From a virus, in IMG/VR virus record IMGVR_UViG_3300038701_002113, positions 1 to 40,963 of that record: a DNA stretch of 40,963 nt. One strand, 5' to 3'. The notes under the pieces were generated by a model. The model saw only the letters and a program-made list of their open reading frames with translations. It did not search any database and was not told where the DNA came from. This document shows positions 1-40,963 of the stretch, in pieces; position 1 is the first letter of the stretch; the number at the start of each line of letters is the position of its first letter. Both the position numbers and the translations under genes were made by a program.

Positions 1-161
1 GAGGGACGTATAGTTTTTTGGCGGTGGAAGGACCCGCGAATCAGCGGGACGGCCGACGCATCTCGGGCGCCCTGCGTCAAGGGGAATCGACACGCGCCGC
101 AGGAATTGCCAACCCCGGCCGAACGCGGCAGGCTGGCGGCGCATTCACCGGAGGACATCCC

Positions 162-353
162 ATGCTGCCCACCCTGTCCGGCGCCGCCGCGCTTCTCTTC
201 GCCGCCATCGCCGCCATTGCTGCCGCGCTGGACGGCCAAACCGTGATCGCCGCCAGCCTCGCCATTGGCGGCCTGGTCACCTTCGCGCTGCTGCGCACCC
301 TGTCCGAAATCGCCGACCACCTGCAGGCCCTGCGCGAGAGCCAGAAACAATAG
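162..353 (+). CDS. Small two-helix membrane protein
   Basis: A 63-aa product beginning MLPTLSGAAALLFAAIAAI. Two hydrophobic stretches (about residues 5-22 and 28-45) are followed by a short charged tail, so it should sit in the inner membrane. The ATG at 162 is chosen because GGAGG lies at 151-155 with good spacing; the same frame is open further upstream, but that extension is Arg/Gly-rich and not protein-like. It is the only plus-strand gene between the left end and the leftward operon, whose last stop is at 423. Size and topology would fit a small holin or antiholin, but no family is recognised and the main lysis cassette lies elsewhere (18273-19568). Confidence 0.6.
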   Translation: MLPTLSGAAALLFAAIAAIAAALDGQTVIAASLAIGGLVTFALLRTLSEIADHLQALRESQKQ

Positions 354-381
354 CGCCCGGTGGCATCTCTGCCCCGGGCGC
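353..381 (-). terminator. Possible weak terminator between convergent genes
   Basis: GCGCCCGG at 353-360 is the exact reverse complement of CCGGGCGC at 374-381, with a 13-nt loop. Read on the minus strand the stem is followed by a modestly T-rich tract (TATTGTTTCT). It lies between the convergent stops at 353 and 423. It is weaker than the terminators at 4164-4225 and 15364-15399, which would allow read-through toward the left end. Confidence 0.35.
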
Positions 382-422
382 GGTTCGGTTCACTGGCAAC
401 ATGTCAACGCAGTGACATTTCG

Positions 423-1085
423 TCAAGCCCCTTCCTTCCACGGCTCCAGCGGCGGCATCTCATCCGTCACCGTGAAGCCGCCCAGGTCGTCGCCGATCCG
501 AAAGGTCGTCTGCAGCTCCAGCAGCGCGCCCCACCAGTCGAACCACGCCCGCCGCAGCGCCGCCGTAGACCGCGCATCGCCGTGGAAATGCACCGGACAC
601 CAGAACCCCCAGTCGCCGCCCAGCCCGCGCACCAGCAGCTCACGCCGCGCCCGCATCCCGTGCTTGCACTTGCGCCACGACACCGGCGCGCAGGTGGTGG
701 CCACGTCCGGCGGCACCGGCCAGCGATCCGCCCGTGCCAACTCGGCGATCCAGATCGCCATGCGCCGCCCGCCACAGCCCTCGGGCAGACAGGCCAGGGC
801 CGAGGCGACCCGCTCGGCATCCTCGTGCGGATCGCTGCGCCCGCCGCCGTCGATCTGACAGCCCAGGTCCTTGCGCTGCATCAGCAGCCACTCGGTGCCG
901 ATGCCCGGCCGCACGCCCGAGACCGAGGCCAGCTCGTCGAAATCCAGCGAGGCCTTCTCGGACTGGAACGCCCAGACCAGCAACTGCCAGATCGACACCG
1001 CGCGCCGCGCGCCCCGGCCCGGACGGATGCGGGTGTCCTCCAGCGCAACCCGGTCCCGCGCCGCCATGCGCCCGGCCATCATCAT
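423..1085 (-). CDS. Cys-rich phage protein in the lambda Q position
   Basis: A 220-aa protein beginning MMMAGRMAARDRVALEDTR. Start 1085 is chosen because its ATG overlaps the upstream stop as ATGA (1082-1085); longer in-frame starts run back through the previous gene. Seven cysteines, most falling between residues about 75 and 145 (LGCQID, ACLPEGCGG, TTCAPVSWRKC, FWCPVHFHG), and several His suggest metal binding. No family is recognised. It is the last gene of the leftward early operon, after the replication genes and before the genome end, the position lambda Q occupies relative to cos and the terminase gene. A late antiterminator role is an inference from position only. Confidence 0.7.
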   Translation of the reverse strand: MMMAGRMAARDRVALEDTRIRPGRGARRAVSIWQLLVWAFQSEKASLDFDELASVSGVRPGIGTEWLLMQRKDLGCQIDGGGRSDPHEDAERVASALACLPEGCGGRRMAIWIAELARADRWPVPPDVATTCAPVSWRKCKHGMRARRELLVRGLGGDWGFWCPVHFHGDARSTAALRRAWFDWWGALLELQTTFRIGDDLGGFTVTDEMPPLEPWKEGA

Positions 1086-1669
1086 GCGCCGCCCTCGCCA
1101 ACGGCACCCAGTTGCGCCAGCGCCTCGCAGGCCCGCACCGCCAACAGGCGGCGGTCGCGGAACGCGGCCTCGGCGGGTGTCAGATCCTCGCCGCGTGTCA
1201 GCCGCCGCTCGATATCGCGCAGGTGGCGGCGCGGGCCATCCGCCTCTTCGGACAATTGCTTGCAGACGTAGTCGTTGGGCCAGAGCCGGTTGGCGCGCAG
1301 CCACTTGCGCAGCTCGGGCGCCCAACCCTCTGCGATGGCGGCCTGCCCCTTGGCATTTGCAAAGACCGCGCGGATCAGCGGAGATCCGGTGTCCTTGGGC
1401 GGCTGGATCTCACGGGCACGCTTCAACAGCGTCGTCGCCAGGGGAAAGCGGTCCTTGTCCTTGCCAGTGGCAAAGGTCACCGCCTCCTCCGCCAGCGCGG
1501 CCAGGTTCTGCGGCGACATGTAGGCCAGCCGCTGGCAGACCTCGTCGATCATCTCGGCAAACTGGTCCTTGGTCAGGGTCGAGGGCTTGGCCAGGCCCTG
1601 CCTCTGCAGCCCCTTCACCAGCACATCGCGCACCCGCGCCTCTCCGTCCTTCTGCTCTGCCGTGTCCAT
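1082..1669 (-). CDS. Phage protein in the lambda P position
   Basis: A 195-aa, mainly helical and charged protein beginning MDTAEQKDGEARVRDVLVKG. The ATG at 1669 follows AAAGGGGCAGG on the minus strand, an adequate ribosome site. No Walker motif is visible, so it is not an AAA+ loader of the DnaC type. It lies between the DUF1376-like protein with its repeat array and the Cys-rich gene at 423-1085, the slot where lambda carries helicase loader P. Helicase loading or another replication role is therefore plausible from context alone. Its stop overlaps the next start (ATGA). Confidence 0.7.
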   Translation of the reverse strand: MDTAEQKDGEARVRDVLVKGLQRQGLAKPSTLTKDQFAEMIDEVCQRLAYMSPQNLAALAEEAVTFATGKDKDRFPLATTLLKRAREIQPPKDTGSPLIRAVFANAKGQAAIAEGWAPELRKWLRANRLWPNDYVCKQLSEEADGPRRHLRDIERRLTRGEDLTPAEAAFRDRRLLAVRACEALAQLGAVGEGGA

Positions 1670-1730
1670 GCCTGCCCCTTTTTCTCAGCCTGATCCGGAT
1701 CCATCCACAGGCGGCCCCGTGGCGTTTCGT

Positions 1731-1800
1731 GTGTCTGTTCTTCTCTTTTCTTCTCTGTTCTGCTCTGTGCAGCACTGTGTCGTTCTGTGCGGTTCTGTGG
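1731..1800. repeat. Seven tandem 10-bp repeats, iteron-like
   Basis: Seven consecutive decamers fill 1731-1800 without spacers: gtgTCTGTTC, ttcTCTTTTC, ttcTCTGTTC, tgcTCTGTGC, agcACTGTGT, cgtTCTGTGC and ggtTCTGTGG. The shared core is TCTGTKC, once per ten bases, so the same DNA face would be presented each turn. The array lies in the only sizeable gap of the replication operon (1670-1839), directly after the DUF1376-like gene. This is the layout expected of an origin bound by its neighbouring initiator; binding is not shown. Confidence 0.6.
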
Positions 1801-1806
1801 CGCGAC

Positions 1807-1827
1807 GTGTCCGACATGTGTCCGACA
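1807..1827. repeat. Direct repeat GTGTCCGACA x2
   Basis: GTGTCCGACA occurs at 1807-1816 and 1818-1827, an 11-bp period, next to the decamer array and just beyond the end of the 1840-2490 gene. Each copy is close to a palindrome (TGTCSGACA). It may be a second protein-binding element of the same origin or a regulatory site. Confidence 0.4.
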
Positions 1828-1839
1828 CAGATGCGCCGA

Positions 1840-2490
1840 TTAACCGTTTGTTTTCAACGCTGGCCGGTTCAGCAGCCCCGCCTTGTTCGCCGCCGCGAGG
1901 CCGCGTTCCAACGCGAAATGGATCTGCGGCGCGCGCCGCTGGCCGCGATGGTTGTCCAGCAGCCAGGTGTCGAGCCATTCGATCAGCCGCTCATCCCGGC
2001 ACAGCGCGTCGCCACAGCCGACCTCGCGCAGCTGCGGCACCAGCCGCCGCCGCCGTTCGCGCACCGCGCGCTCTTCATTCGAGGCCTTGCGTGCCTCGCG
2101 CCGGTCCATGGCGTCCAGCGCCACCTCGACAACCACCGGGTGGCCCAGCACGACCTCATCGCCGACCCGGTACTGGGTCCAGTGATGCAGCGGCGTGATC
2201 GCCTCGGAACAGGCCCGCTCCCACTCGGTATCGGTCACCCGCAACAGCCGCGCCAACAGCAGCGGATCGGCGGGCAGCGACCCCACCGGCACCTGCTTGC
2301 GCGCCAGGAAGAACAGGTTCAGCGCCATGCCCTGCACCGCCATCGAGGCCGACAGGTGCATTCGCGAAGACAGCCAGCGGTCGTGCCAGAACTTGGTGAA
2401 GTAGTCGCTGGTCAGCGATGGATCGCACAGCGCCTCGGGATAGTCGGGCAGGCCCTGCGGATCGACCGCGCGCAAATGAATCGGCTTCAT
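1840..2490 (-). CDS. DUF1376-like phage replication protein
   Basis: A 216-aa protein beginning MKPIHLRAVDPQGLPDYPEA. Its first half has the DUF1376 pattern: a YFTKFWHDRWLSSRMHLSAS stretch, then LPADPLLLARLLRVTDTEWE, then a short strand and a basic EARKASNEERAVRERRRR helix, as in YdaU-like replication-associated proteins of lambdoid phages. Start 2490 is preceded by an AGGTGG-type ribosome site and overlaps the stop of the 93-aa gene (ATGA 2487-2490). It likely binds or helps open the origin; the decamer array follows its stop. It corresponds in position to lambda O. The family match is from memory of pattern, not a search. Confidence 0.7.
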   Translation of the reverse strand: MKPIHLRAVDPQGLPDYPEALCDPSLTSDYFTKFWHDRWLSSRMHLSASMAVQGMALNLFFLARKQVPVGSLPADPLLLARLLRVTDTEWERACSEAITPLHHWTQYRVGDEVVLGHPVVVEVALDAMDRREARKASNEERAVRERRRRLVPQLREVGCGDALCRDERLIEWLDTWLLDNHRGQRRAPQIHFALERGLAAANKAGLLNRPALKTNG

Positions 2491-2768
2491 GCAGCCACCT
2501 CCACCAACTTGGATGCCAAATAGGCATGGCAGGCCTGCCGCAGGCGGTCCTGCGCAAAGCCATAGCCGTATTCGTTGCTGGCCAGCCGCGCCTCGATCAC
2601 GCCGCAGGCGGCGAGGTGGACGTGACACAGGGCGTCGCCATCCCGCAGCGCGCCGACCCGCTCCAGCGCCGAGGACAGCGACAGAATGGCGGCATCGTTC
2701 AGCACCATCCCGCCGCGCGACAGGGACAGCGCCGTGGCGGCGGTGACCAGGTGCGCGCGCGGCGTCAT
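2487..2768 (-). CDS. Small unknown protein of the replication operon
   Basis: A 93-aa helical protein beginning MTPRAHLVTAATALSLSRGG, with a charged middle (ALERVGALRDGD). No domain is recognised. Both ends are coupled: its start overlaps the upstream stop (ATGA 2765-2768) and its stop overlaps the replication gene start (ATGA 2487-2490). That places it in a multi-cistron leftward message and suggests an accessory role in replication or early takeover. Confidence 0.65.
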   Translation of the reverse strand: MTPRAHLVTAATALSLSRGGMVLNDAAILSLSSALERVGALRDGDALCHVHLAACGVIEARLASNEYGYGFAQDRLRQACHAYLASKLVEVAA

Positions 2769-3061
2769 TCCGCCACCGCCGCCGGGGCAACGGCCCCGGC
2801 CTCGATCATGTCGCGGCCCTGGTCGAGGAACACCTGCAGAGACAGGGCCATCTCACCCACCTCTGCGGGCGACAGATCGTCAATCTGCCCCTGATCAAGG
2901 AATCCGCTGACCAGCGGCACATCGGCCCCCGGCGCGGCCTCATCCAGCGGCAACAGCGCCCAGGACATCAGCCCGCAGTCGTGCAGGGAAAACCGATAGC
3001 GCAGATGGCCGAACCGGCCCGACTGGCGCAGCACGACGCGGGGCTTCTGCGCGCCGCTCAT
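2765..3061 (-). CDS. Small unknown early protein
   Basis: A 98-aa acidic protein beginning MSGAQKPRVVLRQSGRFGHL. The ATG at 3061 is preferred because it overlaps the upstream stop as ATGA (3058-3061); an in-frame GTG at 3070 is the alternative. The N-terminal half looks like a beta-rich fold (LRYRFSLHDCGLMSWALLPL) and the C-terminal half like a helical segment (SPAEVGEMALSLQVFLDQ). Similar small proteins are common in early operons of alphaproteobacterial phages, without known role. Confidence 0.6.
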   Translation of the reverse strand: MSGAQKPRVVLRQSGRFGHLRYRFSLHDCGLMSWALLPLDEAAPGADVPLVSGFLDQGQIDDLSPAEVGEMALSLQVFLDQGRDMIEAGAVAPAAVAE

Positions 3062-3285
3062 GACCGCCACCAGCCCGCCGGCATGCCACCGTCGCGGTCT
3101 TCCGGCTTGGCGCAGGCGCAGGGGCCGATGGCCTTTGGCGACAACATCCGCCCGCGCATGCCCTGCACCGCGCTGTTCGACAGGCCGAACCGATCCCGCG
3201 CCGCCGCCGTACCCTGCGTCTCGATCACCTCCAGGATGGCCAGCGTGCGCTCATCATCGGGCCGCGCGGGATGCCGCGCGCTCAT
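3058..3285 (-). CDS. Small putative HTH protein
   Basis: A 75-aa protein beginning MSARHPARPDDERTLAILEV. Residues about 12-45 (ILEVIETQGTAAARDRFGLS then NSAVQGMRGRM) resemble a compact helix-turn-helix that recognises DNA through the second helix. A Cys-X-Cys (CACAK) follows and the tail is rich in Gly and Trp. Start and stop both overlap neighbours as ATGA. A role as an early regulator is likely but unproven. Confidence 0.6.
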   Translation of the reverse strand: MSARHPARPDDERTLAILEVIETQGTAAARDRFGLSNSAVQGMRGRMLSPKAIGPCACAKPEDRDGGMPAGWWRS

Positions 3286-4040
3286 GCCGCCACCTGCAGC
3301 CAGACCGCCTTGGCGGTGGTGATCGGCACGCCGCAACGGTCGGCCGCTGCACAGAGCTTTTCGTACCCGCCCGACCTGGCGCGCGGGATGGCGACCACCG
3401 CCTGCACCAGCTCCGCGCCAAAACGCTCGGACAGCCGCGCCAGACGATCCTCGCGCGGCGGCCCCGGCGCGGGGGCCGCAGGGGCCACAGGCGCAGACCG
3501 CCCAGCCATCCGCACCCGTGGCAGGCGGACCTCTGCCGGGGCCGCCGCCGGGCGTGCCGGCGGGGCGACCCGCTTCTCCACCGGCAACCGCCCCGCCGCC
3601 CGCAACCGCCGGATGCGCATCGACACCGATCCCGGCGTGCGACCCAGGTCGGCGGCGATGTCCCTCTGGAACCGCCCCGCCAGGACGCCATCGATGATGC
3701 ACTGATCCTCGGCAGTGGAAAACGCGGCGCCCCGCTCCGATGGCGTGATCGAGATGCCGTGCCGGCGCGCGGCGTGATAGACGGAATGCGAAGAGGCCCC
3801 CATCGAGTCCGCGATCCGCGCTGTGGTCAGGCCCTGCGCGGCCAGGTCCCGCAACCGGGCGACACGCACATCGGTCCAGTCAAAACGCGGGTTCTGCCCG
3901 TTCACCGGCAGGCCCAGGTTTTCCCGGTGCCGCAGCACAGTGTTCAATTTCACCCCAAGCGTTGCCGCCATCTCGGCATCATTGCGGCCCGCGTCGTACA
4001 ACTCGCGAAACCATGTCCGGTCGAGCTTTGCCTTTGCCAT
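3282..4040 (-). CDS. Multi-HTH DNA-binding regulator
   Basis: A 252-aa basic protein beginning MAKAKLDRTWFRELYDAG. Three HTH-like segments are visible: residues about 8-40 (AEMAATLGVKLNTVLRHR), 48-80 (ARIADSMGASSHSVYHAARR) and a SANT/GcrA-like unit at about 85-130 (FSTAEDQCIIDGVLAGRFQR, then RTPGSVSMRIRRL). A Pro/Ala-rich linker precedes a helical C-terminus. Start 4040 follows AGGAG at good distance. It is the first gene after the terminator at 4164-4225, so its expression depends on read-through of that hairpin or on a promoter in 4041-4163. It probably regulates the leftward operon or binds the origin. Confidence 0.65.
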   Translation of the reverse strand: MAKAKLDRTWFRELYDAGRNDAEMAATLGVKLNTVLRHRENLGLPVNGQNPRFDWTDVRVARLRDLAAQGLTTARIADSMGASSHSVYHAARRHGISITPSERGAAFSTAEDQCIIDGVLAGRFQRDIAADLGRTPGSVSMRIRRLRAAGRLPVEKRVAPPARPAAAPAEVRLPRVRMAGRSAPVAPAAPAPGPPREDRLARLSERFGAELVQAVVAIPRARSGGYEKLCAAADRCGVPITTAKAVWLQVAA

Positions 4041-4163
4041 CTCACGCTCCTTTCGCTTGGGGAAAATCCCCGGCTTTCGGCCCGCCGCGCCGGGGGCGGC
4101 GTCCTGTCCCGTCATGCTCGTGGGTGGCCTGCCCGCGTTCCGTGAGTGACGCCGGGCATCTGA

Positions 4164-4225
4164 ATAAAAAGGCCCGCCCGACCGTGCCGCACAGAGGTTA
4201 GGATATGCGGCACAGCCGGACGGGC
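4164..4225 (-). terminator. Rho-independent terminator inside the left operon
   Basis: Arms 4172-4191 and 4206-4225 pair over 20 bp with a 14-nt loop. The three mismatches become G-U pairs only in a minus-strand transcript, and the stem is followed there by CTTTTTATTC. Both facts say it acts on leftward RNA. It separates the regulator and 22-aa genes from the replication genes, the place where lambda has tR1. Confidence 0.75.
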
Positions 4226-4285
4226 AGGTCTGCCGCGGGCGCAAACCCAAACCCGACGACAGGGAGCATTCGGCGCGGGGCGTCA

Positions 4286-4354
4286 TCAGCGCAGCCCCGC
4301 GAGGATCAGCGCCGCCAGCGCGGCCAATCCGAAAATCACACCCACCGAGGTCAT
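4286..4354 (-). CDS. 22-aa hydrophobic peptide
   Basis: The peptide begins MTSVGVIFGLAALAALI and ends with Arg; it is essentially one transmembrane helix. Its ATG overlaps the stop of the 148-aa regulator as ATGA (4351-4354). It lies just ahead of the operon terminator, so it could be a real micro-protein, a leader peptide or a by-product of coupled translation. No family is known to me. Confidence 0.35.
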   Translation of the reverse strand: MTSVGVIFGLAALAALILAGLR

Positions 4355-4797
4355 GCGCTGCCCCGCTGGTCCAGCCGCGCCTCCAGCATGGCGGACAGGG
4401 CGGCCATGGCCTCGCGCGCCTCGCGCACTTCCTGCAGGGCGGCGGCCAGCTGCGCGGGCGTGGCAGTCTCGCACAGCGGGATCGCGACGGCGACCGCCTC
4501 TCCCGCCTCCTTGGCGGCGCGGGCGGTCAGGGTCTGCAGGCTCTCGGCCGGGGCAGGCGCACGCGCCGCCCGGTCATGCGCGCGGATCTTGCTGACCGGG
4601 TAGCGCCCGGCGGCATCCTCCAGCGCCCAGATATAGACCGCGGGCCAGTGCAGCTGCCCGGCCATCATCTTCGACAGCGTGCCCTTGGATACGGTGCTGC
4701 CCAGACGGGCGTTGATCGTCTCCGCCGCCGCGTCGAGACAGCCAAAGGTGCCCTCGATCAGCGCCGACATGGCGGCCTGTATGCGCAGATCAGCCAT
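4351..4797 (-). CDS. CII-like early regulator
   Basis: A 148-aa protein beginning MADLRIQAAMSALIEGTFG. Residues about 1-60 look like a Cro/CII-type HTH: a helix with CLDAAAETIN, then TVSKGTLSKMMAGQLHWPAV as turn and recognition helix. Residues 75-148 are an Ala/Glu-rich coiled-coil segment that could make oligomers. Start 4797 is the first ATG that leaves the HTH whole; longer starts have no clear ribosome site. It is the first gene of the leftward early operon, upstream of the terminator, the place of lambda cII. The ribosome site is weak. Confidence 0.6.
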   Translation of the reverse strand: MADLRIQAAMSALIEGTFGCLDAAAETINARLGSTVSKGTLSKMMAGQLHWPAVYIWALEDAAGRYPVSKIRAHDRAARAPAPAESLQTLTARAAKEAGEAVAVAIPLCETATPAQLAAALQEVREAREAMAALSAMLEARLDQRGSA

Positions 4798-4993
4798 GGG
4801 CAACCCCGTTTCCTTGCCCGAAAGGCCCGTTTCGCGGAAGGGTTCCGATATGACAGCGCAACAGAAACCACGGACCGCGATGAATGAGGGGCAGGCACAC
4901 GCAGGTGCCAAGAAGCCGCCTATTTCTCTTGAGGGTTGCCGGAATCAGTCGAAGTCGCTCAATCTGTGGAGGTTTGCATCCACGGAGTTTCCA
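4798..4993. promoter_or_regulatory. Divergent intergenic control region
   Basis: This 196-bp gap separates the leftward regulator (start 4797) from the rightward WYL-domain gene (start 4994), so it must hold promoters for both. CCCGTTTC is repeated directly at about 4805 and 4828. No copy of the 19-bp operator seen at 6091-6648 is present. I cannot place -10/-35 boxes with confidence. Confidence 0.35.
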
Positions 4994-5806
4994 ATGACCG
5001 CGTTGACCGACTGGCTTTTTGACAAGACACCCGGAGAGACCGACGACGCGCCGCCGTCGCCACATGTGTCCGGCCGCCCCCTGGTTTCCGACGACGAGGA
5101 ATGGCTGGAACCGCCCGCCGATGAATACGACCTCGAAGAGGTGTTCACCGTGATCGACTACCGCGACGCCAAAGGGCAGCCCTCGCGCCGCAGGATCACG
5201 ATGCGCACCTTGTCCCGAGGCCCCACCGCCCCGTTGCTCCACGCAATCTGCCATGAGCGCCGCGCCATCCGCTGCTTTCGCACCGACCGGATCGACGGTT
5301 TTATCGAGGACACCGGCGAGGTTCTGGACTGCGCCGCCTTTTTCCGGGAGATCCTGTCGATTGACCTGGCCGCAATCGCGCCAAAGCGCCCGGCCCCGCA
5401 ACCAAAGATCCACACCGCGCTGTCTGTCGCGCGGGGATTTCGCAGCGAATTGCGTGCGCCGCTTTCGGTTCTGGTGGCACTGGCCCGGTCCGATGACCGA
5501 TTTCAGCCCGAGGAACTGGACGTGATCTGCCGCTTCGTCGAGACAATTGCCCCGAACGTGCACGACCCGGCGCATCCCGGCGAGGTGTCGACTATGACAG
5601 AGTTGCGCCCCATGATCCGCCGCATGCGCCCGACGCGCGAGTCCCTGCCCGGCTGCATGGCCGACGTTCAGCCGCAACTGCATGCGCCACTTTTCCGAAA
5701 CGCCTTTGAAACTGCCGTAAATGATGTGCTGTGGGCCGATGGCAAGATCACCCCCGGCGAACAGGGGCTGTTGGCCGAACTCGGCTTTGTGGCCGAGGAG
5801 CATTGA
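4994..5806 (+). CDS. WYL-domain protein with TerB-like C-terminus
   Basis: A 270-aa protein beginning MTALTDWLFDKTPGETDDAP. Residues about 48-115 match a WYL fold: a FTVIDYRDAKGQ strand pair, a variable loop, then HAICHERRAIRCFRTDRIDG, the typical WYL end. Residues about 145-270 are helical and finish with VNDVLWADGKITPGEQGLLA, the acidic motif of TerB-like domains. No N-terminal HTH is present, unlike most WYL regulators. WYL domains sense nucleic acid or nucleotide ligands and are common in defence-related regulators. Start 4994 has GGAG seven bases upstream; an upstream in-frame ATG at about 4850 is possible. It is transcribed away from the leftward operon and ends 26 bp from the convergent Cro-like gene. 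Confidence 0.7.
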   Translation: MTALTDWLFDKTPGETDDAPPSPHVSGRPLVSDDEEWLEPPADEYDLEEVFTVIDYRDAKGQPSRRRITMRTLSRGPTAPLLHAICHERRAIRCFRTDRIDGFIEDTGEVLDCAAFFREILSIDLAAIAPKRPAPQPKIHTALSVARGFRSELRAPLSVLVALARSDDRFQPEELDVICRFVETIAPNVHDPAHPGEVSTMTELRPMIRRMRPTRESLPGCMADVQPQLHAPLFRNAFETAVNDVLWADGKITPGEQGLLAELGFVAEEH

Positions 5807-5832
5807 CCGCGCGCCATCGCATCGGTGGGCGA

Positions 5833-6090
5833 TCATGCGGCGTCCTCCGCAGCGTGCAGCCGGATCAAAAGATCAGCAGTCACCGGAAAATCCCGGTTCC
5901 TTGCTGCTGCCACCAACTGAAAATGGTACTTCGCCGGTATCGACCCGGTTTCCGCCCATTTGTGTACCTGATGCACCGAAACTGGTCGCGAGGCTGCAAG
6001 CGTCGTCATTTCCCCCGCCAGATCGGCCCGGGTTGGCCAGAGGTTCACAAGGTCTCGAATGGTCGGGATTTGGTCCATGCCCATCTGCAT
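5833..6090 (-). CDS. Cro-like repressor (carph-isopro type HTH)
   Basis: An 85-aa protein beginning MQMGMDQIPTIRDLVNLW. Residues 12-60 form the compact HTH seen in YdaS/Cro-like phage repressors: LWPTRADLAGEM helix, then VSVHQVHKWAETGSIPAKYH, where the V-W-x(5)-IP-x-x-Y pattern is typical of the carph-isopro family. It is divergent from the XRE gene at 6186 with three operator copies between them, so the pair forms the likely lysis-lysogeny switch. Which of the two acts as Cro and which as maintenance repressor cannot be told from sequence. Confidence 0.7.
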   Translation of the reverse strand: MQMGMDQIPTIRDLVNLWPTRADLAGEMTTLAASRPVSVHQVHKWAETGSIPAKYHFQLVAAARNRDFPVTADLLIRLHAAEDAA

Positions 6091-6150
6091 AATCGACGTT
6101 TCTTCGATATGTCAATACTCGACGATACTTCGATAGACGTTTTGTCCAGC
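6091..6150. promoter_or_regulatory. Triple operator in the repressor switch
   Basis: Three copies of a 19-bp site with half-site AATCGAC, 5-bp spacer and inverted half-site: 6091-6109 (AATCGACGTTTCTTCGATA), 6117-6135 (ACTCGACGATACTTCGATA) and 6132-6150 (GATAGACGTTTTGTCCAGC, weakest). The first abuts the start codon at 6090. Graded site strength and close spacing recall lambda OR1-OR3. Confidence 0.7.
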
Positions 6151-6185
6151 CCCGGTATCTGTGTGATGTGCAACTGAGAGGTTCC

Positions 6186-6473
6186 ATGAGCAAACACAGC
6201 CCATTTAATCCAGAAGCCGTCGGGCGGCGTCTCGAAGTGCTGCGTCTGCACCACGGCATGACAAAAGCCGATTTTTCCAACTCGGTGGGAATCGATGCGA
6301 CCAGCTATGGGAAGATCGAAAAGGGCCTAAAACCCCTCAAGGCGGACATGGCTTATCGTGTCGCAGAACGGTGGGGTGTAACTATGGACTTTCTCTACCG
6401 GGGGCGCTTGACCGAATTGCCAGCCAAGATCGCCGACAAACTCATGAGCGACCTGAACCAGCGCCAGGAATAG
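6186..6473 (+). CDS. XRE-family phage repressor
   Basis: A 95-aa protein beginning MSKHSPFNPEAVGRRLEVLR. Residues about 13-68 form a standard HTH_3 domain: LHHGMTKADFSNSVGID, then TSYGKIEKGLKPLKADMAYR and RWGVTMDFLYRG, the usual XRE end. It lacks a CI-type C-terminal peptidase domain, so it cannot be cleaved by RecA like lambda CI. Start 6186 follows AGAGG; an upstream in-frame start at 6168 lacks one. It faces the Cro-like gene across three operators and leads toward the rightward early operon. Confidence 0.8.
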   Translation: MSKHSPFNPEAVGRRLEVLRLHHGMTKADFSNSVGIDATSYGKIEKGLKPLKADMAYRVAERWGVTMDFLYRGRLTELPAKIADKLMSDLNQRQE

Positions 6474-6653
6474 ATTCGGTCCACCGAAAATCCTGTTGCT
6501 CTGGCAGCTGCGAGCATCAAGCGCTCTTCAATCTCATACTTCATAAAATGCCTTCCTGCGGACATACCATGAACGTGGCACGCCGCCCAAGTTCCGTCAA
6601 TCGACATTTCTTCTACAAAACGGATTGACAATCGACGTTTTGTCGATTTACCA
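6474..6653. promoter_or_regulatory. Early rightward promoter region with two operators
   Basis: No convincing gene is seen in this gap. Two more copies of the switch operator lie at 6599-6617 (AATCGACATTTCTTCTACA) and 6630-6648 (AATCGACGTTTTGTCGATT). The latter has perfect 7-bp inverted arms and is the best copy in the window. TTGACA at 6625-6630 could be a -35 box whose spacer is covered by that operator, which would let the repressor shut a promoter for the 6654-10615 genes. No good -10 is obvious. Confidence 0.6.
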
Positions 6654-6980
6654 ATGATCCCCATCACCCCGATGATGGAGGCCAGATTGCCCGACACCGT
6701 TTCAAGCACCGGCGACAATTGCACCGCGAGCGGCCCGGATGGTGTGTACCGCATCCGGGAAGCGCGGGTCTCCTGCGCCGCGCGCCATGGATTTGTGATC
6801 CGACGGATGTTTCTCGCTGAACGTCGGCGTCGGATTCTCGGCCTTTTTTCCATCTGGCTCTCTGTCACCAACGGACAATGGCGAGACACTGCCGCCGAGG
6901 CGGCATGGGACGCTCAGGAAGACCTCAAGCTGCAAGCACCGCTTGCTCCGCCGACCTTCTTTTCCCCCACGAAAGGATAG
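6654..6980 (+). CDS. Unknown early protein
   Basis: A 108-aa basic protein beginning MIPITPMMEARLPDTVSSTG. Third codon positions are mostly G or C, as in neighbouring genes, which favours it being coding. There is an Arg-rich stretch (FVIRRMFLAERRRRI) and a WLSVTNGQW segment. No family is recognised. The ATG lies just after the best operator with no clear ribosome site, so the message may be nearly leaderless; an ATG at 6675 is an alternative. It is the first gene after the operator-covered promoter. Confidence 0.5.
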   Translation: MIPITPMMEARLPDTVSSTGDNCTASGPDGVYRIREARVSCAARHGFVIRRMFLAERRRRILGLFSIWLSVTNGQWRDTAAEAAWDAQEDLKLQAPLAPPTFFSPTKG

Positions 6981-6983
6981 ACC

Positions 6984-7292
6984 ATGACCCCCACACCCCC
7001 CGCCCCGATCGTGCCGCAGGGCCATGCCTTGCCGCCGATCATCGCCATCGACGCCTGGCTCTGCGCCAAGGAACGCCAGGGCCTGCCCGTCACGCGCGAC
7101 CGGCTGCGCCGCCTGCTGGCGCAGATGGACCCTCTCGCGCTGACAGCCGACGCCCCGGTGCCCTGCCCGGCCCCCTGCCCGGTCGAGACCGACGCGGCAG
7201 AGGCCGCCCGCATCCAGCACCGCGCCCTGACCCGCATCCGCACCGCCGCCGCAAACGCCCGCGCGGCCCTGATCGGCGAGGCCGCGCAATGA
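6984..7292 (+). CDS. Small unknown early protein
   Basis: A 102-aa protein beginning MTPTPPAPIVPQGHALPPII. A Pro-rich head is followed by a helix (DAWLCAKERQGLPVTRDRLR), a Cys/Pro linker (PVPCPAPCPVE) and an Ala-rich helix. The ribosome site AAGGA stands before the ATG. Its stop overlaps the next start (ATGA 7289-7292). Function unknown; it lies in a run of small coupled genes typical of early takeover regions. Confidence 0.7.
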   Translation: MTPTPPAPIVPQGHALPPIIAIDAWLCAKERQGLPVTRDRLRRLLAQMDPLALTADAPVPCPAPCPVETDAAEAARIQHRALTRIRTAAANARAALIGEAAQ

Positions 7293-7657
7293 CCGACGAG
7301 AAACACATCCAACTGAGTGACGAAACCATTTCCGAATTAGGTTCCCTGCGGGAGGAATTTGTAGCGAAATTCGGTCGCGAGCCGACTGACGATGATCCGA
7401 TACTTTTTGACCCCGACGCAGATTATCCGCGCCCTTTAAGCCAAGCCAAAATGACGGCCATCACGCTTTCGGCGATGGTTGAGTCCGGAATGCCCGATGC
7501 CTTGATCTTTGCATTTGACCGGACCGGGCTGATCCTCAGTGAGCAGACCCTTGCGGAGGCCGACGAGGACGTCCGGCAGGAGTGGACTGACTCAATGGCA
7601 ACCTGGTCGGACATGTCTCGCCAGCGCCGCCGCGCTTACATTCGGAGCCTGAAATGA
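7289..7657 (+). CDS. Acidic unknown early protein
   Basis: A 122-aa acidic protein beginning MTDEKHIQLSDETISELGSL. Features are a FGREPTDDDPILFDPDADYP segment, then helices with SAMVESGMPDALIFAFDRTG and a C-terminal Trp-rich helix. I recall small bacterial and phage proteins with the same order (FGR-P-x-DP-x-FDPDAD) but know no function. Its base composition is less GC-rich than the flanking genes, a sign of separate acquisition. Both ends overlap neighbours as ATGA. Confidence 0.75.
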   Translation: MTDEKHIQLSDETISELGSLREEFVAKFGREPTDDDPILFDPDADYPRPLSQAKMTAITLSAMVESGMPDALIFAFDRTGLILSEQTLAEADEDVRQEWTDSMATWSDMSRQRRRAYIRSLK

Positions 7658-7896
7658 CCCTGCACGCCCGCGCCACCTCGCGCGACATCGCTTTGCACAT
7701 CTACGCCCCCGCGCGGCCGCAGCAGGGCGCCGATGCGCTCTGGTACGCGCGGCAGGCGCTGGCCCGCCGCGCCGAACACGACGCCGCCACCCTGCGCAGC
7801 GCCAGCGAGACGGTGCGCGATTTGGCCAGCGACCCGGCCGAGATCGAGGCCGCCTGGCGGCTGTTCAACCACCTGGCCGGGGGAGGCGCGGCATGA
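7654..7896 (+). CDS. Small unknown early protein
   Basis: An 80-aa, almost wholly helical protein beginning MTLHARATSRDIALHIYAPA. Alternating charged and Ala residues (ALARRAEHDAATLRSASETV) suggest a helical hairpin. Coupled at both ends by ATGA overlaps. No family recognised. Confidence 0.65.
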   Translation: MTLHARATSRDIALHIYAPARPQQGADALWYARQALARRAEHDAATLRSASETVRDLASDPAEIEAAWRLFNHLAGGGAA

Positions 7897-8075
7897 CCCT
7901 GTTTCTGGCCGCCTGCACCGTCCTGGCCGGGCTGTTTTCCGGGCTGCTGTCGCTTTGGGCCATCACCGACTGGCGCGCCCTGACCCGGGCCGAGCGCGAG
8001 GGCGCGGCGATCTTCCTGGTCGGGATCTGGATCATCTTTGCCGCCCTCGCGGTGGCGACGCGGCTGCTGTCATGA
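7893..8075 (+). CDS. Small two-helix membrane protein
   Basis: A 60-aa protein beginning MTLFLAACTVLAGLFSGLLS. Two transmembrane helices (about residues 3-24 and 40-57) are joined by a charged loop (TDWRALTRAEREGA). It starts in an ATGA overlap with the preceding stop and ends in one with the next gene. It may be a superinfection-exclusion or accessory membrane protein; nothing specific supports a choice. Confidence 0.65.
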   Translation: MTLFLAACTVLAGLFSGLLSLWAITDWRALTRAEREGAAIFLVGIWIIFAALAVATRLLS

Positions 8076-8389
8076 CCGCACAGCCCCCCGCCCCGCTGCC
8101 CGACACGCTCGACGCCGCACAGGCCGAGATCAAGCGCCTGCGCCGCGCCCTGCGCGACGCCGAGGCGCTCGCCCGCGACCGCCGCTGGGACCAGCGCGAG
8201 TTCTACATGGTCGCACGCCAGCCCATCGGCCCCAACGCCCGGCCGCAGCCGACCGCGAAATACACCCACCTCGATCTGGCCCGTGACAGCGCCATGCGGC
8301 TGGCCGCCGGCCAACGCACGAACTTCGTGGTGCTGGGCGTGATCGAGGTCGTCACCCCCACCGACACCCTGACCAAACGCCTGCTGTGA
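8072..8389 (+). CDS. Unknown early protein with N-terminal coiled coil
   Basis: A 105-aa protein beginning [20 protein letters not shown]. Residues 12-35 form a short coiled coil ([20 protein letters not shown]) and the rest a small beta-rich domain ([20 protein letters not shown], then a hydrophobic VVLGVIEVV strand). No family recognised. It begins in an ATGA overlap and is 7 bp from the GapR gene. Confidence 0.65.
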
Positions 8390-8396
8390 GGACGCC

Positions 8397-8786
8397 ATGA
8401 CCGACAATGCCACGATGGCCATCACCGGCCCGGACGGGCAGACCACCACCGCCGCCTTTGACCCGGCCAAGCTGCGCGAGGCGGTGCGGTCCCAGCGTGG
8501 CAGCGCCCCGATGAAGGACACCGCCGCCGACCGCGCCGTCTCTGACCGCGCCTATGGTGTCGCGGCGGGCGAGCTGCGCAGCTTCATCGAACGGGTCGAG
8601 ACGCTGGAGGCCGAAAAGGCCGAGATCGCCGACCAGGTCAAGGAGGTCATGTCCGAGGCCAAGGGCCGCGGCTACGACACCAAGGTGCTGCGCAAGGTGA
8701 TCGCCCTGCGCAAGCGCGACGCCGACGACATCGCCGAGGAAGAGGCGGTTCTGGACATGTACAAGGCCGCGCTGGGGATGACCTGA
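8397..8786 (+). CDS. GapR-family DNA-binding protein (DUF2312)
   Basis: A 129-aa protein. The C-terminal 80 residues carry the whole DUF2312/GapR signature: [20 protein letters not shown], then [20 protein letters not shown], then [20 protein letters not shown] and a [10 protein letters not shown] end. GapR of Caulobacter is a small coiled-coil protein that encircles overtwisted, AT-rich DNA and helps topoisomerases and replication. The N-terminal 40 residues (TITGPDGQ-like, Ala/Thr-rich) are an extra, variable tail. A phage copy next to a methyltransferase suggests control of phage or host DNA topology during replication. The family call is strong; the role in this phage is inferred. Confidence 0.88.
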
Positions 8787-8802
8787 CCGGCCACCGTCAA
8801 GC

Positions 8803-8860
8803 CCTCGGATGAGCCGAGGCACCCCCGGGCCATCCAGCAACGACGGCACCCGGCCCGGGG
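8803..8860 (+). other. Two hairpins between GapR and methyltransferase genes
   Basis: CCTCGG 8803-8808 pairs with CCGAGG 8814-8819 across a 5-nt loop, and CCCCGGGCC 8823-8831 pairs perfectly with GGCCCGGGG 8852-8860 across 20 nt. No T run follows, so this looks more like an RNA-stability or attenuation element than a terminator. The gap 8787-8885 otherwise holds only the AGGAG at 8873-8877. Confidence 0.4.
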
Positions 8861-8885
8861 TTCCCATTCCGCAGGAGACCTGACC

Positions 8886-10085
8886 TTGACATGGTGCTAC
8901 CACCCCGAAACGGACTTTCCCTCTGCGCCGGGGCCGGTGGCCTCGATATGGGCCTCATGCTCGCAGAACCCGGCTTCCACACCCGCTGCTTTGTCGAATG
9001 GGAAGAGTACCCACGGCAGGCCCTCATTGCCGCCCAGCGGGCCGGATACTTCGCCCCCGCGCCAATCTGGGATGACGTCACCACCTTCGACGCGACGCCC
9101 CTCGCCGGATGCATCGACACCCTGCTTGCCGGATACCCCTGCCAGCCGTTCAGTCAGGCCGGACAGCGCAAGGGAGAGGACGACGAACGCCACCTCTGGC
9201 CCGACATCGAACGGATCATCGGGGAACTCGGACCCGGCCTGCGTTGGTGCTTTTTCGAGAACGTCGCGGGGCACCTCACCCTCGGCCTTGAAACCGTGCT
9301 GCGAAGCCTTCGAGACTTGGGTTTCACGCCTGCGGTTGGCGTATTCTCGGCGGAAGAAGTCGGCGCGCCGCATGAAAGGCAGCGGGTTTTCATCGTGGCC
9401 CACCGCCGTGTCGAACGACGACAACAAGTCGCTGGAGGGTCATCTGGCGATGAAGAAGCGCATGGGAGAGCGCGACGGATCGGGCGCGAACCGGACCGCC
9501 GTCACGAGCCTGCAGGTGATGGCAACGAACTGGCCGACCCCGATGGCGGGCACCCCGCGCGGGTCGGACGGGGAGAAGGGCGGCCCGAACATGAGCTTCG
9601 GAGCGGGCGGTACACCCCTGCCAGCGCAAGCGGCGAACTGGACCACGCCACAGGCCCACGACGTGACGGCGCGGGGCAGCGGACAGGTGCCGACATCGAA
9701 GGCGGGGAACGCCTGCCTTGCGACGGACGCGAAGGGATTTTCCCGCCCGGCCCCGGCGACATGCCCGCATGGTCTGCCACCCTCGCAATGGCGCCAGATC
9801 TCGCGCCGGCTGTTGCGTTCGGTGACATCGCACGTCAAGCAAGCCAGCTTGCGCAGATGGTTGCGGCGGGGGAGCTGGAAAAAGCGGCGGCTGAACCCGC
9901 TCTTTGTCGAATGGTTGATGGGCTGGCCTCCCGGTCACGCGCTCTGCGACTGCTCGGCAACGGCGTTTGCCCACTGGCAGCAGGACATGCGTGGCGCACT
10001 CTCAGCGCTGCCCACGGCCTCGGGCGCGTGGATCTGGGAACCGCCGAGTGAGAGCGCGAAACCGCAACAGATGGCGCTGATATGA
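8886..10085 (+). CDS. Overlapping WPTP-repeat protein in a second frame
   Basis: A 399-codon open frame lies on the same strand as, and out of frame with, the methyltransferase. From about residue 140 it looks like a known phage protein type: WPT at 171, NWPTPMAGTPRGSDGEKGGP near 214, NWTTPQAHD near 251, LNPLFVEWLMGWPPG near 340 and a RGALSALPTASGAWIWEPP tail. I recall such (W/L)PTP and EWLMG(W/L)P elements in phage methyltransferase proteins, sometimes in frame with the catalytic motifs. Its TGA overlaps the next gene's ATG as ATGA (10082-10085), like other joints in this operon, while the methyltransferase stops 30 bp short. A TTG at 8886 sits 8 nt after AGGAG; an ATG at 9372 is the conservative start. 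The first 140 residues may be only a shadow. Confidence 0.5.
   Translation: MTWCYHPETDFPSAPGPVASIWASCSQNPASTPAALSNGKSTHGRPSLPPSGPDTSPPRQSGMTSPPSTRRPSPDASTPCLPDTPASRSVRPDSARERTTNATSGPTSNGSSGNSDPACVGAFSRTSRGTSPSALKPCCEAFETWVSRLRLAYSRRKKSARRMKGSGFSSWPTAVSNDDNKSLEGHLAMKKRMGERDGSGANRTAVTSLQVMATNWPTPMAGTPRGSDGEKGGPNMSFGAGGTPLPAQAANWTTPQAHDVTARGSGQVPTSKAGNACLATDAKGFSRPAPATCPHGLPPSQWRQISRRLLRSVTSHVKQASLRRWLRRGSWKKRRLNPLFVEWLMGWPPGHALCDCSATAFAHWQQDMRGALSALPTASGAWIWEPPSESAKPQQMALI
8891..10051 (+). CDS. C5-cytosine DNA methyltransferase
   Basis: A 386-aa protein with the core motifs in order: motif I LSLCAGAGGLDMGL (residues 9-22), motif IV GYPCQPFSQAG with catalytic Cys84, motif VI ENVAGH (124-129), motif VIII HERQRVFIVAH (161-171) and motif X LLGNGVCPLAAGHAW (355-369). 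It transfers a methyl group from SAM to C5 of cytosine; phages use this against host restriction. Residues about 172-335, where the target-recognition domain should lie, are Arg/Gly-rich and low in hydrophobic residues. The same DNA is open in another frame (8886-10085). AGGAG at 8873-8877 is 13 nt from this ATG, longer than usual. The target sequence cannot be predicted. Confidence 0.85.
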   Translation: MVLPPRNGLSLCAGAGGLDMGLMLAEPGFHTRCFVEWEEYPRQALIAAQRAGYFAPAPIWDDVTTFDATPLAGCIDTLLAGYPCQPFSQAGQRKGEDDERHLWPDIERIIGELGPGLRWCFFENVAGHLTLGLETVLRSLRDLGFTPAVGVFSAEEVGAPHERQRVFIVAHRRVERRQQVAGGSSGDEEAHGRARRIGREPDRRHEPAGDGNELADPDGGHPARVGRGEGRPEHELRSGRYTPASASGELDHATGPRRDGAGQRTGADIEGGERLPCDGREGIFPPGPGDMPAWSATLAMAPDLAPAVAFGDIARQASQLAQMVAAGELEKAAAEPALCRMVDGLASRSRALRLLGNGVCPLAAGHAWRTLSAAHGLGRVDLGTAE

Positions 10086-10615
10086 CTGACCAGTCCCGTT
10101 TCCGCGAATACGTCACCAGCGGCGCCTTCAAGCTGACCCTGTCCCGCAACCAGGTATCGGCGCTCTCGATGATCGCCGAGGTCGGCGACGTTTCATGCGG
10201 CGGGCACACCATGGGCGCGCTGTTCCAGAAAGGACTTGTGACCCACATCCGCAGCGCCTGCGGAAAGCTGGAATACCGCCTGACAGAGGCCGGGGCTTTT
10301 GCCCTGAAGCTGGTCAGGCTGGCGGATCTGGTCCAGGGCGCGCCGGATCCCGTCGCCGAAGAGCTCGCCGCCCTGCGCAAACAACTGGACCAAGCGCGGC
10401 GGCACGCCCAGCAACTCGCAGCGGACGCATGGGACATGAGCGCGCGGGTTCAGAGGGCAGAACGGGCTGTGGCCGAGGCAAAGGCGATGATCTACGGCAC
10501 GCCAAATCCACCCAAGCCGGTCGTGACCATGAAAAACAGGCACCCGGAACGCAGCCAGAAAGACATTCTCGCCCACCTGACCGTGGCAGAGAACTTTCTG
10601 GAGGGCGGGACATGA
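10082..10615 (+). CDS. Winged-helix and coiled-coil early protein
   Basis: A 177-aa protein beginning MTDQSRFREYVTSGAFKLTL. Residues 10-75 look like a winged helix: a helix (SRNQVSALSMIAEV), MGALFQKGLVTH as recognition helix, and KLEYRLTEAGAFAL as wing, as in MarR-like 'new, unannotated leftover' modules. Residues 85-135 form a coiled coil (EELAALRKQLDQARRHAQQL). It probably binds DNA. It is coupled upstream to the second-frame protein (ATGA) and downstream to the HTH gene (ATGA 10612-10615). Confidence 0.65.
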   Translation: MTDQSRFREYVTSGAFKLTLSRNQVSALSMIAEVGDVSCGGHTMGALFQKGLVTHIRSACGKLEYRLTEAGAFALKLVRLADLVQGAPDPVAEELAALRKQLDQARRHAQQLAADAWDMSARVQRAERAVAEAKAMIYGTPNPPKPVVTMKNRHPERSQKDILAHLTVAENFLEGGT

Positions 10616-11001
10616 CCGCACCGCTTCCCTCTTGGGCGATCGAGCCTCTGGACCGTGCCGGCGCGGCGCGGGCGCTGGGAATCAGCCTGCGGACCTTGAC
10701 AGAGAAGCTCAAGGCGCACCCACATTACGAACGCCGGGGGAATCGGTTCGTGTTCTACCCCGAACACATCGCGGCGCTGCGGGAGGCCCTGAATTGTCCA
10801 ACCTCAAACTCACCAACCGGGGCGGCATCTGGTACGCCACCGGCACCGTTGCCGGGCAGCGCATTCGAAAGAGCCTTGGCACAAGCGACCGGCAAACCGC
10901 CGCAGAAATCGCGGCGCAGTTCGAGGCCGACCTCTGGAAACGTCACGTCTATGGTGACGCGGCGGTCCGCACCTTCGAAGAAGCCGCCCTCAGCTACATG
11001 A
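10612..11001 (+). CDS. HTH protein, possible excisionase, overlapping int
   Basis: A 129-aa protein beginning MTAPLPSWAIEPLDRAGAAR. Residues 12-60 form an excisionase/MerR-like HTH: RAGAARALGISLRTLTEKLK, then a basic wing YERRGNRFVFYPEHIAAL. The C-terminal 65 residues are Ser/Pro/Lys-rich and overlap the integrase gene by 208 bp in another frame. Proteins of this layout directly before int are common in alphaproteobacterial prophages and a role in excision is plausible. GAGGGCGGG precedes the start, which overlaps the previous stop. Confidence 0.65.
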   Translation: MTAPLPSWAIEPLDRAGAARALGISLRTLTEKLKAHPHYERRGNRFVFYPEHIAALREALNCPTSNSPTGAASGTPPAPLPGSAFERALAQATGKPPQKSRRSSRPTSGNVTSMVTRRSAPSKKPPSAT

Positions 11002-11840
11002 ACCAGGGCGGAGAGCCGCGGTTCCTAGCGCCTCTGCTGATCCGGTTCAAGGGCCGCTCCATCGGCAGCATCAAACCCGGAGAACTGCGCGAGGCGGCGC
11101 TGGCGCTTTACCCGCAGGCCGCCCCCGCCACCCGCAACCGACAGGCCATCGTCCCGGCCCGCGCCGTGATCAACCACGCGGCCTCGCTTGGCTGGTGCCA
11201 GACGATCACCGCCAGGCTGTTCCCGGCCGGGCGCAGCCAGAAACACCAGCCGGTCGATCGCGACTGGATCGACGCCTTTATGGCGCAGGCGGACGGCGAC
11301 GGCCTGCCGCACCTGTCGGGCATCGTGCTGTTCATGCACCAGACCGCCGCGCGCCGGTCCGAGGCGGTGCGCCTGATGGGCGATCACGTCGACCTCGACC
11401 ATCGCATCGCCGTGCTGGAACGGACCAAGACCTCGCAGCATTCGGTGCGCCACCTGACCGCCGAGCTGGTCCTGCGCATTGCCGCGCTGGACCCGCGCGC
11501 CGGGCAACCGGTGTTTCGCTACACCGAACCCTCTGCCGTGAACCGCCGGATGCAGGCTGTCTGCGCCCGCGCCGGGATCCCCTACCGACCCACGCACAGC
11601 GCCGGGCGGCACTCGTTCGGCACCAACGCCATGGCCGACGGCGCCCGGGTGCGGGAGGCGATGGAGGCGGGCGACTGGAAGTCGGCGCGGCTGTTCCTGG
11701 AAACCTACGTGCACGAGGACCGGGATGCGGGCCGAACACTGGCCCAGAAGATGGACGCCAAGCGCGGGCCGATTGCCTCAGATCCGGCACACAAGCCCAC
11801 GGAGAAGCGATATCGCTTTGAAAAGCCTAGAAAATCCTGA
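10794..11840 (+). CDS. int: Tyrosine integrase
   Basis: A 348-aa tyrosine recombinase. Residues 1-60 resemble an arm-binding N-terminal domain (SNLKLTNRGGIWYATGTVAG), about 60-150 a core-binding domain, and 160-315 the catalytic domain. Visible catalytic positions are Arg187 (TAARRSEAVRL), Lys212 (ERTKTSQ), His268/Arg272 in THSAGRHSFGT with the spacing H-x3-R-H, Trp295 and nucleophile Tyr305 (FLETYVHED). The start is a TTG at 10794 placed 8 nt after GGGAGG; no ATG fits the conserved N-terminus. It integrates the phage at the tRNA-Thr site whose 3' half follows at 11853. The last codons hold the palindrome AAGCGATATCGCTT. Confidence 0.88.
   Translation: MSNLKLTNRGGIWYATGTVAGQRIRKSLGTSDRQTAAEIAAQFEADLWKRHVYGDAAVRTFEEAALSYMNQGGEPRFLAPLLIRFKGRSIGSIKPGELREAALALYPQAAPATRNRQAIVPARAVINHAASLGWCQTITARLFPAGRSQKHQPVDRDWIDAFMAQADGDGLPHLSGIVLFMHQTAARRSEAVRLMGDHVDLDHRIAVLERTKTSQHSVRHLTAELVLRIAALDPRAGQPVFRYTEPSAVNRRMQAVCARAGIPYRPTHSAGRHSFGTNAMADGARVREAMEAGDWKSARLFLETYVHEDRDAGRTLAQKMDAKRGPIASDPAHKPTEKRYRFEKPRKS
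11805..11818. repeat. 14-bp palindrome near the end of int
   Basis: AAGCGATATCGCTT, identical to the core of the palindrome at 13499-13512 upstream of the ribbon-helix-helix/serine-recombinase operon. It is centred 42 bp before attP and inside int codons for KRYRF. It may be a binding or crossover site shared with that module. Confidence 0.55.
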
Positions 11841-11852
11841 ATCGACCCGCCT

Positions 11853-11898
11853 CTTGGTAAGGGAGAGGTCGAGAGTTCAATTCTCTCCAGCAGCACCA
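11853..11898 (+). other. attP: attP core: 3' half of tRNA-Thr(GGT)
   Basis: The segment reads as the 3' part of a tRNA gene: anticodon loop TTGGTAA (anticodon GGT), 3' stem GGGAG (11861-11865), T-arm GAGAG-TTCAATT-CTCTC (11871-11887), acceptor strand CAGCAGC (11888-11894) and encoded ACCA (11895-11898). The 5' part is missing and the sequence before 11853 cannot complete the anticodon stem, so it is not a working tRNA. Standing 12 bp after int, it is the phage attachment core. Integration would rebuild a host tRNA-Thr gene. Confidence 0.88.
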
Positions 11899-12165
11899 CG
11901 TAATCCCCTGAAATATAATGAACTTTCTAAGTCACGGGCCGGATTGAAACGTTCGGAAATGTGCAGAACTATGCAGCAACGCGCACCATGGTGTGGCACA
12001 TATCTGGCACAGCCTGGTACCCGCGGCCGGATTGTGACGGATTGCGCCTTTTCAATGGCTTGGTGCAAAATCGGGGACACTTTTCCATCTGACGCGCGCG
12101 CATAGAAATCAACAGGTTACGTCGAAGGTGTCCCCGCCTGTTGAAGGCTCGCGAAGCCTCCCATT
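11899..12165. other. attP arm region without genes
   Basis: No coding gene is seen. Repeats that could be integrase or accessory-protein arm sites include GGCCGGATTG at 11937-11946 and 12025-12034, TGGCACA at 11994-12000 and 12005-12011, and the inverted pair CGGGGACAC 12072-12080 / GTGTCCCCG 12128-12136. The base composition is more AT-rich than the surroundings, as is usual beside attP. Which repeats matter cannot be told by eye. Confidence 0.4.
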
Positions 12166-12366
12166 TCACACCTCCAGTGGGGCTAGAATAATCTCAGCGA
12201 TTGGTACCGAAGCAATTCCAACAGCAACGCCGCACTGAAAAAGCGCTTTGGTCTCCAGCCCTATGGCCCAAAACAGCAAATAGAAAGCAGCGATTAACAA
12301 GACGGTTGCCGCCGCGACGCCGTAGAATATAGCCTTGCAGAAAATCGCTCTACCTCTGTCGCTCAT
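12166..12366 (-). CDS. Small membrane protein
   Basis: A 66-aa protein beginning MSDRGRAIFCKAIFYGVAAA. Two transmembrane helices (about residues 11-32 and 40-58) are linked by LETKALFQCG. GAGGGGCAGAGGG before the ATG is a usable ribosome site. It is the last gene of the leftward recombinase operon, next to attP, so it would lie at a prophage end and could be expressed in lysogens. No family recognised. Confidence 0.55.
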   Translation of the reverse strand: MSDRGRAIFCKAIFYGVAAATVLLIAAFYLLFWAIGLETKALFQCGVAVGIASVPIAEIILAPLEV

Positions 12367-12385
12367 CCCTCTGCCCCTCACCCTC

Positions 12386-12580
12386 CTATCTGGACTCCGT
12401 TTTCGGGGGCGCGGGCGGCTCGACCGGCCAGAAGAACACCCCGCCGCAATGATGTGGATCGCGGGAAAACCCACGCGGAACCACGTCCAGCGTGACCCGC
12501 CAATCCCGCACCTTGACGTATATCCACGCCTGCTTTCCCTCCATGCTTTCGGGAACGTCTGGCCCTTCTATCCACGCCAT
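12386..12580 (-). CDS. Small unknown protein after the recombinase
   Basis: A 64-aa protein beginning MAWIEGPDVPESMEGKQAWI. It looks beta-rich (YVKVRDWRVTLDVVPRG) with a His-Cys pair (DPHHCGGVFFWPVEP) and a Pro-rich tail. AGGAGCGAGG stands before the start, 15 bp after the serine-recombinase stop. No family recognised. Confidence 0.55.
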   Translation of the reverse strand: MAWIEGPDVPESMEGKQAWIYVKVRDWRVTLDVVPRGFSRDPHHCGGVFFWPVEPPAPPKTESR

Positions 12581-12594
12581 CGCCTCGCTCCTGT

Positions 12595-13263
12595 TCAGAC
12601 TTCACTGTCGCCGGGCAGGTCTGTCACCTCGCCCGCATCCCATAGCTTCTGCCAGGCGAAGTAGGCCGCCCGGCTGATAGGCACCTCGGCCAGCGGCTTG
12701 ATCGCCTCCCAGACCTCATTGCCGCGCTTGCCCGTCCGCAGCAGCATATCGGCGACCTCAACCCGCGCCGGGGTCATCGCGATAGGCCGGCCGCCCTTCT
12801 CTCCCCGCTCACGCGCCCGCGCGATCCCGGCCTTGGTCCGCTCCACAATCAGGTTGCGCTCCAGCTCGGCCACCACCGCCATCATCTGCAGCATGGCCTT
12901 GCCCATAGGCGTCGTCATGTCCACGCGCTCGGTCAGGCTGAAGAACTGAACGCCCCGCCCTTCGAGCAGCGCCAGGACTTCAATGATGCCTTCCAGGGTG
13001 CGGCCGAGGCGGTCCAGCTTCCAGACGACGAACTCGGTTCCGGGGTGCTGTGCGGTCTTGAGCGCGCGGATGAACATGGGCCGGTTCATGGTGCCGCCGC
13101 TGGCACGGTCCACGAAGATCAGCTCTTCCGGGACGCCGTAGGCTTTCAGCGCGGCGATCTGCATGTCGGGGTTCTGGTCAGCGGTCGAGACGCGGGCGTA
13201 TCCAATCTTCCTGGTCGACAGGTTTTCGGATTGGGACTGCTTTTTATTACCGCTTTTCGCCAT
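12595..13263 (-). CDS. Serine recombinase, resolvase/invertase family
   Basis: A 222-aa small serine recombinase. The N-terminal catalytic domain carries IGYARVSTADQNPDMQI with nucleophile Ser26, then VDRASGGTMNRP, FVVWKLDRLGRTLEG and LTERVDMTTPMGKAML, all resolvase/invertase blocks. A long helix (VAELERNLIVERTKAGIARA) leads to a C-terminal HTH (about 165-215). Such enzymes invert or excise DNA between short palindromic sites. It follows and overlaps the ribbon-helix-helix gene by 17 bp, so both share one promoter. A second recombinase besides the tyrosine integrase is unusual; candidate sites are the palindromes at 13456-13540 and 11805-11818. Confidence 0.85.
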   Translation of the reverse strand: MAKSGNKKQSQSENLSTRKIGYARVSTADQNPDMQIAALKAYGVPEELIFVDRASGGTMNRPMFIRALKTAQHPGTEFVVWKLDRLGRTLEGIIEVLALLEGRGVQFFSLTERVDMTTPMGKAMLQMMAVVAELERNLIVERTKAGIARARERGEKGGRPIAMTPARVEVADMLLRTGKRGNEVWEAIKPLAEVPISRAAYFAWQKLWDAGEVTDLPGDSEV

Positions 13264-13480
13264 CGCCGTCGCCGATCTGGACTGGGTTTTGAGACTGACC
13301 TTCGCGGCGCTCCAGCTCGTTGTCTACCGCCTCACGAATGAACGCGGCGCGCTGTTTCGGCCCCGCCACCTTCTCGATGCGGTCCAGCGCCTCCTGCGTC
13401 AGGCGCACAACGGTTGGCTTCACGTTCATCGGCGGGCGTCCCATCCGCCCGCTGCTATCCGATATCGGAAATTCGGTCAA
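13247..13480 (-). CDS. Ribbon-helix-helix (CopG-like) regulator
   Basis: A 77-aa protein. Residues about 12-58 form an RHH domain: a GRPPMNVKPTVVRLTQEALD strand-helix unit, then GPKQRAAFIREAVDNELERR as the second helix. Start at the TTG 13480 is supported by GAGGAAG five bases upstream; ATGs at 13444 and 13429 are alternatives. RHH dimers bind short palindromes, and three GATATC-centred palindromes lie at and just upstream of its start, which suggests autoregulation of this operon and control of the divergent 13582-15344 genes. Confidence 0.8.
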   Translation of the reverse strand: MTEFPISDSSGRMGRPPMNVKPTVVRLTQEALDRIEKVAGPKQRAAFIREAVDNELERREGQSQNPVQIGDGDGEKR

Positions 13481-13542
13481 AGATTCTTCCTCGGCAGTAA
13501 GCGATATCGCTTATTGACCAAGTAACCGATATCGCTTATTCA
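13456..13542. promoter_or_regulatory. GATATC palindromes and divergent promoters
   Basis: Three palindromes share the core CGATATCG: TCCGATATCGGA centred at 13463.5, the 16-bp perfect TAAGCGATATCGCTTA (13498-13513) centred at 13505.5 and ACCGATATCGCTTA centred at 13530.5. TTGACC at 13514-13519 with a TTATTC about 17 bp on could be a rightward promoter between the second and third sites. They fit operators for the RHH protein, or subsites of a resolvase site. Confidence 0.6.
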
Positions 13543-13581
13543 GTCAACAGACGATCCAACAACCGCCGGAGGAACAGCACC

Positions 13582-13773
13582 ATGCAGACGGAACAGCAGT
13601 ATCTCGACGCCATCGACGCCGAAGCGGTGCGGATTGGCTACATGCCCAAGGGCCAAAGCCTCGTCGGCACTACCGGCTCGGAGCCTTGGCTTGAAGCGTG
13701 GCGCGACGATCCGACCTTGACCGCAGAAGAACAGGTCGAGGCCGAAGTCCAAGCTGCGCGCGAATCCATTTAA
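13582..13773 (+). CDS. Small acidic accessory protein
   Basis: A 63-aa acidic protein beginning MQTEQQYLDAIDAEAVRIGY. Two helices flank a GTTGSEPWLEAWRDD segment. CCGGAGGAA is a strong ribosome site. It is the first gene after the rightward promoter next to the RHH operators. Unknown function. Confidence 0.65.
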   Translation: MQTEQQYLDAIDAEAVRIGYMPKGQSLVGTTGSEPWLEAWRDDPTLTAEEQVEAEVQAARESI

Positions 13774-13786
13774 CCCCGGAGGCCAT

Positions 13787-14074
13787 ATGACACCGGAAGA
13801 AATCATCCCCGAAAGCGAGATTGATCGCGTCCACGGAAATGCAAACTTCGGCCCCATGCCGAAACGCCGGGTGGTCGATGAGGGAGTGCTGAAATACGCC
13901 TTCGGATACCAGAGCGGCTACACTCAATTGCAGATCCTGATCGAGCACAGCCTGATCCGCAAGCCGAAGCCCGGCAGCTACAAGTCCACGCTCACGGCGA
14001 AGGGGCAACGCTACCTGCGCGCCATGAAGGGCGAGACGCGCATCGAAGCGCTGCTCGACACCATGTCCAGATAA
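13787..14074 (+). CDS. Small accessory protein, possible winged helix
   Basis: A 95-aa protein beginning MTPEEIIPESEIDRVHGNAN. Residues 30-85 look like a winged helix: LKYAFGYQSGYTQLQILIEH, then LIRKPKPGSYKSTLTAKGQR, the latter a typical 'L-T-x-K-G' wing. CCCCGGAGGCC before the ATG is the repeated leader of this gene set. It may bind DNA. Confidence 0.6.
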   Translation: MTPEEIIPESEIDRVHGNANFGPMPKRRVVDEGVLKYAFGYQSGYTQLQILIEHSLIRKPKPGSYKSTLTAKGQRYLRAMKGETRIEALLDTMSR

Positions 14075-14094
14075 CCCCAAGGAGCGAGGCCGAT

Positions 14095-14343
14095 ATGGCG
14101 AAGCCGATCACCACCAAGGAAATCAAGCCGATGATTGACGATTTCGGCGGGCGAAAGCGCATTGCATTTCTGACCGGCGGCACAACCCGGTTCGGGACAC
14201 CCAGAATCGTCAGACGCAAACCGCAACAGCGGAATTGGAATGGCGTGTCGGTTTGGGTGGTGCAGTATTCTGGCCTCGCAGCGCTGGTCGATCCGGTCGA
14301 GATCGACGGGCATCTTGTCCCGCAGATCGCCTACTCAATCTAA
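14095..14343 (+). CDS. Small unknown accessory protein
   Basis: An 82-aa basic protein beginning MAKPITTKEIKPMIDDFGGR. It appears beta-rich (KRIAFLTGGTTRFGTPRIVR, then WNGVSVWVVQY). The ribosome site is AAGGAGCGAGG. No family recognised. Confidence 0.6.
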   Translation: MAKPITTKEIKPMIDDFGGRKRIAFLTGGTTRFGTPRIVRRKPQQRNWNGVSVWVVQYSGLAALVDPVEIDGHLVPQIAYSI

Positions 14344-14367
14344 ATCCAACTAACCCCGGAGGCCGAT

Positions 14368-14724
14368 ATGAAATTTCAAGACCGTGTTGACCGCTGGCTG
14401 CTGGCCTGCTTCGGACCAAAGATCGCGCGGGACGCAACAGAGAGGAACCACCGTTTTCTTGAGGAAGCACTTGAACTAGCCCAGGCGTGTGACTGCACGA
14501 AGGCCGAAGCCTTGCAACTTGTAGACTATGTGTTCGGACGGGAACAGGGCGACATCGGGCAAGAGGTCGGCGGCGTAATGAACACGCTCGCGGCCCTCTG
14601 CCTTGCTCGCGATCTCGACATGATCGAAGCCGGTCACATCGAACTGGACCGCTGCTGGACGAAGGTCGAGAAGATCCGTGCCAAGCAGGCAGCGAAGCCG
14701 AAGTTTTCGCCCCTGCTACAGTAA
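14368..14724 (+). CDS. MazG-like NTP pyrophosphohydrolase
   Basis: A 118-aa all-helical protein. RNHRFLEEALELAQACDCTK supplies the E-E-x-x-E metal-binding helix, and GQEVGGVMNTLAALCLARDL the second conserved helix. WTKVEKIRAKQAAKPK matches the usual end of the alphaproteobacterial DUF550-like proteins I recall. Members of this all-alpha superfamily split (d)NTPs to monophosphate and pyrophosphate, acting as house-cleaning enzymes or shaping nucleotide pools. Here it may counter host alarmones or nucleotide-depleting defences, an inference. It shares the repeated CCCCGGAGGCC leader. Confidence 0.78.
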   Translation: MKFQDRVDRWLLACFGPKIARDATERNHRFLEEALELAQACDCTKAEALQLVDYVFGREQGDIGQEVGGVMNTLAALCLARDLDMIEAGHIELDRCWTKVEKIRAKQAAKPKFSPLLQ

Positions 14725-14746
14725 TCCAACAATCCCCGGAGGCCAC

Positions 14747-14989
14747 ATGACACCGTATATACCGTTAGACATTCTCGAAGGCGCTGCGCGCCGCACTGAC
14801 GCCTACATGACCGACTTCGGCATAGTATCCACTTGGGCAATGCACCCGATCGGCCTGCGTTTTGAGGCGCAATCAGGGGCAGACTGCATCAGCCGCCTCG
14901 TGGCATGGTCCGATCTGGCTGCGGCGCGTCTGCCCGGAGAGCTTCTCCACAATGCTGAAAAGGCCGCACTTGCCGGCCTGTCCAACTAG
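14747..14989 (+). CDS. Small unknown accessory protein
   Basis: An 80-aa protein beginning MTPYIPLDILEGAARRTDAY. It has a WAMHPIGLRFEAQSGAD beta segment and a helical end. The ATG at 14747 follows the CCCCGGAGGCC leader. No family recognised. Confidence 0.6.
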   Translation: MTPYIPLDILEGAARRTDAYMTDFGIVSTWAMHPIGLRFEAQSGADCISRLVAWSDLAAARLPGELLHNAEKAALAGLSN

Positions 14990-15041
14990 CCCGCCGAGAC
15001 GGATGATCTCGCCGGTCCCAAAAATCCCGAAAGGAACGACG

Positions 15042-15344
15042 ATGAACGGAATTGAGCGCATCGCCGCAGAGCGCAAGCGGCAGATTGAGCGCGAGGGCTG
15101 GACGCTCGAGCATGACGACACGCACACAGGGCAGGAGTTGAACGCCGCGGCGGTCGCGTATGCCGCCGCGAACCTCGACCGGGACAACGCCGGTGAGGAA
15201 ACCGCGCGCGCTGTGTTTTTCCCCGCCGATTGGGATGCTGGATGGTGGAAGCCCAGCGTCGACCCGATCCGCAACCTTGAAAAAGCTGGCGCGCTGATCG
15301 CCGCCGAAATCGACCGCCTGCAACGCTTGGCAGGCGAGTCCTGA
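15042..15344 (+). CDS. Conserved phage protein, IAxERxRQI family
   Basis: A 100-aa protein beginning MNGIERIAAERKRQIEREGW. The order IAAERKRQIEREGW, then LEHDDTHTGQEL, then WWKPSVDPIRNLEKAGALIA and AEIDRLQR is a common small phage family that I recall from many proteobacterial phages and that has no established role. Conserved acidic and His residues (EHDDTH) may bind metal. AAAGGAA precedes the ATG. It ends just before the terminator. Confidence 0.7.
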   Translation: MNGIERIAAERKRQIEREGWTLEHDDTHTGQELNAAAVAYAAANLDRDNAGEETARAVFFPADWDAGWWKPSVDPIRNLEKAGALIAAEIDRLQRLAGES

Positions 15345-15363
15345 AAACGCCCCCCGAGAACGC

Positions 15364-15399
15364 AAAAAGCCCCGCCAGGCGCGAACCGAGGCGGGGCTT
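15364..15399 (-). terminator. Strong terminator of the late operon
   Basis: AAGCCCCGCC (15367-15376) and GGCGGGGCTT (15390-15399) form a perfect 10-bp stem with a 13-nt loop. On the minus strand five T follow, so it should end the long leftward late transcript, 40 bp after the stop at 15439. It may also act on the rightward accessory genes, though with a poorer T tract. Confidence 0.85.
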
Positions 15400-15438
15400 C
15401 TGTAATGGCCATGTGCAATTCAGCGCGGCGTCGAAATA

Positions 15439-15702
15439 CTACACCTCCACCACCGCCAACCTGACAGACTCCTGCATCGTCCTGCCCCCGCTTGTCGTAA
15501 TTGTGCACTCTATCGAATACAGGCCTGCGGTTCCGCCGCTGATCCAGACCGTCGAGATTTGGCTTGTTGCCGACTCTGAATCCATTGTCAGACCGGCGGG
15601 CACGGTAAACGCGCTGGTGCTGATCGTGTCTCCAGCCAGGCGCGCGGTCCAGTCGACTGCGTAGTCCAGCACCTCATCCGGGTCTTTGTTCGGCCATCTC
15701 AT
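15439..15702 (-). CDS. Phage fibre-tail adaptor-like protein
   Basis: An 87-aa protein beginning MRWPNKDPDEVLDYAVDWTA. The order WPNKDPDEVLDYAVDWTARL, then DTISTSAFTVPAGL and WISGGTAGLYSIECTI is that of small 'fibre-tail adaptor' proteins common in siphophages, an Ig-like beta sandwich. It is the last gene of the late operon and pairs with the repetitive fibre just upstream. Confidence 0.75.
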   Translation of the reverse strand: MRWPNKDPDEVLDYAVDWTARLAGDTISTSAFTVPAGLTMDSESATSQISTVWISGGTAGLYSIECTITTSGGRTMQESVRLAVVEV

Positions 15703-15714
15703 CTATCAACTCTC

Positions 15715-17268
15715 CTATGCGGATGCAGAACGCAATTGCGCGGGGACCGCTGCCGACCGGACCTGCGCCGAGACGGTGGCAGATCGATCCTGCGCGGACA
15801 CGGTGACGGTGCGGCGGGGCGGCACGTCCGGGGCCACGCCGGGCGTAGACACCGTTGGCGCGAGTCCTGCCGCTGTGGCGCTGCCTGCGGCAGGGGCTGC
15901 GTTGGCGTTGGCAGTGATGGACGGAACCAGCCCCGCGCCCTGCGCCGCTCCGGCCCCAGGGGATGCGGTTGTGTCCGTGCCGGTAGATACAGACGGGGCC
16001 AACCCTGCGCCTGGCGCTGCGCCCTGTCCGGGTTCTACCGTAGCCCCCGCGCTGACCGCCGGTGCCAGCCCAAGGCCCGCCGCCGTACCATTGTCCGGCG
16101 ATGCCGCGACATTGGCCGCGACGGTCGGCGCTAGGCCCGCGCCTGTTCCGGCACCTGCCCCGGGTTCGGCGGTTGCGCTGCTGCCGGTGCTGACGGATGG
16201 CGCAAACCCCAGGCCGGTTGCGGATCCAGCCCCAGGGGCCGTGACAGAGTTTGCCGAAACGACAGGGGCAAGCCCGCCCGCCGTCGCCACACCGGCTCCC
16301 GGTTCCGCCGTGGCATTGCTTCCCGCGCTGACAGTCGGTGCCAGCCCTGCGCCTGTAGCCGATCCAGCGGCAGGGGCTGCCGTCGATGCTGCTGCGATGG
16401 AAGGGGCGGCCCCTGCCCCGGTTGCAGCGCCCTGCGCCGGGTCCGATGCCGCGCCAGCCGCCACAGCCGGAGTGACGCCGGAACCTGTTGCCGCGCCTGC
16501 GCCAGGCTCTGCTGTCGCATTGCTTCCGGCACTGACGGACGGGGCTAAACCCGCACCCGTAGCGCTGCCTGCGCCGGGGGATGCCGTGGCCCCTGCCGAT
16601 ACCGTTGGCGCGGACCCTGCGCCCGTCCCTGCCCCCACGCCGGGCAAGGCGGTTGCGTCCGTGCCCCCGGCTGCGGGGCCGATGGCGATTGAGGCCGAGG
16701 CCCACCACCGCGAGTTGTTGATTTCCGTCGCGCCGGGGGTTTCCTCCCCTTCGGTCGCCACGATCTTCGAGAACATCGCGATGCCGTTCGGGGACTCCTG
16801 CAGCGCTTCTGTGGTGTAGCCGCTTGGACCAGAGACGAGGGTCTGATTGGTTCGCCACCCGGCGCAGGCCAACACCAGCGCATTGTCCGCTGGCGTCGTT
16901 ATCGGGTAGAAAGCAGGGTTGGCGCTCAGGGCATCCACGCGCGACGGGTCGGCAACGGTGATGCCGTCATAGTCCCCGCCGGTGATGCGGGCATAGATCA
17001 ACTCGACGTCGTTCCCCGCCGCTTGCGTCAGCGTTTCGGAGCTTCCTTCCGTTCCATCAGCCTCACGGGTAAAAACATCCATCTGGCAGGTGGACGTCCC
17101 CGCGAAGGTGCGATTTGTCCAGCCCGTCAACCCGGAGACAGAGCCGTCATTGAAGGAGAACATGACGATCACGAGGGTGTCGCCCGAGGCCACCCCGGTC
17201 GGCTTGTCTACCGTCGCGGAACCGCTGGTCCCGCTCCCGATTTCAGTTGATGCGACCTGGACAGCCAT
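15715..17268 (-). CDS. Repetitive tail fibre protein
   Basis: A 517-aa protein. Residues 1-200 look like a beta-rich head domain (ASTEIGSGTSGSATVDKPTG and SSETLTQAAGNDVELIYARI). Residues about 205-477 are 12 tandem repeats of some 22-24 aa with the consensus ATAxPGAGxATGAGLAPxVSA. The C-terminus has three 9-residue repeats (TVSAQDRSA, TVSAQVRSA, AVPAQLRSA). Low charge, Ala/Gly/Pro richness and the repeats suit an extended fibre or a display protein. It lies between a small structural gene and the fibre-tail adaptor. The usual host-binding tip is not evident. Confidence 0.7.
   Translation of the reverse strand: MAVQVASTEIGSGTSGSATVDKPTGVASGDTLVIVMFSFNDGSVSGLTGWTNRTFAGTSTCQMDVFTREADGTEGSSETLTQAAGNDVELIYARITGGDYDGITVADPSRVDALSANPAFYPITTPADNALVLACAGWRTNQTLVSGPSGYTTEALQESPNGIAMFSKIVATEGEETPGATEINNSRWWASASIAIGPAAGGTDATALPGVGAGTGAGSAPTVSAGATASPGAGSATGAGLAPSVSAGSNATAEPGAGAATGSGVTPAVAAGAASDPAQGAATGAGAAPSIAAASTAAPAAGSATGAGLAPTVSAGSNATAEPGAGVATAGGLAPVVSANSVTAPGAGSATGLGFAPSVSTGSSATAEPGAGAGTGAGLAPTVAANVAASPDNGTAAGLGLAPAVSAGATVEPGQGAAPGAGLAPSVSTGTDTTASPGAGAAQGAGLVPSITANANAAPAAGSATAAGLAPTVSTPGVAPDVPPRRTVTVSAQDRSATVSAQVRSAAVPAQLRSASA
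15838..16656 (-). repeat. 12 tandem ~68-bp coding repeats
   Basis: This part of the fibre gene encodes twelve units such as ATASPGAGSATGAGLAPSVS and ATAEPGAGAATGSGVTPAVA. Units differ at several positions, so the array is not fresh, yet it could change length by recombination. Confidence 0.75.
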
Positions 17269-17277
17269 TGCGTTGGA

Positions 17278-17739
17278 TTACGCCGCCGTGCCTGCGGTCG
17301 AAGCGTAGACGCCGCTCGCGTTGATCGTGACCGCCAGTGTGCCGTTGGTGGTCGAGACGCTGGAGCCATCCTCAAGTTCGCAATACCACATCGGGATATC
17401 GGTCGTTGCCAGAGATCCATTGGCGTCGGCATCGCGGACGATGATGGCATAGGCGGCACCCGAAATCGTCGAAGAAGTCCACGACTGGTCGTCGCAATCA
17501 ACAGTTGTGACCAGACCCGAGCGTGAAACCGACAGCGTGACCGCCTCCCCGTGCGTCGTGTAGCCGGTGCCGGAAATCTCGTTTGACGAAATGTCCGACC
17601 ATGTGTCGTCAGCCGATTGATCGGGTGTATAGCCGGTGCCGACGAGAACCATTCGGAAGCTGTCCGAACCGAGGTCAACGGTCCCGTTCCAAACGTTCAG
17701 ATGAGCGGTTCCATACATTGCCCATGCATTTGCAGCCAT
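17278..17739 (-). CDS. Small structural protein, fibre-associated
   Basis: A 153-aa beta-rich protein beginning MAANAWAMYGTAHLNVWNGT. The segment DLGSDSFRMVLVGTGYTPDQ followed by SDISSNEISGTGYTTHGEAV matches a recurrent family of small virion-like proteins in phages, of unknown exact role. It is 9 bp upstream of the repetitive fibre gene in the same message, so a fibre or baseplate accessory is likely. Confidence 0.65.
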   Translation of the reverse strand: MAANAWAMYGTAHLNVWNGTVDLGSDSFRMVLVGTGYTPDQSADDTWSDISSNEISGTGYTTHGEAVTLSVSRSGLVTTVDCDDQSWTSSTISGAAYAIIVRDADANGSLATTDIPMWYCELEDGSSVSTTNGTLAVTINASGVYASTAGTAA

Positions 17740-17743
17740 GTTT

Positions 17744-18082
17744 TCAGTCTCCTGTGTTCAGTCTGTAGCCGAGATTTCGGCAGGTTTCGATTTTCAGATC
17801 CGGGCGGCGCTGGCGAATGTGCCTCATCGACACCCTGATAATGTCGCCCTCAGGCCAGTCTGCCATGGGCCGGTCGTGATAGGCCGAGAACAAAAGCTCA
17901 TCGCGCGAAACCACCGCGCCCTTGGCGCTTTCCAGTCGGCGCACGATGCGGGATTGCAGCGGCGTCAGGCCTGGCAAGGGCGGCTCAAGCCCGCCGGTCA
18001 TGCCTTCGATCAGGAACAGCAGGTGTTCGATGGCCTCCGCCGGGGGCATCGCGGCGACCTCGGCGCGCAGGCCCGCGCTCAT
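17744..18082 (-). CDS. Lone OmpR/PhoB-type winged-helix regulator
   Basis: A 112-aa protein. Residues about 38-110 form a Trans_reg_C winged helix: LTPLQSRIVRRLESAKGAVV, then SRDELLFSAYHDRP, then DIIRVSMRHIRQRRPDLKIE as recognition helix and TCRNLGYRL as the wing. There is no receiver domain, only a 37-residue helical head. It sits in the late operon between lysis and fibre genes and overlaps the secreted-protein stop (ATGA 18079-18082). A DNA-binding regulator there is odd; it could tune late expression or act in the host. Confidence 0.75.
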   Translation of the reverse strand: MSAGLRAEVAAMPPAEAIEHLLFLIEGMTGGLEPPLPGLTPLQSRIVRRLESAKGAVVSRDELLFSAYHDRPMADWPEGDIIRVSMRHIRQRRPDLKIETCRNLGYRLNTGD

Positions 18083-18276
18083 CCGTCCGTCCCCCGGCTG
18101 CAGGTCCGCCCGATGAAGATCACCGTCACCCCCTCCAGCTCCGACGCCTTGAGGTATTCCGCCATCGCCTCACCGATCTGCCTGCAGTCCTGCGGCGTCT
18201 GCACCCAGCGCACATGCCGCTGGCATTCCGCCTCGCCGCGCGCCGCAAGGCACAGCGTCACCGCCAGCAGGATCAT
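18079..18276 (-). CDS. Small secreted protein
   Basis: A 65-aa protein beginning MILLAVTLCLAARGEAECQR. The first 15 residues form a short signal peptide with AARGEA as a likely cleavage zone, leaving a 50-residue domain with three Cys and a IGEAMAEYLKASELEGVTVI helix-strand. Both ends overlap neighbours as ATGA. Its place after Rz1 suggests an envelope role; no family recognised. Confidence 0.6.
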   Translation of the reverse strand: MILLAVTLCLAARGEAECQRHVRWVQTPQDCRQIGEAMAEYLKASELEGVTVIFIGRTCSRGTDG

Positions 18277-18557
18277 GGCGCCGCTCCGCAGTCCGGATCC
18301 GCGTCCTGTTCCGCCGCGGTCAACAGGCAGTCGACCGCCGAGATCCGGCCGTTCGCCGTGGCCAGACCGCTGCGCGCCTCCAGGTATCCGGCGGCCAGGT
18401 CGTTGGTCGTGTCGATCCGCCGCGCGGGCACGGTCACCGGCTGGCGCAGCGAGGCGGGGACATGCGGGCGCACCACCACGGTCTCGCGCTGCGTCAGCCA
18501 GTCACAGCCCGTCGTCAGCAGACAACAGCTTGCGCAGATGATCAGGCAAAGGCGCAT
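18273..18557 (-). CDS. Rz1: Rz1-like outer-membrane spanin lipoprotein
   Basis: A 94-aa protein beginning MRLCLIICASCCLLTTGCDW. The lipobox LTTGC places the lipidated Cys at 18, with Pro-containing PHVPASLRQPVTVPARR next, as in o-spanins. Its start lies inside the Rz-like gene (overlap 56 bp in another frame), the classic Rz/Rz1 layout. It would anchor in the outer membrane and fuse the membranes with the i-spanin. At the mature end four Cys could form disulphides. Confidence 0.75.
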   Translation of the reverse strand: MRLCLIICASCCLLTTGCDWLTQRETVVVRPHVPASLRQPVTVPARRIDTTNDLAAGYLEARSGLATANGRISAVDCLLTAAEQDADPDCGAAP

Positions 18558-18783
18558 CGGTCCCTCCGTAGATTTCAGCGATGGCGCTGGACAGGTCAGC
18601 CGCGCGGGCCTGTTCCTCGACCAGCAGGGCGCGGGCGATGTTTTCGGCAATCCGGGCCTGCGCGATCTGGCGGGCCAGTTCGGTGTTGGCGTCCCGCAGG
18701 TCGCGGCGGTCCTGCCACAGCCCCCAGCCGGCCCAGACCGCCACGGCCAGCGCGGCGGCCAGGGCAAGGGTCAGGCGGGCCAT
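18502..18783 (-). CDS. Rz: Rz-like inner-membrane spanin
   Basis: A 93-aa protein beginning MARLTLALAAALAVAVWAGW. One N-terminal transmembrane helix (3-23) is followed by a periplasmic coiled coil (RRDLRDANTELARQIAQARI). This is the i-spanin plan. Its ATG shares a base with the endolysin stop (TGATG at 18781-18785), and the lipoprotein gene is nested in its 3' end. Confidence 0.75.
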   Translation of the reverse strand: MARLTLALAAALAVAVWAGWGLWQDRRDLRDANTELARQIAQARIAENIARALLVEEQARAADLSSAIAEIYGGTDAPLPDHLRKLLSADDGL

Positions 18784-19568
18784 CACAGCCCCCGCAGGCA
18801 CAGCGCGGTTTCCTCGGTGCGGCGGTTGACCAGCCCCCGGATCACACGCCCGCCGGCCTTGTTCCACCAGCCGAGGGCGTGGCAGCCGCCGGCGATGTCG
18901 CCCGCGTTCAGCCGCCGGGTCGCGGTGGACCGGCCTGCCCCGGCCACGCCGACGTTGTAGGCGAAAGAGGTGTAGGCCCCGTCCCGCTCTGGCGTCAGGC
19001 GCGATTGCAGCGTCTCGGGCGTCAGGTAGCCGTGCCAGCCCGCGCGGTACGCGCGCAGACGCTTGCGCAGCATGGCCGCACACTCGGCCGCCGTGTAACT
19101 GTCGCCCGGGCGCACGCCCCTGGTCTCGCCATAGCAGACCGTCCAGACGTCCGGATCTGCGATGGTGTCGAGGTAGGCCTCTGTCCGCAGGCCCTCCCAT
19201 TTCGCCACCAGCGGCACCGCCACGGCAGCCCATGCGGCCTCGGACGGGACACCCACCGCGGACGCGGGCGCGGGTTCCTCGGGCACCTTTCCCATGCCCA
19301 TGACCAGCAGCAGCGCCGCCAGCGCGATCAGAACCGGAGAAAACAGCGTGTCGCGGCGGCCATCAAGCCCGCCCTGGTCGAGGTAGCGCAGCAGCTCGGC
19401 CAGCACGTACAGCACCAGCCCGATCCAGCCGAACAGGACAGGGTCCGGACCGGCACCGGTCAACTCGAACACCGCCAGCGGATAAAGCAGCGAGGCAAAA
19501 CCCGCGCGATTGGCCCAGAGCGACCAACTGCGCAGCGCGACCCGGCGCGCGTCAGGAACCAGTTTCAT
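18783..19568 (-). CDS. Lysozyme-type endolysin with N-terminal membrane segments
   Basis: A 261-aa protein. Residues 1-95 have three hydrophobic stretches (about 22-36, 43-62 and 75-93) like a small holin-type membrane domain. Residues 115-261 form a GH24 lysozyme: KWEGLRTEAYLD with catalytic Glu125 and Asp134, then WTVCYGETRG with Thr143, AYTSFAYNVGVAGAGRST and LGWWNKAGGRVIRGLVNRR near the end. It cleaves peptidoglycan beta-1,4 bonds. The membrane domain would export or tether the enzyme, with no Sec signal otherwise visible. AAGGAAAG precedes the ATG at 19568. A fusion of holin-like and lysozyme parts is uncommon. Confidence 0.85.
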   Translation of the reverse strand: MKLVPDARRVALRSWSLWANRAGFASLLYPLAVFELTGAGPDPVLFGWIGLVLYVLAELLRYLDQGGLDGRRDTLFSPVLIALAALLLVMGMGKVPEEPAPASAVGVPSEAAWAAVAVPLVAKWEGLRTEAYLDTIADPDVWTVCYGETRGVRPGDSYTAAECAAMLRKRLRAYRAGWHGYLTPETLQSRLTPERDGAYTSFAYNVGVAGAGRSTATRRLNAGDIAGGCHALGWWNKAGGRVIRGLVNRRTEETALCLRGL

Positions 19569-19683
19569 GTGTCTTTCCTTTCTTGGGGGCGGCATCCATC
19601 ACCAGCCACGGCGCAGGCCCGCACCCGGTCCCGAACAGCGGCCAGAGGTGCCACAGGCAGGCGCAGAGGACGCGGCAGATCAT
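19552..19683 (-). CDS. 43-aa coupled small protein
   Basis: A peptide beginning MICRVLCACLWHLWPLFGTG, with a hydrophobic Cys/Trp-rich head and a basic tail (APKKGKTHETGS). Its start overlaps the preceding stop (ATGA 19680-19683) and its stop overlaps the endolysin gene by 17 bp. It may be a short membrane peptide or just a coupling cistron that feeds ribosomes to the lysozyme start. Confidence 0.45.
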   Translation of the reverse strand: MICRVLCACLWHLWPLFGTGCGPAPWLVMDAAPKKGKTHETGS

Positions 19684-20156
19684 GGGGCCGCGCTGCGCGG
19701 GTGAATCGTGAATGTCGGCGAGGTGCGCCGCACCAGTTTTTCCCCGCCCGCATCCGGGTAAATGGTCCAGACAGTGTGCAACCGGTATTGTCCCGGCGGC
19801 CAATTGCAGTCGCGCGGATCGATCAGGAACCACCACGCCAGATCCAGCGGCACCGGCAGGTCCGCATCCGTTTGGTAATCCGTCGCGCCCTCATATGGTC
19901 TATATGAATAATACCGCCCGCTCGGTGTCCGCCTCATGAGCGTCGCGACCCATTTTCCCCGGAAAGGCCGCCGAATTTCGCGATCCCAGATCACGGATGG
20001 ACACTGGCCTTGCATCGAATCCTCGACCTCTGGCACGCCCGCCACAAACCACCATGACGGCGGCAAAGAGGCCTTGCCAAAGGACAACAGCGCGAGCATG
20101 GCCCACGCGACCACCAGAACGATGGACCAGAGCCGCCGGTTGGTTTGGTTGCTCAT
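19680..20156 (-). CDS. Membrane-anchored protein of the lysis region
   Basis: A 158-aa protein beginning MSNQTNRRLWSIVLVVAWAM. One N-terminal helix (about 9-28) anchors a beta-rich outer domain (WDREIRRPFRGKWVATLMRR, then WYLIDP-like and TVWTIYPD strands). Start 20156 overlaps the holin-like stop (ATGA). The domain resembles small phage and host periplasmic proteins of unknown role. Placement suggests an envelope function. Confidence 0.6.
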   Translation of the reverse strand: MSNQTNRRLWSIVLVVAWAMLALLSFGKASLPPSWWFVAGVPEVEDSMQGQCPSVIWDREIRRPFRGKWVATLMRRTPSGRYYSYRPYEGATDYQTDADLPVPLDLAWWFLIDPRDCNWPPGQYRLHTVWTIYPDAGGEKLVRRTSPTFTIHPRSAAP

Positions 20157-20449
20157 TTGTCGCCGCCCCGCCATGCACGGATCAATTCGACGATCCTGAG
20201 CTCAAGGATCTGTCGCGCGATATGCTCGCACGACAAGGCCACCAGCGCGGCAACCGCGTGCGTATAGCTGCCACCGGCCAGTCCCAGGAACTCCAGCACG
20301 GGATCGGTCAGGACAAGGGCCGCCAGAACCCCCACCAAGACCGTCACAAAGGCCGAGAACGCCGTGATGCGCGGCGAGGCGCGCAGCTTGATCAGCGCCG
20401 CCAGCGCCATGGCGACCCAGAACTCGACCGAAAACAAGAGATCACGCAT
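20153..20449 (-). CDS. Holin-like three-helix membrane protein
   Basis: A 98-aa protein beginning MRDLLFSVEFWVAMALAALI. Three hydrophobic segments (about 6-22, 34-53 and 62-78) and a charged end (LELRIVELIRAWRGGDK) fit a class I holin. It is upstream of the lysozyme in the same message. The ATG at 20449 is preferred; an in-frame start at 20479 would overlap the neighbour more. The lysozyme's own membrane domain makes the need for a separate holin uncertain. Confidence 0.6.
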   Translation of the reverse strand: MRDLLFSVEFWVAMALAALIKLRASPRITAFSAFVTVLVGVLAALVLTDPVLEFLGLAGGSYTHAVAALVALSCEHIARQILELRIVELIRAWRGGDK

Positions 20450-20867
20450 TCCGATGCCCCGCGACGTATCGTTTGCCAACGCGCAGGATCAGCGCCAGCG
20501 CCCAGGGGACGGCCACAGCCACCCAAACCCGCGTGTCGAAGTCCAGCCGGACAACCGGCCCGATCACGGCGACCTCGCGCATGGGCAACAGCGCCCCGGC
20601 ACCGCCCGCGACGAACATGGCCGCATCAAACCAGCTGTCGCCGTCCACCCATCTCTGAATGATGGCCTCGACCGCCAGATACCCGACCGCCATCGTGCCG
20701 AGGACGATGGACCGATAGGGCATCTCGCCCAGCAGGCCGAACGCGGCGACACACCACCCACAGGCCAGCACAGCGCCCAGCAGCGTGTGCGCGGCCTGGT
20801 TCGTCAGTTCGCCGTACCAGTCCTCTCGGAAATCGTCCGGCCTGTTCAACTCATTCCACCAGTTCAA
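20442..20867 (-). CDS. Multi-helix membrane protein
   Basis: A 141-aa protein beginning MNWWNELNRPDDFREDWYGE. Four hydrophobic stretches follow a soluble head: about 28-47, 53-70, 82-95 and 112-128. ELTNQAAHTLLGAVLACGW has the N-Q-x-x-H pattern of small VanZ-like or 'phage membrane' proteins, without clear family. It overlaps the holin-like gene by 8 bp. A part in lysis or superinfection exclusion is possible. Confidence 0.6.
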   Translation of the reverse strand: MNWWNELNRPDDFREDWYGELTNQAAHTLLGAVLACGWCVAAFGLLGEMPYRSIVLGTMAVGYLAVEAIIQRWVDGDSWFDAAMFVAGGAGALLPMREVAVIGPVVRLDFDTRVWVAVAVPWALALILRVGKRYVAGHRNA

Positions 20868-20928
20868 TTCACCCCCTATCGCCGCCTAATGTAGGCTGAC
20901 GTGGTCGATGGTTTCGTTTCGGCTCAGA

Positions 20929-21738
20929 TCACGAGATGTCGTAATAGGTCGCCATCGCGGTCATCAGCGTGTCCAGCTGCGCACGGCGGGCGGCGGTGCT
21001 GTGGAATTCCTCGTCATAGACGAGTGTCGCGCCGATATTGCCGTTCCAGGCTGTCCCGATGGCCTGCCCCTGTTTCGCCCCGATGTAGAGCCGGGACCGC
21101 GCGCTGAGCGCCAGCAGGTCCGTCGGCGTACCGCTGGCGCTGGTGCCCGACGTGCTGCCCAGGTAAATCTTGGCGCTGCTGTCCTCGGCGTTCAGCGACA
21201 CCGCGACGACAAAGGGCGTGTCGTTGCCCGCCAGCGACGCGGCGGCGATCGAGGCGACGCCCGTGCCCTCATCCGAGGCCTGCCAGGCAAGCGAATCCGA
21301 CCCGACCGGGCTGTAATACAGCGTCGCACTGTAGCCGGTATCGGGGTTGTAGATCGAGGCCAGGTAGTGGTTCAGCGCGTCAGCCGAGATGCCGGAATTG
21401 TAGTCGCAGGCCATGACGATGGTCAGGGACTGCCGGTCCATCAGGCGCGGCCCGAGGTTCAGGCCGTAGCCGTCGTCCACATTTGCAACGCTGCGCCCGT
21501 TGTAGTCACCCGAGACGGTCCCCAGTGTCAGGCCCGAGGACGCGCCCCAGGTCACCGGGTTGCCGCATTTGCCCCGCGCGGCGGTGCTTTCCACCGCGAG
21601 GCCGGGGGCCTCGGGGTCGAAATAGTATTTCAGGCCCGGCAGGCGCTTGGCCGCCGCGTCCAAAGAGGTTTCGGTGACCCGCCGCAGGCCGAAACCTGCC
21701 GAGGCGGGAACCGTCGATTTGATGTGTAGTCCGGGCAT
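20929..21738 (-). CDS. LamG-like virion or fibre-tip protein
   Basis: A 269-aa beta-rich protein beginning MPGLHIKSTVPASAGFGLRR. Residues about 40-260 resemble a concanavalin/LamG fold with alternating strands (SLTIVMACDYNSG, DTPFVVAVSLNAEDSSAKIY, SRLYIGAKQGQAIGTAWNGN) and the usual LYIGA-x(5)-WNGNIG end. Such domains bind sugars on phage fibres. It follows the fibre gene by 13 bp and is likely a receptor-binding partner. Confidence 0.7.
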   Translation of the reverse strand: MPGLHIKSTVPASAGFGLRRVTETSLDAAAKRLPGLKYYFDPEAPGLAVESTAARGKCGNPVTWGASSGLTLGTVSGDYNGRSVANVDDGYGLNLGPRLMDRQSLTIVMACDYNSGISADALNHYLASIYNPDTGYSATLYYSPVGSDSLAWQASDEGTGVASIAAASLAGNDTPFVVAVSLNAEDSSAKIYLGSTSGTSASGTPTDLLALSARSRLYIGAKQGQAIGTAWNGNIGATLVYDEEFHSTAARRAQLDTLMTAMATYYDIS

Positions 21739-21751
21739 GTCCGGCTCTCCT

Positions 21752-24103
21752 TTATGTCGTCACGTCGATGATCTGGTGGCAGGCGTAGTTGCGCAGGACG
21801 ACGCTGCGCCCGTCCTCCGCCGTGTCGCTGTCGCGGATGCAGGCCCGTGCGCCGGTGGTCGGCCCCGGGGCCGCCCCGCTGGTTGCCGAGACGGCGATGC
21901 CGATTTCCTGCGCGGTGCCGGTCGGCGTCCCGTCCAGCGTGACGCGGAGGGTGTCCGTGTCCAGCACGGCAACGGTCGAGATCGACACGCTGTTGCCGTC
22001 GCCGGCATCGCGCCACGTCACGCCGTAGTTGCCCGGATCGGACACGACAGAGGTGTCGAGAGCGATGTCCCCAACGGGCACGTTGAAGGTCACGTCGATC
22101 ACCGCTCCAGACCGCACCGCCGAGGTTGCATAGAGCGGGGACCACGGATTGCCGTCCCGCCGCTCTCGCGCGACAATCGCCATGCGCGCCCCTAGGCTGT
22201 ACTGCCCGGCGGCGGTCATGTGTGCATTGTCCGTATAGGCGTACTGATAGCGCGGCCCGACGCACCAGAACCTGGCCGGGTCGTTGATATGCGCCTGAAG
22301 CTGATCGACCGGCACCCAAGGGTAATCCGGGTATCCGTAGAACGGGAAATTCGGCATTTGGGCGTAGAACCACGCAACCTCGTCTTCTCCGTCCAGCGTG
22401 CCCAGTTCCGTCGCCAGCGCGTCCAGCGCATCGGCTAGGGTGATCATCCGCGCCAGGTAGGCGCCCTCGGTCGTATCGGTCGCGACGTTGCCCTCGCCCT
22501 GATCGAAAAACATCTCGTTCCAGACGAAATCCTTGCCCGCCATCGCCGCCATCAGGCGGGCGCGCACGACACCGCGCACCAGCATCGCGTCCCAGACCGC
22601 GCCGCCCGGGGAAATCGCCTGCATGGTCTGCGCGCCGACACCCAGCGTCGCGCCCAGCAGGGCCACGGTCGAGCCTTCATCCGCGACATAGTCCGTCATC
22701 AGCGACCCGAAACAGGTCTCCGCGCCGACGCCATAGCCGACCTCGACGTAATCGGCCCAGGCGTGCAGCGCCTCGTCGGGCATCATGCGACCCGAGATGC
22801 TGTTCTGGTCATGCCCGGCGGGACGCGGCCCGCGCTCCCACATGACGGTCCGCCCGGTGACAGGGGCCGTCGTGGTGTAGAGCGCGCCAGAGTTGTAGCC
22901 GGTGATGCCACTCTGCCCGTAGCCGGCGATCAGCCGCACCTCGGTCACCGTGTCCGCCAGGATCGATACATCATGTGCCAGCGGCGTGCTGTAGTCGTCG
23001 CCGTCGCTGCTGATGATGTGCAGCATCCCGCCGCCGATGTAGCAGCAGTCCGCATCCGCCAGGACAAGCCGCGAGGTGCCATCCGGCCCCCGCAGCCATG
23101 CGCCGCTGGTGTCGCACCAGGCTTTCAAGGTGCGCTGGATCGGATCGACCCCGGCGTGGTCCAGCGCCTGTGCCACACCACCGGCGTCGTCACCGGTGAC
23201 GATCATGTACTCCGCGTCGAGCAGAGCGCCATAGGTGTAGGGACCAATGGTCAGTCCGCCGTCGTGGCGATGTCCGATGGCCACCTCTCCCGTCTCCGAG
23301 GTGGTGACGTCCGAATACTCCGCGTCCAGCAAGATGTCCTCACCGGCGCGAAGGGAGTACAGCCTTCCGTCATAGTCCACCTGAGCTATCACGATGCCGC
23401 TGTCCGGGTCACTGATCTCGAACACAAACTCCGCAGAGAGAAGCGATCCGGACCGTGCGTTCTGGTCCGCAACGTCGCGCGCGACATCCGCCGTGATCAG
23501 CTCACTGGCGGCGGCGCGCGCCTCCGCAAACGCGGTGGTGGCGATCTGCGTCGTGTTGGTGCCCGCGCTGGCCGTCGGCGCTTCGGGGGTGCCGGTGAAG
23601 ATCGGGGAGGCTTTGTCGGCCTTCAGCGCCAGCGCGGCGCTGTTGGCGGAGGTGTTGGCGATGTTGGTCCAGACGATGTCATCGGTGCCCAGCGTCTCGA
23701 CCACGGACTCGGTGCGCCATGTGGTTCCGCCATTGGCCGAGCCTTCGGACACATAGACCGCGCTGCCCTGGAAATCGCCCGCCGCGTCCATATCCGTGGC
23801 GCGGGCATGCGCGCCGCCGCTGTTGTAGATGTAGATGCCGTTTTCCGCCGGGTCAGTCTGCGCCGGCGCCAGGTATCGGTCATCATCCGACAGCGTTTCG
23901 CCGTCGACGGTATACGTCCCGGTCAGGGCGACATTGGCCGTTGCCGCCGCCACCACGACCTCTCTGTATCGCAGCCCGCCCGACTGCAGCGCCGTGATGC
24001 GGGCATCGCTGTCTACCATCCAGTCGCCCAGGTCTTCCTGGTTGATCTGGTGATCGGACGCGGGCGGGTTGCCCTGCGCAATCGTGCGGGGATCAAGAAC
24101 CAT
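21752..24103 (-). CDS. Tail fibre with putative SGNH carbohydrate esterase
   Basis: A 783-aa protein. Residues 45-150 carry common fibre modules (TVDGETLSDDDRYLAPAQTD and RATDMDAAGDFQGSAVYVSE), then SPIFTGTPEAPTASAGTNTT and QIATTAFAEA, a familiar fibre linker. Residues about 380-650 resemble the sialate O-acetylesterase/SGNH fold: IAGYGQS with candidate nucleophile Ser398, FDQGEGN (534-540) and TDNAHMTAAG with Asp625/His628. Residues 660-783 are Ig-like strands. Such fibres remove acetyl groups from host surface polysaccharide. The esterase call rests on three spaced motifs, not on a search. Confidence 0.75.
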   Translation of the reverse strand: MVLDPRTIAQGNPPASDHQINQEDLGDWMVDSDARITALQSGGLRYREVVVAAATANVALTGTYTVDGETLSDDDRYLAPAQTDPAENGIYIYNSGGAHARATDMDAAGDFQGSAVYVSEGSANGGTTWRTESVVETLGTDDIVWTNIANTSANSAALALKADKASPIFTGTPEAPTASAGTNTTQIATTAFAEARAAASELITADVARDVADQNARSGSLLSAEFVFEISDPDSGIVIAQVDYDGRLYSLRAGEDILLDAEYSDVTTSETGEVAIGHRHDGGLTIGPYTYGALLDAEYMIVTGDDAGGVAQALDHAGVDPIQRTLKAWCDTSGAWLRGPDGTSRLVLADADCCYIGGGMLHIISSDGDDYSTPLAHDVSILADTVTEVRLIAGYGQSGITGYNSGALYTTTAPVTGRTVMWERGPRPAGHDQNSISGRMMPDEALHAWADYVEVGYGVGAETCFGSLMTDYVADEGSTVALLGATLGVGAQTMQAISPGGAVWDAMLVRGVVRARLMAAMAGKDFVWNEMFFDQGEGNVATDTTEGAYLARMITLADALDALATELGTLDGEDEVAWFYAQMPNFPFYGYPDYPWVPVDQLQAHINDPARFWCVGPRYQYAYTDNAHMTAAGQYSLGARMAIVARERRDGNPWSPLYATSAVRSGAVIDVTFNVPVGDIALDTSVVSDPGNYGVTWRDAGDGNSVSISTVAVLDTDTLRVTLDGTPTGTAQEIGIAVSATSGAAPGPTTGARACIRDSDTAEDGRSVVLRNYACHQIIDVTT

Positions 24104-24118
24104 TTAGCGGCCTCATTT

Positions 24119-26263
24119 TCAGGTGATTGTTTCGGTTTCGGGGCCGCTTTCGGTCCCCTCGATGCCCGAGGTGTTGATCGGCACGCCCCAGAAATAATAG
24201 GTGTCCGCGCTCAGCCCGGAATCGACGTAAAGCCCGCCGGTATTCGGCCCGTGATAAATCGTTGTGACCAGGGTCGCAGCACCCAGGTCGCTGGCGGTGT
24301 GGCGATAGATCCGCGTGCCTGCGTGGCGCGCGTCATTGGCCGAGGTATAGATGACCTCGACGTCTGACCCGTCAATCGACGTCGAGAAAGCGGCCAGCGC
24401 CGTAGGCGGCGTGGCATCCTGAACCGCCGTCACCGTCTCTGCCGGGTCGGGCAGCCATTGCCCGTCACCGGACCCCAGAGGCGCAAAGACGTTGCGCGCC
24501 TGCACGTCGTAATCCGTGCCATCGACAAGGCCGGTGATGATGTATTCCGTGGCCCCGCTGCTGATCGTGGCCTCCTGCCACTCGGTTTCCCCGTCCTCCT
24601 GCCAGCGAACCTGCTGCCAGTAGGCCTCGTTCTGGGCGTCCCACTCGACCAGGATCCGCGAATTGCTGGCGGCCTGGATGTTCACGCCAGTGATGTCCTC
24701 GGCCAGGTGGCTGCTGTCCACGTCGCTGATGGTCGGGCGGGTGGGTTCCTCGGTCGCGGCGTCAAAGTCAAAGTCCGCTTCCTCGACGGACACCGCTTCA
24801 ATCTCGAACATCGTGCTGGAAACACGGCGCAGGGTGCCCACCTCGAAGGTCTGCGTGATGCCAAGGCCCGCGTGGGTCATGGTGAAAAACCGCTGGCCGA
24901 TCAGTTCATAGCCCATCAGGCCGATGGTCCCGGCAAGCGTGTATTGCGGGCGGCGCGCCTTGGCGATCCGCTTGGCCAGCCGCGCCGCCTGGTTGTGATA
25001 CCGCACCATGTAAAGCTGCGGTTCATCCCGCACGCGGCGGGACGTGGCGTCCTCGACCCATGTGCCGGACTGCCATTCGCGCCAAGCGTTGTCGGGCTCG
25101 ATATAGGTGACGGTAACCTCGGTCGGCGCATCCGCGCCCCATTGCCCCTCTCTGACCTCGCAAGAGAGAAAATCCGCCGTGGTCAGGTTGACCGTTGGTT
25201 CAATCCAGCGCCCGACCTTGAACCCCACCTTGCCGTCTGTGCGCTCATACATGAAGGCATCACAGGCCCCCGCCATCTGCGCCCTCTGCGCGTCAAAGCT
25301 GGCGTCGTCGGACAGCGTGCCGTTGATTTCCCACTTGGCAATGCTGGCGGCCTCCGCCGTGGTCACGGTCACGTCGCTGGCGTCGGCTTCCTCTGCCACT
25401 TCGTCCCAATCGACTTCCCCGCCCAGGATCTCGGTGATCCAGTAGGCCAGGCACAGCGCCGCGTTGGCGGTGAACTTGTAGCTGTCGTCGCGCGGGTCGT
25501 AGATCTGGTTGTTGCCGTCCAGCACCGGCAAGTAGTCCCACTGACGCCCTTGCGGGTAGACCGCCGAAAAGTCCTGCGGCTTGACCTTGTGCGCCCAGCA
25601 CACCGCGCCGCACAGCCCCTCGAAGTCGTGCGCGCTGGTGATCTCGGTGAACTGCGCGACCAGCCCCGCATTCGCGGTCTGCGCGGAATCGCCAAGGAAC
25701 GGTTCGATGCGGCCTTTTTCATACATGGCGTCGGGCGCTGTGTACGGGCCAAGGCTGGAGGTCAGCAGGTTGCTGGCCATGAAATTGGTCATGCTGGCGT
25801 CCAGACCGACGGTGTATTCGTCCAGCCAGTGCTGCACGATGCCCTCGCACTCATGCGCCGCCAGGATCACCACGTAGAAACGGCGCGGGCCGCTGGCGGC
25901 GGTGAAACCGATTGGGCCGCCCTTGCGCGTGCGCCCGAACACCCATTCCGCATAGCTGATCGGCTGCGCAAAATTCCCCATCTGCGCAGACGGCTGCGGC
26001 TGCGCATAGCTGGGGCGCGGCGCAAAGGACTGCGCCAGCGCGGACAGCCCGATCGACAACAGCGTGCGACCCACCAGCGTCCCGAACACCGCTGTGCCGA
26101 CATTCACGCCCGCGATGAACGCGCCAAAGCTACCGGCCAGAGGCACCGAAATGCCAACCGTGGACAGGAACCCCGCGGCGAAGGCCGTTATAGGGTCAGC
26201 ATCCGCCCGCGCAGGCGTGAGCATGGTCGAGGCCAGCAGCGCCGCAAACAGCCTACCCCGCAT
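24119..26263 (-). CDS. gpJ-like tail tip hub protein
   Basis: A 714-aa protein. A hydrophobic head (residues 1-80, with GTLVGRTLLSIGLSALAQSF) precedes NFAQPISYAEWVFGRTRKGG, as in J-like hub proteins of alphaproteobacterial phages. Residues 85-480 form the hub body and 510-714 contain two fibronectin III-like units (SNSRILVEWDAQNEAYWQQV and AFSTSIDGSDVEVIYTSAND). It should build the tail tip and carry the fibres. It overlaps the NlpC/P60-like gene by 11 bp. It is shorter than lambda J (about 1100 aa) because the receptor parts are in separate proteins. Confidence 0.82.
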   Translation of the reverse strand: MRGRLFAALLASTMLTPARADADPITAFAAGFLSTVGISVPLAGSFGAFIAGVNVGTAVFGTLVGRTLLSIGLSALAQSFAPRPSYAQPQPSAQMGNFAQPISYAEWVFGRTRKGGPIGFTAASGPRRFYVVILAAHECEGIVQHWLDEYTVGLDASMTNFMASNLLTSSLGPYTAPDAMYEKGRIEPFLGDSAQTANAGLVAQFTEITSAHDFEGLCGAVCWAHKVKPQDFSAVYPQGRQWDYLPVLDGNNQIYDPRDDSYKFTANAALCLAYWITEILGGEVDWDEVAEEADASDVTVTTAEAASIAKWEINGTLSDDASFDAQRAQMAGACDAFMYERTDGKVGFKVGRWIEPTVNLTTADFLSCEVREGQWGADAPTEVTVTYIEPDNAWREWQSGTWVEDATSRRVRDEPQLYMVRYHNQAARLAKRIAKARRPQYTLAGTIGLMGYELIGQRFFTMTHAGLGITQTFEVGTLRRVSSTMFEIEAVSVEEADFDFDAATEEPTRPTISDVDSSHLAEDITGVNIQAASNSRILVEWDAQNEAYWQQVRWQEDGETEWQEATISSGATEYIITGLVDGTDYDVQARNVFAPLGSGDGQWLPDPAETVTAVQDATPPTALAAFSTSIDGSDVEVIYTSANDARHAGTRIYRHTASDLGAATLVTTIYHGPNTGGLYVDSGLSADTYYFWGVPINTSGIEGTESGPETETIT

Positions 26264-26672
26264 AGCCCATCCCCCAGATCGCCAGGGGCTGCGCCGCCAG
26301 CGCCGCCAGCGTGGTTGCGCCCTGCGGCCCCTTGCAGCCCCAACAATCGCCCAGCCACAGCGCCCCCGCCGGGATCATCCGCCCGTCGCCGGGGATCTGG
26401 ATCACCGCCACGTCGCCGATCTGCGGCGCATCCACGCGCGGCAGGGGGTCAACCGTGGCGAGGCACCCTTCGATCACGTCGACGGGCCGCGTGAACCAGC
26501 CGCAGAACCGCTGACACGACTGCGCGTCGAAATACTGCCCCCGCATCCGCGCGGCCGGGTCAACGCCGCGCAGGCGCTGATACCAGTCAGCCAGGGACAG
26601 GGCGCAATCGCTGTCCCCCCAGACAAAGGGGATGGCAGCCCATTGGTGCATCTGCGCGTAAACAGGCGTCAT
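26253..26672 (-). CDS. NlpC/P60-like tail tip peptidase (gpK-like)
   Basis: A 139-aa protein beginning MTPVYAQMHQWAAIPFVWGD. FVWGDSDCALSLADWYQRLR carries the candidate Cys nucleophile in the W-G-x-x-D-C pattern of phage NlpC/P60 and DUF6950 proteins. PQIGDVAVIQ and GALWLGDCWGCKGP follow. It sits just before the hub gene, where lambda K lies. It may cut peptidoglycan at DNA entry or act only structurally. Other Cys residues (16 apart and more) are unusual. Confidence 0.75.
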   Translation of the reverse strand: MTPVYAQMHQWAAIPFVWGDSDCALSLADWYQRLRGVDPAARMRGQYFDAQSCQRFCGWFTRPVDVIEGCLATVDPLPRVDAPQIGDVAVIQIPGDGRMIPAGALWLGDCWGCKGPQGATTLAALAAQPLAIWGMGYAG

Positions 26673-27256
26673 CCGAATAGTTTCTCCGGCTCGAATCTGG
26701 ATGTCGGCTTGAACTCAAGCGACGGGTTGGCAGATCCGGTCAGGATCGCGTGCCCCTCGGTGTTCAGCGCGATCCGCCGGGCACCGCCGCGCCGTTCGGA
26801 CCACGCCTCGAACGAAAGCGTCAGCCCCCGGTCCTGCGCGCCGTTTGCGCGATAGGAAATTTGCCGGGAAATCCGCGTGAGCCACAGCAAGGGGGGCGTC
26901 AGCGGCGCGTACATCTCCGCCACCGTCGCCACCGGCTGGACGTAGAACCGCACCTCGCGCCCCTTGACGTAATCGAGGCCCAGGGTTTTCACCTCGGAAA
27001 TCAGGTCGGGCATGGTCGGGTCCTGGAAAAACGACAGCGATATGCTGCCCTCCGGTGCCACGCCGTCGATGGCGCTCTGCAGCCCCGTCACACTGGACAG
27101 CGCCGATCCGACCCACTGGTTGCCGTCGCTGTCCGTGAAAATCCCGTCCTGCCCGATCCAGAACCGAAAGGTGCCATCCGCCGTGTCGATGGCGCACAGG
27201 TCCAGCAACCCCGCGACCGCGCCGCGTGGATCGAAGGCCGAAGGAAAAAAGCTCAT
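26669..27256 (-). CDS. Tail tip protein
   Basis: A 195-aa beta-rich protein beginning MSFFPSAFDPRGAVAGLLDL. DTADGTFRFWIGQDGIFTDS followed by WVGSALSSVTGLQSAIDG is the form of distal tail/baseplate proteins in lambda gpL or GTA-like positions. Its start overlaps the preceding stop (ATGA 27253-27256), and so does its own stop with the next gene (26669-26672). A baseplate component by position. Confidence 0.65.
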   Translation of the reverse strand: MSFFPSAFDPRGAVAGLLDLCAIDTADGTFRFWIGQDGIFTDSDGNQWVGSALSSVTGLQSAIDGVAPEGSISLSFFQDPTMPDLISEVKTLGLDYVKGREVRFYVQPVATVAEMYAPLTPPLLWLTRISRQISYRANGAQDRGLTLSFEAWSERRGGARRIALNTEGHAILTGSANPSLEFKPTSRFEPEKLFG

Positions 27257-27945
27257 CTGGCCAGCACCTCGACGAAATCCAGTTCGACCGCGGCGCGCGG
27301 GTTGCGGTCATAGGCGACGCGGCCCATGCCGCTCTCGCGCGCCTCGAACCGGCCGCGCCCCTGCAACAGCACCTGGTCGCCGCTGGTGATCGCCGCGCGC
27401 AGCGGCATCTGGATGCCCAGTTCGTAGATGTCGCTGCCCCGGTCGCGCACGTAGGTCACTGCAAAGGGCCAGTCGTCGTGCGACATGATCTGTCCCACCA
27501 CCGGCGCCAGCCCGTTGCAGGATGTGGTGTCGACGCGGATCACCTCGGCCCCTGCGGCGTAATCCGCCACCGCCAGGGCAAAGGGGCTCCATTCCCAGCC
27601 GAACCCGTTGGAAAAGTAGTTTCCCGCCGCTGTGGTCTTGCCCAGGGTCGCCTCGGTCCCGGTGGCGCCGGCATCCGCCGGGTTGAACACGCCCAGGTCC
27701 TGCATCCGGATCCGGTACAAGCCGACGCGCCCCTGCGCCGACGCCCGGGTGGCGCGCCACTCCCCCAGCGCAGCCCGCCCCAGGCGCACGCGGGGCGTCC
27801 CGACCCAGCGCGGAAAACCGGCGAACTGCGTTCGCCCCAGACCGTCGTTGAAATCGCCCTGCGCCTGGTTGCGCCAGTCGATATCCCAGTCCACCGACAG
27901 CATCTGCAGCAGGCCCGCGCGCGGTGTGATGATCTGGCGCGTCAT
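27253..27945 (-). CDS. Distal tail or baseplate protein
   Basis: A 230-aa beta-rich protein beginning MTRQIITPRAGLLQMLSVDW. It has a FPRWVGTPRVRLGRAALGEW segment and a strand-rich C-terminus ending in DFVEVLAR. It follows the tape measure gene with a TGATG overlap (27943-27947), the place of lambda gpM or the siphophage Dit protein. The family is not certain. Confidence 0.65.
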   Translation of the reverse strand: MTRQIITPRAGLLQMLSVDWDIDWRNQAQGDFNDGLGRTQFAGFPRWVGTPRVRLGRAALGEWRATRASAQGRVGLYRIRMQDLGVFNPADAGATGTEATLGKTTAAGNYFSNGFGWEWSPFALAVADYAAGAEVIRVDTTSCNGLAPVVGQIMSHDDWPFAVTYVRDRGSDIYELGIQMPLRAAITSGDQVLLQGRGRFEARESGMGRVAYDRNPRAAVELDFVEVLAR

Positions 27946-30062
27946 CAGCTGACCCCCCGCTGCTGAACCGTCTGCATCGTGCCGCCAAAGCTGCGGCGCA
28001 TGGCCTGCATCCCCGCCGCTGTGGCCTGCGCCGCCTTTTGCGTGCTGACCTTCTCGACCAGGGCATAGAGCGCGCCGCTGTCATCCACGCCCACACGCAC
28101 GTCGACCGTGGCCGCGCCGCCCGCACCGCCGCCGGGCTTGGTGTGGTCGATCATGGTTTCACGCGGGTGGTTGATCGCCAGAAAGCCGCCCTTGCCGTCG
28201 ATGCCGCCCGATCGCGCGCCGTCGCCGGTATATCCGCCCCCGTCAAAGCTGAAGATCTTGCCGAACACGTTGCCCAGCAGGCCTTTGAAGCTGCTGCCCT
28301 TCCTTGCAAACCCGCCGGTGCCGAACAGCGCGTATTCGATCGCCGCCTTTTTCAGCGCCTCGCGCAACTGGTCGGCGGCGTTCTTCTGCCCCATCAGCGA
28401 ATTGACCACCGCATTCTTGACCGGCGTGGCGATGCCCATCATCTGCTTGTGGCTCTGCGCCGCCTTGTCCAGGCTGTCCTTCAGCCCGTCGACGTGGCGC
28501 TGGTAGGTCTCTTGCGTGATCAGGCCCTTGGCCAGCAGGTCGTTGGCCTTGGCCAGCTCGGCATTATAGTTTTCCTGCGCGGTGCGGGTGCTGTCATAGA
28601 TCCGCTGCGCCTCCTGCATCTGCTGGTTCAGCGCCTTTTGCGCGTCGCTGGCACCTCGGGCGCCGCCACCACCCCCGCCAGAGGCGGGCGGCTTGGCCAG
28701 CGGGCGGGTGCCGCGCAGCCGCGTCAGCGACAGGTCGCCATAGCCCAGCCGCGCCTCGGTGCGGCCCAGCGGGTTGTCCATGACCGATCCCAGGCCAAAG
28801 CCCAGGCCCCCCGGCGCATCGCGCACCGGCAGCCCGGCGCCACCCGCGTTCGCGTTCAGCGCGCGGTTGTAGGCCGCCGCCTGATCGGCAGAGATCCCCA
28901 TCTGCTGCGCCAGGAACGCCGCCTGCGATCCGATGCGCGACAGGTCCGTGGTCGAGATGATGGATTTGAACCGTGCGCCTTCGTCACCGGCCTTGATCAA
29001 TTCATCGACGATGGCCGCGGCCTCGCCGAAATTCTGATCCAGCAGCGCGTTGATCAGGTCCAGCTCGGCCTGCTGTTCGCGCATCGACAGGACCAGGTTC
29101 TGGTTCTCCGCCAGCACCCGGCGCGCGGCCTCCAGCCGGGCCTGTTCGGCCTGGCTGTTGACAAAGGCATCGTTCGGATCGCTGACAATGGCCGCCGTCG
29201 CCTCGGCGACCAGCCGGTCAAGCTCGGCGCGGCCCTCCTGGATCGACTGCTGGAACCGGAACCGCTGCCGTTCAAGCTGCGCCACCTCCAACTTGGCCAG
29301 CGCCTCGCGCGCGCGGGCCTCTGCCGCCAGCGATTCAAGGATCTGCGGCGTGACCTGTGACTGCGCCTGACCCGACAGGCGAATCGCGGCGGTGTAGCGG
29401 TCCTGCGCCTGTTTCGCGGCGTCCAGCGCGGTCTCGGCACTGGAATAAGCCCCCTCCAGCGCGCCTTTCAGGTCGTCGGCTTTTTCCTCGGCCTCGAACA
29501 GCTTGGGAATGAAGGCCGCGCCAAGGCCGACTGCCGCACCGGCGATCAGCGGAATGACCCCGCCGAACCCGCCCAAAATGTCCGGCAACTGGATTGCCAC
29601 GGCGCTGAGCAAGCTGGTGCCCGCCGCCGCCTGCTGGCCGATCTGGTTGACCTGCAGCAAGGCGTTGCGCACGCCCTGCCCGCCGCGCGCGGCGGCGACG
29701 TCGACTGATTCCAGCGCCGCGCCCATCGCCCGCGTGCGGGCGGTGAACTGGGCCATGACCTGCGCCGCCTCTTTCTGGCTGACGACCCCCATGCGCACCG
29801 CGTTGTTGACCTGCGTCTGCACCCGATCGAACCGGATCTGCGCCGCATAGGCCGGGTCAACGCTGGCCTTCAGCGCGCGAAAGCTGCGTTCCTCGCGGGC
29901 AATCGCCTGCTCGAACACCTTCGCCGATTTCTCGGCGGATTTCTGGCCGCGGTCGATCTTGTCAAAGGCGGCATCACCGGCCGCGCCAATACGCTTGAAC
30001 CCCGTTTCTACCTGAGCACCGTTTGTCATTTCGGTGCGATAAGTGATGCCGCGTTCCGTCAT
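27945..30062 (-). CDS. Tail tape measure protein
   Basis: A 705-aa protein. Residues 1-130 have coiled coils (GDAAFDKIDRGQKSAEKSAK), about 150-200 a hydrophobic stretch (PDILGGFGGVIPLIAGAAVG), then long helices to 340 and 440-520, and a C-terminal domain with GGGYTGDGARSGGIDGKGGF. This is the usual tape measure plan. At about 0.15 nm per residue it would set a tail near 105 nm, a rule of thumb. Start 30062 overlaps the chaperone extension stop (ATGA 30059-30062). Confidence 0.88.
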   Translation of the reverse strand: MTERGITYRTEMTNGAQVETGFKRIGAAGDAAFDKIDRGQKSAEKSAKVFEQAIAREERSFRALKASVDPAYAAQIRFDRVQTQVNNAVRMGVVSQKEAAQVMAQFTARTRAMGAALESVDVAAARGGQGVRNALLQVNQIGQQAAAGTSLLSAVAIQLPDILGGFGGVIPLIAGAAVGLGAAFIPKLFEAEEKADDLKGALEGAYSSAETALDAAKQAQDRYTAAIRLSGQAQSQVTPQILESLAAEARAREALAKLEVAQLERQRFRFQQSIQEGRAELDRLVAEATAAIVSDPNDAFVNSQAEQARLEAARRVLAENQNLVLSMREQQAELDLINALLDQNFGEAAAIVDELIKAGDEGARFKSIISTTDLSRIGSQAAFLAQQMGISADQAAAYNRALNANAGGAGLPVRDAPGGLGFGLGSVMDNPLGRTEARLGYGDLSLTRLRGTRPLAKPPASGGGGGGARGASDAQKALNQQMQEAQRIYDSTRTAQENYNAELAKANDLLAKGLITQETYQRHVDGLKDSLDKAAQSHKQMMGIATPVKNAVVNSLMGQKNAADQLREALKKAAIEYALFGTGGFARKGSSFKGLLGNVFGKIFSFDGGGYTGDGARSGGIDGKGGFLAINHPRETMIDHTKPGGGAGGAATVDVRVGVDDSGALYALVEKVSTQKAAQATAAGMQAMRRSFGGTMQTVQQRGVS

Positions 30063-30388
30063 TCCGTCCTGTCCCCGGGTTCAGTTTCCGCCGCCGCGTT
30101 CATCGCCGCGACGGCCACGCTTTCGATCTGCGGCATGAATTCGGCCACCGCGACGCGGGGCACCTCCAGCGCGTCGCCCATCGCCAGCACGGCGGTCATG
30201 TCATAGCCGATAACGGCGCCCGGCACGGCGCGCAGCTGGCCGCCACAGCGCAGGACCAGGTCCCAGACCTGCGCGCCCTCGACGCTGTGCGGCGCGTGCA
30301 CCCGCATCGGGCAATCCGGGCAGACACCCGCGCACCCCTGGCAATAATCCAGCGAGCCGAAATGCCACTCGGCCCGCTGGCTCAGCCG
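30059..30388 (-). CDS. -1 frame extension of tail chaperone (GT part)
   Basis: A 109-codon open frame in the -1 phase begins at the slippery site and has its own later ATG at 30307 (82 aa). It carries DYCQGCAGVCPDCPMRVHAP, a C-x2-C-x3-C-x2-C cluster that may bind metal, then VWDLVLRCGGQLRAVPGAVI and an acidic end. The part before ATG 30307, including the Cys cluster, is only translated if ribosomes shift. Fused to the 117 residues upstream it gives a 226-aa GT-like product, which in lambda helps load the tape measure. Confidence 0.7.
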   Translation of the reverse strand, partial: RLSQRAEWHFGSLDYCQGCAGVCPDCPMRVHAPHSVEGAQVWDLVLRCGGQLRAVPGAVIGYDMTAVLAMGDALEVPRVAVAEFMPQIESVAVAAMNAAAETEPGDRTE

Positions 30389-30738
30389 TTTCCCTCTTCG
30401 GCGACCTCGATGGCCTTGAGGACATAGCTGTCGCGGAAGACGTTGAAGATCGCCGGATCCTCCAGCAGCGCGTCGATCATTTCGGCGCTGGGGGCGATGG
30501 CGTTGCCCGCCTCGTCACCGACGCCCTCCCAGTCGACGATCACCCGTCGCGCCATCGCCTTTGACATGGCCAGGATCGAGGTCCGGGCGCCGGTGTCTTC
30601 GTCGTCGTCGTCGGTCGCCGCGAACAGCTCGGCGTTGACCTCGGACACCATGGTCGAGCGGGCAGGCAGAACCTGCGCGCGCACGCCGTGCGGCAGGTCG
30701 ATCCAGTAGGGGGCGGGTTTCAGGGACAGGGTGAACAT
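30382..30738 (-). CDS. Tail assembly chaperone (gpG-like)
   Basis: A 118-aa acidic, mainly helical protein beginning MFTLSLKPAPYWIDLPHGVR. The order of strand, KAMARRVIVDWEGVGDEAGN helix and AEMIDALLEDPAIFNVFRDS is that of phage tail assembly chaperones. It lies between tail tube and tape measure genes, the place of lambda G. Its last codons contain GGGAAAC in the phase of a -1 frameshift site. It starts in a TGATG overlap with the tail tube stop (30736-30740). Confidence 0.78.
   Translation of the reverse strand: MFTLSLKPAPYWIDLPHGVRAQVLPARSTMVSEVNAELFAATDDDDEDTGARTSILAMSKAMARRVIVDWEGVGDEAGNAIAPSAEMIDALLEDPAIFNVFRDSYVLKAIEVAEEGNG
30388..30394 (-). promoter_or_regulatory. -1 frameshift slippery site G_GGA_AAC
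   Basis: On the minus strand the heptamer GGGAAAC lies in zero frame as GAG-GGA-AAC-GGC-TGA, two codons before the stop. It is an X-XXY-YYZ slippery site, one base different from lambda's GGGAAAG in G/GT. The -1 frame then runs to 30059. Confidence 0.75.
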
Positions 30739-31679
30739 CAGTAGCTTGCAACCTCGTTGATCAGGGTGGCGGTCAGCATGGCGCTGTCGTCGGTGTCGCG
30801 GGCCGCCATGATCTGGAAATCGGCCTCGATGCCGCCGGGGCCCTCGATCGGGCGACCCGGCACCGACAGGAACACGCGCGGCATGGCCAGCGTCAGCTTG
30901 GCATCGGCGGAAATCGTCGCGATGATCGACAGCGCCACCGAGGTGTCCGCCTTGGCGGTGGTGAACAGCGATTCCGACGCAAACCGCAGCCGCATGTTGG
31001 CCGCGATGCTGGCGCGCATCGGGTCCAGGCCGCCGATGTAGCCGTCGGAGGTCACCGTCTCGACCGCGTCCAGGTTGTTGTTGTAGTCGAAATTCAACGA
31101 CACGACGTCGGCGGTGTCGCTGCCGTCGATCTGGATCTTGGTCTGGTACTGCATGAACCGCTGCAGCGTGTAGTCGTCGGGCGTCCCGGCCGAGCTTGTG
31201 CCGGCGGGTGTGTCGCTGCCCTGCGCGATCACGTTGACCGTGCCGTTCAGCCGCCCGCCGCGCTGCACCGCCATCTGCAGGCGCCCGGCCCGGCAACCGC
31301 GGAACATCTCGTAGCTGGGCACATCCGGCAGCTGCTTTTCCAGGCTGAAGCTGGGCAGCGACCAGGATCCGCTTTCGAATACATGCGTGTAGACGCCGGT
31401 GTCCTCTGTGGTGCTCGCTGCGCCCAGCAGGCCCTTGAGCCAGAAGCCCATGGCCTCCAGATCGATCGGGATGCCAACGTCGCCCGCCGCGACAGGGTTG
31501 TCCAGGTCCGCGTCGCCCGGATCTCGGGTGCCGACGATATCATCCTCCAACAGGCCCTGTTCCAGCGACAGCCCATTGCTGCGCACCGGCAGGTGAAAGA
31601 ACCCGCTGCCCGGCGCGGTCTTTTCCGTGCTTTCAAAGACACCCGCCGTCAGGTGCCGTTCGCCTCTTGCTCGTGCCAT
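30738..31679 (-). CDS. Major tail tube protein
   Basis: A 313-aa beta-rich protein beginning MARARGERHLTAGVFESTEK. FFHLPVRSNGLSLEQGLLED followed by VAAGDVGIPIDLEAMGFWLK and TGVYTHVFESGSWSLPSFSL is the pattern of phage tail tube proteins. It sits between head completion genes and the tail chaperone, as in siphophages. The long C-terminus (GGIEADFQIMAARDTDDSAM) may decorate the tube. Confidence 0.82.
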   Translation of the reverse strand: MARARGERHLTAGVFESTEKTAPGSGFFHLPVRSNGLSLEQGLLEDDIVGTRDPGDADLDNPVAAGDVGIPIDLEAMGFWLKGLLGAASTTEDTGVYTHVFESGSWSLPSFSLEKQLPDVPSYEMFRGCRAGRLQMAVQRGGRLNGTVNVIAQGSDTPAGTSSAGTPDDYTLQRFMQYQTKIQIDGSDTADVVSLNFDYNNNLDAVETVTSDGYIGGLDPMRASIAANMRLRFASESLFTTAKADTSVALSIIATISADAKLTLAMPRVFLSVPGRPIEGPGGIEADFQIMAARDTDDSAMLTATLINEVASY

Positions 31680-31703
31680 GTCTGGCCCTCCGTCAGGTGA
31701 ATG

Positions 31704-32129
31704 TCAGGTCAAGGGATTGGTGGTTGCGAACGACAGGGTGACGCGCACCGTGTCGACGCGCAGACTCTTGCCGCCCGCGACGGGCAGATCCTCGCTGTCG
31801 ACGGGCTGCGCCTCGACCCAGTCGCAGGTGCCGCCCAGCGTCCGGTCGCCCGCGATGGCGGCGCCGATCTCCTGCCGCCGCGCATCGGTGACCACCTCGC
31901 GCCCGCTGGCGGCCTGCGCGTAGATCTCGACCTCGACCGGCAGGTCCAGGTGATAGGTCAGCGGCATGGTGACCTCGGACAACACCGGCGCGCCGTCGCG
32001 CAGGATCACCAGACCGGCGGCGGGGATCTCCTGTGGCACCACGACATTCCGCAGGGCGCCACCGGTCACCGCTCCGTCGATCAACGTGTGCAGCGCCGCC
32101 AGCCGCACCTCTGTATCGCTGTCGGGCAT
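31704..32129 (-). CDS. Tail terminator-like protein
   Basis: A 141-aa protein beginning MPDSDTEVRLAALHTLIDGA. A helix then strands (GLVILRDGAPVLSEVTMPLT, then HLDLPVEVEIYAQAASGREV) follow the alpha/beta plan of lambda gpU-type tail terminators. Position directly before the tail tube gene agrees. Family match is by plan only. Confidence 0.65.
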   Translation of the reverse strand: MPDSDTEVRLAALHTLIDGAVTGGALRNVVVPQEIPAAGLVILRDGAPVLSEVTMPLTYHLDLPVEVEIYAQAASGREVVTDARRQEIGAAIAGDRTLGGTCDWVEAQPVDSEDLPVAGGKSLRVDTVRVTLSFATTNPLT

Positions 32130-32130
32130 G

Positions 32131-32769
32131 TCAGTCCTCTGTCCAGATGCTGGCCAGTGCAGGCAGCGATGCGGTGACCGCCTCTGCCGCGGGCAAAAGG
32201 TCCGTCCGTTTCGGCAGCTTGACCCGCTTTTTCAGCACAAAGACGGGAACCGTCTGCGCCCCGGTCAGGATGCCGTCTTTGCGGCGGCGCCCGCCCTTGC
32301 GCACCGCGCGGCCCGCCTTGCTGACCCGCGCGTCCTGCGCCACCAGCAAGGGCGGCTTGCCGCGGCGATAGACAAAGACCAGCTTGTTCCCAGTGCGGCG
32401 CTCATAGTCCAGCGGTGTCATCGACCGGCCAAACCGGCCCCGCCCCGCCGCCTGCAGCGGAATCGCCAGGTACAGCCCGTTGGGCGACTGGATCACCGCG
32501 CCGCGGTCATGCGCCGAGATGATCTCGGGCGCCTTGGTCCAGATCATCGCCGCGGGGTTCAGGCTGACATCCCCCTGCGGATAGGCCGCGCTGCGCACCG
32601 TGTTCGGCAGGCGGCTGCCCAGACCGGCGGCCCGGATTTCATCGCGCCAGGTGGTTTTCAACTCGCGAGAGACCTGCCGCATGGCGCTGGTATGCGCCCG
32701 CGCCATCTTTCCCAGGTCCCGCTCGACCATGGCCCCGAAATCGCCGTCCTGGCGCACCGACAGCCTCAT
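32131..32769 (-). CDS. DUF6441-like head-tail completion protein
   Basis: A 212-aa basic protein beginning MRLSVRQDGDFGAMVERDLG. The N-terminal helix pair is followed by AGLGSRLPNTVRSAAYPQGD and a MIWTKAPEIISAHDRGAVIQ stretch, and it ends in LPALASIWTED. The order matches DUF6441/HK97 gp10-like minor tail or head-tail proteins. The ATG at 32769 overlaps the previous stop (ATGA 32766-32769). Confidence 0.7.
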   Translation of the reverse strand: MRLSVRQDGDFGAMVERDLGKMARAHTSAMRQVSRELKTTWRDEIRAAGLGSRLPNTVRSAAYPQGDVSLNPAAMIWTKAPEIISAHDRGAVIQSPNGLYLAIPLQAAGRGRFGRSMTPLDYERRTGNKLVFVYRRGKPPLLVAQDARVSKAGRAVRKGGRRRKDGILTGAQTVPVFVLKKRVKLPKRTDLLPAAEAVTASLPALASIWTED

Positions 32770-33071
32770 TCCGGGCGCGCCTCGATCCGCCATTTCAGGC
32801 GGCGCTCATCCCGCACCGGCGTGCCCTGCACGGTGTAGCTGTCCCCGCCCACGGTCAGCACGTCCCCCGCCGCCGGGCTGGCCACATCGGCCACCAGCAC
32901 CCAGAACACCGCCGCCTCGGACCGAAAGGTCGCGGCGCCGAAATCGCTTTCGGCATCCCCCAGGACCGGTATCACCCGAAGGGCGATGGACCATTCGCCC
33001 TCCGGTTCATAGCTTGCGTCCACCGCCAACGGCCCGTCAAAGATCGCGCTGGCATCGGCGGCGAACGTCAC
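32766..33071 (-). CDS. Head-tail joining protein
   Basis: A 101-aa beta-rich protein beginning MTFAADASAIFDGPLAVDAS. SIALRVIPVLGDAESDFGAA and GDVLTVGGDSYTVQGTPVRD are typical of lambda FII-like or Phage_attach head-tail joiners in Rhodobacteraceae phages. Coupled at both ends. Confidence 0.68.
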   Translation of the reverse strand: MTFAADASAIFDGPLAVDASYEPEGEWSIALRVIPVLGDAESDFGAATFRSEAAVFWVLVADVASPAAGDVLTVGGDSYTVQGTPVRDERRLKWRIEARPE

Positions 33072-33415
33072 AGCGGCAACCCGTCGTCGCCGCTTTCTGC
33101 GCCGCCGTCATCATCCGCCCCGGCGGCAGAACCCTCCGACCCTTCGGAATCGCCCTCGGCCAGCGGGGCCTCGTCGGGTTCATCCAGGCGCTCGAACAGC
33201 GCCTTGTTCAGGCGCCCCTTGAATTCATCGATGCCGAATTCTTCGCCGCATTTGAAGGTCAGGGCGAAACTGCCGTCCAGACCCACCGGGCGCAGCTTTT
33301 TCGGCACCGGACCCAGCGCGTGCACGCGGCGCTGCCACTGCTCGCGCGAGAGTTTCAGCTTGCAGGGGCCGCGCACGACGGCCCCCTGCGCTGCGATCAC
33401 AACAACAGGGATCAT
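33068..33415 (-). CDS. Small head protein with acidic tail
   Basis: A 115-aa protein beginning MIPVVVIAAQGAVVRGPCKL. Residues 1-75 form a small basic-to-mixed domain (KLSREQWQRRVHALGPVPKK); residues 80-115 are almost all Asp, Glu, Gly and Ser. It follows the major capsid gene by 2 bp and should be a head completion or assembly factor. No family recognised. Confidence 0.6.
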   Translation of the reverse strand: MIPVVVIAAQGAVVRGPCKLKLSREQWQRRVHALGPVPKKLRPVGLDGSFALTFKCGEEFGIDEFKGRLNKALFERLDEPDEAPLAEGDSEGSEGSAAGADDDGGAESGDDGLPL

Positions 33416-33417
33416 GA

Positions 33418-34368
33418 TCAGGTCGCCGTCGCCATGCAGGCGTGCTGCCAGAACCCCGGGCCAGTGTTGCCCCAGTAGTCCGTGCCAAAGGTCCAGCGGT
33501 CGTTGTCGAATTCCTCTTCGGATCCCTCCGCCTTGGCCTTCAACTGCACATCTGTTTCCTGCTGGAAGATGAACGGCTTGGCGCGGCCATCCGACCGGAA
33601 CACCGCCAGTTTTTCGGTCCAGTCGAGGCCAGGCTCGACATGAAGCTCAAACTGGTATTTACGATTGTTGGCGATGATGTTCGTATTACCACCGCCAATC
33701 AATGGATTATAGAGCGCCTCCATTGCCGCCTCTTCGTAAGTCTGCGGCACCAACACGGTGAACTTCCGCGCCGACCTGTTCATCGGACGGCCCCGGTCAT
33801 CCTTGAAACCCTTGATCGCAGAGACCGAACGGAAGATCATGGCTTTGACCTCCTCCGGAGACGGAGCGGTAGTGGTGCCATGCACGTCTGCCGGCACAGC
33901 GCTGATGTCCACCGTCAGATCGTTCGACTGCGTGCCACTGTCGCCTTCGCTGTGGTCGGTGTCAAAGAAATACTGCCCGTCATAGCACACCAGTGTTTCC
34001 GCACCGTTGATGGTCTCCATCAGCAGTTCGAACCGGTGGTCAAAGGCAGATTCCGCCAGATCCTCGATTTTCATCATGATCTGGCCGGTCTTGTCCCGGC
34101 GCACCCACGAAATCGGAATTCCGATCCCGTTCGACCAGTGCTTGTTGGTGATCGTGATGCCGTTTTCGCGCAGACCGTCGATCAGGCGCGATCCCGCCCA
34201 TTCCGACATTTTCGGCGTCTGACCCAGCCACTTGTAGGTCTCGCCCTCCTGGTCGGATTCGAACGTCATCGCGATGTCGTTGAACCAGCTCTGTTCCACG
34301 AAACCGTTGTAGGTCTCGAAGAAACGCCCGATGATGGCCCGGGACGAAAGGCCTTTGTTTGCAGACAT
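33418..34368 (-). CDS. Major capsid protein (Mu gpT-like)
   Basis: A 316-aa protein beginning MSANKGLSSRAIIGRFFETY. GRFFETYNGFVEQSWFNDIA, then FESDQEGETYKWLGQTPKMS and EWAGSRLIDGLRENGITITN match the start of Mu-like gpT major head proteins (HK97 fold). LYNPLIGGGNTNIIANNRKY and DVQLKAKAEGSEEEFDNDRW are further matching parts. It forms the shell together with the 34397-34840 protein. A Mu-type capsid in a lambda-type packaging module shows mosaic origin, which is common in this phage group. Confidence 0.87.
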   Translation of the reverse strand: MSANKGLSSRAIIGRFFETYNGFVEQSWFNDIAMTFESDQEGETYKWLGQTPKMSEWAGSRLIDGLRENGITITNKHWSNGIGIPISWVRRDKTGQIMMKIEDLAESAFDHRFELLMETINGAETLVCYDGQYFFDTDHSEGDSGTQSNDLTVDISAVPADVHGTTTAPSPEEVKAMIFRSVSAIKGFKDDRGRPMNRSARKFTVLVPQTYEEAAMEALYNPLIGGGNTNIIANNRKYQFELHVEPGLDWTEKLAVFRSDGRAKPFIFQQETDVQLKAKAEGSEEEFDNDRWTFGTDYWGNTGPGFWQHACMATAT

Positions 34369-34396
34369 GGTCTGTCTCCTTCAGGTCAGGGGCCGA

Positions 34397-34840
34397 TCAG
34401 GCCGTGCCAAGCGCAACGGCGCTCTCGTGAACAGGTGCCCATGCCGCGTCGAATTCGACGATGGCATAGCCGGTCCCCACCCAGGCCGAGACACAGCCGA
34501 CCAGGCTGTTGGATCCACGGGTCAGGGTAAAGGTGTCGTCGTCGCTGGCGTAGACCAGCGCGCGGTCGTTGGCGGTGATGGCCAGGGCAGAGATCGGCAG
34601 CTTGATCTTGCCCTTCGTCTTCACCCTGACATTGATGTCACCGGCGGAACCGCCGGAGTTGTCGGCGGTCTCGATGGCAAAGCCCTGGAAGGCATCCCCG
34701 GCCTGCAGAGGGCGGGAATAGCCGGATCCGTTTTCACCAACGGCGGCCCCCTCGTAAATCACGTCAGCCGCGATCACCGGATAGGCTTCCTCATCACCGG
34801 TCCCGTACTGGCGCGGACTATCCGCAGCAAGAGTTGTCAT
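34397..34840 (-). CDS. Head decoration protein, DUF2190-like
   Basis: A 147-aa beta-rich protein beginning MTTLAADSPRQYGTGDEEAY. A YPVIAADVIYEGAAVGENGS strand set, then GDAFQGFAIETADNSGGSAG and KIKLPISALAITANDRALVY, ends with GCVSAWVGTGYAIVEFDA. This is the fold plan of DUF2190-like and gpD-like decoration proteins. Position between protease and capsid genes agrees. Confidence 0.75.
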   Translation of the reverse strand: MTTLAADSPRQYGTGDEEAYPVIAADVIYEGAAVGENGSGYSRPLQAGDAFQGFAIETADNSGGSAGDINVRVKTKGKIKLPISALAITANDRALVYASDDDTFTLTRGSNSLVGCVSAWVGTGYAIVEFDAAWAPVHESAVALGTA

Positions 34841-34869
34841 GTCTCTTTTCCTTCTGTTTCAGCGGCTGT

Positions 34870-35370
34870 TCAGCCGGACTTTTTCAGGGTCTTGACGCGG
34901 CCTTCAGCCTCCGCCTTGGCAAAGGCCAGGTAGCCCGCCTTGTTGCCGCCGTATTCGGCGCGCAGATCGGCGTCGCGGTCCCAGGCGGCCTCGGCCTGTT
35001 CCTCGGGCGTGGCACCCAGCCCCGCGCCTTCGGTCGCGGCGGGTTTCATCGGCACCACCTGCGCCGAGGCATCCGCCTCTTCGAGGTCGGCGACGAAACG
35101 GTCGCCCTTGGCCTTGTCGGCCTTGACCATCTCCAGCGCCAACTGGCCCGCGTCCCAGCCCTCGGCCTTGGCCTTGGCCACCAGCGCCTCGGCGCCCGGG
35201 CGCGCAATCTCGTCGATCGCGGCCATGCGGGCGCGTTCGGCCTCGACGGCCTCGGTCACCCGGGTTTCAGTGGCGGTGGCGGCCTCGGTCCGCGCCGCGG
35301 CCTCGATCCCGTCGACCAGGTCGGCCCGATGCTCGCGCAGCGCGGCCAGGTTCAGATCAGCCCAATCCAT
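34870..35370 (-). CDS. Nested scaffold protein from internal start
   Basis: An in-frame ATG at 35370 is preceded by AAAGGAGA (35376-35383), a near-perfect ribosome site deep inside the protease gene. Starting here gives a 166-aa scaffold alone, beginning MDWADLNLAALREHRADLVD, rich in Ala, Glu and Lys helices. Lambda makes Nu3 from within gene C in the same way. Translation from this site is inferred. Confidence 0.65.
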   Translation of the reverse strand: MDWADLNLAALREHRADLVDGIEAAARTEAATATETRVTEAVEAERARMAAIDEIARPGAEALVAKAKAEGWDAGQLALEMVKADKAKGDRFVADLEEADASAQVVPMKPAATEGAGLGATPEEQAEAAWDRDADLRAEYGGNKAGYLAFAKAEAEGRVKTLKKSG

Positions 35371-36228
35371 GGCTGTCTCCTTTGCTGCGGTGGCGGGGGC
35401 CGCGTTGATCTCCGGACGGGCCGCCAGCCCCGTCGCCTGTGTTTCCATTCCGCGCCCCTGCGCCTGGATCACGCCGCGCAGCGTGCCGCGCGCGTCCACC
35501 ATGCCGCGCGACAGCGCCTCACCTCCGTTGAAGACAAGGCCCTGCCCGAACCGATCCAGCACCTGTGCGGCGCTGATCCCGCGCATCTCGGCAACGGTCT
35601 CGACAAATTCCTGCCCGCCAGCATCCACCAGCGCCTGCAACTCGGCGCGGCCCTCGGGGCTGTCCGGGTCCAGCCGCTTGTTCGGGCTCTGTTCGGCCAC
35701 CACGCGCACCACCTTGGCGCCCATGGCCTCGAACACCGGTTCCAGATCGACATATTCGATCACCGTCCCGATCGATCCGACCATCGCGCCCGACCCGACC
35801 GTGATCCGATCCGCCGCAGACGCCAGGTAATAGGCGGCAGAGGCGGCGGTGCCGCCGACAAAAGCCTCGACCGGCTTGGGGCCGCTGTCCCGGATCGCGC
35901 GGGCGCAGTCGTCGCACCCGGCCACCAGTCCGCCACCACTGTCCACGTCCAGCACGATGGCCCGCACAGCCGGATCCGCCTGCGCCAGCGCCACGTCGCG
36001 CGCGATTTCCTCGTAGGACCAGAAGAACATCGACATCTGGCGCATCAGCAGCCCGCGCACCGGCACGATGGCCACGCCATCGACCACGCGGGCAAAATCC
36101 GACCCGTCAAGGCCGTCGCCCTCCATTGCCTGCGCCTCGCGCAGGGCCGCGCGCTGCTGTGCGGCGGCGGCGATCATCATCTCATCCGGGCGCATCGCCC
36201 AGAGGCGGCCCGAGCGGTCAACCTGCAT
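34870..36228 (-). CDS. S49 capsid protease with C-terminal scaffold
   Basis: A 452-aa protein beginning MQVDRSGRLWAMRPDEMM. Residues about 45-260 form an S49/SppA-like protease: IVLDVDSGGGLVAGCDDCAR, GGTAASAAYYLASAADRI with candidate nucleophile Ser130, and EQSPNKRLD with candidate Lys184. Residues about 285-452 are a charged helical scaffold with MDWADLNLAALREHRADLVD at its start. It should direct shell assembly and then remove the scaffold. Start 36228 is chosen for GGGAG seven bases upstream; an in-frame ATG at 36270 is possible. It overlaps the portal gene. Confidence 0.83.
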   Translation of the reverse strand: MQVDRSGRLWAMRPDEMMIAAAAQQRAALREAQAMEGDGLDGSDFARVVDGVAIVPVRGLLMRQMSMFFWSYEEIARDVALAQADPAVRAIVLDVDSGGGLVAGCDDCARAIRDSGPKPVEAFVGGTAASAAYYLASAADRITVGSGAMVGSIGTVIEYVDLEPVFEAMGAKVVRVVAEQSPNKRLDPDSPEGRAELQALVDAGGQEFVETVAEMRGISAAQVLDRFGQGLVFNGGEALSRGMVDARGTLRGVIQAQGRGMETQATGLAARPEINAAPATAAKETAMDWADLNLAALREHRADLVDGIEAAARTEAATATETRVTEAVEAERARMAAIDEIARPGAEALVAKAKAEGWDAGQLALEMVKADKAKGDRFVADLEEADASAQVVPMKPAATEGAGLGATPEEQAEAAWDRDADLRAEYGGNKAGYLAFAKAEAEGRVKTLKKSG

Positions 36229-37822
36229 GACGTGCTCCCAGTGCTGTTTCGGTGTCGTCGTCGCTGCCATCCTCGGCAGGCTCTGGCGGCGGCATCATGC
36301 CACCCACCACGGCGGCGGCCTCGTCGCTGCCATCCTCCGACCGGCGGCGGCGCACGTCGCGGTGATCCTGCCCGAACCGGGCGGCGGTGATCGCCGTCAG
36401 CGAGGTCGCGCCCATCTTCAGGTACAGCTCATCCGCCTTGGCATCCTTGACCGGGTCAATGGTCACCCGCGCCGGGCCCATCCAGGTCGCGTTCAGCCAG
36501 GCCTGCCGCATCAGCGGATTGTCAAAGAACCCCGGCGCGGACAGGTGGCCCCGCGCCACGGCCTCGGCAATCACCGCCTCGTAAACCGGGCGACAGAACT
36601 GCGCGACATGCTGCGCGCGGTCGACCCGGAAAAACTGCCAGGCCATTTCCAGCGCCGCCTTGGACGCCGAATAGCTGGCCTGAAACTTCTTCAGCAGCAA
36701 CTCATAGGGCAGATCCGTGCCTGCGCCCACTTCCTGCGCCACCGCGTCGATAAACGGCGCAAACTGCGGCGCGGGGCGCCCGGGCGCAAAGCTCTTGATG
36801 TCCTCACCCGGCAGCAGATCCACGATCATCCCCGGATCGGTCAACCGGATTTCCTGCTTCGTGTCACTGCCCGAGGATGCCCCCGGCACCTTCAGACCCT
36901 CCGACAAGTCGCCCCCGTCCGACTGCATGCCGATGGCGAAACAGGCGCTGACCACCGCCGCCGTCAGCTCCGCTTCGGTGTATTCCGACCGCTGTTTCAG
37001 CGCGGCAATCACCGGGGCCAGCATCGGCGCATAGCGGCTCATGTCCGGCCGCCAGCGCGTGTTATGCACGTGCAGCACCTGCCACTCGCCCCGCGACGTG
37101 AACGCCGGGACCCGCTGCCAGGTCACGCCGCCTTTCAGGCCGCGATCCAGGACGTAGCGATTGGCCACGTGATAGGCCACCGCCGCGCCGTCGCCGTCGA
37201 ATTCCACGCCGCCCGCCAGGTGATCGTCATCGCTGCGCCAGTTCGGGTTGCTGATCCGGTCCGCCTCGATCACCTGCAGCGCGAGTCCCAGCATCCGACC
37301 GGGGCGACGCTTGAACCGGCGCACCGGGAACACGTCGCCGGACAGCAGCCGGGACCGATAGACCAGGTCCTCAAGCTCGGCAAAGGTCTGCGCCCGGGTC
37401 ACGTCGCAATCCCGCGACCCGGCCCAATCGGTCCAGATCGCCAGCGCATCCTTTTCCCAGGCGCGCGCATCCTCCGGCGTCAGCGCCAACCGCTCGGCGT
37501 CGATCTCGGGCCGCACCATGTGGCCCTGCCCGATGACATTGGCCACCTTGGTCGACACCGCCGATTGCGCGACCGGGTCGTTGCGCACCAGGTCCCGCGA
37601 CCGGCCCCGCAGCAGGTCCAGGTCGGGCAGCGTGTCCGCATCCGGAGAGGCCGCAGCCCCACCCCAGACCGCCGTCACGTTGCGGTCGCGGCGCGCGCCG
37701 GTATAACCCGACAGGCTGTTCATGGCCGTGCGATAGCGCAGCCGGTCCAGCCCGGCTTTCGGGTTCAGCCAGCCCACCACCCGGTCGGCCAGCGTCGGCG
37801 CGGCCAGTTTCAGACGGCTCAC
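36218..37822 (-). CDS. Portal protein, lambda family
   Basis: A 534-aa protein with lambda-family portal features: LRYRTAMNSLSGYTGARRDR, RGRSRDLVRNDPVAQSAVST, then VIEADRISNPNWRSDDDHLA and VLHVHNTRWRPDMSRYAPML, and the clip/crown segment GTDLPYELLLKKFQASYSAS with SKAALEMAWQFF. It makes the 12-mer ring through which DNA enters. Asp/Glu-rich residues fill the tail. It overlaps the gpW-like gene stop (ATGA 37819-37822). Confidence 0.88.
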   Translation of the reverse strand: MSRLKLAAPTLADRVVGWLNPKAGLDRLRYRTAMNSLSGYTGARRDRNVTAVWGGAAASPDADTLPDLDLLRGRSRDLVRNDPVAQSAVSTKVANVIGQGHMVRPEIDAERLALTPEDARAWEKDALAIWTDWAGSRDCDVTRAQTFAELEDLVYRSRLLSGDVFPVRRFKRRPGRMLGLALQVIEADRISNPNWRSDDDHLAGGVEFDGDGAAVAYHVANRYVLDRGLKGGVTWQRVPAFTSRGEWQVLHVHNTRWRPDMSRYAPMLAPVIAALKQRSEYTEAELTAAVVSACFAIGMQSDGGDLSEGLKVPGASSGSDTKQEIRLTDPGMIVDLLPGEDIKSFAPGRPAPQFAPFIDAVAQEVGAGTDLPYELLLKKFQASYSASKAALEMAWQFFRVDRAQHVAQFCRPVYEAVIAEAVARGHLSAPGFFDNPLMRQAWLNATWMGPARVTIDPVKDAKADELYLKMGATSLTAITAARFGQDHRDVRRRRSEDGSDEAAAVVGGMMPPPEPAEDGSDDDTETALGARHAG

Positions 37823-38031
37823 GACATGACCCCGCGGCGAAAGGCGCTGCGCTGTCCGCTGGCCCGGTTCACCATGGCCACCAGCCGCTGTTCCTGCGCC
37901 TGCAGGTCGGCCAGGTCCAGATAGGTGACCTTCTGGCCCTCGATCTCGTAACTTTCCATCTTGCCGGTCAGAATCGCCGTGATCGCCGCCTGCACCAGGG
38001 CAAGCCGCGCCGCGTAATCGATCGTTGTCAT
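37819..38031 (-). CDS. gpW-like head-tail connector
   Basis: A 70-aa protein beginning MTTIDYAARLALVQAAITAI. The helix, then ILTGKMESYEIEGQKVTYLD as a beta hairpin, then DLADLQAQEQRLVAMVNRAS helix match lambda gpW (68 aa). It joins the portal to the tail-side proteins. It sits between terminase and portal genes as in lambda. Confidence 0.82.
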   Translation of the reverse strand: MTTIDYAARLALVQAAITAILTGKMESYEIEGQKVTYLDLADLQAQEQRLVAMVNRASGQRSAFRRGVMS

Positions 38032-38035
38032 GGTC

Positions 38036-40027
38036 CTACCTCGCCCGGCCGCGCACACCGCGCGTCCGTTGTTGTTGGCCCGACCCGGCATCCTCGACCG
38101 GGGCCAATTTCACTGCCGCGTCGAACAGGTCCGGCTGATCCTCTGGGGCCTCGCGCCCCCGATCCACCTCCAAGGCTGCCCATTGTTCTCTTGACATCGA
38201 TGTCCAGCCCAGCTCACGCGCGGCAGCTTCCGAATAAACCATGGTATCCAGCCCCTCATTACGCCGCGCCGGCTCCACCAAATCCCACTTGCTCACCATG
38301 ACGCCGACGCTGTTGCGCTTCAGGACGCGTACCTCGGCGGTGACCTGCCGAAAGTATTCATCGCCCAGCCCGCGGGCGATATGCACAAAACCTCGGGCCA
38401 TCGGGTCGTCTTTATCCAGCCAAGTGTAAAAATCCGCCTTGATCTGCGCGACGTTCAGAATTCTTCCCTGACGGCGTGCGGCACGCGCCCGCGCATCCTT
38501 TCTTTCGCCCATCGCCATGCGCTTCGTTATCGGTCCGTTTTGCGATGATGCCCCCTTGACCACGATCAGGCGGGTCGGCGGCCAGCGCTTGGCAAACGCC
38601 CAGACGTCCTCGGTATAGGTGCCGCCGTCGATCGCCATGCGGTCCAATGGCAGCCTGACGCCCTTTTCGGTCCGCCAGGTGGTTTTCAGCAGCGCATCCA
38701 GCGCCGCCCGGCCCTCTTCGGACCCGATGTGATGCGGAATCACGTGGTAATCGACCACGTGCCGCTGGTAATTGGCCAGGTATGCCACGACATGCACCTC
38801 GGTGCGGTCCAGCTGGCAATCGGCCCCCGCCGTCAGGATCACCCCGCGCGCCGGCACGATCCCGCGCGGCAGGCCCTCATCCTCCGGCGCGTTTTCCACC
38901 CGGTCGCGCAGCGCCTCCCAGTCCGGCCCCTTGCTGGCCTGTTCATAGGGCAGGCCCAGCACATCGTTGTAGAACGTCTGTTCCGTCGCCGCGTCGACCT
39001 TGCCTTTCAGCGCGTCCTCGGTCTCACCGCTGGCCTTGGCTGTGGTCCAGCCCATGACCTGCGCGTATTCGTAGGCGATCGAGGCCCAATCCCGTTGCGG
39101 ACCATACGCCCGCCACAGGTGAAAGCCCGGGTGATCGCCGCGCGGGTTGGTCGCAACCCATTTGCCGCCCGCGATCAGCTGCGCCTTGTCCGAATGCCGG
39201 ATCTCGCAGCCGCAGGCCTCGCATGTGAAATGCGCGTCAGCCAGGTTCTCCGGATCGATCCGGGCCTTGAAGTTCTCCCAGGTCAGCGGGGCCATGTTGC
39301 CGCAATGCGGACAGGGCACGTGATAGAACCGCTGATCGGACCGTTCAAAGGCCTTGCTGATCCGGCAGGCCCCCATGATTTGCGGCGTCGAGGCGCGCAG
39401 GATCTTGGCATCCTCGAACGCCGCGGCGCGGCTGATCGCCATCGCCTCGGGATCGCCCTTGGCATGGGTCTCGAACTTCGACAGGTCATCCATGACCACC
39501 AGCCGGTGCGAGGTCTGCGCCAGGTCGTCGGGCGATCCCGCGCTGGTCACCTTCAGGATGCCGCGGCGGTCCAGCGTCTCCTGCCGGAACTTGGCGTCGC
39601 TGTTCTTGTCCGACCCGCTGCCCCGCCCGAACATCTCGCGCAGCGCCGGGGCGGCACGGCGCAGCGGGAACCACTTCTGATCGATCCAGTCGGTTGCCGC
39701 CTTGGTGGTCGGATGCACCACCAGCGAATTCAGCGGCATGTATTCATGCCAGGCCGCCACCGCCGGGTTGATCACCGATTCCGTCTTGGCGATCTGCGCA
39801 GATCCGCGCAGCGTCACCTCGCGGCACGGGTGTTCCGGGCTCAGAACCTCGTGGATCTCGCGCAGGAACATCACCGGCCGGATCGAAAACCGCCCCGGAA
39901 AGGGCGACCGTTCGTCGAAGGTGATGTTTTCCTCGCACCAGCGGGTGATGTCCGGTGGCGGCGGCGGGCGCATCGCGCCAGCCATCGCCGCACAGACGAT
40001 CCCCTCCGCCGAGGTCAGGAACCCCAT
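38036..40027 (-). CDS. Large terminase subunit, GpA family
   Basis: A 663-aa protein beginning MGFLTSAEGIVCAAMAGAMR. ATPase part: VTLRGSAQIAKTES as an atypical Walker A (about 71-84) and RLVVMDDLSKFE as Walker B (175-186). A zinc site follows (CPHCGNMAPL and, 30 residues later, CEACGCEI). The nuclease has AGADCQLDRTEVHVVAY and RMAIDGGTYTEDVW with catalytic Asp. This is the lambda gpA group that makes cohesive ends. Start 40027 is one base after the 67-aa gene's stop; an in-frame start at 40090 overlaps that gene. Confidence 0.9.
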   Translation of the reverse strand: MGFLTSAEGIVCAAMAGAMRPPPPPDITRWCEENITFDERSPFPGRFSIRPVMFLREIHEVLSPEHPCREVTLRGSAQIAKTESVINPAVAAWHEYMPLNSLVVHPTTKAATDWIDQKWFPLRRAAPALREMFGRGSGSDKNSDAKFRQETLDRRGILKVTSAGSPDDLAQTSHRLVVMDDLSKFETHAKGDPEAMAISRAAAFEDAKILRASTPQIMGACRISKAFERSDQRFYHVPCPHCGNMAPLTWENFKARIDPENLADAHFTCEACGCEIRHSDKAQLIAGGKWVATNPRGDHPGFHLWRAYGPQRDWASIAYEYAQVMGWTTAKASGETEDALKGKVDAATEQTFYNDVLGLPYEQASKGPDWEALRDRVENAPEDEGLPRGIVPARGVILTAGADCQLDRTEVHVVAYLANYQRHVVDYHVIPHHIGSEEGRAALDALLKTTWRTEKGVRLPLDRMAIDGGTYTEDVWAFAKRWPPTRLIVVKGASSQNGPITKRMAMGERKDARARAARRQGRILNVAQIKADFYTWLDKDDPMARGFVHIARGLGDEYFRQVTAEVRVLKRNSVGVMVSKWDLVEPARRNEGLDTMVYSEAAARELGWTSMSREQWAALEVDRGREAPEDQPDLFDAAVKLAPVEDAGSGQQQRTRGVRGRAR

Positions 40028-40028
40028 G

Positions 40029-40232
40029 TCACTTGGGCCGAGATGGATATGGTTTCGGGAATACCTTGGTGCCCCACTTCGGGCAGACATTCCGGTATAT
40101 CGCCTTCATACGCCAGTCTAGAGGCCCGGACCTGCGGCGATCCATGACGCCAACCAGAGCGCAGGAGGCTGTCACGCCACCATCGAAGAACCTCTTGTAC
40201 TTCAACTCGCGCAATCTGAATTCATACGGCAT
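40029..40232 (-). CDS. Small basic protein between terminase subunits
   Basis: A 67-aa basic protein beginning MPYEFRLRELKYKRFFDGGV. Aromatic and Arg/Lys-rich (MKAIYRNVCPKWGTKVFPKP), it might bind DNA. Its ATG shares one base with the small-terminase stop (TGATG at 40230-40234) and it ends one base before the large terminase start, so it is tightly built into the packaging operon. No family recognised. Confidence 0.6.
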   Translation of the reverse strand: MPYEFRLRELKYKRFFDGGVTASCALVGVMDRRRSGPLDWRMKAIYRNVCPKWGTKVFPKPYPSRPK

Positions 40233-40858
40233 CAGAAATCCACGTCCTTCTCTTCCGGTGACAGGGTCGCCGCCTCCGCCGCATCGGCCAGAACCTGCGA
40301 CCGGGCGCTGCGATGGTCGCGCCAGGTATCGGTCAGGATCTGCCGTGCCGTCTTGAAATCCACCCCCAGCTTGTCCGCGATGGCCCGCGCCCCCAGGCGC
40401 AGGACGTTCTCGAACTGCGACAACTCGGCGGTCAGCGCCCGCGCGGTCGCGGTCGCCACCTGGTCGGCCAGCACCATGGTGCCCTCTTCCAGAGCATTCT
40501 GGCGACGCAGGCGTCGGGCCTCTTCCTCCGCCTTTTGTGTCTTGGCCAGTTCGTATCGTGCAGGATCACTATTTTTCAGTGGGCGCGACTCTTGTGGCGC
40601 CTCTTCGTCCGGTGCGGCGTCGCTGGAGGCTGTCGCCTCGATCTCGCGCAGCCGCTGGCGCGTCGCCGCACCGTTGCCCATCATCTGGCCGTGATCCAGC
40701 CGCAAGTTCAGCGCCTTGGCGCTGGCAACCAGGTCAAACCGCCGATTGCGCCCGGCACCCTCGAAACACCCGTCCAGCTTGCCCGCCTTGACCAGCTGGC
40801 TGATCCTGCCCTTGGTCAGGTTCAGCTTGCCCGCCAGTTCCGTTGTCGTCAGCCCCAT
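40232..40858 (-). CDS. Small terminase subunit, Nu1-like
   Basis: A 208-aa protein beginning MGLTTTELAGKLNLTKGRIS. Residues 3-50 form the Nu1-type winged HTH (TTELAGKLNLTKGRISQLVK, then RFDLVASAKALN). Residues about 95-135 are a coiled coil (AKTQKAEEEARRLRRQNALE) and the rest a helical domain (NVLRLGARAIADKLGVD). It should bind the cos-side DNA at 40859-40951 and recruit the large subunit. It is the first gene of the late operon. Confidence 0.83.
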   Translation of the reverse strand: MGLTTTELAGKLNLTKGRISQLVKAGKLDGCFEGAGRNRRFDLVASAKALNLRLDHGQMMGNGAATRQRLREIEATASSDAAPDEEAPQESRPLKNSDPARYELAKTQKAEEEARRLRRQNALEEGTMVLADQVATATARALTAELSQFENVLRLGARAIADKLGVDFKTARQILTDTWRDHRSARSQVLADAAEAATLSPEEKDVDF

Positions 40859-40951
40859 GCATCACCCTAAACCCCGGCGCGACGCTAAACCCCGCGCCCG
40901 TTTAGGCTCCCAAATTCGTTTACCCCCCCAAAACCCCCGCGTTTTCCTTCC
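40859..40951. other. cos: Probable cos/packaging region
   Basis: This 93-bp stretch upstream of the small terminase has no gene. CTAAACCCC is repeated directly at 40867-40875 and 40885-40893 (18-bp period), CCTAAAC recurs inverted at 40900-40906, and a GTTTACCCCCC tract follows. Such repeats could be terminase binding sites like lambda R sites. The natural end may be at 40951, since adapter follows. Confidence 0.5.
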
Positions 40952-40963
40952 AGATCGGAAGAG
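40952..40963 (+). other. Illumina adapter sequence, not biological
   Basis: AGATCGGAAGAG is the start of the standard TruSeq adapter and forms the last 12 bases. It should be trimmed from any biological reading. Its presence exactly here is discussed as a finding. Confidence 0.92.

Follow-up and report, generated by a model that had tools for sequence, protein, structure and literature searches.

Does the methyltransferase locus of this virus encode one protein, two unrelated proteins overprinted on the same DNA, or one enzyme divided between two reading frames? The window, by which we mean the whole stretch of DNA analysed (40,963 nucleotides, positions 1 to 40,963 of IMG/VR virus record IMGVR_UViG_3300038701_002113), contains one 1.2-kb stretch in which both 8891-10051 (frame A) and 8886-10085 (frame B, +1 relative to A) are open. 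In bacteria and tailed phages, two conserved genes are believed to share a long same-strand overlap only rarely, and such overlaps are excluded by annotation programs. An earlier note, made from the sequence alone, had proposed either two overprinted proteins or a frameshift that joins motifs I-VIII to the WPTP part of the second frame. Frame translation and profile matches bore out the coordinates and content that it gave for both frames, and the sequence likewise bore out the spacing of the AGGAG to the two starts and the ATGA overlap at the end of B. The locus is laid out as follows:

8873-8877, + strand: Shine-Dalgarno-like AGGAG (from the sequence), 8 nt from the B start and 13 nt from the A start.
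8886-10085, + strand: frame B, full-length +1 overprinted protein of 399 aa, TTG start read as M.
8891-10051, + strand: frame A, C5-cytosine methyltransferase alpha-like chain of 386 aa, with motifs I-VIII and X and without motif IX.
10082-10615, + strand: next gene, in ATGA overlap with the stop of frame B.

The start codons, TTG at 8886 for B and ATG at 8891 for A, are 5 nt apart, and the stop of frame A lies 34 nt upstream of that of frame B.

Frame A matches PF00145 over residues 9-175 (E=2.6e-31) and phrog_363 over residues 9-374, motif X included (E=1e-55). Alignments of relatives show residues G14, P83-C84-Q85, E123-N124-V125, R163/R165 and G356-N357 to be invariant or nearly so, and the motifs previously read from the sequence, I, IV (PCQ), VI (ENV), VIII and X, are indeed present in this frame. 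A PF00145 enzyme carries motif IX in the same chain; no motif IX-like match was found in frame A, neither in the window nor in the two-frame loci, and the element sits in frame B instead. The sole clear match of A in the PDB is to an M.HhaI-like catalytic domain, with about 175 aligned columns of the 386 residues. In the predicted structure of A, residues 1-178 are mostly confident (catalytic part mostly pLDDT >90), while residues 187-280 are disordered (pLDDT <50).

A protein search with the second frame alone, which had been suggested as a check, returned phrog_27243, a family of unknown function (E=1.5e-42, covering B residues 282-398), and phrog_1008, a DNA methyltransferase family (E=3e-24, B residues 81-359). 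In addition, phrog_26627, also of unknown function, matches B residues 335-360. The portion of the phrog_1008 profile that follows the one matched by B is matched by A residues 342-372; in phrog_1008, the WPTP/EWLMG part and motif X are in one frame, whereas in the window they are in different frames. Both phrog_27243 and phrog_26627 are probably methyltransferase beta-like chains. No PDB sequence matches the B profile, and the Pfam search gave neither an HNH nor any other match for frame B. The alignments for the structure models were built without two rows from annotated records. The model of B alone is poor (mean pLDDT 58), so that a recognition domain is not visible as a fold, and B residues 1-140 are predicted to be largely disordered, with a pLDDT of mostly about 40-58.

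Are both frames maintained? Related loci were gathered with B peptides, with A peptides and by alignment of the A catalytic half alone, the last of which involves no selection for B. In the main set of 237 non-redundant loci, +1 stops were counted over the first 155 catalytic codons and compared with a synonymous-codon shuffle that preserves the A protein and its codon usage. We found 55 +1 stops, all of them in 12 loci, versus 525.5 expected, and 225 of the 237 loci had none, versus 29.1 expected; the relatives are not independent, and these observed and expected counts are therefore not formal probabilities. Neighbouring genes from the same loci (n = 157) showed no depletion (885 +1 stops versus 854 expected). 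An earlier set of 142 loci had given 9 +1 stops versus 312 expected, and 679 versus 750 in the third frame. When, reciprocally, the B codons of the middle region were shuffled, 45 frame-A stops were observed versus 515 expected, and frame A was open through the middle in 130/138 loci versus 8.1 expected; the third frame again showed no depletion (903 versus 815). Even among close loci, third positions have diverged by about 0.5 across most of the catalytic half. Each frame is thus depleted of stops where the other is the obvious coding frame, which shows that both frames are maintained, with purifying selection in both beyond the expectation for one frame, as in an overprinted pair. The overprinting reading is thereby supported: B is open across the catalytic half from its own start, and A is open to motif X. 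Stops in B beside an intact A, which the earlier note had named as evidence against overprinting, are very rare. Stops in the middle of frame A occur several times each in six homologues of one clade and once in two more loci, with B intact in all eight, and a continuous A chain is therefore not universal. In the window alone, the +1 frame stayed open in 1% of the shuffles of A (P=0.010), which is just mildly unusual and suggestive only.

The start of frame B is conserved in its own right. An ATG, TTG or GTG start codon lies 2 nt upstream of the A start in 79 loci and 5 nt upstream in 47, and the B N-terminus reads M-x(0-2)-W-x-x-(x)-P in 133/146 loci, compared with 1.6% of random windows. W3 and P7 are invariant in an alignment of 66 B proteins, while frame A has no conserved W and P. 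This indicates that B is read from its 5' end and not via a shift past motif VIII.

Which of the two frames is under selection changes along the gene. The ratios of synonymous to nonsynonymous changes, taken as counts of single-difference codons among 26 close loci, are:

8891-9230: A 3.45-3.53, B 0.16-0.26.
9231-9380: A 1.70, B 0.58.
9381-9490: A 0.90, B 0.85.
9491-9690: A 0.13-0.14, B 2.57-4.49.
9691-9850: A 0.7, B 0.7.
9851-9920: A 0.19, B 4.11.
9921-9990: A 2.36, B 0.68.
9991-10051: A 0.6, B 0.95.

The third frame stays at 0.1-0.45 throughout. By segment, these ratios place selection on A at motifs I-VIII and X, and on B at the WPTP region and LNPLFVEWLMGWPPG. Codon-position substitution rates and the structure models agree with this switch of frame. 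The rate at the third codon position of A is 0.19-0.32 in 9491-9690 and 9851-9910 versus 0.36-0.52 in the catalytic half; within 9491-9690, the first position of A changes at 0.46-0.47 versus 0.19-0.26 for the third, and in the WPTP and motif IX segments no position changes faster than the degenerate one of B. A-synonymous change is thus strongly reduced in two parts of 9370-10051, where an absence of such a reduction would have spoken against overprinting. A two-frame signal had been anticipated over 9370-10051 only; it is present there, but it extends over the whole gene. The segments and elements are:

8891-9410, + strand: frame-A-selected segment, catalytic domain with motifs I-VIII, A residues 1-173 (syn/nonsyn ratios, pLDDT).
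9396-9722, + strand: frame-B-selected segment with WPTP repeats (W171, W216), probable target-recognition region (syn/nonsyn ratios, substitution rates).
9740-9778, + strand: frame A FPPGPxDxxxW element ahead of motif X, with P286, P288 and W294 nearly invariant.
9891-9938, + strand: putative motif IX in frame B, LNPLFVEWLMGWPPGH, B residues 336-351, mostly invariant or nearly so in 64 B proteins.
9938-10006, + strand: motif X in frame A, ALRLLGNGVCPLAAGHAW, within A residues 350-372, with G356, N357, V359 and A367 invariant (syn/nonsyn ratios).
9951-10001, + strand: frame B tail CSATAFAHWQQDMRGAL over motif X, consensus CSATxxxxWxxxMRxALSxL, both frames constrained.

Frame B over 8891-9410 is an open, predicted-disordered passenger, and A residues 187 to 280, approximately, are likewise a predicted-disordered passenger.

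By its position and its relatives, the LNPLFVEWLMGWPPG sequence in frame B, an LNPxFVEWLMG(W/F)P element, appears to be the motif IX that is missing from A. The WPTP repeats and this element had been noticed before and are present, but their probable identity as recognition region and motif IX had been missed, and it is this identity that makes the two proteins most likely parts of one enzyme. A direct alignment to M.HhaI in the motif IX region is weak (-2.2 bits); the assignment therefore rests on position and on intermediates in which everything is in a single frame. In the single-frame loci L266, L041 and L042, E(W/Y)M(M/Q)G(L/V)P is in frame with motifs I-VIII and X. The element is LNAKFVEYMMGLPVGW in L266, where PF00145 covers 5-317 of 324, and LSPAFVEWMMGLPLGH in L041, in both cases between the variable region and motif X. 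L266 and L041 have 10 +1 stops versus 10 expected, hence no +1 constraint, and the +1 frame of L042 is unconstrained as well. Mycobacterial, Gordonia and Arthrobacter phages have split pairs: motifs I-VIII are on the first gene, though incompletely in one pair, and LPTP repeats, motif IX and motif X are on the second, which is in the +1 frame. Pairs annotated as 'DNA methylase' that look split in this way are L195 (Arthrobacter phage KBurrousTX gp79/80), L277 (Mycobacterium phage Jarcob gp69/70), L278 (Kampy gp78/77) and L281 (Gordonia phage Upyo gp54/53). A nested type, in Paenibacillus phage Diva and the viral contigs L252, L253 and L273, has motif IX on a +1 protein and motif X on A; the +1 protein of Diva (L276, 1325-2029) is gp50, annotated as 'g49 internal gene'. 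Stand-alone WPTP/EWLMG proteins may exist as well. In L008, L065, L113, L134 and L150, motif X is shifted forward by one frame relative to motifs I-VIII and motif IX by two, with the WPTP part in the motif X frame in at least L008, L065 and L150; these are either sequencing errors or further layouts.

We consider it probable that the locus is a full-length overprinted pair, most likely encoding one two-chain C5-cytosine DNA methyltransferase. Ribosomes would start at two sites separated by 5 nt (by 2 or 5 nt in relatives), and the two products, one from frame A and one from A+1 and each about 390 aa long, would then associate. A would supply the catalytic domain (motifs I-VIII) and motif X, and with these AdoMet binding and chemistry. 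B would supply motif IX, as the beta chain of M.EcoHK31I does, and the WPTP region between motifs VIII and IX as target-recognition region, and with both would complete the small domain. The remaining stretch of each protein would be an open passenger, its sequence dictated by the other frame, and the near-coincident starts on one message would keep the A:B ratio fixed. We further infer that recognition of DNA falls to the WPTP region and that phage DNA is the substrate of the enzyme; the two-chain activity itself is proposed by analogy.

It seems improbable to us that the two proteins have separate jobs, in which case A would be a methyltransferase complete in itself and B would act independently, for instance to regulate or inhibit the methyltransferase or host restriction. 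Both products are conserved, A retains motif X and a continuous reading frame, and the B-matching families phrog_27243 and phrog_26627 are labelled as of unknown function, all of which such a division of labour would accommodate. A complete enzyme in frame A is, however, at odds with its lack of motif IX, with the location of the selected VIII-to-X stretch in B, and with a middle part of A that is unconstrained (0.13-0.19) and predicted to be disordered. Furthermore, the B element is found in the methyltransferase chain itself in the single-frame relatives, or in the second methyltransferase chain in the split ones.

A programmed frameshift, by which translation of A (motifs I-VIII) would move +1 to continue in B (WPTP, motif IX) and might return to A (motif X), is very unlikely, and the second of the two original readings is not borne out. 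It would restore in one chain the order of motifs I-VIII, recognition region, IX and X that the single-frame relatives have, and the second chain of the split relatives is also in +1. In a programmed frameshift, however, the downstream frame is open only past the shift site, whereas here both are open beyond need: B is open over the catalytic half and has a conserved N-terminus, A is open through the middle, a frameshift needs neither, and two opposite shifts would be required. That B is open and start-conserved upstream argues strongly against this route from A to B.

Hardly any weight can be given to the idea that B is untranslated and its open frame simply reflects high G+C, biased codon usage or a frameshift that recently hit a formerly single-frame gene, since, although GC-rich genes often have long alternative frames, the window contains 191 ORFs of at least 80 aa and its P(open) on its own is modest, the codon-shuffle, third-frame and neighbour-gene controls rule out a GC or codon-bias artefact and the substitution rate at the degenerate position of B speaks against it as well.

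How does the proposed two-chain enzyme relate to known systems? The small chain of M.EcoHK31I (YGGCCR), about 176 aa, is read in a frame other than that of the large chain, as B is, but within the gene of that chain, from an internal start. In the window, by contrast, B is full length, its start is 5 nt upstream of that of A, and the catalytic half is also read in frame B. Due to this full length and upstream start, part of A and part of B are passengers whose sequence is set by the opposite frame. Of the two chains that make up M.EcoHK31I, a natural and working C5 methyltransferase, the large one has motifs I-VIII and X and the small one motif IX (PMC3404938), and A and B divide the motifs in the same way. 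The recognition region of M.EcoHK31I has been assigned to the large chain (PMC3404938), whereas the selected WPTP region of the window is in B. M.AquI-type split enzymes and the phage pairs likewise consist of two chains, the second with the distal variable region and motif IX, and the second chain of the actinobacteriophage pairs is in +1 as is B. The second chain of M.AquI-type enzymes carries motif X in addition to motif IX, whereas motif X is on A in the window, and the split phage genes barely overlap or adjoin, whereas the overlap here is complete. Diva gp49/gp50 has a +1 internal protein with W(P/A/G)TP repeats and LNPDWVECLMGFPIGW, like B, but this protein starts inside the catalytic domain, leaving the 5' part of the gene single-coded. 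In phrog_1008 and in L041, L042 and L266, an EWMMGLP-like element and motif X are preceded by a variable region, as here; all motifs of these three loci are in one frame with an unconstrained +1 frame, in contrast to the two frames of the window. A second protein in another frame of a phage methylase gene also occurs in mycobacteriophages with the ShiLan element, which is a homing HNH endonuclease inserted there (PMC11855218). Unlike that element, B matches neither HNH nor anything else in Pfam and lies over the domains of the methylase itself, and we reject an inserted HNH or other mobile gene as an explanation of B. In the open-licence literature searched, we found no description of a full-length overprinted methyltransferase with interleaved domains. 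Overprinting and split C5 methyltransferases each have precedents; in those papers, a full-length interleaved pair kept in hundreds of loci has none.

More than 200 non-redundant loci retain the overlap over its full length. Most come from alphaproteobacterial phages and prophages, and others from Myxococcus, from genome bins of Micavibrio, Chloroflexi and Acidobacteria, and from phages of Synechococcus and Vibrio. The annotated records examined show the layout wrongly or in part. Frame B or a piece of it is annotated as 'hypothetical protein' in Synechococcus phage Ssp-JY39 (L001, 2081-3196), as 'cytosine-specific methyltransferase' in Acidovorax phage Alfacinha3 (L003, 1406-2572) and as 'DNA methyltransferase' in Roseicitreum plasmid pRA03 (L279, 3512-4261), with A omitted in each. 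The two-frame layout explains such database errors, in which B is labelled a methyltransferase and A is left out in some records. The locus is also a directly testable case of one enzyme divided between two frames of one gene, for which the single-frame, split and nested relatives are usable controls.

A quick tree of 80 A catalytic halves, the rooting of which is not fixed, places single-frame and split genes on one side and nested and full-length genes on the other (SH-aLRT 97). The main nested group branches apart from the full-length genes, and the full-length label can be placed on the tree with 3 changes, whereas every one of 500 shuffles required more. An order from single-frame genes via a split in +1 and nesting to full overlap is plausible. 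In the clade of L154-L156, L084, L122 and L108, frame A is broken several times past motif VIII while B is intact. Motif X is there on an ORF of its own of about 90-150 aa:

L154: 2901-3209.
L155: 1542-1817.
L156: 2904-3176.
L084 and L122: 2901-3176.
L108: 1551-2000.

In 5/6 members, a conserved ATG follows shortly after the last in-frame TGA, with GAGGG or GAAGG between them, and the clade possibly has a three-chain methyltransferase. More broadly, we are inclined to think, with some reserve, that these loci form a widespread prokaryotic class. Both full-length proteins would be read off one stretch of DNA, the domains of a single enzyme would alternate between the two frames, and one half of each protein would be functional and the other a passenger. 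The class would have arisen stepwise from a single-frame methyltransferase via split and nested stages, all of them extant, and in the clade just described the enzyme would have come apart into three, with a separate restart ORF for motif X.

The locus is part of a tailed-phage genome. None of the neighbouring genes that were checked could be identified as an endonuclease, so that this phage methyltransferase looks like an orphan. An integrase gene (phrog_1, E=2e-28) lies at 10632-11840 of the window, two genes 3' of the methyltransferase, and the virus is therefore likely to be temperate. Gene matches in the window place tail, capsid and terminase genes further downstream of the integrase.
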